Source: Sphingomonas carotinifaciens (lineage in GTDB: Bacteria; Pseudomonadota; Alphaproteobacteria; Sphingomonadales; Sphingomonadaceae). Taken from it: a DNA stretch of 64,000 nucleotides. The translations under genes were made by a program, and so were the position numbers. Positions 1 to 64,000 of this stretch are shown in pieces. Below the pieces are notes generated by a model that made no database searches, was not told where the DNA came from, and worked only from the letters and a program-made list of their open reading frames with translations. Numbering within the stretch: the stretch's first letter is position 1; the number at the start of each line of letters is the position of its first letter. The DNA is taken from the NCBI RefSeq assembly GCF_009789535.1, contig NZ_WSUT01000007.1, forward strand, positions 1 to 64,000, given 5' to 3'.

Positions 1-316
1 GGAAACCCGATGCTACGATCAGGTTCGGCTTGCCGAGGATGGCCGTCGCCGCGATTGTCTCGCGCACCGCCGTGACCATCGCATCGCGCTCGGCCGGGTC
101 GACGATCGAGCGGCGCGGATCGACGCACAGGCTGGTCAGCCGCATGCCGGTTTCGTCCAGGACCGCCGCCATCGCCTCGATCGGCTTGTCGCGCCACAGG
201 TGGAATTCGGCGAGGTCGAAACCTGCGTCCTTCGCAGCACGCAGCCGCTGGGCGAGGTCGCCCGCTTCGACGAACTGCCATTCGATGCAGGTGGATAGTG
301 CATATACCGCAGACAT
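1..316 (-). CDS. Sugar phosphate isomerase/epimerase-like TIM-barrel protein (partial, cut by window edge)
   Basis: Translating the reverse strand from the ATG at 316 gives 105 residues beginning MSAVYALSTCIEW and continuing without a stop to the window edge. The pattern (strand, then 'AGFDLAEFHLW', then 'LTSLCVD') is that of the xylose-isomerase-like TIM-barrel family (hydroxypyruvate isomerase, sugar epimerases). A purine-rich GGGAGAAGG lies just upstream of the start. In this neighbourhood it could act on the keto-sugar released by the deglycosidase, but that is inference from context. The C-terminal part with most metal ligands is outside the window, so the exact substrate class cannot be judged. 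Confidence 0.72.
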   Translation of the reverse strand, partial: MSAVYALSTCIEWQFVEAGDLAQRLRAAKDAGFDLAEFHLWRDKPIEAMAAVLDETGMRLTSLCVDPRRSIVDPAERDAMVTAVRETIAATAILGKPNLIVASGF

Positions 317-739
317 AGGACCTTCTCCCATTCTACGGCCCCGTGGTGCGCACCGCACCCGTATGCCTGGCGAGTCCGTGCCCGCTATTTTGTTCGGTGG
401 TTCGTACAATGTTCGGTGCAATAATCAAGTTCAGCGGCGGGAAAATGCCGCTTGCGCGCTCACGGTGAATCATATCGGCCCGATGCCGTTGCCCGTGTGG
501 ACATAGGCTTCGAACAGGTGGAACCGCTTGGGCGAGGACCTGGCCAATCGGTTGCCCGTAGTGTCGCCGAAACAGGGCAGCACCGACGAATGAAACGCAC
601 CGGAGCCGTGCCCGCCACGGACCGCGGGATATGGGTGGTTGTGGATATGAAAATATCCAACCCGTCCGGCGCGGGCCAAGTGGTCGCAACCTCGTGGCGA
701 AAGCGCCGCCATAGCGCGGCCGCCGCTATAGCTGGCACA
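317..739. other. Intergenic region with a repeated TGTTCGGTG motif
   Basis: No convincing gene is seen in these 423 bases. The motif TGTTCGGTG occurs at 391-399 and again at 410-418, a 19-base repeat distance (about two helical turns), with an imperfect palindrome between them. It lies 75-100 bases upstream of the isomerase-like gene at 316, so it is a candidate operator for that gene. It differs from the palindrome shared by the other units of the cluster. Confidence 0.35.
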
Positions 740-859
740 TCAGAACAGGATGCCGGCCATCCAGAATGATCCGACGAGCGCGGTAAGCGCACTGATCGCC
801 ATCGCCGCACAGCGTGCGTCATCGAACTGGCGCGCGCCGTTCTGATCCTTCGTTCGCAT
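740..859 (-). CDS. Small single-span membrane protein, 39 aa
   Basis: A reverse-strand frame starts with ATG at 859 and encodes 39 residues: a charged N-terminus (MRTKDQNGARQFDD) followed by one hydrophobic segment from about residue 17 to the end (AAMAISALTALVGSFWMAG). A GGGAG ribosome-binding site lies about 6 bases before the start. It sits between the ribB-like gene and the isomerase-like gene on the same strand. The function is unknown and I recognise no family. The ribosome-binding site and the membrane-segment composition are the only support. Confidence 0.45.
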   Translation of the reverse strand: MRTKDQNGARQFDDARCAAMAISALTALVGSFWMAGILF

Positions 860-922
860 CGTCCTACTCCCGTAATGACCGCCCCGGGATCATCCGTCCT
901 TGTGGCGTTAGGTTGAAATTCG

Positions 923-2032
923 TTACGCGGCCTCCCGAAGCGGCCGTTCGCCGACGATCCTGAGGCCGTAGCCATTGAGGCCGACGAGCGTGTGATGGGT
1001 GTTGGTGAGCAGCACCATGTCCTCGACGCCCAGTTCGTTTAGGATCATCGCGCCGACGCCATAGTCGCGCAGTTCCTCCATATCGGGCACCGGCGCACCG
1101 CTGCGGGCATGGATCGCGAGCGTCAGGCCGTCGGGGCGCGGACGGTTGATGACGACGACGACGCCTGCCCCTTCCTCACCGATGATCCGCATCGATTGCT
1201 TGAGCAGTCCGCCGCGGTCGCCGCCTTCGCCGAACAGGTCGGCGAACGGGGAGAGCGCATGCATCCGCACCAGCGTCGGCTTGCTCGGATCGATCAGCCC
1301 CTTGACCAGCGCGACCTGCTCGCTGCCCGTCGCCTTGTTCCAGAACGACATGGCGCGCCACTCGCCGCCCCATTCGCTCTCGAACACGGTCTCGGCACGC
1401 TTCTCGACCAGATGATCGTGGCGGCGGCGATAGGCGATCAGGTCGCGGATCGTGCCGATCTTGAGGCCATGCAATTGCGCGAAGGCGACGAGGTCGTCCA
1501 TCCGCGCCATCGTCCCGTCCTCGTTCATGATCTCGCAGATCACGCCCGAGGGGTTGAGGCCGGCGAGCCGCGACACGTCCACCGCCGCCTCGGTATGGCC
1601 GGCACGCACCAGCACGCCGCCTTCGCGCGCGACCAGCGGGAAGACGTGGCCCGGCGTCACGATCTCCGATGCTTCCTTCGACGCATCGATCGCCACCGCA
1701 ATGGTGCGGGCGCGGTCGGCGGCAGAGATACCGGTCGTCACCCCCTCGCGCGCTTCGATCGAGACGGTGAAGGCAGTTTCGTGCCGCGTGCCGTTGTTGC
1801 GCGCCATCAGGTCGAGGCCGAGCTGCTGCGTCCGCGCCTTCGTCATCGCGAGGCAGATCAGCCCGCGTCCGTGCCGGGCCATGAAGTTGATCGCATCGGG
1901 CGTCGCCATCTGCGCAGGGATGACGAGGTCGCCCTCGTTCTCCCGGTCCTCGTCGTCGACGAGGATGAACATCCGCCCGTTGCGCGCCTCGTCGATGATC
2001 TCCTCGGGGCTCGAAAGGAAGGCGTGGTCCAT
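923..2032 (-). CDS. ribB: 3,4-dihydroxy-2-butanone 4-phosphate synthase (RibB) with degenerate GTP cyclohydrolase II domain
   Basis: The 369-residue protein starts [13 protein letters not shown]. Its N-terminal ~205 residues carry the DHBP synthase signatures: [34 protein letters not shown] and [10 protein letters not shown]. This enzyme makes the four-carbon precursor of riboflavin from ribulose 5-phosphate. The C-terminal half still resembles GTP cyclohydrolase II ([31 protein letters not shown]) but the zinc cysteines of the GSLRCDCG motif are absent, so that activity is probably lost, as in many alphaproteobacterial RibB proteins. It is the last gene of the TonB-receptor/ring-cleavage operon, 2 bases after the FAH-family gene. 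A second ribB in a catabolic operon may raise flavin supply for the FMN monooxygenase and FAD oxidoreductase encoded nearby (inference). Confidence 0.88.
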
Positions 2033-2034
2033 CG

Positions 2035-2976
2035 TCACCCTCGCACCACCTGCTGATCGAGCCGCCCGAAGCGATCGCCCGCATGCATCGCGACCCGATC
2101 GCCAAAGCGCAGGAACGGGGTCTGCGGACTGCCATGCTCGATCATCTCGATCGCACGGCGTTCGGACAGGCAGGTCGATCCGACCTCCGCATGGTTCGCG
2201 TTGGACACCGTGCCCGACCCGATGATCGTGCCCGCCGGCAGGTCGCGGGTGCGCGCGGCATGGGCAATCAGCTCGTGGAAACCATATGCCATCGCATCGC
2301 CTAGCGGGCTGCCGAACCATGTACCGTTCACTTCCACGCTCAGAGGCAGGCAGACACGGCCATCCCGCCACGCGTCGCCCAACTCGTCGGGAGTGACGGC
2401 AAACGGCGCAACCGAGCAGGCGGGCTTGGCCTGCACCCAGCCGAAGCCGGTCTTCATTTCGATCGGCGCGATCGCGCGCAGCGACCAGTCGTTGAGCAGC
2501 AGGATCAGGTGGATGTGCCCCAGCGCGTCGTCCGCGCTGCACCCCATGGGCACATCGTCGGTGACGATCGCGAACTCGCCTTCGAAATCGATGCCGTCCG
2601 CCTCGCTCGGCAAGGCGACATCCGCGTGTCCCGACAGAAAGCGGTGCGACATGCCCTGATACATCAGTGGCCGGTCGGTCTCGATCGGCGGCAGCCGGAA
2701 CGCCTGCTGCATCAGCTCGCCATGGGTCGCAAAGGCCGAACCGTCGAGCCATTGCCACGCACGCGGCAGCGGAGCAAGCAGGGTCTCCGGGTCGAGCGGC
2801 TCGCCCTGTCCCGCATCGAGGCGCACGGCCAGCGCGCGTAGCACCTGCTCGCAGCGGTGCCATTGGTCGAGCGCCGACTGCATCGTCCCGTCGGTCGGCA
2901 GATAGCGGGTGCCGTCGCCCGAAACGACGATCAGCGCACCGTCACGCCTACCGTTGGCCCTGGTTGCGAGCCTCAC
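2035..2976 (-). CDS. Fumarylacetoacetate hydrolase (FAH) family protein
   Basis: The 313-residue protein has the FAH-family C-terminal fold: [10 protein letters not shown] (metal-binding acidic residues), [33 protein letters not shown] and [11 protein letters not shown]. This family hydrolyses C-C bonds of beta-diketo acids or hydrates/decarboxylates ring-cleavage products. It uses a GTG start at 2976 overlapping the last codons of the cyclase gene, so translation is probably coupled. In a cluster with an extradiol dioxygenase and two other hydrolases it is likely a late step on the ring-cleavage product. The exact substrate cannot be read from sequence. Confidence 0.85.
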
Positions 2977-3758
2977 TGGTCGTCCTCAAAAATGGCGACA
3001 GCGCGACACCAGCCCGCCGATCCGCGCTTCACCTTGACCGGCAGGCACGACACGGTGAAACCGGTCGCGGGCAAGGCGTCGAGATTGGTCAGCTTCTCCA
3101 TGTGGCAATAGCCGATGTCACGCCCGGCCTTGTGCCCTTCCCATACCAGCGAATAGTCGCCGGTCTCCGCGACCTTCGCGGCGGTATGGCTGAACGGTGC
3201 GTCCCAGCTCCATGCATCGGTGCCGGTGACCCGCACGCCGCGCGACGTCAGGTACATGGTCGCGTCATAGCCCATGCCGCAACCCTTGCCGAGAAAGTCA
3301 GGCCGCCCGAGCGCTGCGCCGGCGGCCGTGTTGACCAGCACGATGTCGAGCGGGCGCAACGTGTGACCGATCCGCGCCAGTTCGGCCTCGACCTCGGCCG
3401 CAGTCACGACATGGCCATCGGGCAGGTGCCGGAAGTCGAGCTTCACGCCGGGTTGCAGGCACCAGTCGAGCGGTACCTCATCGATCGTCAACGCCGGCTT
3501 TCCGCCATCCATGGTAGGATGATAATGCCACGGCGCGTCGAGGTGCGTTCCGTTGTGCGTCGAGAGCGTCAGCGTCTCGGAGGCAGCGAAGCCTGCGCCC
3601 CCGGCCATGTTGTCGGCGGTGATGCCGGGAAAGAACATCGCCGCCTCCGCCACCGTCTCGGCATGGGTTTGCCGGATGATGGTCGGGCGCATGAACGGTG
3701 GGTCGGTGACGACGTCTGGATCGAGTGCGATCGACAGGTCGAGGATGCGGCGGGTCAT
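2973..3758 (-). CDS. Cyclase-family (kynurenine formamidase-like) metal hydrolase
   Basis: The 261-residue protein has the family's metal-binding signature STHNGTHLDAPWHYHP (about residues 66-81). It also has TGTDAWSWD and a C-terminal conserved block including GHKAGRDIGYCHMEKL. Relatives include kynurenine formamidase and isatin hydrolase, Mn/Zn-dependent enzymes that open amide, lactone or lactam bonds. Its start codon overlaps the stop of the alpha/beta-hydrolase gene by ATGA, and its end overlaps the FAH gene start. A lactone or enol-ester intermediate of aromatic breakdown is a plausible substrate (inference). Confidence 0.85.
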   Translation of the reverse strand: MTRRILDLSIALDPDVVTDPPFMRPTIIRQTHAETVAEAAMFFPGITADNMAGGAGFAASETLTLSTHNGTHLDAPWHYHPTMDGGKPALTIDEVPLDWCLQPGVKLDFRHLPDGHVVTAAEVEAELARIGHTLRPLDIVLVNTAAGAALGRPDFLGKGCGMGYDATMYLTSRGVRVTGTDAWSWDAPFSHTAAKVAETGDYSLVWEGHKAGRDIGYCHMEKLTNLDALPATGFTVSCLPVKVKRGSAGWCRAVAIFEDDQ

Positions 3759-4912
3759 GCGGCGTGCCCGCCCAGCGTTTCGGCGAACCAGTCGGCGATC
3801 AGGTCGCGGCCATAGGCCATGTTGTCGGCGCCGACATGCTCGACACCGCCTTCGCGCGCGGTGAAGATCATCTTTTCACGGCGCGGCGAGTTGACGAGTT
3901 GGTCGTAGAGGTCGTCGGCATAGGCGACGCCGATCTGGCGGTCGTTGGCACCGTGGGTGACGAGGAACGGAACCATGATCCGGTCCATGTGACCGTTGAG
4001 GTTCATCGTCTCGGACTTCGCCAGAAAGTCGTCTTGGCCGTTGGCACCGAACGCCCAGTGGGCGTGCTTCCAGTAATGCGGGACCGGGTTCTCGCCCTCG
4101 CGCGCCATGCGCTTGTCCTGCACCTCGCGCCAGTTATGGTTCGCGCCCCATACTGCGCCGCTCGCGAAGCGCGGTTCATAGGCGACGGCGCGTGGTGCGA
4201 AATGACCGCCCAACGATATGCCGGTCATGCCGATGCGAGCCGGGTCGACATCGGGCTGATGCTCGAGCCAGTCGACCGCCTTTGATGCCCAATGTTCGCT
4301 GTGCGGATCGACGGGCAGGTCCTGCAACCGCAGCGCCTCGCCCGACCCTGGCTGGTCGACGCACAGCGTCGAGATGCCGCGCCGCGCCAGTTCGTGCGGC
4401 AGTCGCGTCCAGAACAGCAGTTCCTTGCAGCTGTCGAGCCCGTTGCAGAACACGACGACGGGCTTGGCGCCCTCGCCCGGTGCGCGGGTGTAGAGTGCCG
4501 GCATCGTGCCGGTCGCCAGCGGTATCTCGACCCGCTCGCGGTTCAGCTGCCCGAGCACCGTCGACCGGTCGAACGCTTCCCGAGCGCGCGCATAGGTTTC
4601 CTTGCGGCCCGGCGCACCGTGCCCCTGCATCCGCTCGGCGGTGAACAGGTAGAGCGATGCCCGCTCCAGCTTGTTCGACGCCGAAAAGGCACGCCCGTTG
4701 GCCTCGTCTTCGGCGGCGAGGTCGATCAGCTTGTCCCCCATCGCCGCCCATGCCGCCATGAACCGCGGCGTGCCGGCATCGGCACCCTTGGCCGCCGCGT
4801 CCTTGAGCGGTTGGCACATGTCGATGATCTCACCGAGCTGTGCGCCGCTCTCCATCGCGATCGCGACCGACAGGTTCCAGATGTAGTTCGGGAAGGGTTC
4901 GTACAGCGCCAT
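3755..4912 (-). CDS. Alpha/beta hydrolase, FrsA/2,6-dihydroxypseudooxynicotine hydrolase-like
   Basis: The 385-residue protein has a helical N-terminal cap of about 130 residues before the alpha/beta core, typical of the C-C bond hydrolase group related to FrsA and 2,6-dihydroxypseudooxynicotine hydrolase. The nucleophile elbow GISLGGH places the catalytic Ser near residue 233. Asp about 324 (HGAND) and His about 359 (GGVEHVG) complete the triad. The start MALYEPFPNY was chosen over an upstream in-frame ATG because it follows the extradiol stop by only 5 bases. In this operon it probably cleaves a C-C bond of an aryl ketone or of the ring-cleavage product. Confidence 0.82.
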   Translation of the reverse strand: MALYEPFPNYIWNLSVAIAMESGAQLGEIIDMCQPLKDAAAKGADAGTPRFMAAWAAMGDKLIDLAAEDEANGRAFSASNKLERASLYLFTAERMQGHGAPGRKETYARAREAFDRSTVLGQLNRERVEIPLATGTMPALYTRAPGEGAKPVVVFCNGLDSCKELLFWTRLPHELARRGISTLCVDQPGSGEALRLQDLPVDPHSEHWASKAVDWLEHQPDVDPARIGMTGISLGGHFAPRAVAYEPRFASGAVWGANHNWREVQDKRMAREGENPVPHYWKHAHWAFGANGQDDFLAKSETMNLNGHMDRIMVPFLVTHGANDRQIGVAYADDLYDQLVNSPRREKMIFTAREGGVEHVGADNMAYGRDLIADWFAETLGGHAA

Positions 4913-4917
4913 CGTGC

Positions 4918-5820
4918 TTACGCCACCGCCGCCTGCCACAGCCCGGCATCGGGCGATGGCTTGGGCATGGTCTGGGGTCCGCCGAAGCCGCTGCCCCACT
5001 GGTCCATCGTGTCCGGCTTGGGCACATGGACCTGATGCTGGTGATGGTCGTCATCGACCTCCTCCAGCTCGGACGTATATTCGACGACATTGTTGTTGGG
5101 CGTGGTGAAGTAGCTGAAGGTATTGTTGCCTGCCGTGTGGCGGCCCGGCCCCCATTTGATGTCGACATCGTTGCGCTTCAGCCGGCCGACGCCGCGCATC
5201 ATGTCGTCCATCGTCAGCACGTCATAGGCGACATGGTTGAAGCACGGCGGCCCCGGCAGGAACGCCAGCCGGTGGTGCCAGCTGTTGCAGCGCAGGAAGC
5301 ACATGAAGTCGCCCAGCCAGTCCGATACGCGGAAGCCCAGCGCCTTTTCATACCATGCGACCAGCGCCTTGTGGTCGGGCGAGTGCATGACGACATGGCT
5401 GATCTTGACTGGGATCGCCTCGCCCTTGGCCAGTTCGCGCTTGGTGCCGCGCTCGACATCGGCCGAAATCTGGAGCGTGAAGCCGTTGGGATCGAAGAAG
5501 CGGAAGCCATAGCCGCCGCCCAGCGTGTCGAGGTCGTGCGGCTCGCTGATGATCTTGCCGTCATTGGCCTTGACCTGTTCGAACAGCGCATCGACATCGG
5601 TGCGCGTTTCGGCGGCCCAACCGATGACGTCGATCCGCTGCGTCGCGTCCTCGCGCAAGCGGACGACATACTTCTCGTCGGTGCCCTCGGCGGCGAAATA
5701 GGCCATGCCGTCGTCGGCGGGGACTTCGGTCAGGCCCCAGACATCGGCATAGAAGCGGCGCTCGGCCGCCAGGTCGGGAACGGCATAGCCGACGAAGCGG
5801 ATTTCGGACACGCGGGCCAT
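4918..5820 (-). CDS. Type I extradiol ring-cleavage dioxygenase (VOC/glyoxalase fold)
   Basis: The 300-residue protein has two VOC modules, the standard layout of type I extradiol (catechol 2,3-) dioxygenases. The Fe(II) ligands are visible in the C-terminal half: His142 (SHVVMHSP), His196 (FNHVAYD) and Glu247 (NVVEYTS). It would cleave a catechol-type ring next to the hydroxyls. The start MARVSEIRFVGY was preferred to an upstream in-frame Met because the latter lies in the TonB-gene end. The C-terminal tail (EEVDDDHHQHQVHVP) is His/Asp-rich and ends in WGSGFGGP, as in 2,3-dihydroxy-p-cumate-type enzymes. It follows the TonB receptor after a hairpin at 5842-5872. Confidence 0.9.
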   Translation of the reverse strand: MARVSEIRFVGYAVPDLAAERRFYADVWGLTEVPADDGMAYFAAEGTDEKYVVRLREDATQRIDVIGWAAETRTDVDALFEQVKANDGKIISEPHDLDTLGGGYGFRFFDPNGFTLQISADVERGTKRELAKGEAIPVKISHVVMHSPDHKALVAWYEKALGFRVSDWLGDFMCFLRCNSWHHRLAFLPGPPCFNHVAYDVLTMDDMMRGVGRLKRNDVDIKWGPGRHTAGNNTFSYFTTPNNNVVEYTSELEEVDDDHHQHQVHVPKPDTMDQWGSGFGGPQTMPKPSPDAGLWQAAVA

Positions 5821-5841
5821 GTTCGTCTCCATCATGAAGCA

Positions 5842-5872
5842 GAAAACGGGCCGGCGCTCGCGACACCGGCCC
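5842..5872 (-). terminator. Intrinsic terminator or attenuator between TonB receptor and dioxygenase
   Basis: On the reverse strand GGGCCGG and CCGGCCC form a 7-bp stem around an 11-base loop, followed by GTTTTC. It lies between two genes of the same strand (TonB receptor stop at 5882, dioxygenase start at 5820), so it probably reduces read-through and lets the receptor be made in excess over the enzymes. Confidence 0.55.
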
Positions 5873-5881
5873 AGTTGGGGA

Positions 5882-8200
5882 TCAGAAGCGGAAGGTGCCC
5901 TGCACGCCGTAGGTGCGCGGCTGACCGAAGTTCCAGTTGTAGATGTTGATGCCGCCGCCGGTGAAGCCGGCATAGGTCTTCACCCGGTTGTTCTCGACGT
6001 TGCGGACATAGCCTTGGATGCTGAGCATATCGCCCGGCAGGTTCAGTTCGAGGCTGAGATCGGTCGTGGTGAATGCCTCGACCCGGTCGCCGCGATAATT
6101 GAACGCCGTCAGATAATATTCCGACTTGAACCGGCTGAATCCGTTGGCGACCAGTTCATAGCCGCCGCCAAGGTCGATCGACTTGTTATAGTTGATGCCG
6201 ATCGTCCACTTCGGGGCTTGCGGCGCGGTGTTGCCGGCCAGATCGAGCGTCAGCCGCGGGACGTTTGCCGGCGGATTGGCCAGCGTCGGTGCCGGGATCC
6301 CGGCGAATTCCTGCAACTGGGCATCAATATAGTTGACGATCAGGCTCAACCGGTCGCGCGGCGACAGCTTGATGGTGGTGTCGGTTTCGATACCCCAGAC
6401 CCGGCTCTTGCCCGCGTTGAACGTCCGCGCGCCGACCGTGGTGTCGATATAGACCTGCACCTGCTGGTCCGAATAATCATAATAGAAAGCCGATGCGTTG
6501 AATTCGAGCGTGTTGTTCAGGAACCGGTTTTTCGATCCGATTTCATAGGCCGTCAGATTTTCGGCATTGAACGCGCCGACCAGGTCGAAACCGCCGCTTT
6601 TGAACCCGGTGCTGACCTTCGCATACAGCAGGTTGTCGCGTGCCGGCTTGTACTCGACACCCGCCGTCCACGTGACCTTGTCCTCGGCATAGTTCGGGAA
6701 GGCGCGAACGGCACCGGCACCGCTGCCGTCCGAGGGCGGACGAACCATGTTCTGGGTGCGGAAGAAGCCGTAGTTGATATATTCGGCGTTCTTCTTGTCA
6801 TCGGTGTAGCGCACACCGCCGGTGAAGCTGAGCGTATCGGGCACCAGCCAATAGGTTGCTTGGGCGAAGGCGGACTTGGATTCCGACTTCACGTAGGGAC
6901 GGTAGAAGAAGTTGGCGAAGGCACTGGCGAGCGGCAGATACAGACCGCGCGCGATGATCTGGTTTTCGTGGAAGTAGAAACCGCCGACCTGCCAGACGAA
7001 GCTGCCCTGCGCGCCGCCGTTCAGCCGGACTTCATGGCTGTGGGTGCGGGTGTCGTAGCGGTCGTTGTAGAAGGTGAACTGTTCGGGCAGGAACCCGTTC
7101 TGCGGCAGGATGACCTGGTTGTCGACGTGGCGATAGCCGCCGATATAGGTCAGCGTCGCCGGCCCGAAATCATAGGCGACGCGCCCGCGCACCGCATATT
7201 GCTGGCTCTTGAAGTTACCGCGACGGCCTAAGGGGAAGCTGGCGGGATCGAAGTTCGGGGGCAGGTCGACGAAGCTCGGGACCAGTCGCTGCGCCAGCGT
7301 CGGGTAGGTCGCGGGCGGTGCGACCGATGCCGGCAACTCGGTGAGGCCGGGCGTCGCCGTATTGACCGCCAAGCCATATTGCACCGGCCCCGTCTGGTTC
7401 ACATCGACATATTCGCCCGCCAGATACACTTCGAGCGCACCCGGAGCGAACAGGATGCTGCCGCGCACCGCATCGACATTGGCATCGTCACCCTTGCCCG
7501 CCAGCGAGCCGTTGTCGACATAGCCGTCATGTTCGTTGTGCAGCCCGGCGATGCGGATCGCAACATCGTTGCCGAGCGGAACGTTGACGGCGCCGGTCGC
7601 GTAGATCGCGTTGTAGTTGCCATAGCCGGCGGTCGCCGACCCTTCGAAGCTGCCGAGCACCGGCTTGGCCGCGACGATGTTGAGCGCGCCGGCGGTCGAG
7701 TTGCGGCCGAACAGCGTACCCTGCGGCCCGCGCAGCACTTCGATCCGTTCGAGATCGAAGAAGTTCGCATTCAGCGCAACCGGGCGATTCACATATTCGC
7801 CGTCGATCGAGACGGTCAGCGCCGGGTCGGCGCTTTCCGAAATATCCTGGCTGGAAACACCGCGGATCGCGATCTTGGTGAAGACCGAGTCGGGCGTGAT
7901 GCCGAGATCGGGGGCGAGGCGCTGCAGCCCGCTGACGTCGGTGACCGCTGCCTTGGTCAGGTCGGCGCCGCTGACCGCACGGATCGCGATCGGCGTATCC
8001 TGCAACCGGGTCGTAATCTTCGTCGCGGTCACGACGATATCGGCCAACTGATCATCGCCGGTCTGCGGCGTTGTCGTTTCATTGGCGCTGGTCGGCGGCG
8101 TAGCCCCGGTCGGTTCGGCGGTCTGCCCCCATGCCGGGACGGTCATCCCGAGGGCGGTGCTAGCAAGCGCCATGCTGGCGATGCGGCGGATCGTCGTCAT
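5882..8200 (-). CDS. TonB-dependent outer-membrane receptor
   Basis: The 772-residue protein has a signal peptide (MTTIRRIASMALASTALGM...AWGQ) and a TonB box-like segment (DIVVTATK, about residues 54-61). A plug domain follows (LERIEVLRGPQGTLFGRNSTAGALNIV) and then a long beta-barrel ending in a terminal aromatic residue (TYGVQGTFRF). It belongs to the large sphingomonad family that takes up aromatic compounds and oligosaccharides. As first gene of the ring-cleavage operon, with a TetR-type palindrome 51 bases upstream of the start, it most likely imports the glycoside or its aglycone. Confidence 0.93.
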   Translation of the reverse strand: MTTIRRIASMALASTALGMTVPAWGQTAEPTGATPPTSANETTTPQTGDDQLADIVVTATKITTRLQDTPIAIRAVSGADLTKAAVTDVSGLQRLAPDLGITPDSVFTKIAIRGVSSQDISESADPALTVSIDGEYVNRPVALNANFFDLERIEVLRGPQGTLFGRNSTAGALNIVAAKPVLGSFEGSATAGYGNYNAIYATGAVNVPLGNDVAIRIAGLHNEHDGYVDNGSLAGKGDDANVDAVRGSILFAPGALEVYLAGEYVDVNQTGPVQYGLAVNTATPGLTELPASVAPPATYPTLAQRLVPSFVDLPPNFDPASFPLGRRGNFKSQQYAVRGRVAYDFGPATLTYIGGYRHVDNQVILPQNGFLPEQFTFYNDRYDTRTHSHEVRLNGGAQGSFVWQVGGFYFHENQIIARGLYLPLASAFANFFYRPYVKSESKSAFAQATYWLVPDTLSFTGGVRYTDDKKNAEYINYGFFRTQNMVRPPSDGSGAGAVRAFPNYAEDKVTWTAGVEYKPARDNLLYAKVSTGFKSGGFDLVGAFNAENLTAYEIGSKNRFLNNTLEFNASAFYYDYSDQQVQVYIDTTVGARTFNAGKSRVWGIETDTTIKLSPRDRLSLIVNYIDAQLQEFAGIPAPTLANPPANVPRLTLDLAGNTAPQAPKWTIGINYNKSIDLGGGYELVANGFSRFKSEYYLTAFNYRGDRVEAFTTTDLSLELNLPGDMLSIQGYVRNVENNRVKTYAGFTGGGINIYNWNFGQPRTYGVQGTFRF

Positions 8201-8250
8201 ACGGTCCCCTCTCCATGATATCGGAGGCGTATCCGCCCCTCGTTCAGAAC

Positions 8251-8266
8251 TAGAATTGCTATTCTA
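8251..8266. promoter_or_regulatory. Palindromic operator copy A (TonB-receptor operon)
   Basis: TAGAAT-TGCT-ATTCTA is a perfect 6-bp inverted repeat with a 4-base spacer, 51-66 bases upstream of the TonB-receptor start. The same arrangement recurs at 12867, 13614 and 20409, always in front of genes of this cluster. It is the likely binding site of the TetR regulator at 12914. Confidence 0.7.
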
Positions 8267-8325
8267 TTTAACCGGTAAGTCAAGCGACTGAATCGACGTT
8301 CGCGTCGATTAATTTTCGTCGATCG

Positions 8326-8778
8326 TCAGAACATCGGATGCGGGTTGGCGGCCTTGGCCGGGATCGGCTGGATCACGTCCCAATGCTCAACGATCTTGCC
8401 GTCCTTGAGCCGGTAGATATCGGCCACTGCCCCGCCCGCATTGTTCGGGTCGGTACGCCCGTGCAGGTGGATCACCGCGAGGTCGCCATCGACGATGATC
8501 CGCTTCACGTCGAACCGCGCGCCGGGCATCGCAAATTTGGGCGCGAGCGCCGCGACCGCAGCTTCCCGCCCGTCGGGCAGGCCGGGATTGTGCTGGATAT
8601 AGTCCGGCACCACGAACTTCGCGAACGCCCCCGCGACATCGCGATGACCGTAGAATTGTTCGGCAAAGGCCGTCACGATCGCGCGATTGCGCTCGGTTTC
8701 CGATGCGCGCGGACGCGCCGGCACCGCAGCGGCGATCAGCGCTGTCGCAACGATGGCGGAGGTGACGAACCTACTCAT
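8326..8778 (-). CDS. SnoaL-like / nuclear transport factor 2-fold protein, exported
   Basis: The 150-residue protein has a signal peptide (MSRFVTSAIVATALIAAAVPARP) and a SnoaL-type cone-shaped domain: FAEQFYGHRD, YIQHNPGLPDG, IHLHGRTD and ending KIVEHWDVIQPIPA. Family members are small-ligand cyclases, isomerases or binding proteins; the EHWDV and IQHNP motifs are common to the family. It starts within the ATGA overlap with the GH3 gene, so it is the last gene of the LLM-FMN reductase-GH3 operon. The precise role is unknown; a periplasmic step on a glycoside or aglycone is possible. Confidence 0.8.
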   Translation of the reverse strand: MSRFVTSAIVATALIAAAVPARPRASETERNRAIVTAFAEQFYGHRDVAGAFAKFVVPDYIQHNPGLPDGREAAVAALAPKFAMPGARFDVKRIIVDGDLAVIHLHGRTDPNNAGGAVADIYRLKDGKIVEHWDVIQPIPAKAANPHPMF

Positions 8779-11120
8779 AAGGCGATCTCCATCGAAAACA
8801 GCAGCCGGTCGCTCGCCGGACCGACCGAAACACGGGCCTTCGGGTCGGGACGCCGCCAGCGATCGCCCTGCCAGATGCGGAACATGCGTGGTTCGGGCAC
8901 GACACGAACCACGGCGGTTTCCCCGGCGGCCAAACGGACCTTCGCAAAACCGACCAGCGCGAATTCGGGATCGTGGCGATAGAGTTGCACGACCTCGCTG
9001 GCCGCCCGCGTCCCGACGTTGCGCAGGGTGAGCAGCACGTCTGCGCCATCGGCAACCGCATCGATCCATTCGAACCGGCCATAGCCCTGCCCCGCGCCGA
9101 AGGCGTAGAGCGGCATGCATTCGCGCGAGACCAGTCCGCGATAGCCGACCAGCACGTCGTCGTCGTACCGCAGGTCGCCCGCCGCATCGGGCTGCAACGC
9201 CAATGCCGGATAGTCGCCTTCGCTGCGTGCGAGCGTTACGGGCAACCGTCCGCCCGGTTCGGTGTCGCCCGCCAGGACGGCCGCCAGCGCCGGGCCATAT
9301 CCCTCGCCCGGATACCAGGCGGAGAGCAGCGCCGATGCGCGTCCGCCCCAGCTTGCGTCGAAGGCATGGCCGATATTGGCGACGATCGCGACATGCGGAT
9401 TGGCGGCACAGACCGCCTCGATCAGCGCGACCTGATCCGCCGCCAGCGCGGTATCGGCGCGGTCCTTACTCTCGACGCTCGAATCGGAGGTTTCGCCGAC
9501 CATCAGGATCACCGCGTCGGCGGATTTTGCTGCATCGACCGCACGTGCGAGCATCGCCGCCGCGCTGTCGGGAGTACGGATGCCGTACCACAGACCATGC
9601 ACCCGCGCGCCGTCATAGGTGAACTCGACCTCGACCAGCACCCGCTGGCCAGCAACCAGTTGCACCTCAACACTGTCCGCATCGCCGCGCTTCAGCGACC
9701 CCATGACGTCGGACGCCGCCATGCGTTCGGCATGGTCGTGGACGACGCGGCCATCGACCCGCATCCTCACCGCGCCGGTCGCGCCAACATAGAAACAATG
9801 CGCACCGTCCGCCGCAGCGGTGAACCAGCCGCTGGCACGCACGCCGGCAGGCCGATCGAACACCCCTTCGTCATGGACGCCGACGAACCACACCAGCGAA
9901 TTGGTGTCGCGGACCTCGGTAAAGATCGGATCGCCGGTCAGGTCGGTGTCGGCGAAATAGTCGACGGTCATGCCGCGATCGGTGCCACCTAGCGGCGCGA
10001 CCGGCATCGATGGCAGGCGCGGTTGCGGATCGACACCCGGTTCATAGACGATTGTCGCATCGCCATAACGCGCACGAATCGCATCGAGCGGGCGCGCCGC
10101 ATCGGGCGACAGCGCGATCTTGGCAAAGGTGCCACCCTGATAGCAGGGCGAGGCGGCATTGGGGCCGATCACCGCGATGCGGGCATGTCGTCCCGGTACC
10201 AGCGGTAACAAATCGCCTTCGTTGCGCAGCAGGACCATGCCGGCCGCCGCCGCCTCGACCAGCAGGGCGTCGGCATCCTCGATCGGCGGCGTCTTGGCAC
10301 CCGACCAGCGCCGGGCTGCTTTTGCCACGCGATCGGCGGCGTCCGCGAGCCGGTCGGCGGATACTTCGCCACGTTCGACCGCGCCGACCGCCTTCGCACC
10401 GACGAACCGGGCCGGCCCCGGCATTTCTAAGTCGAGGCCGCCGTTCAGGCTGCCCGCGGTCGAATGGGTGCCGAACCAGTCGCTGATGAACGGGCCATCA
10501 AAACCCCATTCCTGCTTCACGATTGTCGAGATATGATCGTGTTCGGCGCACCAGCTACCGTTGACCCGGTTATAGGCGGTCAGCATCGCTCCCGCCCCTG
10601 CTGCCGCGCACAGTTCGAAAGGTAACAGGTAGATTTCGCGCAGCGCGCGTTCGCCGACCATCGCATTCATCCGGTCGCGATCGGTTTCGCTGTCGTTGCA
10701 GACCAGATGCTTCACGCAGGCACCGGTCCCGGTCGATTGCAGTCCGCGCGTCCAGGCCGCACCGGCCAAACCGGTCAGCAGCGGGTCTTCGGAAAAATAT
10801 TCGAACGCGCGTCCGGCGAGCGGGCTGCGCGCCAGATTGACGTTGGGGGCGAGCACCATGTCGACGCCGCAACGCACCGCCTCCCCGCCGACCAACGCCC
10901 CGACCCGCTCGATCAGCGACAGGTCGAAGCTTGCCCCCAGTGCGGTGGCGCAAGGCGACAACCGGGCGACATCGCGTTCGTCCACGCGCCCGCTGGCGAT
11001 ACCCATCGGTCCGTCGCTCAGATGCAGCGAAGGAATGTCGGCGGCGGGAATGGCGACGGTGCGCCACATCGATGCACCGGCGGTCAAGCTGGCCTGTTCA
11101 GCAATGGCCAGCGCGGTCAC
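8775..11120 (-). CDS. GH3 family beta-glucosidase with PA14 insert
   Basis: The 781-residue protein shows the GH3 order: N-terminal TIM-barrel domain with KHLVCNDSETDR and the nucleophile motif FISDWFG, then the alpha/beta sandwich (AAAGMVLLRNEGDLLPL, IAVIGPNA). A PA14-like insert (about residues 400-545, MTVDYFADTDLTG...WYGIRTP) and a fibronectin-type III end (VLLTLRNVGTRAASEVVQLY) follow. It would hydrolyse beta-glucosides, removing O-linked sugars. I chose the GTG at 11120, which overlaps the FMN reductase stop (GTGA), because homology begins there; the upstream in-frame Met lies inside the reductase gene. No signal peptide is evident. Confidence 0.9.
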   Translation of the reverse strand: MTALAIAEQASLTAGASMWRTVAIPAADIPSLHLSDGPMGIASGRVDERDVARLSPCATALGASFDLSLIERVGALVGGEAVRCGVDMVLAPNVNLARSPLAGRAFEYFSEDPLLTGLAGAAWTRGLQSTGTGACVKHLVCNDSETDRDRMNAMVGERALREIYLLPFELCAAAGAGAMLTAYNRVNGSWCAEHDHISTIVKQEWGFDGPFISDWFGTHSTAGSLNGGLDLEMPGPARFVGAKAVGAVERGEVSADRLADAADRVAKAARRWSGAKTPPIEDADALLVEAAAAGMVLLRNEGDLLPLVPGRHARIAVIGPNAASPCYQGGTFAKIALSPDAARPLDAIRARYGDATIVYEPGVDPQPRLPSMPVAPLGGTDRGMTVDYFADTDLTGDPIFTEVRDTNSLVWFVGVHDEGVFDRPAGVRASGWFTAAADGAHCFYVGATGAVRMRVDGRVVHDHAERMAASDVMGSLKRGDADSVEVQLVAGQRVLVEVEFTYDGARVHGLWYGIRTPDSAAAMLARAVDAAKSADAVILMVGETSDSSVESKDRADTALAADQVALIEAVCAANPHVAIVANIGHAFDASWGGRASALLSAWYPGEGYGPALAAVLAGDTEPGGRLPVTLARSEGDYPALALQPDAAGDLRYDDDVLVGYRGLVSRECMPLYAFGAGQGYGRFEWIDAVADGADVLLTLRNVGTRAASEVVQLYRHDPEFALVGFAKVRLAAGETAVVRVVPEPRMFRIWQGDRWRRPDPKARVSVGPASDRLLFSMEIAL

Positions 11121-11683
11121 GCGATCGGCTCCAGACGGAATGCCATGATTTGACGCGCCATGACGGCAATCTGTCCGGCGATGGCGGTATCGGCCAGTTC
11201 GCCTTCGCTGCCGAACGGCTTTTGCGCGATCGAATTGATCGCGATGCCCGCCGGCGTCGGCCAGCCCCGCATCGCATGGACGATGCCGCGTAGCGCAGCC
11301 AGCGTGACGCCGCCCGCCTGCCATCCCGCCGCCGATACGATCAGCCCGACCGGCATCCCGTCGAAATAGACGCGTTCGTCGCTGCGCAGATCCTCCAATA
11401 GGTCGATCGCGTTCTTGACCACACCCGACACGCCACCGTGATAACCGGGCGTGCCGATCACCAACCCGTCGGCCTCACGCAGCGCGGCGACGAATGCCGC
11501 CTGCTCAGAAGTTCGCTCGGGCCGTTCGGGATTGAAGTGCGGCAATGCGGCGAGTGCCGGGCCGTCGAACATCGTCGTCCGCGCGCCCAGCCCTTCGCAA
11601 TCGGTCAGCACCGCCCGCACGAGCATTTCGCTCGACGATCGCGGGCGGAAGGTGCCACCGATTCCAACGATGTGTCGTGCCAT
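11117..11683 (-). CDS. NAD(P)H-dependent FMN reductase
   Basis: The 188-residue protein has the flavodoxin-like NADPH-FMN reductase fold. It begins MARHIVGIGGTFRPRSSS (phosphate-binding loop), then DGLVIGTPGYHGGVSGVVKNAIDLL, the conserved flavin-binding block, and GLIVSAAGWQAGGVTL. It supplies reduced FMN to a partner monooxygenase, here most likely the luciferase-like protein encoded 4 bases upstream. The start at 11683 follows the monooxygenase stop directly; an earlier in-frame Met lies inside that gene. Confidence 0.88.
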   Translation of the reverse strand: MARHIVGIGGTFRPRSSSEMLVRAVLTDCEGLGARTTMFDGPALAALPHFNPERPERTSEQAAFVAALREADGLVIGTPGYHGGVSGVVKNAIDLLEDLRSDERVYFDGMPVGLIVSAAGWQAGGVTLAALRGIVHAMRGWPTPAGIAINSIAQKPFGSEGELADTAIAGQIAVMARQIMAFRLEPIA

Positions 11684-11687
11684 CGCC

Positions 11688-12791
11688 TCAAGCCTTCCGG
11701 AACGCGGGCATGACCTTTTCCGACAGCAGCCGGAGCGTCTGGTCGCCCAGCCGCAGCCGTTCATCGGTCAACGGCCCGGTGGTCGTGCCGCACAGGATGT
11801 TGCCGATGCCCAGTTCCTCGTAGGGCTTGAGATGTTCAACCACCGTTTCGGGCGAGCCGTACAGGCACCATGTCCCGATCCAGTCTTCGGTCAGCGCGTT
11901 GGGCGTCCGGTCGGTCTTCTTGTTGGCGTCGGTGGATTCGGCGCGGGCATTGAATGCCGCCTCGCGTTCGATCGCGTCCTGATACGCGCGCAGGATCGCC
12001 ATCATCTCGTCGCGGGCCTGTTCGTCGCTGTCGGCGACATGGACGAGCTGATAGGTGTGCGTCGTCCAGTCGAGCGCGCGGGCGATCTTGTCGGCGCTAT
12101 GCCCCGCCTCCTCCAGCATCGTGCGATAGATGCCGAAGAATTTGGCAACATGGGTCATCGGTTCGGTCCCGCCGATCTTGGGCGGGGTGAAAGCCGGGAT
12201 GAAGGCCGGCCAAGCATTTTCGGCGGCACGTCGTGCGCTCGATTCCTTCATCGCCACCGGCATCAGCCGGGCATGCCCCTCGCTGTACGGGGCGGGCGCG
12301 ATGCGTTGCAGGACGCGGCCCTGATGCGGACCATTGTCGATCTCGACCGCCGGGTCGTTCATCGTCTTGGCCCAGAGCTGCTCGGCGAGCGCCAAGTTCT
12401 TTTCCGAGATCGCGCCGGCATCGCGATAGTCTACGCCGAAGCCGATCATCTCCTCGGGCGTGGTACCCGAACCGACGCCGACCAGCAGCTTGCCGTCGGT
12501 CAACTGGTCGAGGATGTTGATCCGTTCGACGAAGCGTACCGGGTGATGCAGCGGCACCGACGTCACCGAAAAGCCGAAATGCATGTGTGGGAACTTGGCC
12601 GCCAAATACGATGCGAACATGTAACTGTCGCTGGCGATCGGCATATATCCGTTGAAATGATGGTCCGGCAGGAACAAGGCATCGAAGCCCAGCGCCGCAG
12701 CGCGTTCGGCATGGTTGGTCAGGTTGTGGATGAGCGCGCGGTCCTGCTCCGGCGCCATCGAACGTGCATTGAGGAACACCGAGAAACGCAT
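11688..12791 (-). CDS. Luciferase-like (LLM class) flavin-dependent monooxygenase
   Basis: The 367-residue protein has the bacterial luciferase-like TIM-barrel pattern: MRFSVFLNARS, GFDALFLPDHHFNGYMP, HPVRFVERINILDQLTDGK and LLVGVGSGTTPEEMIGFG. The C-terminus has WCLYGSPETVVEHLKPYEELGI. Such enzymes use reduced FMN and O2 to hydroxylate or oxidatively cleave substrates, so pairing with the adjacent FMN reductase fits a two-component system. It is the first gene of its operon, with an operator palindrome about 75-90 bases upstream shared with the divergent TetR gene. Hydroxylating the aglycone to a catechol before ring cleavage would be a logical role (inference). Confidence 0.88.
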   Translation of the reverse strand: MRFSVFLNARSMAPEQDRALIHNLTNHAERAAALGFDALFLPDHHFNGYMPIASDSYMFASYLAAKFPHMHFGFSVTSVPLHHPVRFVERINILDQLTDGKLLVGVGSGTTPEEMIGFGVDYRDAGAISEKNLALAEQLWAKTMNDPAVEIDNGPHQGRVLQRIAPAPYSEGHARLMPVAMKESSARRAAENAWPAFIPAFTPPKIGGTEPMTHVAKFFGIYRTMLEEAGHSADKIARALDWTTHTYQLVHVADSDEQARDEMMAILRAYQDAIEREAAFNARAESTDANKKTDRTPNALTEDWIGTWCLYGSPETVVEHLKPYEELGIGNILCGTTTGPLTDERLRLGDQTLRLLSEKVMPAFRKA

Positions 12792-12866
12792 CCGACCTCT
12801 CCCTTTTCGCGCCCGGTTATCCCGGTGCGCGGTTGCCGCCCGTTGCCGAGAGGACTAAACTGAAAT

Positions 12867-12882
12867 TAGAACTGCTATTCTG
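12867..12882. promoter_or_regulatory. Palindromic operator copy B (between LLM operon and TetR gene)
   Basis: TAGAAC-TGCT-ATTCTG has the same half-sites and 4-base spacer as the other copies, here in the divergent promoter region between the LLM monooxygenase (start 12791) and the TetR gene (start 12914). The position suits autoregulation plus control of the LLM operon. Confidence 0.7.
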
Positions 12883-12913
12883 ATATGCTTCCGATCCGGG
12901 GGCTGTCAATGGG

Positions 12914-13588
12914 GTGCCGATGGATATCGAAACGATCATGGCGAAGGCGCGCGTGCCGCAGCAGGGCCGCAGCAAGGCCAGCTTCGAGCGAATGCTGGCC
13001 ACCGCCGAGGAACTGATGACGCAGCGGGGTTCCGACGAATTCACGCTGAACGAGGTGGCGAAGCACGGGAAGGTTTCGATCGGATCGATCTACTGCCGGT
13101 TCGATAGCAAGGACGATCTGGTCCATGTCGTGCAGCTGCGCGTGCTGGAGCGAGTCGATACCGACATGCTGGCGGCGATCGCGGGAGTGCAGGAACGTGG
13201 CGGCGACTTGATCGACAAGGTCCATGATCTGGTCCAGTCGATTGCCGACGTACTGCGCCGCTATGCCGAGGTGATGCGCCCGCTGATGCTGCGGGCGAGC
13301 GGCGATCCCGTCATCGCATCGATCGGCAAGCGCAGCTATTCGCGGACCAGCGAAGCGGTGATCGACGCGTTGCTGACCTGCGAACGGGAGATACGCCACC
13401 CCAATCCGCGCCATGCCGCCGATGCCGGGTTCCGCATCGTCTATGCCGCGATCGCCCGCTATCTGGGGTTCGGTTCGTCGCTCGACGCCGCCGGTGAAGG
13501 CGACTGGAATCAGTTGAAGAATGACCTCGGCGACATGCTCGCGGCCTATCTGGCGACCGCGCCGAAGGGAAACCGCCAGCCCGCTTGA
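12914..13588 (+). CDS. TetR/AcrR family transcriptional regulator of the catabolic cluster
   Basis: The 224-residue protein has an N-terminal TetR helix-turn-helix (QGRSKASFERMLATAEEL; FTLNEVAKHGKVSIGSIY; RFDSKDDLVHVV) and a longer alpha-helical ligand domain. GTG at 12914 or ATG at 12920 could be the start. It is divergent from the LLM operon and precedes the oxidoreductase operon. Four matching palindromes lie around it (12867) and upstream of the other cluster units (8251, 13612, 20409), which makes it the obvious local regulator, probably a repressor relieved by a glycoside or aglycone. Confidence 0.88.
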   Translation: MPMDIETIMAKARVPQQGRSKASFERMLATAEELMTQRGSDEFTLNEVAKHGKVSIGSIYCRFDSKDDLVHVVQLRVLERVDTDMLAAIAGVQERGGDLIDKVHDLVQSIADVLRRYAEVMRPLMLRASGDPVIASIGKRSYSRTSEAVIDALLTCEREIRHPNPRHAADAGFRIVYAAIARYLGFGSSLDAAGEGDWNQLKNDLGDMLAAYLATAPKGNRQPA

Positions 13589-13611
13589 CAACGCCCCCCA
13601 TCCACGTTCAA

Positions 13612-13631
13612 ATCAGAATAACAATTCTGAT
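13612..13631. promoter_or_regulatory. Palindromic operator copy C (oxidoreductase operon)
   Basis: ATCAGAAT-AACA-ATTCTGAT is a perfect 8-bp inverted repeat with a 4-base spacer, the best of the four copies. It lies 43-62 bases upstream of the small subunit gene at 13674 and just after the TetR gene stop. Confidence 0.75.
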
Positions 13632-13673
13632 AAGTGCCGCATTAGCCGGCGCGTAAATAAGGATGAGGGCGTC

Positions 13674-14303
13674 ATGGCCGAGAAGGGCTGGACCCGGCGC
13701 GACACTCTGGTCGGGGCTGCGCTGTTCGCACTGGTGGTCGGGATCCCGGTCGCGGCGGTGCGGATGACCGACACCGGCGAAGCGGTGACCGACCGGCAAC
13801 GCGCGATATTGCGCGAAGCGGCGCAAGTGGTGATCCCGCGCACCGCCACGCCCGGGGCCGGCGATATCGGCGCGCATGATTTCGTCATCCTCGCGCTTGC
13901 CCATGGCCTCGACGGGACGCGCGCGCCCGCGGCCGGCGCGGCGCTGCCGGCAACGGTTGCGCGGCATCTGCGGGGTGACGGGACGCTCGATTATCTCGAT
14001 TGGCTCGAATGGCAGCTCGACACGCGGTCGCAGGGCGATTTCCTGCGCGCCGCACCGGCGCGGCGGCAGGCGGCGCTGGGCGCCGTCGATGCCGAAGCCT
14101 TTGCGCCGACCGATCGGGATGCCACCGAATCACCGTGGAAGAAGCTGAAGGCGCTGATCCTGACCGCCTATTACACCTCCGAAACCGGCGGCTCGCGCGA
14201 GCTGCAATATGAGCTGGTCCCCGGAAAATGGGAACCGGACCTCCCCTTTGTTCCCGGCAGTCGCGCATGGTCTAGCGACTGGACCGCGGTGGAGTTCAGC
14301 TGA
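13674..14303 (+). CDS. Gluconate 2-dehydrogenase subunit 3-like small subunit of a membrane/periplasmic oxidoreductase
   Basis: The 209-residue protein begins with a Tat-like signal anchor (MAEKGWTRRDTLVGAALFALVVGIP). It continues with features of the gluconate 2-dehydrogenase subunit 3 family (DRQRAILREAAQVVIPRT, GAHDFVILALA, LKALILTAYYTSETG). Such small subunits partner with GMC flavoproteins and help their export. The next gene is exactly that, with a one-base stop/start overlap at 14303. The start was chosen at the Met of the Tat signal with GAGG upstream; the longer frame runs into the TetR gene. It probably forms a sugar C3-dehydrogenase with the GMC protein. Confidence 0.85.
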   Translation: MAEKGWTRRDTLVGAALFALVVGIPVAAVRMTDTGEAVTDRQRAILREAAQVVIPRTATPGAGDIGAHDFVILALAHGLDGTRAPAAGAALPATVARHLRGDGTLDYLDWLEWQLDTRSQGDFLRAAPARRQAALGAVDAEAFAPTDRDATESPWKKLKALILTAYYTSETGGSRELQYELVPGKWEPDLPFVPGSRAWSSDWTAVEFS

Positions 14304-15997
14304 TGAGCGATACGATGTTCGATGCGATCGTGGTCGGGTCGGGAATTACCGGCGGTTGGGCGGCCAAGGAGCTGACCGAGGCCGGGCTGAAGGTCCTGAT
14401 GCTCGAACGCGGCCCCATGATCGAGCATGGCGCGGGCTATGTGAACGAGACCAAGGCACCGTGGGATTTGGAGTTTCGGGGGCTGGGCGACGCCGCGCTG
14501 TACGAGACCGACTATGCGGTCCAGCGCAAGAACCGCCACTTCACCGAATTCACCCAGGACCGGTTCGTCAACGATCGCAAAAATCCGTACACGACCGAGG
14601 GCGATACCCAGTTCAACTGGTGGCGCAGCCATGGGCTGGGCGGACGATCGCTGTCCTGGGGGCGGCAATGCTATCGCTGGTCGGATTATGACTTCGACGC
14701 CAATCGCCGCGACGGGCACGGCACCGACTGGCCGATCCGCTATGTCGATATCGCTCCCTGGTACGACAAGGTCGAGGAGTTCGTCGGCGTGGCGGGCATG
14801 GCAGAGGGGCTGCCACAACTCCCCGACGGCCGCTTCCTGCCGCCGATGGCGCTGAACCCGGTCGAAGAGCACATGCGGTCGGTGATTGCGGAACGCTGGC
14901 CCGGGCGGCGGCTGACGATCGGGCGCAACGCGAACCTGACCGAGGCCAAGCCCGATCAGGGCCGCGCGGCATGCCAGTACCGGTCGATCTGTCCGCGCGG
15001 TTGTTCCTATGGAGCCTATTTCTCGACGCAGAGCGCGACGCTTCCGGCCGCGCAGAAGACCGGCAACCTGACGCTCGTCACCGATACCGCGGTCGAGGCG
15101 ATCGAGCATGATCCCGCCACCGGCCGCGCGACCGGCGTCCGCTTCATCGATACTAAGAGCGGCGAGCGCAAGCGCGCCAAGGCGCGGATCATGTTCCTGA
15201 ATGCGGGCTCGTTCAACAGCGTCGGCGTGCTGCTGCGATCGGCGACCGAAGCCAACCCGAACGGTCTCGGCAATTCGAGCGGCGTGCTCGGCACCCATAT
15301 CATGGACCATGCGCAGACCGTCGCCGGCATCGCGATCATGCCGGGGTTCGAGGGGCACACCTATTTCGGCAATCGCCCGACCGGCGTGGTCATACCCCGC
15401 TTCCGCAACCTCGACACGATCGACGGCAAGGGGCATTCGCGCGGCTTTTCCTATCAGGGTGGGGCGTTCCGTGCGGCCTGGACGCGGGGCAAGCGCGATG
15501 CCGGCATCGGCACCGACTATAAGGACGGGCTGCGCGAGCCGGGTCCGTGGCGGATGGTGCTGGTCGCCTTTGCCGATTCGATCCCGCGGGCGACCAACCG
15601 CATCACGCTCGACCCGACCGTGAAGGACTCGATCGGTCTGTCCGCGCTGCGCATCGCGTTCGAGCATGGTGCCGAGGAACGCGCCGCGCTGGCCGATGCC
15701 AAGGCGGAGGCTGCGGCTATGCTGACCGCCGCCGGCGGCCATGTCATCATGGGTCTCGACCAGCCCAGCCCCGGCGGCTCCGCGATCCATGAGATGGGCG
15801 GCGCGCGGATGGGGCATGATCCGCGAACCAGCGTGCTGAACAAATGGAGCCAGGCGCATGACGTCGCCAACCTGTTCGTCACCGACGGCGCACAGATGTC
15901 GTCCTCGGCCTGCCAGAACCCGTCGCTGACCTACATGGCGCTGACCGCGCGCGCCTGTGCCACGGCAGTGTCGATGCTGAAGGAAGGCGCGCTCTGA
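14303..15997 (+). CDS. GMC-family FAD-dependent oxidoreductase (candidate glycoside 3-dehydrogenase)
   Basis: The 564-residue protein has the FAD-binding Rossmann motif VVGSGITGGWAAKEL near the N-terminus and the GMC C-terminal block (GGSAIHEMGGARMG, then NLFVTDGAQMSSSACQNPSLT) with the conserved His and Asn. The CPRGCSYGAYF motif near the middle is shared with glucoside 3-dehydrogenase/gluconate dehydrogenase large subunits. Known C-glycoside pathways begin by oxidising the sugar at C3 with such an enzyme before the C-C bond is cleaved. The adjacent small subunit and the downstream deglycosidase genes support that role here. Confidence 0.88.
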   Translation: MSDTMFDAIVVGSGITGGWAAKELTEAGLKVLMLERGPMIEHGAGYVNETKAPWDLEFRGLGDAALYETDYAVQRKNRHFTEFTQDRFVNDRKNPYTTEGDTQFNWWRSHGLGGRSLSWGRQCYRWSDYDFDANRRDGHGTDWPIRYVDIAPWYDKVEEFVGVAGMAEGLPQLPDGRFLPPMALNPVEEHMRSVIAERWPGRRLTIGRNANLTEAKPDQGRAACQYRSICPRGCSYGAYFSTQSATLPAAQKTGNLTLVTDTAVEAIEHDPATGRATGVRFIDTKSGERKRAKARIMFLNAGSFNSVGVLLRSATEANPNGLGNSSGVLGTHIMDHAQTVAGIAIMPGFEGHTYFGNRPTGVVIPRFRNLDTIDGKGHSRGFSYQGGAFRAAWTRGKRDAGIGTDYKDGLREPGPWRMVLVAFADSIPRATNRITLDPTVKDSIGLSALRIAFEHGAEERAALADAKAEAAAMLTAAGGHVIMGLDQPSPGGSAIHEMGGARMGHDPRTSVLNKWSQAHDVANLFVTDGAQMSSSACQNPSLTYMALTARACATAVSMLKEGAL

Positions 15998-16137
15998 TTC
16001 CAGTCTGCTAGCGGGCACATCCCGCCAGGTGCCGCAGGAGCGGCGCCGCCCGGAGTGAATGACCATGTACCGTGCCGCCTGTATCGAAAGGCCGTTCGTT
16101 GCCGACCGCCACCGCAACGCGCCGGGGGTCTGACGTC

Positions 16138-17463
16138 ATGGTGGGGGTACGGGACACGCTTCCCGCCGAGTTGCCGCCGCTCCGGGGGTCGGCGAAGCTT
16201 GCTTATGGGTTAGGCGACTTCGGGTTCGGTCTGTCGTGGAACATGGTGGGCGCGTTCCTGCTGTTCTTCTACACCGATGTCGCACTGTTGCCCGCGGCCG
16301 CAGTCGGCACGCTGCTGCTGGTATCCCGACTGGCCGATGCGGCGATCGATCCGGTAATTGGGATACTGGTCGACCGGACACGTGGGCACAGTGGGCGCGC
16401 ACGGCCGTGGTTCAAATGGGGTGCGGTCCCGTTCGGGCTGTTGTGCGCCGCGACCTTCTGGATGCCGCCGCTGGGCGAAAATGGCCGGCTTCTCTGGGCG
16501 ATCGCGACCTTCGCCGCGCTCGGCATCCTGTTTTCGGCGATCAACATTCCCTACGGCGCGCTGCTGCCGATGATGACCAACCGCAATGGGGAACGACTGA
16601 CGCTCGGCAGCTTGCGCGCCGCCGGCACCGCGATCTCGGTCATCGTCGCGACGGCGGCGACCATGCCGCTGGTAGGGGCATTGGGTGGTGGCGATCAGCG
16701 GCTCGGGTTCCTGATCGTTGGCGGGCTGTTCGGCCTCGTCACCACGCTGACGACGCTCAACCTGTTGCGCTGCCCCGAACAAGTCCATGCCGTCGAACCG
16801 CCGAGCCGACAGGCGATCTGGCCGCAGGTACGCGCGATGTTGGCCAACCGGGCGTGGAACACGGTGTTCCTGTTCGCGCTGCTCAATTTCGTCCGCTTCG
16901 GCGCCGTGCTCGCGATCACGCCATTCTTTGCGATCAACGTACTCGGCAAACCGTGGATGATCTCGATCCTGCTGCCCGCGGTATCAGGCACGCTGCTGAT
17001 CGGATCGGTCATCGCCCCGCCCTATTTCAAGCACCTGGGCATGCGTCGCGGCAATCTAATCGCGCTGCTGGCGGCGTTGCCGCTGTTCGCCGCGTTGCCG
17101 CTGGTCGAAGGATCCACCGCCGGTTTCCTGACGCTCTACCTGCTGGGATCGGTGCTGCTGAGCATCACCATGACCGCGATCTTCGCCATGGCAGCCGAGG
17201 CGATCGAATATCACGAACAGCTGACCGGCACCCGCAACGAGGGACTGTTGTCCTCGGGCATCAGCCTGTCGACCAAGATCGGCATGGCGGTCGGCGGTGC
17301 GCTGGTGGCGTTCGGCCTCGCCAGCATTGGCTATGCGCCGGGCAAGGGCGGCGCCGAGGTCGTGTCCGGCCTGCGCTGGTTGTATTACGCACCGATCGTC
17401 GCATGCCTGGTCGCGCAGATGGCGGTGATCGCACGCTATCCGGCGATCGTGCGGCCCGGCTGA
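16138..17463 (+). CDS. MFS sugar/glycoside transporter, GPH (MelB-like) type
   Basis: The protein of about 441 residues has twelve predicted membrane segments and begins LAYGLGDFGFGLSWNMVGAFLLFFYTD, the signature of the glycoside-pentoside-hexuronide family. RTRGHSGRARPWFKWG in the loop after helix 2 is also typical. It should import a glycoside across the inner membrane by cation symport. The start was placed at MVGVRDT (16138); an earlier in-frame Met at 16072 is possible. It follows the GMC gene by 140 bases and ends before a strong bidirectional terminator. Confidence 0.87.
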   Translation: MVGVRDTLPAELPPLRGSAKLAYGLGDFGFGLSWNMVGAFLLFFYTDVALLPAAAVGTLLLVSRLADAAIDPVIGILVDRTRGHSGRARPWFKWGAVPFGLLCAATFWMPPLGENGRLLWAIATFAALGILFSAINIPYGALLPMMTNRNGERLTLGSLRAAGTAISVIVATAATMPLVGALGGGDQRLGFLIVGGLFGLVTTLTTLNLLRCPEQVHAVEPPSRQAIWPQVRAMLANRAWNTVFLFALLNFVRFGAVLAITPFFAINVLGKPWMISILLPAVSGTLLIGSVIAPPYFKHLGMRRGNLIALLAALPLFAALPLVEGSTAGFLTLYLLGSVLLSITMTAIFAMAAEAIEYHEQLTGTRNEGLLSSGISLSTKIGMAVGGALVAFGLASIGYAPGKGGAEVVSGLRWLYYAPIVACLVAQMAVIARYPAIVRPG

Positions 17464-17514
17464 GCGAGAGCGGCGGTATAAGGGCGGTGCCCCGCTCGGA
17501 CGCCCCCTTCTGCC

Positions 17515-17620
17515 GTCACCCTGGACATGTTCCAGGGTTCACTGCTCGGCGAGCGATGCGGAAGAAGCTCCAGCGACACCGAACGCGGCATGGTGGACTT
17601 CCGAACAAGTCCGGGGTGAC
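17515..17620. repeat. Inverted pair of REP-like intergenic repeats
   Basis: GTCACCCTGGACATGTTCCA at 17515 is matched in inverted orientation by GAACAAGTCCGGGGTGAC ending at 17620. GTCACCCCGGACTTG-like palindromic units are, to my knowledge, common between genes in sphingomonad genomes. The pair sits between the transporter stop and the terminator, in an otherwise empty stretch. Confidence 0.5.
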
Positions 17621-17658
17621 AAAGATGTGCGCGGATCAATGCTTTTCGTACCGGAACC

Positions 17659-17698
17659 AAAAAGGGGGCGGTGTCCCGTCGGACACCGCCCCCTTTTT
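17659..17698. terminator. Strong bidirectional intrinsic terminator
   Basis: AAAAA-GGGGGCGGTGTCC-CGTC-GGACACCGCCCCC-TTTTT: a 13-bp perfect GC-rich stem with a tetraloop, flanked by A and T runs on either side. It sits exactly between the convergent transporter gene (+) and the deglycosidase beta gene (-), so it can end both transcripts. Confidence 0.92.
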
Positions 17699-17715
17699 CT
17701 CCGAACCGAGACCCG

Positions 17716-18090
17716 TCAGCGCAGCGTCAGCGTCTTCGCGTCCTTGGTCGTCGGCACGAACGGCAGGTAGGAAATTCGCATCGTTTCGGCCAGTTCGATA
17801 TGGTGGTCGCCGGGCGTCAGGCCACCGCTGCGCTTCACCACGACCACGGCCTTTTCGCCGAAGTTCCAGCGGTCGCCATACTCGCTCTCCATCTGGTCGA
17901 GCGTCCAGGTCCGGCCGCGCAAGGTCACGCTGATATCCTCGCGCGGCACCGCCTCGCCATCGACGCTGACCGCGACATTTTCGATCATCGAGAGGCCGAG
18001 GCCGCGATAATAGGGCAGCCGCGCCTCGATACTGAAGCCATCGTCAGTGGCCTTCAGGCTGTCGTCCACGATTATCTTATTGTCGAACAT
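17716..18090 (-). CDS. C-glycoside deglycosidase beta subunit (DUF6379-like)
   Basis: The 124-residue protein (MFDNKIIVDDSLKATDDGF..., RLPYYRGLGLSMIENVAV..., ISYLPFVPTTKDAKTLTLR) matches what I know of the small beta subunit of C-glycoside deglycosidases (formerly DUF6379), a beta-sandwich that binds the sugar-phosphate-isomerase-like alpha subunit. The complex cleaves the C-C bond of 3-keto C-glycosides, giving the aglycone and an unsaturated or anhydro keto-sugar. It follows the alpha subunit by 11 bases, the order alpha then beta. This is the most diagnostic gene of the catabolic cluster. Confidence 0.85.
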   Translation of the reverse strand: MFDNKIIVDDSLKATDDGFSIEARLPYYRGLGLSMIENVAVSVDGEAVPREDISVTLRGRTWTLDQMESEYGDRWNFGEKAVVVVKRSGGLTPGDHHIELAETMRISYLPFVPTTKDAKTLTLR

Positions 18091-18101
18091 CTGGGGGTCC
18101 T

Positions 18102-19106
18102 TCAGGCGGCGATGGCATTGGTGGCGGGACCGTCGATCAGCGCTTTCAGCATTTCCTGATGACGGCGGACCTGTTCGACCGAGTCGACCTCGTGCGCATC
18201 CTCGATCCAGCGATTTCCTTCGTATTCGGAACAGATATAGCCGTCATAGCCGCCCTGCTTCAGCACATGCACGATCTTGGCATAGTCGATCGACGGTTCG
18301 ACCAGATCGGTGTTCATTTGATAGAATTTGCCGTGAATGTGGTGGATGCGGTGCATGTAGTCGAGCATCCGCTTCGGCTCGTAGGCGGCATTGTGGCGCA
18401 GCGTTTCGGCCATGGCCAGGGCCGGCCCGGTGCCCCCCATCTCGCGCACGTTCAAGATGACGTATTCGCTCAGGACCCGGTCCTCATACGCCTTCACGAT
18501 ATAGTCGGCGATGTGCTGCGGCACACCATTGCGGATGAAACGCTCCTTCCACACCGGGGGAAAGGCGGCAAGGAACATGCCCATGTCGGGCAGGAAGCCG
18601 AGCGCATCGCTACCCGATTTTTCGAAGGCCTCGGCATGGCGGACAATCCACGGGTGGTCGAAATGCAGCGGGGCGTGCACCTCGATCAGCAGCTTGACGC
18701 CCTTCTCCTCGGCATAGGGTGCCGCCGCGACGAGCACGTCGGGGGCGATCGACACCAGTGCGCGGAGATATTTCACGCCAAGGCGGGCGCCAAAATCAAT
18801 GTCCTTGCGAATGCTCGCGACCTGTTCGTCGAACGGCATCTCGCGGCCCTTGTACCGCTTGTAATCGAGCATGAAGTCGTGGGCGACCGGCACCGCGCCG
18901 TATTTGGCGATCAGCTGGTGCCATTCGGCGATCTTCTCGTCCGCCACGCCCGCTTCGGGCCAGCCCCAGAAAGTCTGTTCACCGATCACCTCGATCCCGG
19001 GCGCGCCCAGTTCGACGCTGGTGCGGATGCAGTCCTCCAGTGTCATTTTGCCAAGAAAGGTTTCGTTCTGATAGCTGTAGAGGCTGACGCCTCGTTTGAT
19101 CGTCAT
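18102..19106 (-). CDS. C-glycoside deglycosidase alpha subunit (sugar phosphate isomerase/epimerase family)
   Basis: The 334-residue protein begins MTIKRGVSLYSYQNETF and is a TIM barrel of the xylose-isomerase-like family. Probable metal ligands are visible in LLIEVHAPLHFDHPW (Glu), GFLPDMGMF (Asp), IHHIHGKFYQ (His) and YICSEYEGNRW (Glu). Together with the adjacent beta subunit it fits the metal-dependent C-glycoside deglycosidases. The start at 19106 has AGGA 8 bases upstream; an alternative ATG at 19112 adds two residues. It lies 26 bases after the MFS gene in the same operon. Confidence 0.85.
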   Translation of the reverse strand: MTIKRGVSLYSYQNETFLGKMTLEDCIRTSVELGAPGIEVIGEQTFWGWPEAGVADEKIAEWHQLIAKYGAVPVAHDFMLDYKRYKGREMPFDEQVASIRKDIDFGARLGVKYLRALVSIAPDVLVAAAPYAEEKGVKLLIEVHAPLHFDHPWIVRHAEAFEKSGSDALGFLPDMGMFLAAFPPVWKERFIRNGVPQHIADYIVKAYEDRVLSEYVILNVREMGGTGPALAMAETLRHNAAYEPKRMLDYMHRIHHIHGKFYQMNTDLVEPSIDYAKIVHVLKQGGYDGYICSEYEGNRWIEDAHEVDSVEQVRRHQEMLKALIDGPATNAIAA

Positions 19107-19132
19107 GACCATCGTCCTGCAATTGGGGTGGA

Positions 19133-20365
19133 TCAGGCGACCGCCGGCCGGGCCGGGTTGCCCCCGCCACGCCGCGTCACCGCAAGAAGGAAGGCCGCGA
19201 CCGCGCCGACGGCCCCGGCCGCGCCCATGATGAGGAACGCTCCCTGCATCGCGCCCGTCTGGACGCGGAACAACGACACTAGGAACGGGCTGGAAAATTG
19301 TCCGAAGAAGAAGCAGGCGGTCCACACCCCCATGCCGCGCCCGCGATGTTCGAAGGGCAGCTTGGTCTGCGCCCAAGCGATCAGCGTCGGTACGGCCATG
19401 CCCGCCCCGGTCTGCTGCACGACCAGCCCAGCGACCATCCAGCGCCAGTCGGCGGCCAGCCCGATCATCGCCAGCCCGCCACCGATCAGCGACAGGAAGA
19501 TACCAAGCTGCACGACCGGCCGCGCCCGGCCGGTGGCCCAGAAGATCAGGGATCCGACCATGACGAACAGGCTGGGGATGAAGGTCAGCTTGCTCAGTTC
19601 CTGGGACGACTGGATACCGACCTCGCGGAACGCCATGCCGCCATTTATGATGAAAACATAATAGAGCGCCGACGCGAACAGCGTGACCGTACCGATGATC
19701 ACGACCGATGCCGCCGGAAACGGGGTACGCGTCGGTTCGGCACCGATGCCCAGCATCTTGCGCGCGGTGGCATCGCTGGTCGGCTCGTACAGGAATTTGG
19801 CAGCGGCGATGAACGTCGGGAAAGCGATCAGGTAGATCAAGAAGATGCCGTTCCAGCGTAGACCCGTCAGAAACCCCGACGCGAGGATGACGCCGCTGGC
19901 AAGAAACGGTCCGGCCAGCCCCTGCAGCGTCAGCCAGTTTCGCCGACCCTTTTCGTCCCAATAGTCCCCGATCAACGTGTTCATCGTCGTCAGGATCGCC
20001 GCTTCGGCAATGCCCAGCAGCAGCCGCGACCCATAGATCGCGTTCAGATCATCCAAGAAGAACGGCGCCGTTCCGAACACGCCGAACAGCAGCGTCGACG
20101 CCAGCAGCAATTTGCGACGCCCAAACTTGTCGACCAGGATACCGGCGAACAACGCGAAGATCGCGATGGTCAACCCCGGCGCCGACACCATCGCCGGCAC
20201 CTTCCATGCAGCGGTCGGTTCAGCAGCGAAATGATCGATGATCGACGGGACCGCCGGAAACAGCGATACGATGGCAAGGATCGGCAGGAAGCCGGCGATG
20301 ATGACGGTCAGCCCCTGGCCAAAGCCAGGGCTACGTACGCGCATCTGTCCTGTGTCGGCGCTCAT
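19133..20365 (-). CDS. MFS transporter
   Basis: The 410-residue protein has twelve hydrophobic segments and MFS motif A after helix 2 (GILVDKFGRRKLLLAS). Helix 4 carries LLLGIAEAAILTTMNTLIGDY. It is the first gene of the operon with the two deglycosidase subunits, with operator copy D upstream, so it is probably the importer for the C-glycoside or the exit route for the sugar or aglycone product. The subfamily (close to aromatic acid/sugar porters) is uncertain. Confidence 0.85.
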   Translation of the reverse strand: MSADTGQMRVRSPGFGQGLTVIIAGFLPILAIVSLFPAVPSIIDHFAAEPTAAWKVPAMVSAPGLTIAIFALFAGILVDKFGRRKLLLASTLLFGVFGTAPFFLDDLNAIYGSRLLLGIAEAAILTTMNTLIGDYWDEKGRRNWLTLQGLAGPFLASGVILASGFLTGLRWNGIFLIYLIAFPTFIAAAKFLYEPTSDATARKMLGIGAEPTRTPFPAASVVIIGTVTLFASALYYVFIINGGMAFREVGIQSSQELSKLTFIPSLFVMVGSLIFWATGRARPVVQLGIFLSLIGGGLAMIGLAADWRWMVAGLVVQQTGAGMAVPTLIAWAQTKLPFEHRGRGMGVWTACFFFGQFSSPFLVSLFRVQTGAMQGAFLIMGAAGAVGAVAAFLLAVTRRGGGNPARPAVA

Positions 20366-20408
20366 CCGAATCCTCTCCCATATCCATCGACCGGTATGCC
20401 GGCTTAAT

Positions 20409-20424
20409 TAGAACTTGCATTCTG
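20409..20424. promoter_or_regulatory. Palindromic operator copy D (deglycosidase operon / DHA2 transporter)
   Basis: TAGAAC-TTGC-ATTCTG, followed by AT, has the same half-sites and 4-base spacer as copies A-C. It lies between the divergent MFS-deglycosidase operon (start 20365) and the DHA2 transporter (start 20475) and could control both. Confidence 0.7.
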
Positions 20425-20474
20425 ATACGCGGTATCGTCTTGACCTGCAACCCTGTCAAGTAAGGATCGGCGAC

Positions 20475-21896
20475 GTGGCATCAGCAGCAGTATCGGACCG
20501 GTTAAGCGATCGGCAGCGCAGTCTGGCGTTCGCGACGATCCTGGTCGCGTTCGTCATGGACGTGGTAGATTCGACGATCGTCAACACGGCCTTGCCCGCG
20601 ATCCAGTCGGCGCTCGGCGCTTCCGACCGGGCGATGCAGTGGGTGGTGTCGGGCTATTTCCTGACCTTTGCCGTCCTGCTGATCGTCGGGGGGCGGCTCG
20701 GCGACCTGTTCGGCTATCGGCGCATGTTCGTGAGCGGTGTGGTCGGCTTCACGCTCGCCTCGCTCGCCTGCGGTCTTGCCGCTGACGGGCGCGCGTTGTC
20801 CGTGTCGCGGCTGGCGCAGGGCGCTGCCGCCGCGATCATGGCGCCGCAAGGGGTGGCGTTGATTCAGCAACTCTATTCACCGACCGAGCGCATCGGGCGA
20901 CTGGCGGCATTCGGCGTCATCGGCGGGCTGGCGGCGATCGGCGGGCCGGTCCTCGGCGGATTGCTGATCGAATGGAGCCCGTTGGGGCTGGGCTGGCGCA
21001 GCGTGTTCCTCATCAACTTGCCCTTCGGCATATTGGCGCTGATCGCCGGCCTGACCTTGCTGCCGTCGGGCCGTTCGGGCCACGCCCTGCGCCTGGACGT
21101 GCCGGGGTCGCTGCTGCTGTTCGCCGCATTGGGCACGTTGCTGTTGCCACTGATCGAGGGGCGCGCGGCGGGGTGGCCGTGGTGGACCTCCGCGCTGGGC
21201 CTTGCCAGCATCGCGTTATGGTGGGCGTTCTGGCGCTACGAATGTCGGCGGCGGACGCTTCTCGGCTCGGCGCTGATCGAACCCGCATTGTTCGCCGATC
21301 GCAGCTTCCGCATCGGGCTGAGCGCGACCATGGGGTTCGCGATCGCCTCAGGCGGTTTTCTGCTGACGTTCAGCCTGACGTTGCAGCGTGGTCTAGGCTA
21401 CGCCCCAATCGACGTCGCGTTGTTGCATATTCCCTTCGGCCTAGGCGTCATGGCCGGTATCAGCCAGATCGGGCGAAAGGCACTGCCCCGACACGGGCGG
21501 CGTGTGCCGATCGTCGGCGCGGTCGTAATGGCGGCTGGCTGCGTCGCCACCGCGATGGCGGTCTGGCTCGCGCTGTCCCCGGCGGCGATCGGTGCACTGC
21601 TGCTGATCGCTGGGATCGGCATGGGCAGCCTGGGCGGACCACTGGGACCGATCACTCTTGCCCGCGTCGATCGCAACCATGCTGGGGTAGCTGGCGCGAT
21701 GCACAAGACCGTGCAGCAGATCGGCGGCGCGCTCGGCACCGCGTTGATCGCGACCGTCTATTTCATGATCGCACCCGATACCGCAGCGGAATCGATGCCG
21801 GATGCGTTCCTCGCGGCGTCCGGTATCGTTGCGCTCGACCTGGTGGCTCTAGCGCTGTTGGTGCGCCGCCTGCCAGGACGGCTGTTTGATCGGTAG
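20475..21896 (+). CDS. MFS drug/metabolite exporter, DHA2 (14-helix) type
   Basis: The 473-residue protein begins RQRSLAFATILVAFVMDVVDSTIVNTALPAIQSAL, the DHA2 motif in helix 1, and has motif A (GGRLGDLFGYRRMFVSG) and about 14 membrane segments. Such proteins usually export toxic compounds. I chose the GTG at 20475 (AAGGAT nine bases upstream) because the first in-frame ATG at 20415 lies inside the operator palindrome. Divergent from the deglycosidase operon, it may protect against aglycone accumulation. Confidence 0.85.
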   Translation: MASAAVSDRLSDRQRSLAFATILVAFVMDVVDSTIVNTALPAIQSALGASDRAMQWVVSGYFLTFAVLLIVGGRLGDLFGYRRMFVSGVVGFTLASLACGLAADGRALSVSRLAQGAAAAIMAPQGVALIQQLYSPTERIGRLAAFGVIGGLAAIGGPVLGGLLIEWSPLGLGWRSVFLINLPFGILALIAGLTLLPSGRSGHALRLDVPGSLLLFAALGTLLLPLIEGRAAGWPWWTSALGLASIALWWAFWRYECRRRTLLGSALIEPALFADRSFRIGLSATMGFAIASGGFLLTFSLTLQRGLGYAPIDVALLHIPFGLGVMAGISQIGRKALPRHGRRVPIVGAVVMAAGCVATAMAVWLALSPAAIGALLLIAGIGMGSLGGPLGPITLARVDRNHAGVAGAMHKTVQQIGGALGTALIATVYFMIAPDTAAESMPDAFLAASGIVALDLVALALLVRRLPGRLFDR

Positions 21897-21924
21897 ATCG
21901 TCAGAGGTGACAGAGGAGACGGCC

Positions 21925-22716
21925 ATGATCCATATCTGCGCAACCTGCGGCACCTCGTACGAGAGCGGGGCGGCACAGCCCATCCACTGCGCGATCTGCA
22001 CCGACGAACGCCAGTATGTCCCGCGGTCCGGGCAGAAATGGACCTATCGGGAGCAGATCGCCGCCCAACACAACAACCGGTGGCGCGAACATCGCCCCGG
22101 CCTGCTCAGCATCGAAACGACGCCGCGCTTCGCCATTGGGCAGCGCGCGTTTTTGTTGACGACCCCGGCCGGCAACATTCTGTGGGACTGTATCGCCAAC
22201 CTCGACAGCGCGACGATCCGGCTGGTGACCGCGCTGGGCGGCCTGCACGCGATAGCCGTGTCCCACCCGCATTACTACACCACGATGCAGGATTGGTCGG
22301 CGGCGTTCGGCGCGCCAGTCTTCCTGCATGCCGCCGACCGCGAATGGGTGATGCGGCCAAGTCCGCACCTGCGGTTCTGGGAAGGCGAGACGCTGGAACT
22401 GGCCGACGGGGTTCGGCTGGTTCGCCTGGGCGGCCACTTTCCCGGCGGCACGGTTCTGCAATTGAATAGGGCGGATAAAACACTGCTGGTGGGCGACATT
22501 CTACAGATTACGCCCGGGGGCGATGCGGTCTCGTTCATGTGGAGCTATCCTAACATGCTGCCCCTGTCCGCTGTGACGGTCGACGGTATTGCCGATCGCG
22601 TCGAAAGGCTCGATTTCGATCGAATGTACGGCGCCTTTACCTACCAGAATATTGAGGCCGGAGCGAAAGCGATAGTACTGCGTTCGGCGGAACGATACAT
22701 TTCACATCTCAATTGA
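21925..22716 (+). CDS. Metallo-beta-lactamase-fold hydrolase with N-terminal zinc ribbon
   Basis: The 263-residue protein starts MIHICATCGTSYESG with a rubredoxin-like zinc ribbon (two CxxC pairs, residues 4-28). An MBL fold follows, with AVSHPHYYTTMQDW replacing the usual HxHxDH, HAADREW, and LGGHFPGGTVL for the second His. GAGGAGACGGCC precedes the start at 21925; the longer frame overlaps the transporter end. Relatives are widespread hydrolases of uncertain substrate; a lactone or thioester intermediate of the pathway is possible. It is the last gene before the mobile region. Confidence 0.82.
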   Translation: MIHICATCGTSYESGAAQPIHCAICTDERQYVPRSGQKWTYREQIAAQHNNRWREHRPGLLSIETTPRFAIGQRAFLLTTPAGNILWDCIANLDSATIRLVTALGGLHAIAVSHPHYYTTMQDWSAAFGAPVFLHAADREWVMRPSPHLRFWEGETLELADGVRLVRLGGHFPGGTVLQLNRADKTLLVGDILQITPGGDAVSFMWSYPNMLPLSAVTVDGIADRVERLDFDRMYGAFTYQNIEAGAKAIVLRSAERYISHLN

Positions 22717-22919
22717 CGGAGCGATTTAGTCTGCGGCAAAACTGTTTTTCGTTGGGCGGATGACAGTATGCATACTGCAATCCGCACTACCAAAACGCTC
22801 CCGATATTGCCTGCTGCCCGACGATCGGACCTACTGCCGACCGAATGTCCGGTTATGCAGTCCGTTGCCCCGAAGCGGACCCGCCGGCACCACCAGTCAG
22901 CGGGTGTTCGCCCCGCTAG

Positions 22920-23931
22920 GTGTTTGATCCCACGGTTTGATGGTGCGATCCTTTCGTTGGAATGGAAGGAAGCCGTATGGGACAGGTACGCCATGGGTGC
23001 GCCACGACCACGCACGCCGTCCGAGCAGCAATACAGCTTGTCGAGCTTCGCTCGCGACGTTGAGCCGGGAGCTGGGGATCAACCCGAAGACGGTGGCGAA
23101 GTGGCGTAAGAGGGCGACGGTCGAGGATCTGAAGACCGGGCCGAAGGCCCCTCATTCAACCACCCTTTCCGAGGCGGAAGAGGCGATGGTTGTGGCGTTC
23201 CGCCGTCATACGCTGCTGCCGCTCGACGACTGCCTCTACGCTCTGCAGCCATCGATTCCGCATCTGACCCGGTCAGCGCTGCATCGGTGCCTACAGCGAC
23301 ACGGCATCTCGCGCCTGCCGGACATCGAGGGCGACAAGCCAAAGCGGCAGCGCTTCAAGCGCTACCCAATCGGCTTCTTCCATATTGATATTGCTGAGGT
23401 GCAGACCGCCGAAGGCAAGCTGTATCTGTTCGTCGGTATCGACCGCACCAGCAAGTTTGCGGTCACCCAACTGGTCGACAAGGCCGACAGGCGAACCGCG
23501 TGGGAGTTCCTCGAGCACCTGTTGAAAGTCGTGCCCTACCGCATCCACACGATCCTGACCGATAACGGCATCCAGTTCGCCGAGCAGCCGCGCAACCGAA
23601 ACACCGCCTGGTCACGCCAGATGCGCTTCGACATGATCTGTGAGGCGAACGACATCGAGCACCGGCTCACGAAGCCGAACCACCCGTGGACCAACGGTCA
23701 GGTCGAACGGATGAACCGCACCATCAAGGAGGCGACCGTCAAACGCTTTCACTACGAGAGCCATGACCAGTTGCGGACGCACCTCGCCGACTTCATGGCC
23801 GCCTACAACTTTGCCCGCCGGCTCAAGACGCTCAGCGGCCTCACACCCTACGAATACATCGCCAAGATCTGGACGTCAGAGCCAGACCGGTTCATCGTCA
23901 ACCCGATCCACCAGATGCCGGGACTGAACAC
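22920..23931 (+). mobile_element. IS481-family insertion sequence, about 1012 bp
   Basis: The ends are imperfect inverted repeats: GTGTTTGATCCC on the left and, read inward from the right, GTGTTCAGTCCC. A single transposase gene fills the element, and the flanking CTAG copies suggest a simple insertion. It separates the catabolic cluster from the mobilisation genes, so it may mark a junction between modules. Confidence 0.8.
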
Positions 23932-23935
23932 CTAG
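22937..23935 (+). pseudogene. IS481-family transposase, N-terminal frameshift
   Basis: The long frame has a helix-turn-helix (TLSRELGINPKTVAKWRKRA) and a DDE integrase core (FFHIDIAEVQT for the first Asp, HTILTDNGIQF for the second, NGQVERMNRTIKEAT for the Glu). The natural N-terminus seems to be the ATG at 22977, reading MGQVRHGCATTTHAVRAAIQ in a different frame, which stops at 23063. Joining the two frames needs one extra base near 23037-23045, so a 1-bp deletion probably separates start and core. Expression could still occur from an upstream start in the main frame, but that would give a foreign N-terminus. Confidence 0.7.
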
Positions 23936-24123
23936 CATACCGGGGCGTCCGCTTCGTCAAGATCACGTCCGAAATCGGTCAGTCCGCTTTCCACCCATCG
24001 ACGGGCGGTTGAGGCCCCCTGCCCCACCCCTGAACGAACGGCAGCTCACGCAGCCGACTGCCCCAAAGCGGAAAGGCCGCTTTCCACCAAAACTCGTAAA
24101 TTTCATGTCCATCGCTCAAACGC

Positions 24124-24987
24124 TTAGCGTACTCGATCATTATACCTTTTCGGCGACCCAATGTGATCGCCTCTTTTAAGGATGGGCCGCTCTCCCATTT
24201 CCAAGCAGTTTGCAATGGCGCGATGCAACTCGGCGATACCAATCGACATTTCTGCTTCCGGCATGTTCGTCGACTCGCGACGTGCTGCAGCGACGATGTC
24301 CAAGGCCCCGGCAAGTTCGGGTTCCGCCAAGAGGGCAGCCCCCTCCCCTTCCACCCACAACCGTCGCAGCGCGGCCGAGCGCGCACGTTGCGCTGCCTCG
24401 GAGCGATCTTCCGCGAAGGTGGAAGTGGGGGACGGAGGCGGATCTACGCCCCTTGCGGCCAATTCATCACGTGAGATCGCGGCGAGTTTGTATCGCAGCA
24501 CTCGGTCCTCGCGGCTATCAGTTGGCGATGGCCGATATTGGTCTCGCAGGATCTCAATCAGTGATCTGGATTGAACGTCGCGCACCGCTTCATTCCAGTC
24601 TGCCAAAGCACGAATTGTGGAGGTCCGGTCCGCCGGCTGACCCAAAACGTAGCGCTCCAGGAGCGGATCAGCGAGGACATCGACGGGTAACGGAGCTGTA
24701 TTGCCGACGGCGGCTGCGTGCGCCCATCCAGCGACCTCAGCGACGCGCGCAAGCCCCTCCCCTGTCCGCTTGGAGCTGTCGCAGAGTTCCCCGATGATGC
24801 TCTCGAGTTGAGAGGGGGTATCACCGACGCGTTCCCTCGGGCTCATGCTGTCGAGCCGGGATATGATGGTCTCTTGGCTGTCCCGAATTTGCCTGGCTTG
24901 CTCGGACAGCTCCTCGACCTGCCCCTGCATCAGGGTCAGCGCGTCGAGGATAGCCGCGAGGCAATCATTCCCATCGGCGCCCATCAC
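24124..24987 (-). CDS. Hypothetical protein downstream of the relaxase
   Basis: The 287-residue protein begins MMGADGNDCLAAILDALTLM and has a coiled-coil-like N-terminal third (GQVEELSEQARQIRDSQETIISRLDSM). A helical, Arg-rich centre follows (RSEAAQRARSAALRRLW), with a C-terminal part near residues 230-270 (MSIGIAELHRAIANCLEMG). I recognise no family. Its start overlaps the relaxase stop by ATGA, so it is the third gene of the mobilisation operon and may be an accessory mobilisation factor. Confidence 0.75.
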   Translation of the reverse strand: MMGADGNDCLAAILDALTLMQGQVEELSEQARQIRDSQETIISRLDSMSPRERVGDTPSQLESIIGELCDSSKRTGEGLARVAEVAGWAHAAAVGNTAPLPVDVLADPLLERYVLGQPADRTSTIRALADWNEAVRDVQSRSLIEILRDQYRPSPTDSREDRVLRYKLAAISRDELAARGVDPPPSPTSTFAEDRSEAAQRARSAALRRLWVEGEGAALLAEPELAGALDIVAAARRESTNMPEAEMSIGIAELHRAIANCLEMGERPILKRGDHIGSPKRYNDRVR

Positions 24988-26429
24988 CGCTTGGGCCCTC
25001 CCTTTTCAGGATTCAGGTCGCGATCGCGCAGGCGTGCGGCCCGCGTGCGTTCGCGCTCTTTGAGCTCCCGCATGACTTGATCGATCCTGTCCGGCTCTCG
25101 AACGGGCGACGCCGGATCGATGGGTTGGGGTGACGTGGGCGGACGGGTTCGAGCAGGCGACGATGCTGGACGATGGTCACTAGGACCTGCCGGCTCACTA
25201 TCAGCCAGATGCGCGGCGCGGCGAGTTTCAATCCGCTCGCGCATCGCCTGTGAACGCACCAGCGCTGCCGCGATCGGATTGTCGATGTGAGCCCTCTCGC
25301 CAGACGGGACGGAGAGTGGGCGCCGCCCCTCCGCGGGCGCCTGATCGCGCGTTCCCGTTGTCCGTCGATAATATGGTTCAGGAACCGTCATCACTTCCAC
25401 GAACCGCTGAAGGCTGGTTGCAACCGTTTGGTTGACGATCGACGGCGACGTTCGGAGTACGGCTATCGACTGCTCATAGGCAGCGCGAACGGAGGCTTGG
25501 CGCGTGGCACGCGTCGCGCGTAGTGGATTTGACGCGTCCGCAGGTGCGAGCTGTCGAACGCGCGTCTTCCTGCTCTCGTCGAGCCTCGGAACTCGTCCCG
25601 TCTCGCGGATCTTTCGGGCCGCCATCGGTTCATGGGCGCTGTCGACCCCCCTGGCTTTAGATGGCGTCGCGTTCGCCTCGATGCCGCGGTCGCGAAGCTT
25701 CTGAGCGAAGCGTTGGCGATACCGAAACAGGTCGTCGCGTGTCGGATGGAAGCGCCGCCCGTCGTGATCGCGGCGAGCGAAAGTGACGTGAACATGCGGG
25801 TGATCCCGGTCGACGTGGAGGGATGCAACCCACGATCGGTTCGCAAATTCTTCCCGGGCGAAGTCGAGCGCCGCGGCCTTCAGCCGCTCGGGATCGGTAC
25901 CGGACGGCATCGACAGGATCATCGAAAGTGACGTTGCGCCCTTGCGGCGTGCGTCGTCCGCCATCTCCCATTCCTGCCAATCATGGGCGAGATCCTGCAT
26001 GGTGTTCCCGTCCCGAACGACGTCGCCCTCGCTGGTGTAGAGCGCAACTTCCCTGTCGGCGCCGTGTCCGAGCCGGCTGATATAGGCGAAATTCGCGAGT
26101 ACATGTCCGGCGCCATGCTGGCGCCCGGTAATTCGGACCATGACTTCGGGTACTCGCCTGGCGGTGCGATCCAACGTGGAGATGGCACGGCGGCTGATAG
26201 CTGCCTGCGATCCACCGCCGAAGGCCTGCTTGACCCTGTTGTGCGATCGATGGCCACCCCCCTGCGACGCGGGCTTCGGGAACATCGAGGCCACTGCGAA
26301 GCCCAGTAACGTGCCGCCATGGTCGCGCTCTCGACCACCCCCTCCCCCGCCCGCAGCAGAGTGTCGCTTCGATGGAGAGAAGATGCCCGCCATCGTGTCG
26401 AGCATTCCGGGAGAAAGGTTGAAGCTCAT
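24984..26429 (-). CDS. Mobilisation relaxase (MOBP/VirD2-like relaxase domain)
   Basis: The 481-residue protein has relaxase motif III, HVDRDHPHVHVTF (about residues 205-217), with the His cluster that binds the metal. A candidate catalytic Tyr lies at about 116 (ANFAYISR). The C-terminal half is Arg/Pro-rich and probably disordered (SPARTRPPTSPQPIDP). It would nick oriT and lead the strand into a recipient cell. The start MSFNLSPGML at 26429 overlaps the MobC-like stop by ATGA; the longer upstream frame is inside that gene. No primase or helicase domain follows, so a coupling protein from elsewhere is needed. Confidence 0.87.
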   Translation of the reverse strand: MSFNLSPGMLDTMAGIFSPSKRHSAAGGGGGGRERDHGGTLLGFAVASMFPKPASQGGGHRSHNRVKQAFGGGSQAAISRRAISTLDRTARRVPEVMVRITGRQHGAGHVLANFAYISRLGHGADREVALYTSEGDVVRDGNTMQDLAHDWQEWEMADDARRKGATSLSMILSMPSGTDPERLKAAALDFAREEFANRSWVASLHVDRDHPHVHVTFARRDHDGRRFHPTRDDLFRYRQRFAQKLRDRGIEANATPSKARGVDSAHEPMAARKIRETGRVPRLDESRKTRVRQLAPADASNPLRATRATRQASVRAAYEQSIAVLRTSPSIVNQTVATSLQRFVEVMTVPEPYYRRTTGTRDQAPAEGRRPLSVPSGERAHIDNPIAAALVRSQAMRERIETRRAAHLADSEPAGPSDHRPASSPARTRPPTSPQPIDPASPVREPDRIDQVMRELKERERTRAARLRDRDLNPEKGGPKR

Positions 26430-27004
26430 CCGCGTGGCTCCCCGAATGCGCCGGTCCAGTACGCGACCTCTCCGCCGACATAGCGCGACAAGGCCCGCCG
26501 AGTGGTGTGCAGGAGCCCCTTCAACTCTCCACACGTATCGATGAACGGTTCGGCGATGCGTGCGATGTCGAGGCTGCTCTCGGGCTGGTTGGCGGCATTC
26601 ATCGCGTGCACTGCCTGGTTGATGTTCCTGCCGATGAACAGAATCTGCTTCCGAACCTTTCCGATCTCGTCCTTTGTCACCGGGCACAACCGCAAGCTCG
26701 CCGCCCTATCCCACAGCTGCCAGCGTATCGCCCGCTTGATCCATTCGTTTCGAGAAAGGCCAAGCGGCGCACCGACCTCATCGATCGCCTCGATCTCGCT
26801 GCGAAGGAGCCGGATGGTCACGCGGACGTGATCATCGGGGGAGCCGCGCCGCCCCACTCCGGGCGTCGGCAGATTGTCGTTACCCGGCGCGAGGACCGCG
26901 CGTGCCAGAGCACGCGCCATCCAGGCGCTACGCGTCTGCCCGTGAGCGGCTGCGACGCGGTCGAGCTCCGCTACCAATTCGTCGTCCAGGCGAAGGCTGA
27001 CCAT
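26426..27004 (-). CDS. MobC-like ribbon-helix-helix mobilisation accessory protein
   Basis: The 192-residue protein has an N-terminal ribbon-helix-helix-like segment (MVSLRLDDELVAELDRVAAAHGQTRSAWMAR) and a second RHH-like stretch (VTIRLLRSEIEAIDEVGAPLGLSRNEWIKRAI). The MobC signature ILFIGRNINQAVHAMNAAN comes near residue 140. Such proteins bind oriT and help the relaxase. It begins the mob operon; palindromes at 27040-27056 and 27119-27138 lie just upstream and are likely binding sites. Confidence 0.85.
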   Translation of the reverse strand: MVSLRLDDELVAELDRVAAAHGQTRSAWMARALARAVLAPGNDNLPTPGVGRRGSPDDHVRVTIRLLRSEIEAIDEVGAPLGLSRNEWIKRAIRWQLWDRAASLRLCPVTKDEIGKVRKQILFIGRNINQAVHAMNAANQPESSLDIARIAEPFIDTCGELKGLLHTTRRALSRYVGGEVAYWTGAFGEPRG

Positions 27005-27039
27005 CGCTTCTCAAGCCCCGTGCAGCGGTGCCATCGAAG

Positions 27040-27056
27040 CCAATGTATTACATTGG
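27040..27056. promoter_or_regulatory. Palindrome upstream of the mobilisation operon (17 bp)
   Basis: CCAATGTATTACATTGG is a perfect 8-bp inverted repeat around one central base, 36-52 bases before the MobC-like start. It could be an operator for the RHH protein or part of oriT. Confidence 0.55.
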
Positions 27057-27118
27057 TGCCAGATGGCGTATCCTGCCATCCCTAGTAGACACTCTTTCCT
27101 CACTCTAAAACTCAATAG

Positions 27119-27138
27119 ATGGAGTGAATTCACTCCAT
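27119..27138. promoter_or_regulatory. Perfect 20-bp palindrome in the mob/hypothetical intergenic region
   Basis: ATGGAGTGAATTCACTCCAT is fully symmetric. It is followed within 6 bases by another GGAGTGG. It lies 115-134 bases upstream of the MobC-like gene and 213-232 bases upstream of the divergent gene at 27351. With the 17-bp palindrome it makes this AT-richer gap the best candidate for oriT or a shared operator. Confidence 0.55.
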
Positions 27139-27350
27139 GCGCGGAGTGGTAGGCAGTCAGGAGGACAGCGTTTTCTGCTTTGGATACGAACCTATCTCGC
27201 TAATGTCTGCGGGCATTGCTTCTCCCTTGCGGGTTTTTCGCGCGCGAATAAGATGCATGCCGGCCGGGGGTCGCGGTTATCTCCCGGCAACTCTTGTTAG
27301 CAGGACTCACGTTCGTACAAGTCTGCGGTGGATAGATTGGGAGACACATT

Positions 27351-27617
27351 ATGCCTCGTGCGAAAGCCAAGACCGACGATCTGGCGACCATCACTGCCCG
27401 TCGTGAGGCGCTGCTGGCCGAGCTCGCGCGTGTCGACGAACAGGCCCGTATAGCGCAAGAAGCCGCGCGTGACGCCGGCCGGCCCGTGCTTCTTGCAGCA
27501 CTGGAACGGGTCAAGATCTCTGCGATCGACAAGGCCGATGCCCGCTCGATTGCAAGGGCGCTTGCCACACATGGCGGCAAGTCCGTTGCAGCGCATCTCG
27601 CATCGATCTCGGTGTGA
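27351..27617 (+). CDS. Hypothetical 88-aa helical protein
   Basis: The short protein (MPRAKAKTDDLATITARREALLAELARVDEQARI...) is almost all helix, with a coiled-coil-like heptad region over residues 10-50. It ends KSVAAHLASISV. It is divergent from the mobilisation operon across the palindrome-rich gap. Size and style resemble small TraD/conjugation accessory proteins of alphaproteobacterial plasmids, but I cannot assign it. A GGGAGACACATT purine-rich sequence precedes the ATG. Confidence 0.6.
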   Translation: MPRAKAKTDDLATITARREALLAELARVDEQARIAQEAARDAGRPVLLAALERVKISAIDKADARSIARALATHGGKSVAAHLASISV

Positions 27618-28277
27618 TCCACTTTCCCGATCGCCTTATCGGCGCGCTCCGGCCAGCGCTATCACAAGCTGTCTCGTATCCGCCGACGTCGCACAGCGGG
27701 CGTGGTACTAAGCCTATCGCGTGCGATCCGGATCGGTCAGGCATTAGGATGCACCGCCTTCCAAGTCGGCGCTTTGATCGCACGTCGGATTGAGGGGAGG
27801 AACGGACACCAGAGCGCGCCAAACGGGTCGTGTGCAGCCGTTCGGGATCGTGGTCGATGTACTGGCCTCTGCCGGCGACCGCGCGAGGACGCCGCCCCTC
27901 TCCCCCGATCGGTAGGGCGTGGCGACATGCTCGGCTTGTTGGGACCAACCGACAATTTCTGCTGCACGAGACAGGCAAAAAGCGCGGTTCGCGACGCGCC
28001 GTTGATCCATCGGATCATGTCCCCCATTTGGCCAGATAGCGGCCCGGACGGTCGGGTCGGAGCGGCGTCATCCCCGATCGTATCGGGGGGCGATGAGCGC
28101 ATTACCCGTCCACCAGCGAACGGGTATGCTGACACGAAACTTCGCAAGTGCGCTTCGGGCGCAGCGCGGGTCAGCGCTGACTTCTGTCGGTGAACGGCTG
28201 CGCAAAGAGGGGGCGATCGCGCGTACAGGGCGGCCCCGAACGCATCAGGCTCGCCCCCCTCCCCTGCCCTTTTGCGG
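27618..28277. other. 660-base region without a supportable gene
   Basis: Frames here are long on both strands but have Arg/Pro-rich shadow composition and no good ribosome-binding site. One clear hairpin is seen: CCCCGAT-CGT-ATCGGGG at 28072-28088, without a T-run. The region lies downstream of the ParA/RHH pair and of the small gene at 27351, so it may simply be their 3' flank. Confidence 0.4.
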
Positions 28278-28622
28278 TCAGTCGCCCGCGGCCGCGCGAC
28301 GCTTCTCTTCGGCCAAAGCATAGTCGAGCAAACGCGTCATCGCTTCGCCGCGCGACAGGCGATTGCGCCAGACGAAGTCCTCGAAACGCTCCCGGTCTTC
28401 GGGCAGCGATCGCACGTGGATCGCGTCGGTATACTTCGCCTCGCGGACCTTGCGCGCGGGACGCTTCGGCGCGGCCGGCGTCGGCTTCTCCGATCGGAAG
28501 CCGAGGCCCTCCCCTGCGCTCTTGGCAGCCGCGCGCTGCTCCGGTGTCGGTACCGGAATGTCGTCGTCGTCCGCGAAGCTCGTGATTGACCGACGGGACG
28601 GAGCAGTCGGCTTCTCGGTCAT
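28278..28622 (-). CDS. Ribbon-helix-helix-like partner of ParA (candidate centromere-binding protein)
   Basis: The 114-residue protein has a disordered acidic/Pro-rich N-terminal half (FADDDDIPVPTPEQR) and a C-terminal segment (TDAIHVRSLPEDRERFEDF, then WRNRLSRGEAMTRLLDYAL). The latter fits a beta-strand plus two helices of a ribbon-helix-helix DNA-binding fold. It starts within the ParA stop (ATGA overlap). Small RHH proteins next to ParA (ParG, Omega) bind tandem short repeats as the centromere; the array at 29650-29738 is a fitting target. The assignment is by context and fold pattern only. Confidence 0.68.
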   Translation of the reverse strand: MTEKPTAPSRRSITSFADDDDIPVPTPEQRAAAKSAGEGLGFRSEKPTPAAPKRPARKVREAKYTDAIHVRSLPEDRERFEDFVWRNRLSRGEAMTRLLDYALAEEKRRAAAGD

Positions 28623-29299
28623 GCGGACAGTCCTTCTGCGAGCAGCGAAACGACATCGTAGGCGAAGGCGGCGGCGTTCTGGCGAGCGCTGTCGAGCGAT
28701 CCCACGTCAGCGGCAGTCATGTCGTCGAGCGTGCCCCCCATGCTGAAGAGACCGCGAAACGCACCGCGTTCGGCGAGCGCCGTTGCGATGAGCGGGATAC
28801 CGGCGCCCTCGAGGTTGCTGACGACTGCCTTGAGATCGCGCGGCCACAGCCGGGTCGAGGCTGGCGTTCGTGTGAGAACGGCTGCGACCGGGAGCGGTCG
28901 GTCACGGGCGGTGCCGGCGTTGCGGACGATCTTGAACGCGCGCGCCGCTTCTACGGCGTCGAGTTCGGACCCCTGGATCGGGACAAGCGCCAGGTGTGAC
29001 ATCAGCAACGCGTTGGTTGCGCGTGCGCTTGCCTTTCCTTCCAGATCGACGATCACGTAATCGGCGCGCTTGCGCGCCTGATCGATCGTCGAGATGATTT
29101 CATCCTCGTCGATTTCCTGGATGACTTCGATGTTGCTGGGCTTACCTTCCTTCCCCGCCCAGCGCGCCAGGGGAAAGTTCGGATCGGCATCGATCATCAC
29201 GACGCTCGATCCTTTCGAGGCAAGCTCGGTCGCGAGGATCAGCGCTGTCGTGGTTTTGCCGACCCCACCCTTCGGGGACAGCATGGTGATAACCGGCAT
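28619..29299 (-). CDS. parA: ParA-family partition ATPase
   Basis: The 226-residue protein (start MPVITMLSPKGGVGKTT) has the deviant Walker A motif KGGVGKTT near its N-terminus. Walker A' is VVMIDADPNFPLARW and Walker B is YVIVDLEG. Length and lack of an N-terminal HTH fit the short ParA type (type Ib/VirC1-like) used with RHH partners. It would segregate the replicon. The start was moved 9 residues in from the longest frame because the fold begins at MPVITM. Confidence 0.88.
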   Translation of the reverse strand: MPVITMLSPKGGVGKTTTALILATELASKGSSVVMIDADPNFPLARWAGKEGKPSNIEVIQEIDEDEIISTIDQARKRADYVIVDLEGKASARATNALLMSHLALVPIQGSELDAVEAARAFKIVRNAGTARDRPLPVAAVLTRTPASTRLWPRDLKAVVSNLEGAGIPLIATALAERGAFRGLFSMGGTLDDMTAADVGSLDSARQNAAAFAYDVVSLLAEGLSA

Positions 29300-29339
29300 C
29301 AAGAATCTCCCTACGCCGCTTGGCAAACGACGAGATTAG

Positions 29340-30340
29340 CGCACGTTGTGCACCTCGGCGGCATGTGAATTGTGTGCCATGGGTGACGGTCGGACACAAG
29401 TATCCAACACGCACATGTTGATCCTGCGCACATGTTCACATGTTCATCTCGCGCGCATGTGGTCGGTTTCGATGCCGGAGCGTCGCGCCCGATGGGCCAG
29501 TGCGCGCCCTCATCAGGCGCGCCGTCATGAACGAGCCTGCACCGAAGGAGCGCCGGCGACCGGTCAAGCCAGCGATCCCCTGCCCTCCCGATATGTACGG
29601 TGCCCAAACGCTTTGCCTGACCGCGCCGATGCCATGTGCACGTCGTGCACATTGTAAACATTGTAAACATTGTGACCATTGTGACCATTGTGAACATTGT
29701 GACATTGTGACCATTGTGAACGTTGTGAACATTGTAGCATCGCGGGCCGTGTCCGCGTGTTCACGGCGTGAACATGCGCACCTTGGATAATCTGGCGACA
29801 GTGAGGACGTGTTTACATCGTGGGCATGTGCACCGCGTAGACGTGTGCACGGCGACGCGACGTGCACGATGCGCACTTGTTCACTGCGGCATTCGATCGC
29901 CGCCTCGAAGCGAGACCCATCGTCGGCAGACCAATCTGTGCTACGACCTGACTTCCTGAAGTTGGGGCGGGCCGGCAGCACGCATCAAAGGACACGCACA
30001 TAGCTGCGCCGGGCACACGCTCACAGTGAGCACATGGCTGCGCCGTCCGCATGCTCGTCGCGTGCACATGGTCACTTGCGCGCAGCGGCCCAGGGTCCAC
30101 ATGCGGGCGATGGGCACATGTTCACACGGTGAACTTGGTCACAACGGCACTTCAACGGATTTTCGGTTCAAACGCATCGACGCCGACGTACCAGCACTGG
30201 CTCTCGCGCCGGAAGGATGCAACGTGCGCCCCCATCTCGCACATGTTCACATGCTCACCGCGGGCGCAGGCTCACGCACGACGGATCGCGGAACCGCTGT
30301 CAGGCAGGGGAGGGGGTCCGGCATCTAACCTGCGGCCGCC
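29340..30340. other. About 1 kb noncoding region rich in GTGAAC/GTTCAC and CACATG motifs
   Basis: No credible gene is found. The DNA is crowded with short related motifs: CACATGTTCACATG near 29428 and CACATGTTCACATGC near 30239, and inverted pairs GTTCACGGCGTGAAC at 29759-29773 and GTTCACACGGTGAAC at 30120-30134. There are also many GTGCAC and GTGAACATG elements and the tandem array described separately. Such density is typical of plasmid origins or centromeres. No AT-rich stretch or DnaA box was identified with confidence. Confidence 0.6.
29650..29738. repeat. Tandem array of ten 9-bp repeats (CATTGTGAM), candidate parS centromere
   Basis: Units in order: CATTGTAAA twice, CATTGTGAC twice, CATTGTGAA, an 8-base CATTGTGA, CATTGTGAC, CATTGTGAA, CGTTGTGAA and CATTGTAGC. 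On the other strand each unit reads TCACAATG or a close variant. The array lies 350 bases upstream of the ParA/RHH operon. Short contiguous repeats are what RHH centromere-binding proteins recognise. Iterons for a replication initiator are the main alternative. Confidence 0.8.
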
Positions 30341-30739
30341 TCGGCCTTGATTCGACAGGCGATGCTCGCCAGCAGCGTCCGACCGCAGCCGTTCAGATCA
30401 ATGATGTGCTGCCAGGTCTTGTCCTCACGCAGATGCTGCGCGATCGCCGCAAACGCCGACCTATTGGCATGGCGTTAGGGCGGTTATGGCCATCGCACTG
30501 GCGTGTCGTTGATGCGCGGCCCTTGTCCAGCCAATCTTGAATAGGGGAGGGCGATCGTCGTCTCGACGGACGGTACCGGTCGTTAACGTCTGATGGGTAC
30601 TTGTGGCGCCGGCTCCCCGTACGGGACACGCGTGACCACTGGTACTTGTATCCGGCATGGCGAGCGCGTACATGGAGCGGGCAGGGAGACCTGCAAGGCG
30701 ACTTACTCCGGCCCCGTGTTGGATGAGCGCTGTGGCTAC

Positions 30740-30816
30740 CCAGGGTCTCAAACCCTGGTTGCCGGCCACCATTCTCCCTGACACGTTTCTGAGCCGCCCT
30801 TCGGGGCGGCTCTTTT
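30740..30816 (+). terminator. Stem-loop plus intrinsic terminator on the + strand with no + strand gene in front
   Basis: CCAGGGT-CTCAA-ACCCTGG (30740-30758) is a perfect 7-bp hairpin. It is followed at 30791-30816 by GAGCCGCC-CTTCGG-GGCGGCTC-TTTT, a classical terminator reading to the right. No protein gene on the + strand ends here. The T-run is on the wrong side for the DUF3800 gene (30821-31432, reverse strand), so an unannotated rightward RNA is implied. Confidence 0.7.
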
Positions 30817-30820
30817 CGTA

Positions 30821-31432
30821 TCACAGCAGATCGATGCCGTACTTTTCGCGCAGCCCTTGCGCGTTCATCTCGCCCTCGACGACCCAACGACGGGCGTACG
30901 CAACGACGTCGGCAAGCTGCAACAGCCGGGACGCGCCGGAGTCCAGTCGTACAACGCGGTTGACGCCGCGGAACCGACCGTCGTCGTTCCGCGCCCGCTC
31001 CATCTCGGCATCGAAGTCGGGATGATCGTTATGCTGATTGACGTCGGTGATGACATCGACGTTGCCGACGCTGTCACGCCCAAGGACGGTCCGAAAACGC
31101 TTCATGCCAATCTTCACCGTCTCGACGACCGCCTGCGCGTACACCAAGGGGGGAGGGCCCGGCCGACCCTGGAAGTGCTGGTTGATCAGCACGACCCGGT
31201 CGAGATCGGCACCTGCCCGAAGCCGATCGAGCAGGCCTTGGAGATAGCCATTCGCCATCTTCACGGCGTGGACCTCGTTCGCGTCGGGGGGCAACAGGTC
31301 GCTGAACGCCTTGTCCAAACGTCCGGCTTCACGGGCAAGCACGAACAATGCGCCGAGCTGAAACGGACCGCTGCCGGCCGTTCCTGACTCGTCGATGAAG
31401 CACAATACCTTCTTGTTGAGGCCTTTGGTCAC
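30821..31432 (-). CDS. DUF3800 protein
   Basis: The 203-residue protein has the DUF3800 hallmark CFIDESGTAGSGPFQLGALFV at its N-terminus. An Asp-rich, RNase H-like pattern follows (VDVITDVNQH, then LLQLADVVAYARRW near the C-terminus). DUF3800 proteins are common on mobile elements and near defence genes; their activity is not settled. Translation starts at a GTG immediately after the stop of the winged-helix gene (TGA-GTG without gap), so the two are co-expressed. Confidence 0.85.
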   Translation of the reverse strand: MTKGLNKKVLCFIDESGTAGSGPFQLGALFVLAREAGRLDKAFSDLLPPDANEVHAVKMANGYLQGLLDRLRAGADLDRVVLINQHFQGRPGPPPLVYAQAVVETVKIGMKRFRTVLGRDSVGNVDVITDVNQHNDHPDFDAEMERARNDDGRFRGVNRVVRLDSGASRLLQLADVVAYARRWVVEGEMNAQGLREKYGIDLL

Positions 31433-31960
31433 TCAGGCCTCCGCTTCGGCCGCTGTCGGCGCGGGTCGGCGGCGTCGCATCCCGGGCCGGGAAACGGCCT
31501 GTCGCTTGGCGCGTGCTTCCTGCGCGGCATCGCTGAAATCGGGCTCGATCTCCGCCAGCTTGTCGACCAGGCCCTGCAGATCATACTCGTTGGAGATCTT
31601 GCCGCGATGCGACGCACGGCGCTCGATCCGACGCACGAACCCGGCCTCTTCAAGCTCGGCGATGTAGCGCTGGACCTGCCGCTCGCTGAGATTCAGCCGC
31701 AAGGCGAGGTCGGCTTTCTTGGGAAACGGCTTGCGCCCGGCATCCCACCAAAAGTCGGCCAGCTGGATCAATACGGCGAGCTGGGTCGGGCTAAGGCCGA
31801 GGCGCCGCTGGGCACGCAGCAGCAGCGAGGGCAGCATACAGAAGCCGAGCGCGATCACCTTGGCGCCCCATTTATTGGCGGCAGCGCCCGACTTGCGGGG
31901 TGCCTTCGGCTGGCAATCCGCGACGGGCAGATCATTTTCTTCTTCGCTCTTGTCACTCAT
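31433..31960 (-). CDS. Winged helix-turn-helix DNA-binding protein (possible replication or regulatory protein)
   Basis: The 175-residue protein has a charged N-terminus (MSDKSEEENDLPVADCQP), then KWGAKVIALGFCMLPSLLL and LGLSPTQLAVLIQLADFWW. A classical recognition segment follows (KKADLALRLNLSERQVQRYIAELEEAGFVRRIERR) of the HTH_36/replication-initiator-like winged helix. GGAGACGACG precedes the start at 31960. Its promoter region has repeated ACCGGAC motifs and two GTCTC/GAGAC hairpins. It may regulate its own operon or take part in replication; I cannot decide. Confidence 0.75.
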   Translation of the reverse strand: MSDKSEEENDLPVADCQPKAPRKSGAAANKWGAKVIALGFCMLPSLLLRAQRRLGLSPTQLAVLIQLADFWWDAGRKPFPKKADLALRLNLSERQVQRYIAELEEAGFVRRIERRASHRGKISNEYDLQGLVDKLAEIEPDFSDAAQEARAKRQAVSRPGMRRRRPAPTAAEAEA

Positions 31961-32017
31961 TCGTCGTCTCCGTAGGCTGCAAATGTGCCTTCGACGCATC
32001 GGTGACAAGGCGTAGCG

Positions 32018-32160
32018 ACCGGACACTTTTGTCTCGTCGGCAAGAGACGCAGGTGTCTCCTCGGACGAGACGCTGATGTCCGCTCTTAATAAGGACGTAG
32101 GTAACCGGACAAACCGTAAGCCGATTAAGCGAGATTCAGGGCTACCGGACGAAAATGTCC
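32018..32160. promoter_or_regulatory. ACCGGAC direct repeats and twin GTCTC/GAGAC hairpins upstream of the winged-helix gene
   Basis: ACCGGAC occurs at 32018-32024, 32104-32110 and 32144-32150. The first and third are followed by TTTTGTC or AAAATGTCC, making GGAC-n6-GTCC type dyads. Between them are two hairpins with identical arms, GTCTC...GAGAC at 32031-32048 and 32055-32071. The region is the promoter side of the winged-helix gene (start 31960) and the end side of the HEPN gene (32220). It is a candidate operator or short iteron set. Confidence 0.5.
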
Positions 32161-32219
32161 TGTCGGTACCGGGTGATACGCCGAATCAGCATGCCGCGGG
32201 TCAACCGCGATCGGCCGAT

Positions 32220-32993
32220 CTATGGCGACGGCACATCCGCCGCGTAACTATGTTCATCGATGACGCCCTGCTGCAATCCCATCGCAAGGCGGAACGCCGC
32301 GTCGGCCGTCGCGCAAAAGGCGTAGGCGTCGAACGGGAAGCGGGGCAGGGCATGGCCGAGCCGATCGTCCGAGCGCACGGCGCGTTCGAGTTCGTCGCGC
32401 ACGGCGTTGAGAATGTCCTGTTCACATGCGGCCAAGCGGTCGAGTTGCGCGCGTAGCAGGTCACGCAGCTGACGCTGGACGCCGATCTTGTGCGCTGCCC
32501 GGGTGGAAAGCACGTTCATCTGCTCGCGCACCCGCTCGTCACCCCGCCAGAAGGTGAAGAGCACCGCCTCGCGGACCAGAGGGCCATCGGATAGATGCTC
32601 GCCGCGCCCGTAGTGCGCGATGTCACTGTTGCGCAGCGTCTTGATCGTACGGTGCGCGGCCCGCAGTTCCGGCGTCAGATAGTCGTCAGCAAGGATGCCT
32701 TTCCGCTGTTTCGACGACGTGAACGTCGCCCGTGCGTAGAGTACCACCGCATGCGAGAAGAGCGCCCCGGTAACGGTCACCTCGCGTTCGCTTAAGGCCT
32801 CCTCACGATTTTCTCGCGCCGCCTGGTGCCGGTCGATCTCGGCGAGGCACCGCTCCGCCTCCAGCAGGTCCTGACGGATGGTGCCGGCGGCTGCCGCTTT
32901 GTCGATCAGGCCAACCAGACGCTGGTGGCGGCCCGTCGGGCGCAGCCAGGCGGCGAGCGCGGACAGATCGGTGGTCTGGCAGACTTCGGTCAC
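32220..32993 (-). CDS. HEPN-motif helical protein, third gene of the candidate defence operon
   Basis: The 257-residue, mainly helical protein has LRNSDIAHYGRG at residues 120-131, an Rx5H motif (Arg121-Asn122...His127) with Asn after Arg as in HEPN ribonucleases. The rest has long amphipathic helices without other recognisable domains. Its start overlaps the stop of the nuclease gene by ATGA. HEPN proteins are frequent RNA-cutting effectors or toxins of anti-phage systems. The motif is suggestive but short, so the fold should be modelled before it is called a nuclease. Confidence 0.65.
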   Translation of the reverse strand: MTEVCQTTDLSALAAWLRPTGRHQRLVGLIDKAAAAGTIRQDLLEAERCLAEIDRHQAARENREEALSEREVTVTGALFSHAVVLYARATFTSSKQRKGILADDYLTPELRAAHRTIKTLRNSDIAHYGRGEHLSDGPLVREAVLFTFWRGDERVREQMNVLSTRAAHKIGVQRQLRDLLRAQLDRLAACEQDILNAVRDELERAVRSDDRLGHALPRFPFDAYAFCATADAAFRLAMGLQQGVIDEHSYAADVPSP

Positions 32994-33856
32994 GGGAAGA
33001 GGTCCGCCAGGGGGGCGAAGACCGCGCCGGTCTCTGCGGCGTGGCGCGCCTTGGCGGCGATCACGTGATCGATCCCGATCCCGCGGTCGAGCGCCTCATA
33101 GAGATCGCGTCCTTCGAGTGCGATCGTCCGCTTGCCGCGGCCAAAGGCTTGGAGGCCTTCCTTGGTGAAGCCGCCGAAACTGACGAACAGCCCGCGCGCC
33201 CATGCCGCCTTCTGACCGATCTTGCCTTCGAAGGTGTGGAGCTCGGCTTGGCTGATGCGACGGTTCAACCATTTGGCTTCGACGAGGTAGATCTCGCCGC
33301 CATGCTCGAAGCTGCCGTCGATCTGTTCGCCTGCAAGCCGGAACGGTTCGCGCGGATTGAGCCGGAATGCATCGAACATCTCCGTGAGGAAACGCTCGAA
33401 CGCAAAGCCACGCTGGTGCGGTTCGGTGTCCCGGATGCTGACAAGCCGATCGCGCAGGCGGGCAAAGTCGATCGCGTCGAGGATCGGTGCGGCGACGACA
33501 TTGACTGGAGCAGGGAGCGCTGACCCTTGCAGTCGCGCGATGAGCGCCGCGATCTGGCCGGCGGCGCGCGGCATCGGATCGGCCGTGTCGGCGCTGCGCA
33601 ATGCCTCTCGGTGCTCCCAGAGGACCCGAAGCGTACGTGCGGCGGTGCCATCGTCCACCTGCCCGAGAAAGCAGCGCAATCGCTTGCCCTTCGAGATGCC
33701 GTCAACGGCATATTGCGGTGCATCGATGTCGATATCGAGTTCGCGAACGAAGAAGTCGCTGAATGTGCGATTGGAAAAGTCGAGAATGTACCCCCGCTCG
33801 CCGCCCCGAAAAATTTCGTCGACGAGACTGAGGTCGATAGAGCGAAGACTGCTCAT
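32990..33856 (-). CDS. PD-(D/E)xK restriction endonuclease (Mrr-like) with AbiJ-type N-terminal module
   Basis: The 288-residue protein has an N-terminal module (GYILDFSNRTFSDFFVREL...ISKGKRLRCFL) like that of AbiJ-type and other defence proteins. A C-terminal Mrr-type nuclease domain follows: Glu154 in RGFAFERFL, Asp180 in EQIDGSFE, and Glu193-x-Lys195 in IYLVEAKWL, the complete D-x12-ExK site. The helix SQAELHTFEGKIGQKAAWARGLFVS is typical of the family. The start at 33856 lies 2 bases after the Shedu-like stop. It probably cuts DNA, perhaps after sensing by the neighbouring proteins. Confidence 0.85.
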   Translation of the reverse strand: MSSLRSIDLSLVDEIFRGGERGYILDFSNRTFSDFFVRELDIDIDAPQYAVDGISKGKRLRCFLGQVDDGTAARTLRVLWEHREALRSADTADPMPRAAGQIAALIARLQGSALPAPVNVVAAPILDAIDFARLRDRLVSIRDTEPHQRGFAFERFLTEMFDAFRLNPREPFRLAGEQIDGSFEHGGEIYLVEAKWLNRRISQAELHTFEGKIGQKAAWARGLFVSFGGFTKEGLQAFGRGKRTIALEGRDLYEALDRGIGIDHVIAAKARHAAETGAVFAPLADLFP

Positions 33857-33858
33857 CG

Positions 33859-34752
33859 TCACTTCGCCGGCTTGGAAGGGGCCTTCTCGTCGACCGCCTC
33901 GAGCATACGCAGAATGGCCGGGTGAACATCGCCAGCTTCGTCCTCGGTCGGCTTCGTCGCCCACTTCTCGTTGAACCGCAGCAGGTGATTGTTGCGCCAC
34001 GCGTCCATCTGATAGCCCTCGCTCACGAGCTCGGCCTCGATCGGCGCCGGCACGGTCAGATGTTCGGGCAGAACATAGGAGAAGAGGAGGATCGGCAATG
34101 CGTCCAAGCGCTTGATCGCGTAGCCGGTCGAGCGCGTCGAGAGGAGGCATTTCTTGCTGGCCCGGCCAGCGCGGTAGCTGCGTAGCAGTGAGTCGTACGT
34201 GAGGATCTTGATCTTGTTGTCTTCCTCCAAGCCGGCGATCCGATCGCGTTGCGCCTGGTTGAAATCCTTCGTGCCCGAGCGGCCGATAATGAGGACACGG
34301 CGAAGGTCAATCCGGTTCGATGCCATGCCGGGCGGGACGAGGATTGGCCGTAGCCGCTCGCGCAGCTCGGCCTGATGCTGCACCCAATAGTCCTGCCAGA
34401 CCGCCGTCTGCGCAACCGCCTCGTTGAAGGCGCTCGAATAGCCGACATGTTTGCTGCTGGTGGTGAAGAGCGGCTTGTCCGCGCGCTCGATCTCCACGAG
34501 GACGAGGATCCAGCGATCGGATGATTTCGTGAGATAGGCAAAGTCGGCGGTGCGTACGCCGATCGGAAACTTCGCGATGATGCAGTTCATGTGCAGGCGG
34601 TGGTTCAGCAGCCACGCGCTGGTGTCGAGGAACTCGGTATGCTCCTCGAGGAAGGCTTGAATGTCGTTCTCGTCCTTGTCCTCGTCGGACAACAAGGTCT
34701 CGAAAGCGGTGGCAAGCGCCTCATCGGGTTGTTGCCGCATGGCCGGCGTCAT
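33859..34752 (-). CDS. Shedu-like (DUF4263) immune protein
   Basis: The 297-residue protein fits the Shedu SduA/DUF4263 pattern. It has the N-terminal 'IQAFLEEHTEFL' segment and then the nuclease-like core with Asp70 (TADFAYL) and Glu87 (LVLVEIERADKPLFT). QTAVWQDYW and a strand-rich end (RRVLIIGRSG, IKILTYDSLLRSYR) follow. The usual Lys of ExK is Glu89 here, so catalysis is uncertain. ATG at 34740 is an alternative start. It begins a tight operon with the nuclease and HEPN genes. Shedu proteins act alone in described systems, so this three-gene order is of interest. Confidence 0.75.
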   Translation of the reverse strand: MTPAMRQQPDEALATAFETLLSDEDKDENDIQAFLEEHTEFLDTSAWLLNHRLHMNCIIAKFPIGVRTADFAYLTKSSDRWILVLVEIERADKPLFTTSSKHVGYSSAFNEAVAQTAVWQDYWVQHQAELRERLRPILVPPGMASNRIDLRRVLIIGRSGTKDFNQAQRDRIAGLEEDNKIKILTYDSLLRSYRAGRASKKCLLSTRSTGYAIKRLDALPILLFSYVLPEHLTVPAPIEAELVSEGYQMDAWRNNHLLRFNEKWATKPTEDEAGDVHPAILRMLEAVDEKAPSKPAK

Positions 34753-34973
34753 CCTGTTGGGGTCAAAAGATGTTTTTCGACCTTTCGCGACAGGATTTAT
34801 GACACCGACGTGCAGATCGCCACTGTCACGTCGCGGTGCGATCGCGTCCGGCGGCGCGCACGGAGCGATAAGGCCGATCGTCCGGCCCTGAAGCCGGCCT
34901 CGTCGCGGATCGCAGCGCCGACGGGAAGCCGGCGGCGTGCCCCGCAGAGCACGCCGTCGCTTCGGAACCGGGT

Positions 34974-35081
34974 GTTGGAAACCAAGAGTGAGCTTGGCGC
35001 GAACGCCTTTAGCCGGGTGGCCTGGACATACGCGTCCGCCACCCGGTTGTATCGAACCGGCTCTCACTCTTCGGGGTTTCC
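34974..35081. ncRNA. Large nested hairpin element upstream of the defence operon
   Basis: An outer stem pairs TGGAAACC with GGTTTCCA and AAGAGTGAG with CTCACTCTT. Inside are a short hairpin GGCG-CGAA-CGCC and a very stable one, CCGGGTGGC (35013) with GCCACCCGG (35038), itself containing GGAC...GTCC. The whole is about 105 bases, three-way-junction-like, 220-330 bases upstream of the Shedu-like start. It could be a structured RNA or a DNA element such as a recombination or transfer site; its strand is unknown because it is near-symmetric. Confidence 0.5.
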
Positions 35082-35195
35082 ACGCCCCGACCCGCGTCTC
35101 CGCGAGTGTCTTCCTTGTACCGACAGCAGGGTCATCCGCGCAAGCAGCCATCCCGCCGCATCATCCATCCGCGGCGGGAGCCGCACCGTCGTCGC

Positions 35196-35336
35196 TCACT
35201 CCTCCCAAAGTGGCTTGCGCTTGCGGGCTCGCTTGGGCGCGCGGGGCAGGGGAGGGGGGACGATCACCTCGATTTCGATCGCGATCATCGCCAGATCCGC
35301 GAGCCAGGCCTGGATGCGTGCGGGCTTGTCGAGCAT
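35196..35336 (-). CDS. Small 46-aa protein with strong ribosome-binding site
   Basis: Reading from the ATG at 35336 gives MLDKPARIQAWLADLAMI followed by AIEIEVIVPPPLP and a basic tail RAPKRARKRKPLWEE. A GGAGG site lies 5 bases before the start, better than for most genes here. The C-terminal basic patch suggests nucleic-acid or membrane contact. I recognise no family. Confidence 0.6.
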   Translation of the reverse strand: MLDKPARIQAWLADLAMIAIEIEVIVPPPLPRAPKRARKRKPLWEE

Positions 35337-35667
35337 GGGAACCTCCGTCTGTCCGTTTGAAGACGGGCACGGCCGGACGGTCGGGCGGCGTCGGGGTCAC
35401 AGGACCGCGAAGCGGCCGCGTCAGCGGGGCGTGGGGGTGCCGATTTTCGCGGGACTCGAAGCGCAGCGCCGAGCCCGGGAAAATTGGGGGCACCGCGCAT
35501 CCTTGACGCCGGCGTCGACCGACCGTCACGCTGGATAGACGTCGACGACAGATTTCAACGTTTACGCTGAGGGTGAGACAGCCGCCCGTACCGGGAAGCT
35601 GCCGTACCGCGAGCGTCGCTCGCTTGCGTCCGAAGCGCCCCGGCGGGTGAGCGCCGGGGCAGGCGGG
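35337..35667. other. Intergenic region, 331 bases
   Basis: No gene is seen. A GC hairpin, GCCCCGGCG-GGTGAG-CGCCGGGGC at 35636-35659, lies 9 bases after the DUF3768 stop and may terminate it, although there is no T-run. At 35405-35415 CCGCGAAGCGG followed by TTTTCGCGGG recalls the leader repeats at 40781 and 45672 but is degenerate. Confidence 0.4.
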
Positions 35668-36060
35668 TCAACGCTCGTCGGCCCGCATGATCGTCAGCAC
35701 GCGCACCGTCACCTGCGGATTGCTGGGATCCTCCGAGCCCGCGGACAGGTCGGCATCGTAATAGTCGATCTTCCACATGCAGGCGGCGCCCTCGAACACG
35801 AAGGTGCCGAGATCGTGCTCGCCATAGGGATCGTTCGCGGGGGTGAAGGTGTCATAGGCCGCGATCGTGCGGAGCAGCTCCGCGCGCTTGCGAAAGTTGC
35901 GAAAGACCGCGACGTCGCCGATCAGGTCGGCGATACCGCTGGTCATCATGACACGGTTGGCGCCGGGTTGGGTGATGTTGGCGCGAAGTTCGTCATTGAG
36001 CCGTGCGATCTTGCGCTGGCCGCCGGCCGGCTGGGCGGGCATTGGTGTCTGGTCCGACAT
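35668..36060 (-). CDS. DUF3768 protein
   Basis: The 130-residue protein has the DUF3768 pattern: IARLNDELRANI, RVMMTSGIADL, FTPANDPYGEHDLGTFVFEG and MWKIDYYDADL, ending RVLTIMRADER. The family is frequent on alphaproteobacterial plasmids and integrative elements and has no known function. AGGTCTCC-type purine-rich sequence (GGAGACCTGCC) precedes the start at 36060. Confidence 0.85.
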   Translation of the reverse strand: MSDQTPMPAQPAGGQRKIARLNDELRANITQPGANRVMMTSGIADLIGDVAVFRNFRKRAELLRTIAAYDTFTPANDPYGEHDLGTFVFEGAACMWKIDYYDADLSAGSEDPSNPQVTVRVLTIMRADER

Positions 36061-36136
36061 GGCAGGTCTCCTTGGCCGCGAAACCCCGCCGATCGGGGCC
36101 TTTCGACAGGCGACAGGACCGCCGGGTCACAGGGGG

Positions 36137-36212
36137 CTGGCGCACCCGCCAGGGTCGCAACGCCAGTGGAGAAGCCCGCGTGAGCGGGCTTGCGCCGGGT
36201 CGCGACCCGGCG
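36137..36212. repeat. Three consecutive hairpins in a divergent gap
   Basis: CTGGCG-CACC-CGCCAG (36137-36152), AAGCCCGC-GTGA-GCGGGCTT (36172-36191) and the perfect palindrome CGCCGGGTCGCGACCCGGCG (36193-36212) follow one another. They lie in the divergent gap between the DUF3768 gene (start 36060) and the zinc-ribbon gene (start 36332). Operators or structured leaders are possible. Confidence 0.5.
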
Positions 36213-36331
36213 AGGACGTTGGAAGCCTTCGTAAGTCCCGGTGATCGGACGAGAGGGGAGGGGCGGGGAGACGCTGACGATCGCCACCATGATGCTGGAC
36301 GGACGCGACGAGCGAACGCTATCTTCTGCCG

Positions 36332-36658
36332 ATGGAAACGGGCGCCGATATCATCGCATTGTGGCCGCGTTGGATGGACAGCGCCGGCGAGATGCATCGC
36401 ATGCAGGCCCTGGTACGGTCGCGCTGCGCGACCTGCGGCACGCTGCTTCGCGTCGATGTGGCTGATCTCGTCGCCCGCCACGGCCCGGGCTATTCGCTGA
36501 TCGACAAGCTGGAGCGGTGCCGGATGGTCGGCTGTTCCGGCTCGACATTCTATCTCGCGTCGCGAACCTATGGCGGTGCCTGGACCCTGCTGCTGCGGGA
36601 CCCGGCGCTGATCGCGAGCTTCGAGACGCTGCCCCCGGCACGCACCGCACTTGGCTGA
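36332..36658 (+). CDS. Small zinc-ribbon protein, hypothetical
   Basis: The 108-residue protein has a CATCGTLLRVD segment (residues 32-42) with a CxxC pair and a second Cys pair (CRMVGCSG, residues 63-70), enough for one zinc ribbon. It ends SRTYGGAWTLLLRDP. No catalytic motif is visible. It precedes the SRAP gene by 14 bases, so the two are probably co-transcribed. Confidence 0.65.
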   Translation: METGADIIALWPRWMDSAGEMHRMQALVRSRCATCGTLLRVDVADLVARHGPGYSLIDKLERCRMVGCSGSTFYLASRTYGGAWTLLLRDPALIASFETLPPARTALG

Positions 36659-36672
36659 CGGGGCGGGCGCGG

Positions 36673-37326
36673 ATGTGCACCAACTATCGCCGGATAAAGG
36701 GCTTCGATCAGATTTGCGAGGAGTTTCACGAGACGCGGATTTCGGTTCGCTTCCCGGAGCGTCATCAAGCGCCCAATCTTGAGCCGCAGTCGGAGATCCG
36801 CCCGACCAACCGCGCCATTATTCTGCGATCACGCGACGATGGGGTCGAGCTCGCGTGGATGCGCTGGGGGCTGGTCCCGTTCTTTCACACGGGACCGATC
36901 GGCGCGTGGAAGGCCGCGACGTTCAATGCGCGTGCCGAAGGGGTGAAGACAGCGCCCTCGTTCCGTGACGCCTTCAAGCGCCGACGCTGCCTGATTGCGG
37001 CCGAGGGCTGGGTCGAATGGAAGGGTGAGGGCAAGCCGAAGCCCAAATTCTACGTCAGTCCACGAGGCGGCGAGCCGATCTGCTTTGCCGGCCTGTGGGA
37101 CCGAGCCAGGACGGAGGATGCGGGAGAGGTCGAGAGCTTCACGATGGTGACGCAACCGCCTGGGGCGCTCAGTGACCTTCATCACCGCGCGCCGGTCGTG
37201 CTGCGGCGGGATACTTGGGCGCGCTGGCTGGATCTCGAAGCGCCGGTCGACGATTTGCTGACAGCTGAGCCGCTCGACCTCTACCGCGTACAGCCTTTCC
37301 ACGAGGTGTCCGGCGCCCTGATCTGA
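36673..37326 (+). CDS. SOS response-associated peptidase (SRAP, YedK/HMCES-like)
   Basis: The 217-residue protein starts MCTNYRRIKG, giving the catalytic Cys at position 2 after Met removal. Other family blocks are WMRWGLVPFF, ATFNARAEGV (Asn), RRRCLIAAEGWVEWKG (Glu) and LHHRAPVVL (His). SRAP proteins crosslink to abasic sites in single-stranded DNA to shield them. On a conjugative element this suits protection of the transferred strand, and an SSB gene lies nearby. The start was fixed by the required Met-Cys. Confidence 0.92.
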   Translation: MCTNYRRIKGFDQICEEFHETRISVRFPERHQAPNLEPQSEIRPTNRAIILRSRDDGVELAWMRWGLVPFFHTGPIGAWKAATFNARAEGVKTAPSFRDAFKRRRCLIAAEGWVEWKGEGKPKPKFYVSPRGGEPICFAGLWDRARTEDAGEVESFTMVTQPPGALSDLHHRAPVVLRRDTWARWLDLEAPVDDLLTAEPLDLYRVQPFHEVSGALI

Positions 37327-37337
37327 CGCCTGACGGT

Positions 37338-37529
37338 TTAGTCGCCGACGTCGTCGATCAGCTTCTGGATGCGCGCGATGGGCGTGTCGTCGATCGGTCG
37401 GATCGTCTCGCCACAGCCCTGGCATTCGATCACGCGCTCGAGGCGAAGGGTCTTGTAGGAGACGGTCAGTTCCCGACCACAGACCGGGCACTCCGTTTGC
37501 GCGGTGATATCGTCGAGCTCATGCGCCAT
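37338..37529 (-). CDS. Small zinc-ribbon protein, 63 aa
   Basis: MAHELDDITAQTECPVCGREL is followed by CQGCGETIRPIDD, two CxxC pairs 20 residues apart that form one zinc ribbon. A helical tail (RIQKLIDDVGD) ends the protein. The role is unknown; the gene is convergent with the SRAP gene. Confidence 0.7.
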   Translation of the reverse strand: MAHELDDITAQTECPVCGRELTVSYKTLRLERVIECQGCGETIRPIDDTPIARIQKLIDDVGD

Positions 37530-37663
37530 GCTCGCGCTATAGCCTCTCGGAGGGGTGCCGGTAAGTCGGCCCGCACCACGGGCTGCGAATACCCGATGGT
37601 GGAGCCGCGCCTCGGGTTCGGGCGGGATCGATGCCCGCCCGAACCCTTCTCGTGCAACCGAGG

Positions 37664-37690
37664 AAAAGGGGAGGGGGCCTGGCGGCCCCC
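37664..37690 (-). terminator. Probable intrinsic terminator of the small membrane-protein gene
   Basis: Read on the reverse strand, GGGGGCC-GCCA-GGCCCCC is followed by TCCCCTTTTCC. It lies directly downstream of the stop at 37699. Confidence 0.5.
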
Positions 37691-37698
37691 GGAGGATG

Positions 37699-37863
37699 TC
37701 AGGCGAACGGGTCGTATTCGTTGACGATGACGAGCGAGCTGTCGTGATCTTCTGCGGTAATGACGGCGTATTGGGTGCCGATTGCGATGACCATGGTAGC
37801 GACCATCAGGTTGCGGGCGAGGCTGAGAGCGGATTTGCGGGCGATCCAGATATCGGTGAACAT
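37699..37863 (-). CDS. Small single-span membrane protein, 54 aa
   Basis: The protein starts MFTDIWIARKSALSLARNL, followed by a hydrophobic segment (MVATMVIAIGTQYAVI) and an acidic end (TAEDHDSSLVIVNEYDPFA). AGGAG lies 9 bases before the chosen ATG, better than the upstream in-frame ATG at 37896. Function unknown. Confidence 0.55.
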   Translation of the reverse strand: MFTDIWIARKSALSLARNLMVATMVIAIGTQYAVITAEDHDSSLVIVNEYDPFA

Positions 37864-38501
37864 GTCCGAGGCTCCTGTGAAGCCGATGGGGTTCATCCCC
37901 GCTCGACAGGCGCCCGACAGGACGGCGCGGGGCCGCGATCACTTTTTGTGCGGCACGCGCAAAAAGCCGTAGCGAAGCGCCCGGACCCTTCACGGGTTGA
38001 TTGACCAAGGCCCCGCGCCGGCCCAAGGATTGCGCCTCCAAGAGCGGGGTGAAGCCCGGCGGACGGGAGGGTCGTGGCGTCGGCGCTGGCTCTCCCCCGA
38101 CATCGACCACGCCGGTGATGCGATTGTGCTGCCCTGCCACGCCCCCGCTCCGCGCCAGGACGATGACGATGCCGGCGCTACGCGCCGACCGATCGGTGTG
38201 GTGTCGACTTCGGCCGAACGCTGCTACCGGTGACGGCAGAACTGCTGCGCATCGCAGGCAATCATCGTCAGTCGATCGTCACCCGCATGGGCCGAGACCC
38301 GCCAGGGGCTCGGTGGAGCGTTCAGCGGAATAGAGCGGCGGTCCCGGCGGTAGCCGGGAGACGTCGGAAACGCTCTGCTTCCCACTTTCGTAACCGACAC
38401 GTCCGCGGCGTTCGGTGATCAAGCCGATATCGAGGCGTCAGGCGCAGAGGAGCAGCGGCATCACCGGCCACATGTTATGGACGACCACGGCATCACGCCG
38501 G
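37864..38501. other. 638-base region with no supportable gene
   Basis: Frames on both strands have shadow-like Arg/Gly/Pro composition. I see no good ribosome-binding site, terminator or repeat that would fix a gene, apart from small GC hairpins. Confidence 0.4.
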
Positions 38502-38966
38502 TCAGTCGAAACCCTCGCGCGGTGGCAGTGAGCTCGGCGGGACATAGGTCGCACTCTTCACCGCTTCCTCCTGACGCAATACCCAGTCGAGCAGTCCGGT
38601 CGGCCAGAAAGGTGCGGGAGGGATCAGATCGCCATCCACCTGCAACGGGGGAGCGAGGCGCGTGACGATCGCGGCGAGTATGTTCAGAATGACCAGCGTC
38701 AGGATCAGCCAGAGCAAGAGGCAGAGGGCGATCCGACCCATGCCGGTCGTGCCGCCGAACCAACCGAAGCGGCTCGTCATGGTGACGGCCGCCCCTTGCG
38801 CAGCGACGAGACCGACGATCCCGGCCGGTACCGCCAGCTTGAGGCGCAGGATCGCCGACCAGAACAGTCCCGCGACAAGATGGGGCAGCAGCAGGAAGCC
38901 GACGCCGACGAGGATGAAGCGAAAATCCTGGGGCAGCGCTGCGATGAAGGCCGGGTCGAAGCGCAT
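38502..38966 (-). CDS. Membrane protein, hypothetical (154 aa)
   Basis: Three hydrophobic segments are evident (FILVGVGFLLLPHLVAGLFW, LAVPAGIVGLVAAQGAAV, IALCLLLWLILTLVILNILAAI), with a Pro-rich cytoplasmic or periplasmic tail. The start overlaps the previous gene's stop (TGATG). No family recognised; together with the next gene it may form a membrane complex of the element. Confidence 0.7.
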   Translation of the reverse strand: MRFDPAFIAALPQDFRFILVGVGFLLLPHLVAGLFWSAILRLKLAVPAGIVGLVAAQGAAVTMTSRFGWFGGTTGMGRIALCLLLWLILTLVILNILAAIVTRLAPPLQVDGDLIPPAPFWPTGLLDWVLRQEEAVKSATYVPPSSLPPREGFD

Positions 38967-39898
38967 CAGCTGAGCAACCAGGACGCAACGCGCCGGACAA
39001 GGGCGCAGGCCCTGTTTTCTGCCGGGGCAGGGGGCTGGGGCTGAGCGTCAGAGGCGACCTCGGGAATAACCGCGGTCAGCGCCTGCTCGGGATAGTTCAA
39101 CACGAGGAGGTTACGGATGCGGGCGGCCGGGAGGTAGATCGCACCCCCGACGGGCTTCGCCTCCTCGACCATCAATCCCGCCGCTGCCGATCCACTGGTA
39201 TCCTCGCGCCGCATCATCGAACCCCAGCTGCGCGGCAGGCTGATATGGCTTTTGTCCTTCGGCTTGCCGCCGATCGTGTAGATGAAGCGGTTCGGCTCCG
39301 ACAGGGTCAGCGCCTTGATCTCGCCGTCGTCCGACAGGCGGATATCGGCGATACCCCCGGCATAACCAAGGCCGCGCCCGTCCTCGACGGCATCGGTCAG
39401 GACATAGGCTAGCTGGAAATAGCCATGGTTGGTGGGATCGATGATATGCTGGAACGCCCATCCCTGGGTGTGACTATCAAGTCCGTCAAGCTTCAGCGCG
39501 AGCCCTTTGTGGCGGATCATGACGGCGACGAGATAGGACAGGAAGATGAGGATCAGCGCGAACTCGATCAGGCCAAGCGGCTCGCCCGGGCCCAGTTCAC
39601 GCGCATTGGGGCCTGAGGTTGGCCGGACCATCAATCCTGCGACCACCCGGTAGGGCGAGACGAGCCCGGCGTGTCCCTGTTCGGCGAGGACGGCGATGAG
39701 CCCGTCGCACGCGATCGCGCCGATGAGATGGGCTGCCAGACTGATGCCGCCGGCGAGCGCTAGGCTATTCAGGGCGGTGAGCGGCTGGTCTGGGCGTCGG
39801 ACGCCGTGACGCCGGCCGAGATTGTTCCAGAATATGAGCCCGGTGATGCCCGGGAGCAGCCAAAGCAGGGCGGTGAGAAGGGAGAAGGTAAGGCTCAA
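38966..39898 (-). CDS. Membrane protein with C-terminal soluble domain, hypothetical (310 aa)
   Basis: Three or four N-terminal hydrophobic segments (LLTALLWLLPGITGLIFW, LNSLALAGGISLAAHLIG, LIEFALILIFLSYLVAVMI) are followed by a soluble part of about 170 residues with beta-rich pattern (IRLSDDGEIKALTLSE, RFIYTIGGKPKDKSHISL). Three genes on this strand (58 aa, this one, 154 aa) are packed with 0-9 base gaps. I do not recognise the family with confidence. Confidence 0.72.
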   Translation of the reverse strand: MSLTFSLLTALLWLLPGITGLIFWNNLGRRHGVRRPDQPLTALNSLALAGGISLAAHLIGAIACDGLIAVLAEQGHAGLVSPYRVVAGLMVRPTSGPNARELGPGEPLGLIEFALILIFLSYLVAVMIRHKGLALKLDGLDSHTQGWAFQHIIDPTNHGYFQLAYVLTDAVEDGRGLGYAGGIADIRLSDDGEIKALTLSEPNRFIYTIGGKPKDKSHISLPRSWGSMMRREDTSGSAAAGLMVEEAKPVGGAIYLPAARIRNLLVLNYPEQALTAVIPEVASDAQPQPPAPAENRACALVRRVASWLLS

Positions 39899-39907
39899 CG
39901 CCTACGC

Positions 39908-40084
39908 TCAGCGCTGGGTGGCGGCGCCCTCGTTGCCCGCCCGGGGGGCTTCGGGGGCGGAGGATTCACGGCCGCCGCTATTGGCCTGCGCCTGCGAGAG
40001 GCGGCGTGCCAGCTGGAAATAGCCACCCGCAGCGGCGGCCGCGCGACCGATCCTGCGCTGCTGCCTGACGTTTGTGACCAGCAT
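39908..40084 (-). CDS. Small 58-aa basic protein at the head of the membrane-protein operon
   Basis: The ATG at 40084, preceded by GGGAGATG, opens a 58-residue frame: MLVTNVRQQRRIGRAAAAAGGYFQ, a helical region, then a Gly/Ala/Glu-rich end (SSAPEAPRAGNEGAATQR). The stop lies 9 bases before the 310-aa gene, so it is probably co-transcribed. Function unknown. Confidence 0.55.
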   Translation of the reverse strand: MLVTNVRQQRRIGRAAAAAGGYFQLARRLSQAQANSGGRESSAPEAPRAGNEGAATQR

Positions 40085-40213
40085 GGTTTCATCTCCCGGC
40101 GACCGCGTGTCGGCCGTCCCTGTCGATATAACGCGCGAGAACGTAAAAAGGTAGACCGCGGCGTGGATGGCGTAGCGGGTTCACGCGAGGTCGAACGGCG
40201 CACCGGATACAGC

Positions 40214-40241
40214 GAAAGCCCCGGGAGCCGAAGCTCCCGGG
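40214..40241 (-). terminator. Intrinsic terminator after ssb
   Basis: On the reverse strand CCCGGGAGC-TTCG-GCTCCCGGG forms a 9-bp stem with a UUCG tetraloop, followed by GCTTTCGCT. It is 14 bases after the ssb stop. Confidence 0.75.
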
Positions 40242-40254
40242 CCGTCGGCCCCGT

Positions 40255-40662
40255 TCAGAAGGGAATGTCGTCATCCTCATTGTCCTGGGTGCTGCCCTGC
40301 TGCTGCTGGCGGGACTTGCCGTAGGAGAGGAAGGTCACCTCGTCGGCGATGATCTCGACACCGTAGCGCTCGATGTTCTCCTGATCGGTCCAGCGGGTGT
40401 AGTGGATGCGACCGCGTACCATCACCTTCTGGCCCTTCTCGACATATTCGGCGACCGTCTTGGCGACGCCGTTGAAGCAGGTGATCCGGTGCCATTCGGT
40501 TTCCTCGATCCGGCGACCGCCTTCCTTGAGGACCTTGCCTTCGCTGTCGCGCTTGGGCCGCGAGGTTGCGAGGCTGAAGCTGGTGATCTTGGTGCCGCCC
40601 TGGGTGGTGCGGGTCTCGGGGGTGGCGCCAACGTTGCCGGCGAGGATGACGAGGTTCTGCAT
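40255..40662 (-). CDS. ssb: Single-stranded DNA-binding protein
   Basis: The 135-residue protein has the SSB OB-fold (MQNLVILAGNVGATPETRTTQGG, WHRITCFNGVAKTVAEYVEKGQKVMVRGRI) and the acidic C-terminal tip DDDIPF that recruits partner proteins. It is shorter than chromosomal SSB and is probably the element's own copy, used during conjugation or replication. The start MQNLVIL was chosen over the longer frame. A shared leader repeat lies 119 bases upstream. Confidence 0.92.
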   Translation of the reverse strand: MQNLVILAGNVGATPETRTTQGGTKITSFSLATSRPKRDSEGKVLKEGGRRIEETEWHRITCFNGVAKTVAEYVEKGQKVMVRGRIHYTRWTDQENIERYGVEIIADEVTFLSYGKSRQQQQGSTQDNEDDDIPF

Positions 40663-41415
40663 GTCGAGGTTCCTTTTGTCCGCCGGGGGTTCGTCCCCTC
40701 GGCTGAACACCGTCGAAGACGGCCAGGACAGCGGCTCCACCGAGAGCGCGAAGACGCGAAGGGGAACCCCGTGACGAGGAGTGGTGCGGGCAGCCGCGAA
40801 GCGGCAACACGGTCCGAAGACACGCGGGTTGGAGCCGTTGGACGGCCGGCTTAGGTCGTTCAGGAAAGAGAGGGGATGGGCCCCCCTGGGCGGAGAGACG
40901 GAGCCACGAGGATGAGAACCGACCTTGCCGCGATGATGGTGCCGCCCTCCCGTTCACCGGGCCGGCATCGATTACTGTCTGGCGCGTTACCTTGTCCGCA
41001 ACGCCGCGAAATTCCTAGGTCCAGGGTGAGGAGCTGCCGGCTTCGGGATCGATCGGCACCGTCCACCGACGCCGGCGTCGCTTGGTCGTTGTGTCGAGTT
41101 GCCTGGAAGGGGGATCGCGGTCGCCCCCCGGCACCCGGACGCCAGGAGCATGGCGCGCTGTACAGATCGAAAAACGCGGCGCTTGCCACCACTGGGCGAG
41201 TCCCATGAGCGGGGACGCCAACGAACGTGGATGACGGACTGTCGGCTTAGACGGGTTCGACGGCCCCCGGTGACCGCCCGGGCCCCAGGGTCCGATACTC
41301 TGCGGGATGCTCGCGCAAGCTGTTCCCACCGCGCCACGGCAGGTGCCTGGCAGTGACTGGCGGAGGTCGGCAGGAGGGCACCTTCTGCCGACGCGCCAGT
41401 CCATCAGGCCGTCGA
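40663..41415. other. 753-base region upstream of ssb without a supportable gene
   Basis: Frames are open on both strands but have shadow composition. The region holds the leader repeat at 40781-40837 and several short GC hairpins. The long untranslated distance suggests regulatory DNA for ssb. Confidence 0.4.
40781..40837 (-). promoter_or_regulatory. Shared leader/promoter repeat, copy 1 (ssb)
   Basis: On the + strand it reads GTGGTGCGGGCAGCCGCG, AA, GCGGCAACACGGTCCG, then CGCGGGTTGGAGCCG. A nearly identical block lies at 45672-45730. Both begin about 120 bases upstream of a reverse-strand gene start. Each contains a hairpin (GCCGC-GAA-GCGGC here) that is kept in the other copy with compensating bases. 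Confidence 0.65.
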
Positions 41416-41916
41416 TCAATCGGCGGGGGCAGCCCCCTTCGCGCGGCGCGGCTTGCGCGTCGGGGCAGGGGCCGCAGCCGGCTCCACCGCGGCAGCCGCC
41501 TTGGGTTTGCGGCCGAGGCCGATCTTTTTGGCCATATCGCGCCGCGCCTCGCTGTAGGCAGGCGCGACCATCGGGTAGTCGGCCTTGAGCTTGTAGCGCG
41601 ACCGGTATTCGTCCGGGGTCAGACCATGTGTCGACAGATGCCGGCGCAACATGCGGTACGGCTTGCCGTCGATCATCGAGATGATGCGGTCCGGCGAGGC
41701 GAGTGATTTGCGCACGGTGACCGCAGGGACGTGCTCAGCGGGTTCGGGCGCGGCAACGCCCTGTTGCGGCTCGCCGCTGGCAAGCGTTGCGAGCGAGGCG
41801 TGGATCGACGTCAGAAATGCGGGCACGGCGTCCGCATCAGCCCGCGTATTCGGGTTCGAGAGCCAGGCCGCGGTCAGTTCGGTGGCGAGCACGATTGCAT
41901 TCACAGTATCGGTCAC
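41416..41916 (-). CDS. MucR/Ros family transcriptional regulator lacking zinc cysteines
   Basis: The 166-residue protein has the MucR pattern: N-terminal helical part (VNAIVLATELTAAWLSN), then ISMIDGKPYRMLRRHLSTHG, LTPDEYRSRYKL, and DYPMVAPAYSEARRDMAKKIGLGRK. In typical MucR the first strand carries a Cys pair (xxCLEDGKxF); here Ser/Met replace it, so zinc binding is probably lost while the DNA-contacting helix is kept. The C-terminal tail is Ala/Pro/Lys-rich. I chose the GTG at 41916 (GGGAA upstream). It may silence or pace genes of the element. Confidence 0.87.
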   Translation of the reverse strand: MTDTVNAIVLATELTAAWLSNPNTRADADAVPAFLTSIHASLATLASGEPQQGVAAPEPAEHVPAVTVRKSLASPDRIISMIDGKPYRMLRRHLSTHGLTPDEYRSRYKLKADYPMVAPAYSEARRDMAKKIGLGRKPKAAAAVEPAAAPAPTRKPRRAKGAAPAD

Positions 41917-42064
41917 GGTGTTCCCTTCGAAGGCCCGCGGGACGGAACCCAGCCCACTGCAGGCAGACCTCATCAGCCCTGAGCCATACGCAATATTTGG
42001 CGACGACACGGCCGGGGGTCAAAGCGTTTGATCAGTGAAGAAGGAAAGGCACAGAGGCCTGACC

Positions 42065-42310
42065 CTAGCCTGCCTGCTGGCTGAGCTCTGCGTCATCTTG
42101 AAGCGCCGCTGCAATCATCGCGGTCAGGCCCTCCTCAGCCTTGCCGACCTGATGGCCACCGACGAGGCGCGGTCCATCCCGCTTCATGAATACGTGACGA
42201 TGGTCGATCGATTCCAATACCGGCCAACCGTCGTGTTTTCGCCGATACTTCTACCAGCCAAGCGCAAAGCGATGCTTCGATCGGGTGCCTACCAAATGCG
42301 CCCGCTCCAT
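42065..42310 (-). pseudogene. Possible small gene interrupted by an in-frame amber stop
   Basis: From the ATG at 42310 the frame reads MERAHLVGTRSKHRFALGW, then TAG, then KYRRKHDGWPVLESIDHRHV, and ends GLTAMIAAALQDDAELSQQAG with a stop at 42065. The part after the amber codon has protein-like composition (81 sense codons in all). It may be a decayed gene, or only the second part is translated from an inner start such as the Met in HVFMKRDG. No family recognised. Confidence 0.35.
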
Positions 42311-42372
42311 CTAATCCTACTGTGTGGCCCCTGCGGCTGATCGACGCGCGTCATCTCGGCGTTCCAATGACC

Positions 42373-42687
42373 TTACGGAACGTCGAGGACCTGCTGGTCG
42401 CGCACCGTGCCCGTATAATTGGTGTCGTCCGCTGCTACGGCCACCGCCTCGACACCGACGATGTTGCGCATCTTCCAAGCGACAACGTCTGCACGCGCCG
42501 GTGTGAGCGACGGCACCGTGATGGTCAGGATCTGGCCGCGCCCATCGGTCGAAAGCGTCAGCGCGTGCAGGGGATCATCTCGGAGCGCAAACAGTTCGAT
42601 GACCCGACTGACGACCTGGATGCTGGAGACCATCCGGACGGAGAAGGTGAAGGCACTCACTTGGTCGATCTTGTCCATGTCACGCAT
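42373..42687 (-). CDS. ACT-domain-like small protein
   Basis: The 104-residue protein shows an ACT-like beta-alpha-beta pattern (SAFTFSVRMVSSIQVVSRVI, LHALTLSTDGRGQILTITV, ADVVAWKMRNIVGVEAVAV). It resembles regulatory ACT proteins such as acetohydroxyacid synthase small subunits. It starts immediately before the dehydrogenase stop, in the same operon. It might sense a branched-chain amino acid for the neighbouring dehydrogenase (inference). Confidence 0.6.
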   Translation of the reverse strand: MRDMDKIDQVSAFTFSVRMVSSIQVVSRVIELFALRDDPLHALTLSTDGRGQILTITVPSLTPARADVVAWKMRNIVGVEAVAVAADDTNYTGTVRDQQVLDVP

Positions 42688-43743
42688 TCACGCTGCGGCG
42701 ACCCGATTGCGCGCGATACGATCGAGAGCAACCGAGCGCGCGATCTGCAAAGGCGTTGCCTGGTCGGCACTGGCCCGAGCCAATATGTCCGCGAACCGTT
42801 CGCCGATCCGCTTCACGCGCGTCTCAACCTCTTCGACAGTCCATCCAAGATACTCCCCGGCGACGTTGATGATCCCGCCGGCATTGACGAGGAAATCGGG
42901 GGCATAAAGGATGCCGCGTCCGGCAAGCTGGTCGTCCTGCCGCTCGCCGAAGAGCTGGTTGTTCGCTGCCCCGCACACCACTTTGGCGGCCAAGGCCTGC
43001 ACCGTGGGAAAGTCCAGCACAGCGCCCATCGCGCACGGGGCCAACACGTCCGCGCGGGCGGTCAACAGCGCCTGGCTGCTCATCACCATTGCGCCGAAGC
43101 GCGTCGCGGCACGGGCCGCAACGTCGCTGCGCGGTTCAGCAACCAGCAGGCGGGTGCCGGCTTCGTGCAGCAACTGGCAGAGATGGAAGCCGACGTGGCC
43201 CAGCCCCTGCACCGCGACGGTCACGTCTGACAGATCGGCGCCAAGGCGATGTCGAACCGCGACGCGCATCGCCGCCAGCACGCCGCGTGCCGTCCAAGGC
43301 GACGGGTCGCCGCCGGGGCGTTCGGGGTGCGCGGCAAGTCCGGCGACATAGCGTGTTTCCCCGGCGACCACGGTCATGTCCGCGACGGTCGTACCGGCAT
43401 CCTCCGCCGTGACGTAGCGACCGCCAAGGTCGTTCACGGCGCGGCCCACCGCGCGGAACAGCGCCTCCCTGTCAAAGTCGCCGGACGGCAGCCGAAGTAC
43501 CGCCTTGCCGCCCCCCATGGGCAGCTCAGCCAACGCGTTCTTCAGGGTCATTCCATGGGCGAGCCGCAATCCGTCCTCCATCATCGCGGCATCATCGACA
43601 TAGGAGGCAATGCGGCATCCGCCCGCGGCGGGGCCCAGCGCCGTCGAATGCAGAACGATCGCCCCGCGTACGCCGGTTTTCGGATCGCGGAATGGCACCA
43701 CCTCTTCGGGCGTCGACGGGTCAGTATCGTGTTGTGCGTACAT
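42688..43743 (-). CDS. Leu/Val/Phe-type amino acid dehydrogenase
   Basis: The 351-residue protein belongs to the Glu/Leu/Phe/Val dehydrogenase family. It has the substrate-binding block (ALGPAAGGCRIASY), the catalytic Lys in LPMGGGKAVLRLP, YVTAEDAGTT, and the NAD-binding Rossmann motif VAVQGLGHVGFHLCQLL. CGAANNQL and PDFLVNAGGIINV are also conserved. It deaminates a branched or aromatic amino acid to the keto acid. The length fits leucine/valine dehydrogenase (about 350). It is divergent from an Lrp-type regulator, which likely controls it. Confidence 0.9.
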   Translation of the reverse strand: MYAQHDTDPSTPEEVVPFRDPKTGVRGAIVLHSTALGPAAGGCRIASYVDDAAMMEDGLRLAHGMTLKNALAELPMGGGKAVLRLPSGDFDREALFRAVGRAVNDLGGRYVTAEDAGTTVADMTVVAGETRYVAGLAAHPERPGGDPSPWTARGVLAAMRVAVRHRLGADLSDVTVAVQGLGHVGFHLCQLLHEAGTRLLVAEPRSDVAARAATRFGAMVMSSQALLTARADVLAPCAMGAVLDFPTVQALAAKVVCGAANNQLFGERQDDQLAGRGILYAPDFLVNAGGIINVAGEYLGWTVEEVETRVKRIGERFADILARASADQATPLQIARSVALDRIARNRVAAA

Positions 43744-43869
43744 GATGATCGGCTCTTCCTGTTCGGTGACGATCTAGCATTTCGCCCGAGGCAAGGCTGA
43801 TCTCATTCTCCTTGCACCACGGCATTAAGAGGGTAATTTCACCTGCCGTTGGGCTTCAAAAGGTGATTT

Positions 43870-44358
43870 GTGTCAGTTGCGCTCGATAAGTGGGAGAGAC
43901 ATATTCTTGCACTCCTGCAAGATGATGCGACCTTGTCGACAGCGGCGATCGCCGAGGCCGTGGGCTTATCGGCGTCACCCTGCTGGCGACGGATCGACCG
44001 GCTGGAACGCGAAGGGATTATCAAGCGACGCGTGGCGCTGGTGGATCGCGCCAAGATTGGCTTGAAGGCACAGGTGTTCGCTCAGGTGAAACTGAGCGCC
44101 CATGGGCGCGCCAATCTGGACGAATTCACCGCCGCGATCCGCGACATCCCAGAGATTCTGGAATGCTATGTCCTGATGGGACCGGTGGATTTCATGCTGC
44201 GCATCGTGGCGGACGATATCGAATCGTACGAACGGCTGTTCTTCCATCGGCTGTCGATGCTGCCGGGCGTGCAGGAGATCAATTCGACGGTCGCCTTGTC
44301 GGAGATCAAGCACACGACTGCCCTTCCGGTCCGGTCGGGCGACGCGGCGCCAGGTTGA
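43870..44358 (+). CDS. Lrp/AsnC family transcriptional regulator
   Basis: The 162-residue protein has the Lrp HTH (LDKWERHILALLQDDATLS, TAAIAEAVGLSASPCWRRI) followed by the RAM/ACT-like effector domain (KAQVFAQVKLSAHGR, ECYVLMGPVDFMLRIVADD). It uses a GTG start at 43870. Divergence from the amino acid dehydrogenase suggests it activates that gene in response to an amino acid, as BkdR-type regulators do. Confidence 0.9.
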   Translation: MSVALDKWERHILALLQDDATLSTAAIAEAVGLSASPCWRRIDRLEREGIIKRRVALVDRAKIGLKAQVFAQVKLSAHGRANLDEFTAAIRDIPEILECYVLMGPVDFMLRIVADDIESYERLFFHRLSMLPGVQEINSTVALSEIKHTTALPVRSGDAAPG

Positions 44359-44592
44359 AGGCCGGACGAAGTTTCGGCCTCGCCCCGACCTGGAGTGAAA
44401 GCTGACGCGTGCGCCAACAGTGAACTAGCGTCCGACCGCGTGCTAAAAGACCAAACTCGTGGGGCTGAGCGGGAGAGCAAGAAAGCGGTCTGACGAACGG
44501 CTAATCCTCGCCGGCATCCAGGATCGTAGGACCGAAGGTCTGCCGGCGGCACTGCCGGGACCATCGTTGTGTCGATGGTCCCGTGAAGCGCC

Positions 44593-45552
44593 TCAGGATG
44601 CAGGCCGCTCGCGCTGCTCCCCAAGCGCAGCCGGTGGGGTGCCGAGGGGACCACGACGGTCGACGACGCGAACACCGGCCTTCTTCGCATCGATGACGAG
44701 ACGTTCGGTGACGCCGTTGCCTTGAAAGGCGATGAGATAACGCGGCCGGAGCGACAGCATCTGTTCGTTGCGACGGAACCCGGCACGATCACCCAGCTTC
44801 CGGTCGAGGCCAAAGCGGACCTGCTGAATGCCATGTTGTTCGGCCCAGGAGGCAGCGAGACGCTCGATGCCCTTCATGTCGCCGCCATGCACGAGATACA
44901 TGTCGCCGACCCGCTCGCGGACGGCGTTGAGGGTCCGAAGCAGGTTGTCGCCGAACGTCTTCATATCGGCATCGGACACGAAGGTCAGGCGACCGCCGGC
45001 GAAGACGACGGGCGTTCCTGTTGCCGTGTTGGCGTCGCGGATGCGTTCGCGGCGCGCGCGGAGGAAAGCCTGTCCGTCGACGATCGCGGCGGTGACGCCG
45101 AGTGAAATGCGGTTTCCCGTCGCGGGCACCCACGACCGGCCGGTTTCGCGCATATAGTGCCCGGCTGCGGTATCGCGCATGTGCTCGTAGCATCCGGCGG
45201 CCTCCTCGATCTTCTTGGCGAGGTGGATCTTCTCTTCGAGCGCGGTGGTATTGATCTCGGAGCCGTCCTGCTCTGCGATCAGCACGCGGATCTCGTCGGT
45301 GAGGCGATCGATGGTGGCGTTTTTCTTCGCTGCGGCCCGGTGGAAGAGGTTCACCAGCCCCCAGCCCAGTTCCTCGATGTCGCGCTCGAGCGAGGTGTTG
45401 AAGAGCGTCGCGAACAGGTCGCTCCAGATGGCGGTGGTTGTCTGATCGAGCGCCTCGGCCGGGGGCGGAGCCATACCGGTCAGTTCGTCTGCCTTGGGTT
45501 CGAGATGGCCAAGTTCGAGAGCGGCGAGCGCTGCGGCGAGAGAGGTGGTCAT
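44593..45552 (-). CDS. DUF2493 protein (YspA/SLOG-like nucleotide-binding fold)
   Basis: The 319-residue protein has a helical N-terminal half (ERDIEELGWGLVNLFHRAAAKKNATI, ALEEKIHLAKKIEEAAGCYEHMRD). A C-terminal DUF2493 domain follows (VFAGGRLTF, MYLVHGGDMKGIERLAASWAEQHG, RNEQMLSLRPRYLIAFQGNG), a Rossmannoid fold of the SLOG superfamily thought to bind nucleotides. It is widespread on sphingomonad plasmids. Its leader shares a repeat with ssb at the same distance from the start. Confidence 0.88.
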   Translation of the reverse strand: MTTSLAAALAALELGHLEPKADELTGMAPPPAEALDQTTTAIWSDLFATLFNTSLERDIEELGWGLVNLFHRAAAKKNATIDRLTDEIRVLIAEQDGSEINTTALEEKIHLAKKIEEAAGCYEHMRDTAAGHYMRETGRSWVPATGNRISLGVTAAIVDGQAFLRARRERIRDANTATGTPVVFAGGRLTFVSDADMKTFGDNLLRTLNAVRERVGDMYLVHGGDMKGIERLAASWAEQHGIQQVRFGLDRKLGDRAGFRRNEQMLSLRPRYLIAFQGNGVTERLVIDAKKAGVRVVDRRGPLGTPPAALGEQRERPAS

Positions 45553-46216
45553 GGCGACAGCCTTTCACTGGAAGAGCCGGCGGCCTTTCCGCCGGATGCG
45601 CACCTCCTGGGGCGCCGCAGGAGACCGGCGCGCACCGACGCATCGCGGAGGGAAACCTGCGAAAATCCGGGGTGGTGCGGGCAGCCGCGGTACGCGGCAA
45701 CACGGCCCGGTTTTCGCGGGTTGCGAGCCGGTCGCGGGGCCCCATGTGCCGCATCCTTCTGGCGGGGAGGGCGACCCGGCGCTTATGACAGAGGATGAAG
45801 CATACGACACGCCCGCCACAGCGCTCGATCGGCTTCAGGCGCCAGAGGCGCACCGGATCGACGTTCTCGGCTCACCCGCACTGCCGATGCGGACGGTCGC
45901 GTTGCCCGTCCGGATACCTTCGTGCTCTTCGCAACCGACCCGCGGGATCAGTGTGCCGGGAAGTGCTGTCCTCGTCGCCGGCACGCTAGAAAAGGACAGA
46001 CTTCGCCGACCGCCCGTCCGCTGCAGAAGGTGCGAAATCGACGTCGGCGACGATCGCGCTGATGAAGGGCCACCGAGACCGTCACAGGCCGCCGGACCTG
46101 CTTGCGCTTGGCTGGCGACAATGCCGAATATGGCGTCGGCCGAGCCTTGCGCGGCGCCATCGTTCAGCGGCTCCGCCGGGCGAGAATGCGAAAGCGGCTG
46201 GTCGCCGGTGAGGACG
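45553..46216. other. 664-base region upstream of the DUF2493 gene
   Basis: No convincing gene. It contains the shared leader repeat (45672-45730) and otherwise shadow-type frames. The right part borders the end of the response-regulator gene. Confidence 0.4.
45672..45730 (-). promoter_or_regulatory. Shared leader/promoter repeat, copy 2 (DUF2493 gene)
   Basis: On the + strand it reads GTGGTGCGGGCAGCCGCG, GTAC, GCGGCAACACGGCCCG, then CGCGGGTTGCGAGCCG, matching copy 1 at 40781-40837. The hairpin is GCCGCG-GTA-CGCGGC. The block starts 120 bases upstream of the DUF2493 start, against 119 for ssb. Confidence 0.65.
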
Positions 46217-46672
46217 TCAGCAAAGCGGCTCAGGGCCAGATGGCCCGTCGTGTTGCTTCACCGTCTCCCAGACCACGCTTCCGGCCGGGAAGGTCATTGC
46301 GGCAAGCGGAGACCCGCTGCCAACGCGATCGATCAACATCTGCCTGGTGAAAGGCTTCGACATGAAGGTCGCCGCCAGCGGCAGCTCTCCGGACACGGGA
46401 TGGGAACGGCCGCTCGCGACGACGATCCTGATCCAGGCATGATGCTCGGCGACGTGATGCGCCAAGGCGAATCCATTGATAGCACCGGGCATATCGACGT
46501 CGGAAACAAGTAAAACGAGCCGATGGGAATGTTCGGCAAGGATCGCCAGCGCCGCATCGCCGGTGCTGACGGCGATCGTCGTATATCCCGCATCTTCGAG
46601 AGCGGCGGAAAGCCCGATCAGGATGATCGGATCGTCATCGACTGCAAGTGCATATGGGCCGATCATCGTCAT
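46217..46672 (-). CDS. Single-domain response regulator (CheY-like receiver)
   Basis: The 151-residue protein is one receiver domain: acidic pocket VDDDP (residues 11-15), phospho-acceptor Asp58 (LLVSDVDMPG), VVASGRSHP for the Thr/Ser switch, and FMSKPFTRQML with the conserved Lys. No output domain follows; the C-terminal 35 residues are low in structure. No kinase is adjacent; the only histidine kinase in the window is at 60675, so its partner is unknown. Confidence 0.85.
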   Translation of the reverse strand: MTMIGPYALAVDDDPIILIGLSAALEDAGYTTIAVSTGDAALAILAEHSHRLVLLVSDVDMPGAINGFALAHHVAEHHAWIRIVVASGRSHPVSGELPLAATFMSKPFTRQMLIDRVGSGSPLAAMTFPAGSVVWETVKQHDGPSGPEPLC

Positions 46673-46954
46673 CGTCCATACACCTAACGCATCCGACCAG
46701 CTGAATTATGTCACGCGATGTCACAATGGCGATCGAGAGCTGATCGTCTGAGGTTGTAATCACGTCCAGAGAGGGGAGGGCGGTCGCGATCGTGGCTGAG
46801 GCGATCGGTAGGAACGGCGCTCGGCCCCGACTTCATCGGGTGAATGTGTTCCAAGGGACACACATCGCACATTTCGGCCGCTGAAACATTGGCGAGATCT
46901 TGGCCGGCAATCTTCCCGCACCGAGCGACAATCGAGGCAAGAGGGGTGTAAGCG

Positions 46955-47476
46955 GTGAAGAACAAGGTCGTCATGATCATGCTCATGGGGCTGGCGCTGC
47001 CGGCCGTGGCGCAGCAGGCCGGGCCGGTGCCCCAAGGACGCGGCGCTGGTCCCGACCATGCGGCGCGGCAGCGGCGCGAAGCCGATGATCTCGCGTTGGT
47101 ACTCGGCTTGCGGCAGGACCAGCGGCCGGCCCTGGACGCGTTTCTGGCGGCGTCCGGCCCGCCCGCTCGCCCCGAGCGGCGGGCGGGGGAGCGACCGGCT
47201 CTACCGAACACACCGCCGAGCTTCGAGCAGGAGCTCGATCGGATGGCGGAGCGGGATACAAGACACGCAGCCGAGGCGCGCCAGCGCATCGGTGCCGCCC
47301 GCGCCTTCTTTGCGCAGCTCGATCAGCGCCAGAAGCAGATCTTCGAGGCGGTGATGCGGCTTCGCCGCGGCCCCGGCGGTTTCGACCGCCCGGGCCCGGG
47401 CGGTCCGGGTCCACGAGGTCCGGAGGAGCATGGTCCGGGTGGCCCGCCTCCGGAGCCCGGCCTTTCGCGCAAGTGA
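46955..47476 (+). CDS. Spy/CpxP-like periplasmic protein
   Basis: The 173-residue protein has a signal peptide (MKNKVVMIMLMGLALPAVAQQ), then helical segments with LVLGLRQDQRPALDAFLAA and RIGAARAFFAQLDQRQKQIF. These correspond to the LTxxQ-type repeats of Spy/CpxP and metal-sensor proteins. The C-terminus is a Gly/Pro/Arg-rich tail (RGPGGFDRPGPGGPGPRG). It uses a GTG start. A periplasmic chaperone or metal/stress sensor role is likely. Confidence 0.65.
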   Translation: MKNKVVMIMLMGLALPAVAQQAGPVPQGRGAGPDHAARQRREADDLALVLGLRQDQRPALDAFLAASGPPARPERRAGERPALPNTPPSFEQELDRMAERDTRHAAEARQRIGAARAFFAQLDQRQKQIFEAVMRLRRGPGGFDRPGPGGPGPRGPEEHGPGGPPPEPGLSRK

Positions 47477-47745
47477 ATATTGAAAAGCCCGGTGCGGCGG
47501 CAGGCACGTTCGATGCGTGCCGCCTTGCCGAACAGCGTCAACGTGTCGTTAGCCCGAAGAAATGAGACCGCGGGCGCGAGCGGCAGGCGGTACGCTTCTC
47601 CCAATAGGGCTGGTGCCGCCGATCGCACGCAGACGTCGTTTTGATGACGGCTGCCGACACACAGATTGGCCGCATGAAACAAAGAGCCATTCGCGGGAAA
47701 CAATCGGGGACGAGGGGTTAACCCTACCGATTGTGAGACCAAGCC

Positions 47746-47979
47746 GTGCAGATCACCTCCGCTCCGATATCGCCCCGAGACGCGTTGCCGGCAAATGTCG
47801 TGCTCGATCGCGAGCTTCGTCGGGTCCGTCGATTTGCGACGATGCTGCACGACCGCCGCTCGGTGATGGACCTGACCGCTTACGAGCGTGAGCTCGAGGA
47901 GCAGCTCGGTCGCACGCGGGCCGGCAATGACAAGCTTGAGGGAATGCTTCGACCGCTGATCAGGCGGGATCGCGGCTGA
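47746..47979 (+). CDS. Hypothetical 77-aa helical protein
   Basis: From a GTG at 47746 the protein reads MQITSAPISPRDALPANVV, then a charged helix (ELRRVRRFATMLHDRRSVMD) and ELEEQLGRTRAGNDKLEGML. It may be a coiled coil. There is no strong ribosome-binding site, so it is less sure than its neighbours. Confidence 0.42.
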   Translation: MQITSAPISPRDALPANVVLDRELRRVRRFATMLHDRRSVMDLTAYERELEEQLGRTRAGNDKLEGMLRPLIRRDRG

Positions 47980-48127
47980 CCGGCACGTGCGCGGTCCTGA
48001 GAAGGGCCGCGCACGTGTTCGCGCTTGGGCAGCCTCACACGTAACGGCGGCGGAGAGCTGCTCTACAATCGCCCCATGATGACGATCAGGATCGGCCAAA
48101 GGCCGATCCAGGCCACGCCGCAATTGG

Positions 48128-48334
48128 TCAGCGATCGCCGATGGTAAGCGCTGCGTTGATCCCATCGACCTTTCCCGCCAGGCCAGGAACTTCCTCCAGC
48201 TGGCGAAGGTCGGTGAAGCCGCCGCGCTCATCGCGGTAGCGGACGATCTCGGGACCATGCCCACGCGGACCCGGCAGGGCATCGAGTTCATCGGCGGAGG
48301 CGGTGTTGACGTCGACGGATCGCGATTCGGTCAT
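48128..48334 (-). CDS. Helix-hairpin-helix (ComEA-like) small protein
   Basis: The 68-residue protein begins MTESRSVDVNTASADELDALPG and has the two HhH units of ComEA-type domains (VNTASADELDALPGPRGH, then GGFTDLRQLEEVPGLAGKV). There is no secretion signal if this start is right. It would bind DNA non-specifically or act as a small DNA-repair accessory. The longer upstream frame is Arg-rich and unlikely. Confidence 0.75.
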   Translation of the reverse strand: MTESRSVDVNTASADELDALPGPRGHGPEIVRYRDERGGFTDLRQLEEVPGLAGKVDGINAALTIGDR

Positions 48335-48568
48335 CGGCAGGCTGCTCCTTCGGAACAATGGCAAGACACGTAGCATCACGCCGCGCCATGGTGCGAGCCG
48401 TTCGCGCGAGTACAGCCTGATAATGCCCGCCTGGCGTCGCTCGAGTCCCTTACCCGCACGCATAAGGCGCGAAGCGCGGCCGGTCAGCAGACACAACATT
48501 TCTGGTGTCGGGACAAACAGCGGACAACAGCCCCGTCCAGATCAAATGCCACGGATCACAGAGAGGCT

Positions 48569-49510
48569 ATGATGACCCACCGGCATGACGATCACAGCGA
48601 CCACGGCCACGGCATGGCCGAGGATCTTCCCCGACTGAATGCGCAGCTCGGCCGCCGTCGTGCGCTGCAATGGTTCGCCGGCGCCGGTACGGCGGCCTTG
48701 GTCGCCGGGTGCGGCGGGGGTTCGGGCAGTTCGTCCAGTTCGACGACGAGCAGTGCGGCAGCGACGACCACCACGACAACCGCAACGCCGACCCCGACCG
48801 CCACGCCGACGCCAACGGCCACCGCTACCCCGACACCAACGGCGACGACGACTGGCTGTGTCGCGGATCCGTCCGAGACGGCCGGCCCGTATCCCGGCGA
48901 CGGCACGAATACCGCGTCTGGCTCGACCTCGAATGTGCTGACCTCCAGCGGCATCGTCCGGTCGGACATTCGCAAGAGCTTCATCACATCGACGACCGAC
49001 GCCGGCGGCGTGCTGGTGACGCTCACGCTCACCGTGGTCAACGTCAATGCCACCTGCGCGCCACTCGCGGGCTATGCCGTCTATCTATGGCATGCCGACC
49101 GGCAGGGGCATTATTCGCTCTACACCGCAGCCGCCGAAAGCTATCTGCGCGGTGTCCAGGTGACGGATGCCAATGGGCAGGTGACGTTCACGACGTACTT
49201 CCCACCCGCCTATGACGGGCGCTGGCCGCACTTCCACTTCGAGGTTTTCTCCTCGCTCTCCAACGCCCTGTCGGGACGGTATGCGATCCTGACGTCGCAG
49301 ATGTGCATGCCGGCCGCGATCTGTAACACGGTCTTCGCAAACACGAGCCTGTACCCGACCGCGGCTTCCATCTTCAGCCGTCTGTCGCTCTCGACGGACA
49401 ATGTGTTCGGCGACAACACCGCCGCGCAAATCGCGCAGCAGACGCCGACCTTCAGTGGCAGCGTGGCGGCCGGCTATACCGCCGCGGCCGTCATCGGGAT
49501 CGCTCGCTAA
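48569..49510 (+). CDS. Tat-exported intradiol dioxygenase-like protein, copy 1
   Basis: The 313-residue protein has a Tat-type N-terminus (GRRRALQWFAGAGTAALVAGC, with a lipobox-like LVAGC) and a Ser/Thr/Pro low-complexity linker (residues 50-95, TPTPTATP repeats). The intradiol ring-cleavage dioxygenase fold follows: ETAGPYPGDG, GYAVYLWHADRQGHYSLY (Tyr), ESYLRGVQ (Tyr), RWPHFHFEVF (two His). These supply the Tyr2His2 Fe(III) site. A surface-exposed lipoprotein enzyme is likely. It is duplicated in the next gene. Confidence 0.83.
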   Translation: MMTHRHDDHSDHGHGMAEDLPRLNAQLGRRRALQWFAGAGTAALVAGCGGGSGSSSSSTTSSAAATTTTTTATPTPTATPTPTATATPTPTATTTGCVADPSETAGPYPGDGTNTASGSTSNVLTSSGIVRSDIRKSFITSTTDAGGVLVTLTLTVVNVNATCAPLAGYAVYLWHADRQGHYSLYTAAAESYLRGVQVTDANGQVTFTTYFPPAYDGRWPHFHFEVFSSLSNALSGRYAILTSQMCMPAAICNTVFANTSLYPTAASIFSRLSLSTDNVFGDNTAAQIAQQTPTFSGSVAAGYTAAAVIGIAR

Positions 49511-49679
49511 CCCCTTGCCCCCATACGCGGCGTTTTCCCCCTGTCGCCGCGTTGCCCGGCCGGTCTCCCCGCCGGCCGGGCCAAGTGAAGCACGGTGCCT
49601 CCCGTTGCCGTGCTGCCCCGTCCTGCCTCCCGATCGGACGGGGCTCCCCCAAGCCCGGCGCCCCCCTGTCGCCGAGCTG

Positions 49680-49711
49680 CCCCGGCTGGGCTCGTCCCAG
49701 CCGGGGTTTTT
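49680..49711 (+). terminator. Intrinsic terminator between the duplicated dioxygenase-like genes
   Basis: CCCCGGCTGGG-CTCGT-CCCAGCCGGGG-TTTTT: an 11-bp perfect stem and T-run, 170 bases after the stop of copy 1. Confidence 0.9.
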
Positions 49712-49842
49712 CTGCTTTCGCAACAATGTAACCGCGTGCGGGCTGCGGCGGGCAATGTCAGAGACATAGCTCAGACAATCGATTGCCCCATCACCTTCCC
49801 ACTGCCCCAGTGATGCGGCTGGACGCAGACAAGGAGATGATC

Positions 49843-50772
49843 ATGGACCATCACGACGACGATCATGACCGCGGCCTGTCGCATGACCTGCAGGTCATCG
49901 GCGAGAAGATCGTGGAGCGGCGCAGGGCATTGGCCTGGCTCGCTTCTGTTGGCGGCGCGGCTATTGTTGCGGGCTCGGCGGCGGCTCAAATGAGCCGCGG
50001 ATCGGTGACCCCCGGCGGGGTGATTACGGTTGGCGGCGGCGGACGCTCGACGCCCACGCCGACCGCAACGCCGGCCCCGACATCCACACCGACCCCCACC
50101 GCCACGAGTTCCGCCGGCTGTCTCGTCGATCCGACCGAAACTGCGGGCCCGTATCCGGGCGACGGGACCAACACCTCGAGTGGATCGACCAGCAACGTGT
50201 TGACCACGAGCGGGATCGTTCGTTCGGACATTCGGTCGAGCTTCATCAGCTCGACAGCCGTCGCCGGCGGGGTCCTGGTAAGGATCACCCTGACGGTCGT
50301 GAACGTCAACGCGACCTGTGCGCCGCTCAGCGGCTATGCGGTGTATCTCTGGCACGCCGACCGCCAGGGGCGTTACTCGCTCTATTCCGCACCAGCGGAG
50401 AGTTACCTGCGCGGCGTGCAGGTGACCGATGCCAATGGACAGGTCACGTTCACGACCATCTTCCCTGCCTGCTACGATGGTCGCTGGCCGCACATGCACT
50501 TCGAGGTATTTTCGGGCCTCGCAGCGGCCACGAGCGGCCGTTACGCGGTACTGACGTCGCAGCTCGCGATGCCGTCGGCGATCTGTTCGGCGGTCTATGC
50601 CGATACGACGACCTACCCCACGAGCGCGAGCATCTTCAAAGGTGTCAAGCTATCGACGGATAACGTGTTCGGCGACAATACGACCGCGCAGATCGCTCAG
50701 CAGACACCGACCTTCGCCGGTAGCACGAGCGCCGGCTACACAGCGGCAGCTGTGATCGGCATCGCTCGCTAG
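49843..50772 (+). CDS. Tat-exported intradiol dioxygenase-like protein, copy 2
   Basis: The 309-residue paralogue of the preceding gene has the same His/Asp-rich start (MDHHDDDHDRGLSHDL), a Tat motif (VERRRALAWLASVGGAAIVAG) but no lipobox Cys, and a shorter TPTPTAT linker. The same Tyr/Tyr/His/His pattern is present (GRYSLYSAPAESYLRGVQ, RWPHMHFEVF). AAGGAG lies 7 bases before the chosen ATG. Loss of the lipidation Cys suggests the two copies differ in location (surface-bound versus soluble). Confidence 0.83.
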   Translation: MDHHDDDHDRGLSHDLQVIGEKIVERRRALAWLASVGGAAIVAGSAAAQMSRGSVTPGGVITVGGGGRSTPTPTATPAPTSTPTPTATSSAGCLVDPTETAGPYPGDGTNTSSGSTSNVLTTSGIVRSDIRSSFISSTAVAGGVLVRITLTVVNVNATCAPLSGYAVYLWHADRQGRYSLYSAPAESYLRGVQVTDANGQVTFTTIFPACYDGRWPHMHFEVFSGLAAATSGRYAVLTSQLAMPSAICSAVYADTTTYPTSASIFKGVKLSTDNVFGDNTTAQIAQQTPTFAGSTSAGYTAAAVIGIAR

Positions 50773-50980
50773 ACAAATCGAAGGCTTCAACTGATGATAC
50801 CGATCCCGGTCGAAGCACTTGAGTCGATATCATCTTTTTACCGCAATTGGTTTCGAGCACGCTGAACCTGTCTCTGGACTTGTTACAGCCGTTGCAATAC
50901 AACGAAATATACTGAAACTTAATCTTCTCGGAACTTCTGCGCACGATCAAGGGTCGCCCGAGATCGGGCAGGAGACCGAG

Positions 50981-51595
50981 ATGACAAGCATAGCAGCCGC
51001 GACCAATGCCGGTCGCCAGATGATGGACATGCGGATCAGCAGCGCCGTGCAAAGCGGCCGCATCACCTCCACGGATCAATCCGCCTTCAAGACCGCTCTC
51101 GACAGCATCGACAGTTCGCTCGCGGCGTCCACGACGGCGACCGCCAACGCCACGACGGGGCGGATCGACATGCGCAGCAAGATGCAGTCGCTGATCGAGG
51201 AGCAGGTTTCGGCCGGAACACTGTCAAGCGATCAGGCCGCGACCTTGCAGCAGATGTTTGCACCGGGCGGACCCCCCCCAGGTGGATCGCGCGGCGGCGA
51301 AAATGAGGGAAGCGGCGCGGGGCAGGACGGCAGCAGCGTCGGCGGCATGAGCGGTGTTCGACAATCGCGCGGAATGCAGGGACCGCCACCACCGCCTCCG
51401 CCGTCGTTCGACATGGGGTCCGGCAGCGACACCAGCGCCACGACGGCGACTTCGTCGGCGGGCGTGGACGACCAGCTGAACGCTTTGGTCGATCTGATCG
51501 AGAAGCTTCGCTCTTCATTGGGCTCGACCACCTATGCCGCAGCCGGGTCGAGCGGCACGGACGTGAGGGGCAGCCTCATCAACGCCTCGGCGTAA
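50981..51595 (+). CDS. Hypothetical 204-aa low-complexity protein
   Basis: The protein starts MTSIAAATNAGRQMMDMRI and has a helical N-terminal half (FKTALDSIDSSLAAS, MQSLIEEQVSAGTLSSDQAATLQQM). A Gly/Pro-rich middle (GGPPPGGSRGG, QGPPPPPPPSFD) precedes a C-terminal helix (DDQLNALVDLIEKLRSSLG). There is no signal peptide. AGGAGACCGAG precedes the start. It may be an assembly or secretion-related scaffold; I recognise no family. Confidence 0.65.
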   Translation: MTSIAAATNAGRQMMDMRISSAVQSGRITSTDQSAFKTALDSIDSSLAASTTATANATTGRIDMRSKMQSLIEEQVSAGTLSSDQAATLQQMFAPGGPPPGGSRGGENEGSGAGQDGSSVGGMSGVRQSRGMQGPPPPPPPSFDMGSGSDTSATTATSSAGVDDQLNALVDLIEKLRSSLGSTTYAAAGSSGTDVRGSLINASA

Positions 51596-51655
51596 TCCCG
51601 CGGTTCTTCCAGCGCCGACGGGGGGGGGCGCTGGATGCCGTGACGTCCGGGTTGC

Positions 51656-52405
51656 CTAGCGGCGCACCACCGACGCGGTGAACATATAGCCTTCGTTGCG
51701 GACCGTTCGGATCAGGTCCGCACCATCCTTCGTCGCGATCTTCCGGCGGATCCGACTCACCTGAACATCGACAGCACGATCGAAGCTGTCGCTGTCACCG
51801 CCCCTGGCATATTCGATGAGCTGATCGCGGGTCAGAACGCGGCGCGGATGCTCGACCAGGGCACGCATGATCTGGAACTCGCCCTCGGTCAGCGCGATCG
51901 TCTCACCATCGGGTGCGTACAGCGTGAAGCCCTCGGCATCGAGCGACCAGTCGCTGAACCGCAACATCGGGCGACCTTCACCGATCGGTTCGGCAACGAC
52001 CTTGAGCGGGCTGGCGTCCCTCGGCGCGACCGCATGCTCTCTTCGACGCAGCACGGTACGGATCCGTGCCAGCAGTTCCCGAGGATTGCACGGCTTCGCC
52101 AGATAATCCTCGGCGCCGATCTCCAGCCCGATGATCCGGTCGATGTCACTACCGACCGCAGAGAGCATGATGACTGGCGGCGCACCGGCGGCTTGCAGAC
52201 CCCGTAATGCCGTCAGGCCATCTTCACCCGGCATCATGACGTCCAGCACGATGAGGTCCGGGCGTTGCTTGGCCATTGCGGCCCGCATCTCCACCGGATC
52301 GCTGGCGACGGTCGTCAGGAAACCGTTCTTCTCAAGGAACGACGAAATGAGCTTTCGAATGCCTTCGTCGTCATCGACGATGAGAATGCGAGTGGCGAGG
52401 TCCAT
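51656..52405 (-). CDS. OmpR/PhoB-type response regulator
   Basis: The 249-residue protein has a receiver domain (acidic pocket IVDDDEG, phospho-acceptor Asp55 in IVLDVMMPGEDG, Lys104 in YLAKPC). A winged-helix output domain follows (LTEGEFQIMRALVEHPRRVLTRDQLIEYARGG, SFDRAVDVQVSRIRRKI). It is divergent from virB1. The sensor kinase it needs is probably the one encoded at the far end of the secretion operon (60675-62837). A start at 52426 is also possible. Confidence 0.88.
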   Translation of the reverse strand: MDLATRILIVDDDEGIRKLISSFLEKNGFLTTVASDPVEMRAAMAKQRPDLIVLDVMMPGEDGLTALRGLQAAGAPPVIMLSAVGSDIDRIIGLEIGAEDYLAKPCNPRELLARIRTVLRRREHAVAPRDASPLKVVAEPIGEGRPMLRFSDWSLDAEGFTLYAPDGETIALTEGEFQIMRALVEHPRRVLTRDQLIEYARGGDSDSFDRAVDVQVSRIRRKIATKDGADLIRTVRNEGYMFTASVVRR

Positions 52406-52569
52406 GTGGATTACATTGGCAAGCATGGCCGCCAATTGCCAGCCCGGGCTTTCGGGCATTTGTCCGGTATGTGTCTGCACCGCCGATCGATGAATCGGCT
52501 GTCTGGAAAATAACGGGACATTCCGGGGCAAAGCGCCGGGTCGATCACAGCCTCATCGGAGTGATCGAC

Positions 52570-53181
52570 ATGAAGATTGACACCAAGAACCCCTTTTTCA
52601 TTGCCGCCGCGAGCTTTGCCGCGACGGCAGCCGTCCTTGGCGCCGCCCATGCCAACGCGCAGGTGATGCAGGTCGATGAGAACGGCGCGATCTCGACCCG
52701 GAGCGGCACCGGTTATGTGACGTGGGACGACGGAGAGGCGACGCCTGCCGCCCCGATCGACGCGGCAATGACCGATGTGTCGGCGCGGCCGGTCCCGGCG
52801 GCCTTTGCCGGAACCATTGCCCGCGTCTCGGCGGATCAGGACATCAGTCCGGCACTGCTGGAGGCGCTGATCTGGCGCGAGAGCCGCTGGCGGCCGACCG
52901 CGGTGTCGCCCGTCGGCGCGCGCGGGCTGACGCAGCTGATGCCCGGCACGGCCCGTGCTCTGGGCGTCGATCCGCGCGACCCTGTCGCGGCCATCGAAGG
53001 CGGCGCCCGCTACCTTCGCCAGCAGCTCGATCGCTTCGGCGGTGACGTCGAGCGGGCGTTGGCCGCTTACAATGCTGGTCCGGGCCGCGTCATTCGCGCC
53101 GGCGGCATCCCCGCAATCGCCGAGACGCGCGCGTACGTCGCTGCGATCCTGAACCGTTTGTCCACTCCTTTGGAGAAGTGA
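52570..53181 (+). CDS. virB1: VirB1-like lytic transglycosylase
   Basis: The 203-residue protein has a signal peptide (MKIDTKNPFFIAAASFAATAAVLGAAHANA) and an SLT domain (LLEALIWRESRWRPTAVSPVGARGLTQLMPGTA) with the catalytic Glu in WRES. NPxx-type blocks (ALAAYNAGPGRV) follow. It opens the peptidoglycan for the secretion channel. It is the first gene of the type IV secretion operon, ending one base before virB2. Confidence 0.88.
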   Translation: MKIDTKNPFFIAAASFAATAAVLGAAHANAQVMQVDENGAISTRSGTGYVTWDDGEATPAAPIDAAMTDVSARPVPAAFAGTIARVSADQDISPALLEALIWRESRWRPTAVSPVGARGLTQLMPGTARALGVDPRDPVAAIEGGARYLRQQLDRFGGDVERALAAYNAGPGRVIRAGGIPAIAETRAYVAAILNRLSTPLEK

Positions 53182-53182
53182 A

Positions 53183-53497
53183 ATGAAGAAGTATCTGATC
53201 GCCACTACCGCTGCCCTCCTGGCAGTTGCCCCCTCGTCGGCGTTCGCACAGTCGGTCGGAGGCGATCCCCAGGGTTCAGGCCCGATCGTCGCGGCGCTCG
53301 GCTGGCTGCAGGGGACGCTCCTCGGACATGTCGCGACCGCCGTTGCCGTGATCGCGGTCGCAATGGTCGGCTTCATGATGCTGACCGGCCGGCTGAACTG
53401 GAAGTTCGGCGGAACGGTCATCATCGGCTGCTTCGTGCTCTTCGGCTCGGCAGCGATCGTCGCCGGCATCCAGTCCACCGCAAGCATCGCGGGCTGA
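53183..53497 (+). CDS. virB2: VirB2 pilin (TrbC family)
   Basis: The 104-residue protein has a signal peptide (MKKYLIATTAALLAVAPSSAFAQ) and two hydrophobic segments (LGHVATAVAVIAVAMVGFMMLTG, FGGTVIIGCFVLFGSAAIVAGI) split by a short basic loop (RLNWK). This is the standard pilin layout. It follows virB1 by one base. Confidence 0.9.
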   Translation: MKKYLIATTAALLAVAPSSAFAQSVGGDPQGSGPIVAALGWLQGTLLGHVATAVAVIAVAMVGFMMLTGRLNWKFGGTVIIGCFVLFGSAAIVAGIQSTASIAG

Positions 53498-53500
53498 CCG

Positions 53501-53785
53501 GTGGCCAGCCTCAAGCGCGTACCGGTCTTTCGAGCGCTCACGCGACCGCAGATGTTCGGCGGGGTCACCTTCTCGTTCTTCATCGTCAACATGGCGGTCA
53601 CGACCGAGGCCTTCCTGGTGACCGGCAGCTTCCTGTCGCTGCCGATCGCGCTCGTCGTGCACGGCATCGGGTATTTCGCCTGCCTGCGCGAGCCGCGTGT
53701 CTTCGACCTGTGGCTGACCAAGGTCAGCCGCACGCCCCGTGTGCGCAACTGGAAGCGCTGGGGCTGCAACTCCTACGAACCCTGA
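53501..53785 (+). CDS. virB3: VirB3 inner-membrane protein
   Basis: The 94-residue protein has the VirB3 pattern: VPVFRALTRPQMFGGVTF, a hydrophobic pair (FFIVNMAVTTEAFLV, LSLPIALVVHGIGYFACL) and a basic end (RVFDLWLTKVSRTP). A GTG start is 3 bases after virB2; virB4 follows by 13 bases. Confidence 0.9.
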   Translation: MASLKRVPVFRALTRPQMFGGVTFSFFIVNMAVTTEAFLVTGSFLSLPIALVVHGIGYFACLREPRVFDLWLTKVSRTPRVRNWKRWGCNSYEP

Positions 53786-53798
53786 AGGACAGAACGTC

Positions 53799-56204
53799 AT
53801 GCGTAAGTGGATGGGACCGGCAGCTTGGGGACCACGCGAGGCAAAGGCGGGCGACCGCCTGCCTTATGGCCGCCTTGTCGACGAGCAGACCCTGGCGTTG
53901 CGCGACGGCGCCGTGATGCGGACGATCGCCGTGCCGGGCATCGGGTTCGAAACGGAGGATTCGGAGCAGCTCGACCATCTGCTGGCCGTGCGCGAGACGA
54001 TGTTGCGCAGCGCACTCGATGCGCGGTTCATCGTCTATCATCACGTCGTCCGGCGCCGGGTCGAGGCGACGCTCGCAGAGGCGGGAGATGATCCGTTTTC
54101 GCGCGAACTCGATCGACGCTGGAATGCGATCCGCGCCTCACGCCGCCTCTATGTCAACGACCAGTATCTCACGATCCTGCGCCGCCCGGCACGCGGCAAG
54201 ACGGGCTGGGCGGAGAAGCTGAGTCGCCGCATCAACGGCCAGGGCGACCCAGAGCCCGGCACGATCCGTGAACTCGACACCGCCATCACGGCCCTCGTCG
54301 CCGGACTGTCAGGGTATGGCGCCCGGGTGCTCGGCGGTTATGACGGCGCGGGTGGTCGCTGCTCCGAGCCGTTGGAACTCCTGTCGGCGCTCTACAACGG
54401 GGAAAGCCGTCCGGTGCTGGCGCCGGCAGGAGACGTCGATTGCGGGCGATATCTCCCCTATACCCGGGTGAGCTTCGGCCTCGACGCGATCGAGACGAGG
54501 GGCGCTGGCGACCGCCGGTTCTCGGCCATGGTGTCGATCAAGGAATACCCCGATGCCACGCGCGCGGGGCTGGTCGACAATCTGCTACGTCTGCCCAACG
54601 AACTGGTGCTGACCGAAAGCTTCGCGCCGGCCGACCGCCAGGTCGCACGCGAGCGGATCGACCTCGCGCTGCGCCGGCTGAAATCAGCCGACACCGAAGC
54701 GGCGGCTGAACGGGCCGAGATGATGACGGCACGCGATGGCCTGGGCGCCGGACAGATCGGCTTCGGCGATCATCACCTCTCCCTTCTGGTTCGCGCCGAC
54801 ACGCTGCCGGACCTGGAGCACGCGGCGGCGCAAGCCGGGGCCGCGCTGGCGGATATGGGAACGATCGCGGTTCGCGAGGATGTCGGCTTGGAGCCGAGCT
54901 TCTGGGGGCAGTTTCCGGGCAACGAAACCTACGTCGTTCGCCGCTCGCTGATCTCGACGGCCAATGCCGCGGGTTTCCTCTCGCTTCACGGTTTCCCCCA
55001 AGGTCGCGCGAGCGACAATCATTGGGGCGACGCGGTCAGCGTCCTCGAGACCACCAGCGCCACGCCCTATTTCTTCAACTTCCACGAAGGCGACCTCGGC
55101 AATTTCACGGTGATCGGCCCGTCGGGGTCGGGAAAGACGGTGGCGCTGAACTTCCTCGCGGCACAGGCACAGCGCTTCGGGCCGCGGCTCGTCTTTTTCG
55201 ACAAGGATCGGGGCGCCGAGATCTTCCTGCGCGCGATCGGCGGCCACTATGCCCGGCTCGTCCCCGGTGAGCCGACCGGCATGAACCCGCTCGCGCTGCC
55301 GGGAACGCCCGCCAACCAGGCCTTCCTGCGCGACTGGCTCGCCGTGCTGCTGAACGCCGAAGGTCCGGAAGAGCTGGCGACGATCGCGGCAGCGGTCGCG
55401 GCGGCCTATGATCACGATGTCGCATTTCGGCGTCTGCGCTACCTCGGCGAACTGCTGGGCGGCGCGCGACGTCCCGAAGCCGGCGATCTCGTGCATCGGT
55501 TGCAGCCCTGGATCGGCTCCGGCGAGCACGCCTGGCTGTTCGACAATGCCTCGGACCGGCTCGATCTCGATGCACGCACGCTGGGCTTCGACATGACCCA
55601 GCTGCTCGACAATCCGCGGCTGCGGACGCCCGCCATGATGTACCTGTTCCATCGCATCGACGAGCGGTTGGACGGATCGCCGACCACGATCCTGATCGAT
55701 GAAGGCTGGAAGGCGCTCGACGATCCGGTCTTCGCCTCGCGTATCCGCGACTGGTTGAAGACCTTGCGCAAACGCAACGCGCTCGTCGGTTTCGCAACGC
55801 AGTCGGCCGGGGATGCTCTTGGCAGCAGCATCGCGTCGGCAATCGTCGAACAGACCGCGACCATGATCTTCATGCCCAACGCAAAGGCGAAGGCGGAAGA
55901 TTACTGCACGGGCTTCAATCTGTCGGAGCATGAGCTGGCGCTCATCCGCGCGTTGCCGGCGGAAAGCCGATGCTTTCTCGTCCGGCATGCCAACCATTCG
56001 GTTGTGGTGCGGCTCGACCTCACGGGCACCGGCGAGATGCTGATGGTCCTGTCCGGTCGGGAAGCGACGGTCAGGAAGCTCGATGCCATCAGGGCCGATG
56101 CCGGTGATGATCCGGCCGCCTGGTATCCGCGGCTCACCGGTGCAGCATGGCCCGGCGGTCCTCCCGAGCATGAGGCCCCGTGGTATATGGAGGCAGCAGA
56201 ATGA
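53799..56204 (+). CDS. virB4: VirB4 ATPase
   Basis: The 801-residue protein has the Walker A motif GPSGSGKTVALNF (about residue 445) and Walker B TTILIDEGWKAL (about residue 630). The N-terminal VirB4/CagE domain has typical blocks such as VSIKEYPDATRAGLVDNLL. It energises pilus assembly and substrate transport. The start MRKWMGPAAW was chosen because it follows virB3 closely; its stop overlaps the virB6 start by ATGA. Confidence 0.93.
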   Translation: MRKWMGPAAWGPREAKAGDRLPYGRLVDEQTLALRDGAVMRTIAVPGIGFETEDSEQLDHLLAVRETMLRSALDARFIVYHHVVRRRVEATLAEAGDDPFSRELDRRWNAIRASRRLYVNDQYLTILRRPARGKTGWAEKLSRRINGQGDPEPGTIRELDTAITALVAGLSGYGARVLGGYDGAGGRCSEPLELLSALYNGESRPVLAPAGDVDCGRYLPYTRVSFGLDAIETRGAGDRRFSAMVSIKEYPDATRAGLVDNLLRLPNELVLTESFAPADRQVARERIDLALRRLKSADTEAAAERAEMMTARDGLGAGQIGFGDHHLSLLVRADTLPDLEHAAAQAGAALADMGTIAVREDVGLEPSFWGQFPGNETYVVRRSLISTANAAGFLSLHGFPQGRASDNHWGDAVSVLETTSATPYFFNFHEGDLGNFTVIGPSGSGKTVALNFLAAQAQRFGPRLVFFDKDRGAEIFLRAIGGHYARLVPGEPTGMNPLALPGTPANQAFLRDWLAVLLNAEGPEELATIAAAVAAAYDHDVAFRRLRYLGELLGGARRPEAGDLVHRLQPWIGSGEHAWLFDNASDRLDLDARTLGFDMTQLLDNPRLRTPAMMYLFHRIDERLDGSPTTILIDEGWKALDDPVFASRIRDWLKTLRKRNALVGFATQSAGDALGSSIASAIVEQTATMIFMPNAKAKAEDYCTGFNLSEHELALIRALPAESRCFLVRHANHSVVVRLDLTGTGEMLMVLSGREATVRKLDAIRADAGDDPAAWYPRLTGAAWPGGPPEHEAPWYMEAAE

Positions 56205-57376
56205 ACGGTTGTGGGTCTTTCGGGGCGGATGGGCCCGACGGCATCGGGTCCGCCCTGCGCGTGATCGACTGCCAGACGGCGCAGGGAACCGCGCACGCGT
56301 TCGACCGCCTTTTCGGCGCGAATGGCGGATTGCTGCCGGCACTGACCATCCTGCTCACGCTCTACGTGGCCTGGATGGCGGTCGGTCTCCTTACCGGGCG
56401 GGCGCGGATCGGCCTCTCCGGACTGACGCCGCGGATGCTGACGCTGGGCGCGGTGCTGACATTCGCGACGTCCTGGACCGCGTATCAGAGCGTCGTCTGG
56501 AACCTTCTGGTCGGCGCTCCCGATCAGGTCGCTGGTTTGTTGCTTGGGACACACGGATCAGCGACGGCATTGTTCGGGGATCGCCTCGATCGCCTGTTCG
56601 GCGCGGTCGCAGAGGCGGCGCAAGCCGCGCAAAAGGCGCAAGCGCAGGACGCGAAAGGATGGCAACCCGCCGACCTCCTGTGGCTTTCGACCATGTTGCT
56701 GCTGTTGGGAACGGCCGGCGTGCTCATCACCGCCAGGATCGCGCTCGCCGCTCTGCTGGCGCTCGGACCGATCTTCCTCGTCCTGGCAATCTTCCGCGGC
56801 ACGCGGGGCTTGTTCGAGGGCTGGGTCAAGGCCGCCGTTCTGTTCGCTGTCGTTCCCTTGTTCTCGGTCCTGATCGGCGGGGGAGCGATCATCATTCTCA
56901 CGCCGGTGGCGGAGAATCTCGGATCCGAGCCGACCATGCAGCAGGCGGCGGCCGTCTTTCTCGGCGCTGCGGTCTATTGCGCCTTGATGACGATGGTTCT
57001 GAAGGTGGCCGGACAACTCGTTGCGGGATGGCGTCTGGCCGGTGCGGGCGAGGAGCGGGATGCCGATCGAGCAGCCCCCTCGATCGCGACCCCCGCACCG
57101 TCCTCGAGCATCTTCATGCCCTCCGCTCAAAGTGCCTCGCACCCTGGCCAAGATGAACGGGTGCGTGCTCTGACGGCGGCGATCGCGTCCGCGCCGACCG
57201 CGCAGGGCGTGATCTCCGCAGCGGGAGTCGGATCTGCCGGGCGCGCCTCCGAACGCGTGGTTGTCGCGCCGGTGGCGCCCGCGAGCAATGTCGTTGCCTT
57301 GCGTCCAATGACGAGTGCGGCGCCGCGAGCATCGGCCTTGGGACGATCGATAGCCGGGGCATCCCGCCCCCGCTGA
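56201..57376 (+). CDS. virB6: VirB6 inner-membrane channel protein
   Basis: The 391-residue protein has several hydrophobic segments (LLPALTILLTLYVAWMAVGLL, LLWLSTMLLLLGTAGVLITARIALAALLALGPIFLVLAIF, AAVLFAVVPLFSVLIGGGAIIIL) and ends in a Ser/Ala/Pro-rich tail. The order between virB4 and virB9 fits VirB6. The start overlaps virB4. The tail beyond residue 285 seems disordered. Confidence 0.9.
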   Translation: MNGCGSFGADGPDGIGSALRVIDCQTAQGTAHAFDRLFGANGGLLPALTILLTLYVAWMAVGLLTGRARIGLSGLTPRMLTLGAVLTFATSWTAYQSVVWNLLVGAPDQVAGLLLGTHGSATALFGDRLDRLFGAVAEAAQAAQKAQAQDAKGWQPADLLWLSTMLLLLGTAGVLITARIALAALLALGPIFLVLAIFRGTRGLFEGWVKAAVLFAVVPLFSVLIGGGAIIILTPVAENLGSEPTMQQAAAVFLGAAVYCALMTMVLKVAGQLVAGWRLAGAGEERDADRAAPSIATPAPSSSIFMPSAQSASHPGQDERVRALTAAIASAPTAQGVISAAGVGSAGRASERVVVAPVAPASNVVALRPMTSAAPRASALGRSIAGASRPR

Positions 57377-57562
57377 CGATGGAGGATCGAACGCGTGGAG
57401 AAGCGCTCTGGTCATGCTGGCGGCCAGGGCGCTTCCTCATGTCCGCAAGAGCGCCGTGCCGGACACAACATTTCCGCCGACCGGCAATGCCCGGGACAAA
57501 ACATCCGGACAAACCAAAGCACCGATCACGAGGCAGCGTGCCATTTGAAGAGGAAGACACGC

Positions 57563-58309
57563 ATGAAGACGATCCTGCTCGCGCTGGCGGCCAGCGCATC
57601 GGTTCCCGCCCTGGCATCCGACCCACGGATCGCTACGAAATTCTATGACGAGGGACGCGTGGTTCGCTTCGAAGGCCGTGCCAACCTTCAATCAACGATC
57701 GCCTTCGGCGAAGGAGAGCGGATCGAGAATGTCGCGATCGGAGACTCGAGCCGCTGGCAGGTGACGCCCAACAAGCGCGCCAACGTCTTGTTCATCAAGC
57801 CGGTCGCCATATCGGCGCGGACCAACATGACGGTCATTACCGACCGGCATACCTACCTGTTCGAACTGGTCGCCTCGCCGCGCGCGCCCTCGACCTATCT
57901 GCTGCGGTTCACCTATCCTGCACCGCCACCAGCGCCTCCGGCCCCCGAGCCCAAGGAAGCAGTCCAGGTGGCTGCAACGCCGCCTGTCCCGGCGACGCCC
58001 CTGCAGCTCCACTTCGGCTGGGCCGCAAAGGGCGACAAGGCACTGATGCCCGAACGCAGCTTCGACGACGGAAACTCCCTCTATCTCTCCTGGCCGCAAG
58101 ACCGGCCGGTGCCGGCGGTACTGACCATCGGCCCTGACGGCACGGAGGGGCCGACCAACTTCGCCGTTCGTGGCGACTATATCGTCGTGGAGGGTGTGCC
58201 GACCCGGGTCGTCCTGCGCTCGGGCAAATCAGCCCTCACTCTCGCGGCACCCACGCCGGCGAGATCGACCAGCCCGATCAACCCACAGACCCAGACGGCG
58301 GAACGTTGA
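57563..58309 (+). CDS. virB9: VirB9 outer-membrane-core protein
   Basis: The 248-residue protein has a signal peptide (MKTILLALAASASVPALA) and the VirB9/TrbG pattern (DPRIATKFYDEGRVVRFEGR, NVLFIKPVAISARTNMTVIT, TYLLRFTYP). A Pro-rich linker and the C-terminal beta domain (FDDGNSLYLSWPQDRPVPA) follow. It forms the outer ring of the channel with VirB10. A gap of 186 bases separates it from virB6; no VirB7 lipoprotein or VirB8 gene is visible there. Confidence 0.9.
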   Translation: MKTILLALAASASVPALASDPRIATKFYDEGRVVRFEGRANLQSTIAFGEGERIENVAIGDSSRWQVTPNKRANVLFIKPVAISARTNMTVITDRHTYLFELVASPRAPSTYLLRFTYPAPPPAPPAPEPKEAVQVAATPPVPATPLQLHFGWAAKGDKALMPERSFDDGNSLYLSWPQDRPVPAVLTIGPDGTEGPTNFAVRGDYIVVEGVPTRVVLRSGKSALTLAAPTPARSTSPINPQTQTAER

Positions 58310-58310
58310 T

Positions 58311-59435
58311 ATGAGCACCAACACCCTGACGCGCTCCACCGGCCTGGTTCCGTTCGCTGGATTGGAGGATCCGCGCCGCTCGATGGACGAAGGCGCCCTA
58401 GTCGCTGCCAGCAACAACGGCTTTCCGATCGTCGCGACGCGCGTCGCGCGCCGCGATCGTGCGGGACTCGCCGCAGGGGCAGCCGGCGCCTTGCTGCTCG
58501 GAGGGCTCACCCTCTGGTCGATGAGCGGCACGACACCGCATCCGGCGGCGCCCGTTGCCAAGGCGCCGGCTCCGATCAAGGCGGCGGTCCCTATTCAGCC
58601 GGCAGCACCGGCGGTGCCCATTGCTCCACCGACCGCTGCACAGGAAACGGCGATTGCGCAGGCAACCCAACCCGCGACGGCCGCGCGGAGCGGCGTCGAT
58701 GCCGCGCATTCACCGGTGATGGTGTGGGATACCTCGGGCGCGCCCGAAGTGGGCGCGTCGGCACCAACGGCGGTCGCTCCCCCCAGTCCCACCAAGATCA
58801 CCGCGCCGCAGCCGCTCTCCGACAATGAGTCGTTCGCCACGCGGATGGCGGATGGTGGGGCCGACCAGGCCAGCGCCACCCGCATCGTCGATCCCGCCAA
58901 CACCGTCACTCAGGGCACCTTGATCCCTGCGGTGCTCGAGACCGCGATCGATAGCGATCTTCCGGGCTATGCCCGTGCAGTCGTCAGTTCGGATGTCCGC
59001 TCCTTCGATGGAAGCCGTGTTCTGGTCCCGCGGTCGTCGCGGCTGATCGGCCAGTACAAGAGCGGCCTCGCGGCCGGACAGACCCGCGCCTATGTCATGT
59101 GGACCCGGCTGATCCGTCCCGACGGCGTGACCGTCCAGCTGGCGTCGCCCGGCGTCGAATATTCGGGTGCCTCCGGCCTGACCGGAGAGGTGAACAGCCA
59201 TTTCATGAAGCGCTTCGGCGCTGCGACATTGCTGTCGGTCGTCGGTGGCATCGGCGCGCTGGCGAGTAGCGGGACGTCGCTGGTGCTGTCCGGTGGCACG
59301 AGCGCCGCCTCCGTGGCGGCGCAGCGGGATGCCCAGATACCGCCCACTATTCGCATCCGGCAGGGCCAACCGATCCGTGTGTTCACGGCGCGTGATCTCG
59401 ATTTCTCAACCGTTGGCGGGAGTGTCCAGCCATGA
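58311..59435 (+). CDS. virB10: VirB10 core-complex protein
   Basis: The 374-residue protein has one N-terminal membrane segment (AGLAAGAAGALLLGGLTLW), an Ala/Pro-rich periplasmic linker (residues 75-150) and the VirB10/TrbI domain: GTLIPAVLETAIDSDLPGYA, VLVPRSSRLIGQY, RLIRPDGVTVQL, GQPIRVFTARDLDF. It spans the periplasm between the inner membrane and the outer ring. The start lies one base after the virB9 stop and the end overlaps virB11. Confidence 0.93.
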   Translation: MSTNTLTRSTGLVPFAGLEDPRRSMDEGALVAASNNGFPIVATRVARRDRAGLAAGAAGALLLGGLTLWSMSGTTPHPAAPVAKAPAPIKAAVPIQPAAPAVPIAPPTAAQETAIAQATQPATAARSGVDAAHSPVMVWDTSGAPEVGASAPTAVAPPSPTKITAPQPLSDNESFATRMADGGADQASATRIVDPANTVTQGTLIPAVLETAIDSDLPGYARAVVSSDVRSFDGSRVLVPRSSRLIGQYKSGLAAGQTRAYVMWTRLIRPDGVTVQLASPGVEYSGASGLTGEVNSHFMKRFGAATLLSVVGGIGALASSGTSLVLSGGTSAASVAAQRDAQIPPTIRIRQGQPIRVFTARDLDFSTVGGSVQP

Positions 59436-60442
59436 CGTCGACCGCACATCTGCGCCTCCCTGACCCGGCGATCGGGGGCGATGTCGTCCCGCTGCGTGGC
59501 ACGACCGATGTCTACCTCGCCGCCTATCTGGCGCCGTTCGCCTCTTGGTTCGCCGATGACACGGTTACCGAGATCCTCGTCAACGAGCCGGGGTTGGTGT
59601 GGATCGAGGCAGGCGGGACCATGCGTCGCGAAAAGGTGCCGGCGATCGACGACCAGGCGATCCGCCGTCTTGCCGAGCAGGTCGCGCGCGTCAGCCACCA
59701 GGGGATCAACCGCGAGCGACCGCTTCTTGCGGCGACGTTGCCGGACGGCACCCGCGTTCAGTTCGCCGGGCCGCCCGCCACCCGGGGGCACTGGGCAATG
59801 GCGATGCGGCGACATCGGCTCGTCGAAACGACGCTGGACGCCTATGCACGGCCGCGGGACGGCGCGGCTCAGGCTGTCCCACCGGAAGCGGATGCGGCAG
59901 AGGATCCGATCGGATATCTCCGCGCGTGCGTCGCCGCGCGTCGCACCATCCTGATCAGTGGCGGCACCTCATCGGGCAAGACGACATTTCTCAACGCGCT
60001 GCTGCGTGAGGTGTCGCCGGAGCAACGGATTGTGATCGTCGAGGATACGCCCGAGATCCGCTTGGCGGGCGGGAACGGCATCGGTCTGCTCGCGGTCAAG
60101 GGAGAGACGGGGGAAGCGCGTGTCACCACGGACGACCTGCTGCAGGCAGCGTTGCGGTTGCGCCCCGATCGGATCGTGTTGGGCGAGCTTCGCGGCGTGG
60201 AGGCGGTAAGCTTCCTGCGCGCGATCAACACCGGCCACCCCGGCTCATTCTCCACGATCCATGCCAACAGCCCGGCGGGTGCGCTGGACCAGCTCGCCTT
60301 GATGGTGATGCAGGCCGGTCTCGGTCTTAGTCGGATGGATACGCTCGCCTACGCCAAGTCGGTGATCGATGTGGTCGTCCAGCTCGATCGGCAGGATGGC
60401 CGGCGGGGAATCGCCGCGGTGACGCCGACGAGCAATCTTTGA
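59432..60442 (+). CDS. virB11: VirB11 traffic ATPase
   Basis: The 336-residue protein has the N-terminal VirB11 domain (FADDTVTEILVNEPGLVWIEAGG), Walker A GGTSSGKTTFLNAL, the Asp box VIVEDTPEIRL, and the Walker B/His region LRPDRIVLGELRGVEA and GSFSTIHANS. It switches the machine between pilus assembly and substrate transfer with VirB4. The ATG overlaps the virB10 stop. Confidence 0.94.
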   Translation: MTSTAHLRLPDPAIGGDVVPLRGTTDVYLAAYLAPFASWFADDTVTEILVNEPGLVWIEAGGTMRREKVPAIDDQAIRRLAEQVARVSHQGINRERPLLAATLPDGTRVQFAGPPATRGHWAMAMRRHRLVETTLDAYARPRDGAAQAVPPEADAAEDPIGYLRACVAARRTILISGGTSSGKTTFLNALLREVSPEQRIVIVEDTPEIRLAGGNGIGLLAVKGETGEARVTTDDLLQAALRLRPDRIVLGELRGVEAVSFLRAINTGHPGSFSTIHANSPAGALDQLALMVMQAGLGLSRMDTLAYAKSVIDVVVQLDRQDGRRGIAAVTPTSNL

Positions 60443-60482
60443 GACACAACTGCAAGCAAGTAGGGACGAGAGGAGAAAAGAG

Positions 60483-60662
60483 ATGGGTTCGATGAGCATG
60501 GTGCATTGGGTTGTCGTCGTCGCGGCAATGACCTTGTTGTTCGGCGGCGGCCGTATCGCGAGCAGCATGGGCGATCTGGGCAAGGGTCTGAAGGCTTTCC
60601 GGCGTGAGATGGCGGACGCAGAAGCAGCTCCGCCACGACTGGAAGCGCCGGCTGACCATTGA
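60483..60662 (+). CDS. TatA/E-like twin-arginine translocase subunit
   Basis: A 59-residue frame reads MGSMSMVHWVVVVAAMTLLF, then the TatA signature FGGGRIASSMGDLGKGLKAFRREM and an acidic tail (ADAEAAPPRLEAPADH). This is one short transmembrane helix, a hinge and an amphipathic helix, the standard TatA/TatE design, only a little shorter than usual. AGGAG lies 9 bases upstream. It sits 40 bases after virB11 and 12 bases before the histidine kinase, so it is part of the secretion operon. Two Tat-signal proteins are encoded in the neighbouring dioxygenase-like pair. Confidence 0.82.
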   Translation: MGSMSMVHWVVVVAAMTLLFGGGRIASSMGDLGKGLKAFRREMADAEAAPPRLEAPADH

Positions 60663-60674
60663 TAGCATTGCATC

Positions 60675-62837
60675 GTGGCAGTGACGGAACAGGCAGGACG
60701 GCGCGATCGTAGGCTGGGGAGGTTCTCCGGCCCGCCGCTGATCGTCCGGTTCATCGGCTTGGTCGTCGGCGCGCTGATTGCTGCGCAGCTGGTGACCTTG
60801 CTGTTGACACTTGTCCTGCCGCCAGCCCCGCCACGCGAATATGCCCTCGCCGATATCGCGGCCGCGCTGCGAAACGAAGATCAGGCGGGCGACCGGTTCG
60901 ACAGGGTGGTACAGTCCGGTCCACCTGATCTTTCTACGCAGGGTTGGTTCGTCTCGGAAAGCTCGCGTGACAAGCTGGCCGGTCTTCTGCGCCGGCCGGT
61001 GGCCGACGTTGCCCTCGGCTTCTATACGCAATTGCCGGTCGGAGGCGCGGTGGAGCCGGTCTCGGCGCCCGACCGCCTGCCTGATGACGCCGAGCGCCAG
61101 AGAGGTGCGGCGGCGGAGCCGATCGCGCCTCCGGCGGCGCTAGCAGCGGCGGCGATGCAGGAGGCGACGCTTGTTCCGGCCGTACTCTTCGAGACGCGCG
61201 CAGTGATGACGCCCGCTGCCTTGCTGCAGGTTGGCCCCGGAGGTCCGCCCGGAGGCGGCTTCCCCGGGGGAGGGCCGCCTGGGGGCGGCTTCCCCGGTTC
61301 CGGTCTTCCTGGCGGCGGTTTTCCGCAGTCGCTCCCGCCGGCGGGGCGTCCGCAAAGCCAAGTGCCGCTCCCACAAGTCCCCAGGCAGCCTCAGATCGAC
61401 CGGCAGCCGCTGTCAATGCCCTCGGCGTCGAGCCCCGCTCCCAGCACCGCGCAAGGGGCCTCCGCAGGTCCCCCGCCTCAGTCGGCGTTGCCTACGGTCC
61501 CCTCGCAGGCAGGGCCGCCGACCGGATTGAACGGTCCACAGTCGCCCGGTGCGATTGGCGGCTTGCCTCCACAACTGCCGCTAGTGCCGGACGTCACGCA
61601 GGGTCGTCGCGGCGACCTGCCGGTCCCGCAAAGCGCACCGACGGCGACACGGACGCCGACGTCAAGGTCTCTCAGCGAGGCGCTGGTAGCCCCTGAGGCC
61701 TTGCTTCCGAACCGGACGGTGCCGATTCCCGCGACCCCAGCGATCTCGCTGCCGGAGGAGGCCGCAAGCCCGACGACCGACGCTGCGCCGGTCGTGGCGC
61801 CGGCACCTGCGCCGATCGGCACGCCGGTGCCCATTGTTCGACCATCGACGGGGTTCTTCGGGCTTGCACCGTCGCCTTTCGTGGAGGGCGATTTCATCGC
61901 CGGTGTTCGGAGACCGGATGGTCGTTGGGTGGTCGTCAGTCCGCGGGCCGAAGGCTTCCCGAACGCCTGGCAGCGACGCGTCGCGCTATGGTTCTTGCTG
62001 TCGCTGCTCGCGGTCGCGCCGATCGCATGGCTGTTCGCACGACGCATCGTTGGGCCGCTCAACGATTTCGCCTATGCAGCGGATGTACTGGGGCGCGACC
62101 CAGGCGCGGCGGTTCTGCCCCTTGACGGACCCGCCGAGATCGGTCGAGCAGCGCATGCCTTCAACCAGATGCAGAGCCGTCTTCGCAGCTTTGTCGACGA
62201 TCGGACCGCCATGATCGGGGCGATCAGCCATGACCTGCGGACGCCGCTCACTCGGCTTCGATTCCGAATCGAGGATGTGCCCGACGATCAGCAGGAGGGA
62301 TTGCGCGAGGAGGTGGCGGAAATGGAGGAGATGATTTCTTCCGTGATCGCGTTCATGCGGGACGCGTCCATCCCCAACGCGAGGGAACGCCGGGACTTCG
62401 CCGAATTGGTCGATGACGTGATCGAAGACGCGACGATGTTGGGAGACGTGGAAACAGGTCGACTTGAAAGCGCGATCGTCGACATCGATCCTTTGGGGAT
62501 GCGCCGCGTGCTCGACAACTTGCTGACCAACGCAATGAAGTACGGGGGAGGGCACACCCGTGTGGCGCTGACGGTTGAGAATGATATCGCCATCGCCGAC
62601 ATCATCGATAACGGCCCCGGGGTTCCCGACAGCGAGCTCGAGCGGATTTTCGAACCCTTTTATCGTAGCGAGGCGGCGCGGACCTCCGGTCGGGAGGGCA
62701 GTGGTCTCGGCCTGGCCGTGTGTCGCTCGATCGCACGGGCCCATGGCGGTGACGTTGCGCTGTTTCGTTCGGCCGATGGCTTCACGGCTCGCGTGACTCT
62801 GCCACTCGCTTTCACCGACGATCGCCGGGCCGCGTGA
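60675..62837 (+). CDS. Sensor histidine kinase with an unusually long Pro/Gly-rich periplasmic region
   Basis: The 720-residue protein has two membrane segments (about 22-48 and 436-460) that enclose a periplasmic region of nearly 390 residues. Residues about 183-400 are dominated by Gly/Pro repeats (GGPPGGGFPGGGPPGGGFPG) and Pro/Ser/Ala stretches. HAMP, HisKA (AISHDLRTPLTRLRFRIEDV, His519) and HATPase_c follow (DNLLTNAMKYGG, IIDNGPGVPDSELERIFEPFYR, GSGLGLAVCRSIARAHGG). It uses a GTG start. The likely partner is the OmpR-type regulator at 51656. Confidence 0.88.
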   Translation: MAVTEQAGRRDRRLGRFSGPPLIVRFIGLVVGALIAAQLVTLLLTLVLPPAPPREYALADIAAALRNEDQAGDRFDRVVQSGPPDLSTQGWFVSESSRDKLAGLLRRPVADVALGFYTQLPVGGAVEPVSAPDRLPDDAERQRGAAAEPIAPPAALAAAAMQEATLVPAVLFETRAVMTPAALLQVGPGGPPGGGFPGGGPPGGGFPGSGLPGGGFPQSLPPAGRPQSQVPLPQVPRQPQIDRQPLSMPSASSPAPSTAQGASAGPPPQSALPTVPSQAGPPTGLNGPQSPGAIGGLPPQLPLVPDVTQGRRGDLPVPQSAPTATRTPTSRSLSEALVAPEALLPNRTVPIPATPAISLPEEAASPTTDAAPVVAPAPAPIGTPVPIVRPSTGFFGLAPSPFVEGDFIAGVRRPDGRWVVVSPRAEGFPNAWQRRVALWFLLSLLAVAPIAWLFARRIVGPLNDFAYAADVLGRDPGAAVLPLDGPAEIGRAAHAFNQMQSRLRSFVDDRTAMIGAISHDLRTPLTRLRFRIEDVPDDQQEGLREEVAEMEEMISSVIAFMRDASIPNARERRDFAELVDDVIEDATMLGDVETGRLESAIVDIDPLGMRRVLDNLLTNAMKYGGGHTRVALTVENDIAIADIIDNGPGVPDSELERIFEPFYRSEAARTSGREGSGLGLAVCRSIARAHGGDVALFRSADGFTARVTLPLAFTDDRRAA

Positions 62838-63769
62838 CGTTGGTTCTACATCGGCTGTCCTATGTCTGTGCGGCGCTGGTAACGGCGTTTTTCGGGTATC
62901 CAGGGGCCGCGGGTGCGCAAACCGTGGAAAACGAAGGCGAGAGTACGACCGAAGCTGGGGTGCGATCGTCGCAAGCGCCTGATCAGGACCCGCCATCTCA
63001 GCCAGACTGGATCGCGACGGTCAGCGCCGGGGTGATCGATCGCGACGGTGACGCCACCAGGCCGTTCTTCGTAGGCGGCCTCAGCCGGCGGCTCGGACGT
63101 GGCTATGTTCGCGTTGCGGCCACAGAGTTCCGAAGCGCGCTCCGCCAGATCGATGCGGTGCTCCCCTCTCGATATACCATCGTGTCCGCTGGTGTCGGCG
63201 GCACCTTCGGCAGTTGGTTCGTCGATGCGTACGGCTCGATCGGTCGGCAGAAATATGGCGGCGTGACGACGAATCTCGGGACGCGCGAGAGTCAGGTTGG
63301 CGATAGCAGCGGCATCTACGGCGCTGCCGTGAGCGGCGGCCGCTTCGTCGCCCTCAGCCGCCGTCTCTACCTGACCCCGAGCGCGGCTATCCAGTACAGC
63401 GCCAGCAGAGCACTGCGTTCAACGATCTCGATGCAGGGGCCGCTGGACTATGAAACGGACGAGCGAGCCTGGACGGGTAGCGCAACGCTCAGGCTGGATC
63501 GATATCTCGGAGGTTCGAACCAGCATCTTGCCGGCCTGTCGATCAGCCGTGTTCAGACGAGCAACGGTGCAACCGCCCTATCGGCAGGCGGCGGGCCGGG
63601 GGTCAGCGCAACGACGGTGAGCGTGGCCGATGGCTGGTTCATCTTAGGATCCTCGGCAGCCATCCGCGTTGCGCCCCGGCTGTGGCTGGACGGTGCTCTC
63701 AACCGGACTTTCGGGGCCCAATCCGGCAATTATGTCGTCGGCTCGCTTGGCCTGAGGATCGGGTTCTAA
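62834..63769 (+). CDS. Outer-membrane beta-barrel protein
   Basis: The 311-residue protein has a signal peptide (LSYVCAALVTAFFGYPGAAGAQ) and a beta-rich pattern of alternating segments (WIATVSAGVIDRDGD, RYTIVSAGVGGTFGSWFVDAY, LYLTPSAAIQYSA). It ends GSLGLRIGF with a terminal Phe, as outer-membrane barrels do. The GTG start overlaps the kinase stop (GTGA). It could be the channel or surface sensor linked to the kinase; no family was recognised. Confidence 0.75.
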   Translation: MTLVLHRLSYVCAALVTAFFGYPGAAGAQTVENEGESTTEAGVRSSQAPDQDPPSQPDWIATVSAGVIDRDGDATRPFFVGGLSRRLGRGYVRVAATEFRSALRQIDAVLPSRYTIVSAGVGGTFGSWFVDAYGSIGRQKYGGVTTNLGTRESQVGDSSGIYGAAVSGGRFVALSRRLYLTPSAAIQYSASRALRSTISMQGPLDYETDERAWTGSATLRLDRYLGGSNQHLAGLSISRVQTSNGATALSAGGGPGVSATTVSVADGWFILGSSAAIRVAPRLWLDGALNRTFGAQSGNYVVGSLGLRIGF

Positions 63770-63849
63770 TCGCAAGTATCGTGGACGCGGTCGTGCCGGC
63801 GCTCGGCGCGTTTGACGGGTTCGGAGACAGTCGGAGGGAGGGCCGGTGG

Positions 63850-64000
63850 TTACGGCTGTCGACCGTCCACGTAGTTTGCCGTGAACTGCTCGACCATCGC
63901 CATGAACGTCGCGCGTCGTTCGGCGACCGCCGTTCTGATGCTCGTCAGCTCGTTCGCCAGTGCGGCAGGGGCCTGCTCATCCAGGCGACGACACCGCCCC
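63850..64000 (-). CDS. C-terminal end of a reverse-strand gene (partial)
   Basis: The frame enters at the window edge and reads RRLDEQAPAALANELTSIRT, then AVAERRATFMAMVEQFTANYV, and ends DGRQP at a TAA at 63850. It is helical and coiled-coil-like. The N-terminal part is outside the window, so no function is given. Confidence 0.6.
   Translation of the reverse strand, partial: GRCRRLDEQAPAALANELTSIRTAVAERRATFMAMVEQFTANYVDGRQP

Follow-up and report, generated by a model that had tools for sequence, protein, structure and literature searches.

Introduction

The motif of HEPN proteins spans the range Rx4-6H, and in the type VII toxin-antitoxin systems of the HEPN/MNT kind it takes the form Rx4HxY, with an AMPylated tyrosine and an MNT partner gene. 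In one type I Shedu, DNA ends are sensed and nicks are made nearby (PMC12904381), and the lysine mutant K557A of VcSduA has lost its anti-phage activity (PMC12137116). AbiJ heads 1-5 were described by Anantharaman et al. 2013; according to that paper (PMC3710099), head 2 comprises about 100 mostly helical residues, is fused to AbiJ HEPN domains as well as to Mrr nucleases, and is often misfiled as DUF3644. The same source proposes that AbiJ heads bind viral components and restrain the attached enzyme, and argues that DNA immunity is coupled in this way to suicide RNases of the HEPN type.

Proteins of these three kinds are encoded in one row of genes on a contig of Sphingomonas carotinifaciens. 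Among the papers listed for Shedu/SduA/DUF4263, Mrr, HEPN, AbiE/Hachiman/Mrr islands and AbiJ-NTD2, none describes this trio or its HEPN family in its title or the opening of its abstract. The trio puts parts of known kinds into a new arrangement.

Organization of the locus

The window (the whole stretch of DNA analysed, 64,000 nucleotides) covers the initial 64 kb of a contig of 201 kb. It carries genes for a MobA/VirD2-type relaxase, a CopG-like protein, a ParA/VirC1-like ATPase, an RP-C-type replication protein and SSB. We read the contig as a plasmid because of the relaxase, ParA/VirC1-like, RP-C-type and SSB genes. The three ORFs of the trio are intact and lie on the minus strand in the order Shedu, Mrr, HEPN (Table 1). 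The conserved motifs and the repeated gene junctions described below exclude chance ORFs. Judged from the alignment, the more likely start of the Shedu gene is that at 34740 (MRQQP...), where most aligned relatives begin.

Table 1. Features of the trio, in window coordinates
Feature	Position	Strand	Remarks
Shedu (SduA) protein	33859..34740	-	293 aa (P0160); P0001 is the reading from 34752, 297 aa
Shedu active-site stretch Asp70...Glu87-x-Glu89 (P0001 numbering)	34486..34545	-	Lys of ExK replaced by Glu
AbiJ-type N-terminal domain + Mrr-type PD-(D/E)xK nuclease	32990..33856	-	288 aa (P0002)
N-terminal helical domain of P0002, residues about 1-115	33512..33856	-	common to Abi_C-ending proteins
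Mrr catalytic motif Asp180-x12-Glu193-x-Lys195	33272..33319	-	invariant in alignment
HEPN-fold protein	32220..32993	-	257 aa (P0003); GTG start, 4-base overlap with Mrr stop
HEPN motif Arg121-x5-His127 (RNSDIAH)	32613..32633	-	Arg in 33/34, His in 34/34

The initial annotation had described these genes as coupled by a 2-base gap and an ATGA overlap. The gap between the Shedu stop and the Mrr start is present; the 4-base overlap of the Mrr stop with the HEPN start reads GTGA, as the HEPN gene starts with GTG. Neither a promoter-like nor a terminator-like site turned up in 31900-35400; that the trio is transcribed as one unit is a presumption. The gene with the RP-C N-terminal match follows 259 bases after the trio, uncoupled, and is adjoined by a DUF3800 gene (30821-31432) that has no PADLOC match.

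The Shedu protein and its ExE site

P0001 matches the Pfam model SduA_C, the DUF4263 core, with 93.4 bits (2.1e-26; cut-off 27) and the PADLOC SduA model PDLC00378 with 322.9 bits (4.9e-97, residues 5-288), which bears out its annotation as a Shedu-like protein and means that PADLOC already covers its branch. Beyond the SduA_C core no recognised domain was found in the protein. A search of 5.8 billion proteins yielded 34 relatives at E<=0.001, P0001 itself included, and 30 of these (one an identical protein) were aligned with the query. Glu87 and Glu89 are invariant in all 31 sequences, and Asp70 is kept in 30. P0001 lacks a complete D...ExK site: D70 and E87 are retained and the lysine, as had been noted at the outset, is replaced by Glu89. 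Lys61 is likewise invariant in this branch (31/31) and might take over the role of the missing one.

The substitution recurs elsewhere. Five plasmid Shedu proteins besides P0001 have Glu for Lys; in the plasmid gene table, which is incomplete, Agrobacterium, Sebaldella, Pectobacterium and E. coli have theirs as lone genes, and the one from Pseudomonas is a larger protein. Among 17 further SduA_C matches in genomes of the class and phylum, 12 have ExK (two of them falling below the Pfam cut-off), four have ExE and one is unreadable in the alignment. Relatives include lone genes on plasmids, but pairs with Mrr occur too. Judged by these alignments, the change from Lys to Glu is real, belongs to one Shedu branch and is independent of the trio. 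The suggestion that the protein acts as a sensor rather than a cutter does not follow from it, since the Glu is common to the whole branch, lone plasmid genes included. Cutting of DNA by the lysine-less protein is uncertain, and we file P0001 as an ExE-type SduA homologue rather than a proven Shedu nuclease. At L012:8088-9679, in a genome where the Mrr partner has no match, a Shedu gene of the P0001 type (52% identity) is preceded by a TIR-domain gene at a distance of 50 bases.

The Mrr nuclease with an AbiJ-type head

P0002 matches Pfam Mrr_cat at 7.4e-5. Among the query and 30 of its 120 listed relatives, all 31 aligned sequences match Mrr_cat and all contain D180, E193, K195 and Q215, so that the D-x12-ExK site first read from the single sequence holds across the alignment. 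The structural model (mean pLDDT 78) consists of a helical head (residues 1-110), a linker and a nuclease core at about 146-286; its fold matches are weak, with restriction endonucleases ranking top. The family is large, with 3517 proteins at E<=0.001 and matches in 1415 plasmid records, of which 338 span at least 80% of the query.

The head resembles that of proteins ending in Abi_C, the HEPN domain of AbiJ, with 44% identity over 110 aa (7e-21) and 38% over 85 aa (7e-15). The C-terminal Abi_C of these head-sharing proteins scores over the Pfam cut-off in two cases and just under it in one, and their motifs are of the RNNRSFAH or RNKRSFAH type. No Pfam family, the AbiJ_NTD models included, matches the head of P0002; by its description and the shared head it may be assigned to AbiJ-NTD2, and the P0002 relative P0049 bears the name DUF3644. 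The label 'AbiJ-headed' is therefore apt, given the head of about 110 residues common to Abi_C proteins and the AbiJ-NTD2-Mrr fusions reported in PMC3710099, and the architecture of AbiJ head plus Mrr is already known.

The HEPN protein

P0003 has a HEPN-like helical fold. An alignment of the query with 33 of the 36 sequences found keeps Arg121 in 33 of 34 and His127 in all 34, which upholds the annotated Rx5H motif; its spacing fits the HEPN range. No Pfam, NCBIfam or PADLOC model is assigned to P0003, and HEPN_AbiU2 matches are weak and confined to two of the 34 sequences, so this is a HEPN family without a model. The position two residues after His127 is Gly in 33 sequences and Cys in one, and never Tyr. 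P0003 is set apart from the HEPN/MNT type VII toxin-antitoxin pairs by this residue (34/34), and by its coupled neighbour being Mrr, not MNT.

Distribution of the three genes

In the named genome collection, neighbours were read in the best 80 of 368 confirmed Mrr loci, three of which have fewer than 1200 bases on one side. Shedu and HEPN partners were sought with the trio families' own alignments, by which other kinds would be missed. Shedu of this type lies directly upstream of Mrr in four of these best 80 of 368 (L070, L071, L072 and L142; Mrr identity 75-77%), overlapping Mrr by 4 bases in each and with no HEPN of this type following; this HEPN type was found beside Mrr in none of the best 80. 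Genes of the raw loci were called by a crude codon-usage script, which missed the Shedu gene of L071 that the HMM found. In L070 a GajA-GajB (Gabija) pair (8330-11793) follows the Shedu-Mrr pair.

Other partners are more frequent around Mrr in these 80 loci, the classes being BLAST clusters whose families were checked on representatives only. A gene of the AbiEii cluster lies upstream in 17 (in one as the second gene upstream, in one as a 64-aa piece), a gene of the HamA cluster downstream in 27, and both occur together in 15; a PIN-toxin cluster gene lies upstream in six, three times before Shedu-Mrr. In the 15 loci L080, L081, L087, L092, L094, L095, L097, L099, L102-L104, L106, L126, L132 and L136, the AbiJ-headed Mrr gene stands between AbiEii- and HamA-cluster (Hachiman) genes, resembling the usual bridge of an AbiE-Mrr-Hachiman island. 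The PIN (VapC-like) genes, upstream of Mrr or Shedu-Mrr in L069, L071, L072, L119, L142 and L148, are mostly preceded by a small gene that is AbrB-like by eye. Overlaps of 4 bases join Mrr to toxin genes of the PIN or YafQ kind as well (L069, L077, L091 and L148), and overlap alone is therefore no mark of a co-evolved pair.

Among the 396 genomes of the order, Shedu of the P0001 type occurs in three, matches to the HEPN alignment in 18 and P0002 matches in 20; all three families meet only in the genome of the window. This Shedu type occupies four places in those genomes, with Mrr at two and HEPN at one. Within the genus, HEPN matches are present in 25 of 295 genomes, the nearest non-self relative having 65% identity. 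Mrr was found in two of 16 genomes then checked for it, in full in G262 and as a remnant in G547, and Shedu in none of 19; this last set has no positive control of its own, and the alignment used on it does find Shedu in L070-L072 and L142. Two pairs of entries are probably duplicates, L070 and G262:C23 being, by their equal length, one contig, and likewise L110 and G348:C1.

A few junctions recur nonetheless. In G547 (L169) the C-terminal 58 residues of an Mrr protein (74% identity) precede the HEPN gene with a 4-base ATGA overlap; no Shedu was found there, a resolvase-like gene (by eye) lies just beyond the Mrr remnant, and HEPN persists despite the loss of Shedu and most of Mrr. Protein-database entries whose longest contigs have equal lengths comprise Shedu P0167, Mrr P0044 and HEPN P0009 (7606 bases), Shedu P0161 with the Mrr/HEPN fusion P0033 (22222 bases), and Mrr P0040 with HEPN P0004 (2880 bases). 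P0033 is an in-frame deletion in which Mrr, as far as about residue 180, continues as HEPN starting at residue 155. Equal lengths are circumstantial: in two further equal pairs, of 1276 and 1322 bases, the contigs could not contain the two genes complete, which shows that short contigs do agree in length by chance. The Mrr-HEPN junction is probably retained in these three metagenome contigs.

The trio had been put forward as fixed, which the four Shedu and zero HEPN partners in the best 80 of 368 Mrr loci contradict. As the proposal itself had named for its refutation, the three genes rarely co-occur elsewhere, a result tempered by the Mrr-HEPN junction, which does recur, though seldom. Both this junction and that of Shedu with Mrr are inherited, if rarely; the data indicate that the Mrr-HEPN linkage is rare, yet dates back at least to relatives with 65% HEPN identity.

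HEPN relatives behind other defence genes

HEPN matches were found in 36 genomes besides that of the window, and wide contexts were read for 15. Seven of these 15 have a defence-type gene as the immediate upstream neighbour in the same orientation: OloA-OloB (Olokun) in L053 and L054, from two genera; an Argonaute-associated nuclease (Aga_Nuclease) in L172; a SEFIR/TIR protein in L056; HNH plus a mad2-like gene in L175; a TPR-GreABC-PIN protein, after a gap of 233 bases, in L068; and the Mrr remnant in L169. The remaining eight (L055, L057, L058, L067, L170, L171, L173 and L174) have no recognised defence gene directly upstream; L170 is truncated where its contig ends, transposase-like genes break up L058, and L173 holds a small gene pair that is toxin-antitoxin-like by eye only.

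The HEPN gene follows oloA-oloB directly at L053:3153-7461 and L054:7402-11698, with a 4-base overlap with oloB in both; OloA and OloB were scanned in L053 and are alike by eye in L054. HEPN is a possible third gene of sphingomonad Olokun loci. The trio itself differs from Olokun, OloA and OloB being absent among the PADLOC matches of its three proteins. Similar small proteins (by eye) are encoded after Mrr in two loci (L076:7932-8609 and L077:7881-8555, the latter without a Pfam match) and before a HEPN relative in a third (L067:6927-7574), which hints at a shared pool of modules.

What stands out as most novel is that HEPN recurs as the final gene after systems of unrelated kinds. We offer it as a tentative idea that this HEPN is a portable RNase module, not recognised before, which in sphingomonads is placed last in the row behind various systems that attack DNA or sense, and turns each into a two-step defence. 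DNA would be attacked first, and RNA cleavage would shut the cell down if that fails; the hosts of the module would be Shedu-Mrr, Olokun, the Argonaute-associated nuclease, SEFIR/TIR and HNH systems, with the trio as one instance.

Discussion

The reading that we favour, with a probability of about 0.55, is that the trio is a plasmid-borne anti-phage or anti-mobile-element cassette in which three exchangeable effector genes are stacked in one row. Its genes are coupled and exchange partners in other genomes, and the catalytic-type residues of Mrr and HEPN are conserved; the activities of all three proteins are what we infer. By analogy with studied Shedu proteins, the compact Shedu protein would bind and attack foreign linear DNA. 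The AbiJ-headed Mrr protein may be a second, self-restrained DNase, whose head would sense infection and free the nuclease along the lines of the 2013 proposal, and HEPN, from its fold and motif, would cleave cellular or phage RNA as a last-resort shut-down. Such modules would act in layers, each able to work without the others.

The tight coupling of the three genes could also reflect one obligate three-part system, in which the lysine-less Shedu protein would sense DNA ends without cutting them and would activate both Mrr as DNase and HEPN as RNase. Glu89 in 31 of 31 aligned sequences would suit such a sensor, and four further sequences have linked parts (the 7606-, 22222- and 2880-base contigs and the decayed G547 copy). 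However, an obligate complex is disfavoured by the persistence of Shedu-Mrr pairs without this HEPN and of HEPN without the others; Mrr mostly occurs without either, ExE Shedu proteins stand as lone genes on plasmids of four genera in the incomplete gene table, and the invariant Lys61 could replace the missing lysine, which makes this a distinctly improbable explanation. The persistence of HEPN without Shedu and Mrr also disfavours a HEPN toxin held in check only by these neighbours.

The retained Mrr-HEPN junction hints at some joint function and counts against the stacked cassette, as do the eight of 15 HEPN contexts in which the gene directly upstream is not a recognised defence gene and the missing lysine of the Shedu protein, whose nuclease activity is doubtful. 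With its ATGA kept in G547, and with the Shedu-Mrr overlap in L070, L071, L072 and L142, the Mrr-HEPN junction would agree with two units lying side by side, one being a pair that co-evolved (Shedu-Mrr or Mrr-HEPN) and the other a neighbour unrelated to it; but Mrr makes the same 4-base overlaps with PIN and YafQ toxin genes, and we consider this arrangement unlikely, if less so than the obligate system. Least probable to us is that the trio serves plasmid maintenance or acts against competitor plasmids rather than phages. The relaxase, ParA-like, RP-C-type replication and SSB genes on the same contig and the addiction-type toxin genes adjoining Mrr homologues are what such a device would lead one to expect, whereas phage defence is what a number of the recognised relatives and partners are listed under, and the trio has no small antitoxin-like partner.

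Compared with the described systems, the Shedu protein of the trio shares with Shedu the SduA_C core, membership in PDLC00378 and the Asp and first Glu of the PD-(D/E)xK site, but differs in its compact form without a recognised sensor domain, in having ExE rather than ExK and in the two further genes of its row. P0002 is like the AbiJ-NTD2-Mrr fusions, as portrayed in PMC3710099, in its helical head of about 110 aa, also found on Abi_C proteins, and its Mrr nuclease; it differs in matching no Pfam AbiJ_NTD model, the likeness resting on description and the shared head. P0003 agrees with HEPN toxins (the HEPN/MNT type, AbiU2 and other Abi families) in its HEPN-like fold, Rx5H motif and place at the end of defence-type operons, but no MNT partner was seen in the row, no Tyr stands two residues after the His and no model is assigned to it. 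Olokun (OloAB) is touched through the HEPN relatives that overlap oloB in two genera.

For the ExE branch of Shedu, the question arises whether its members cut DNA by means of a lysine placed elsewhere or bind DNA as sensors. The trio suggests that defence cassettes may grow through portable effector genes added with 4-base overlaps. If HEPN is a general back-up module, Shedu, Olokun and Argonaute-associated nucleases would be linked by one RNA-level fail-safe.
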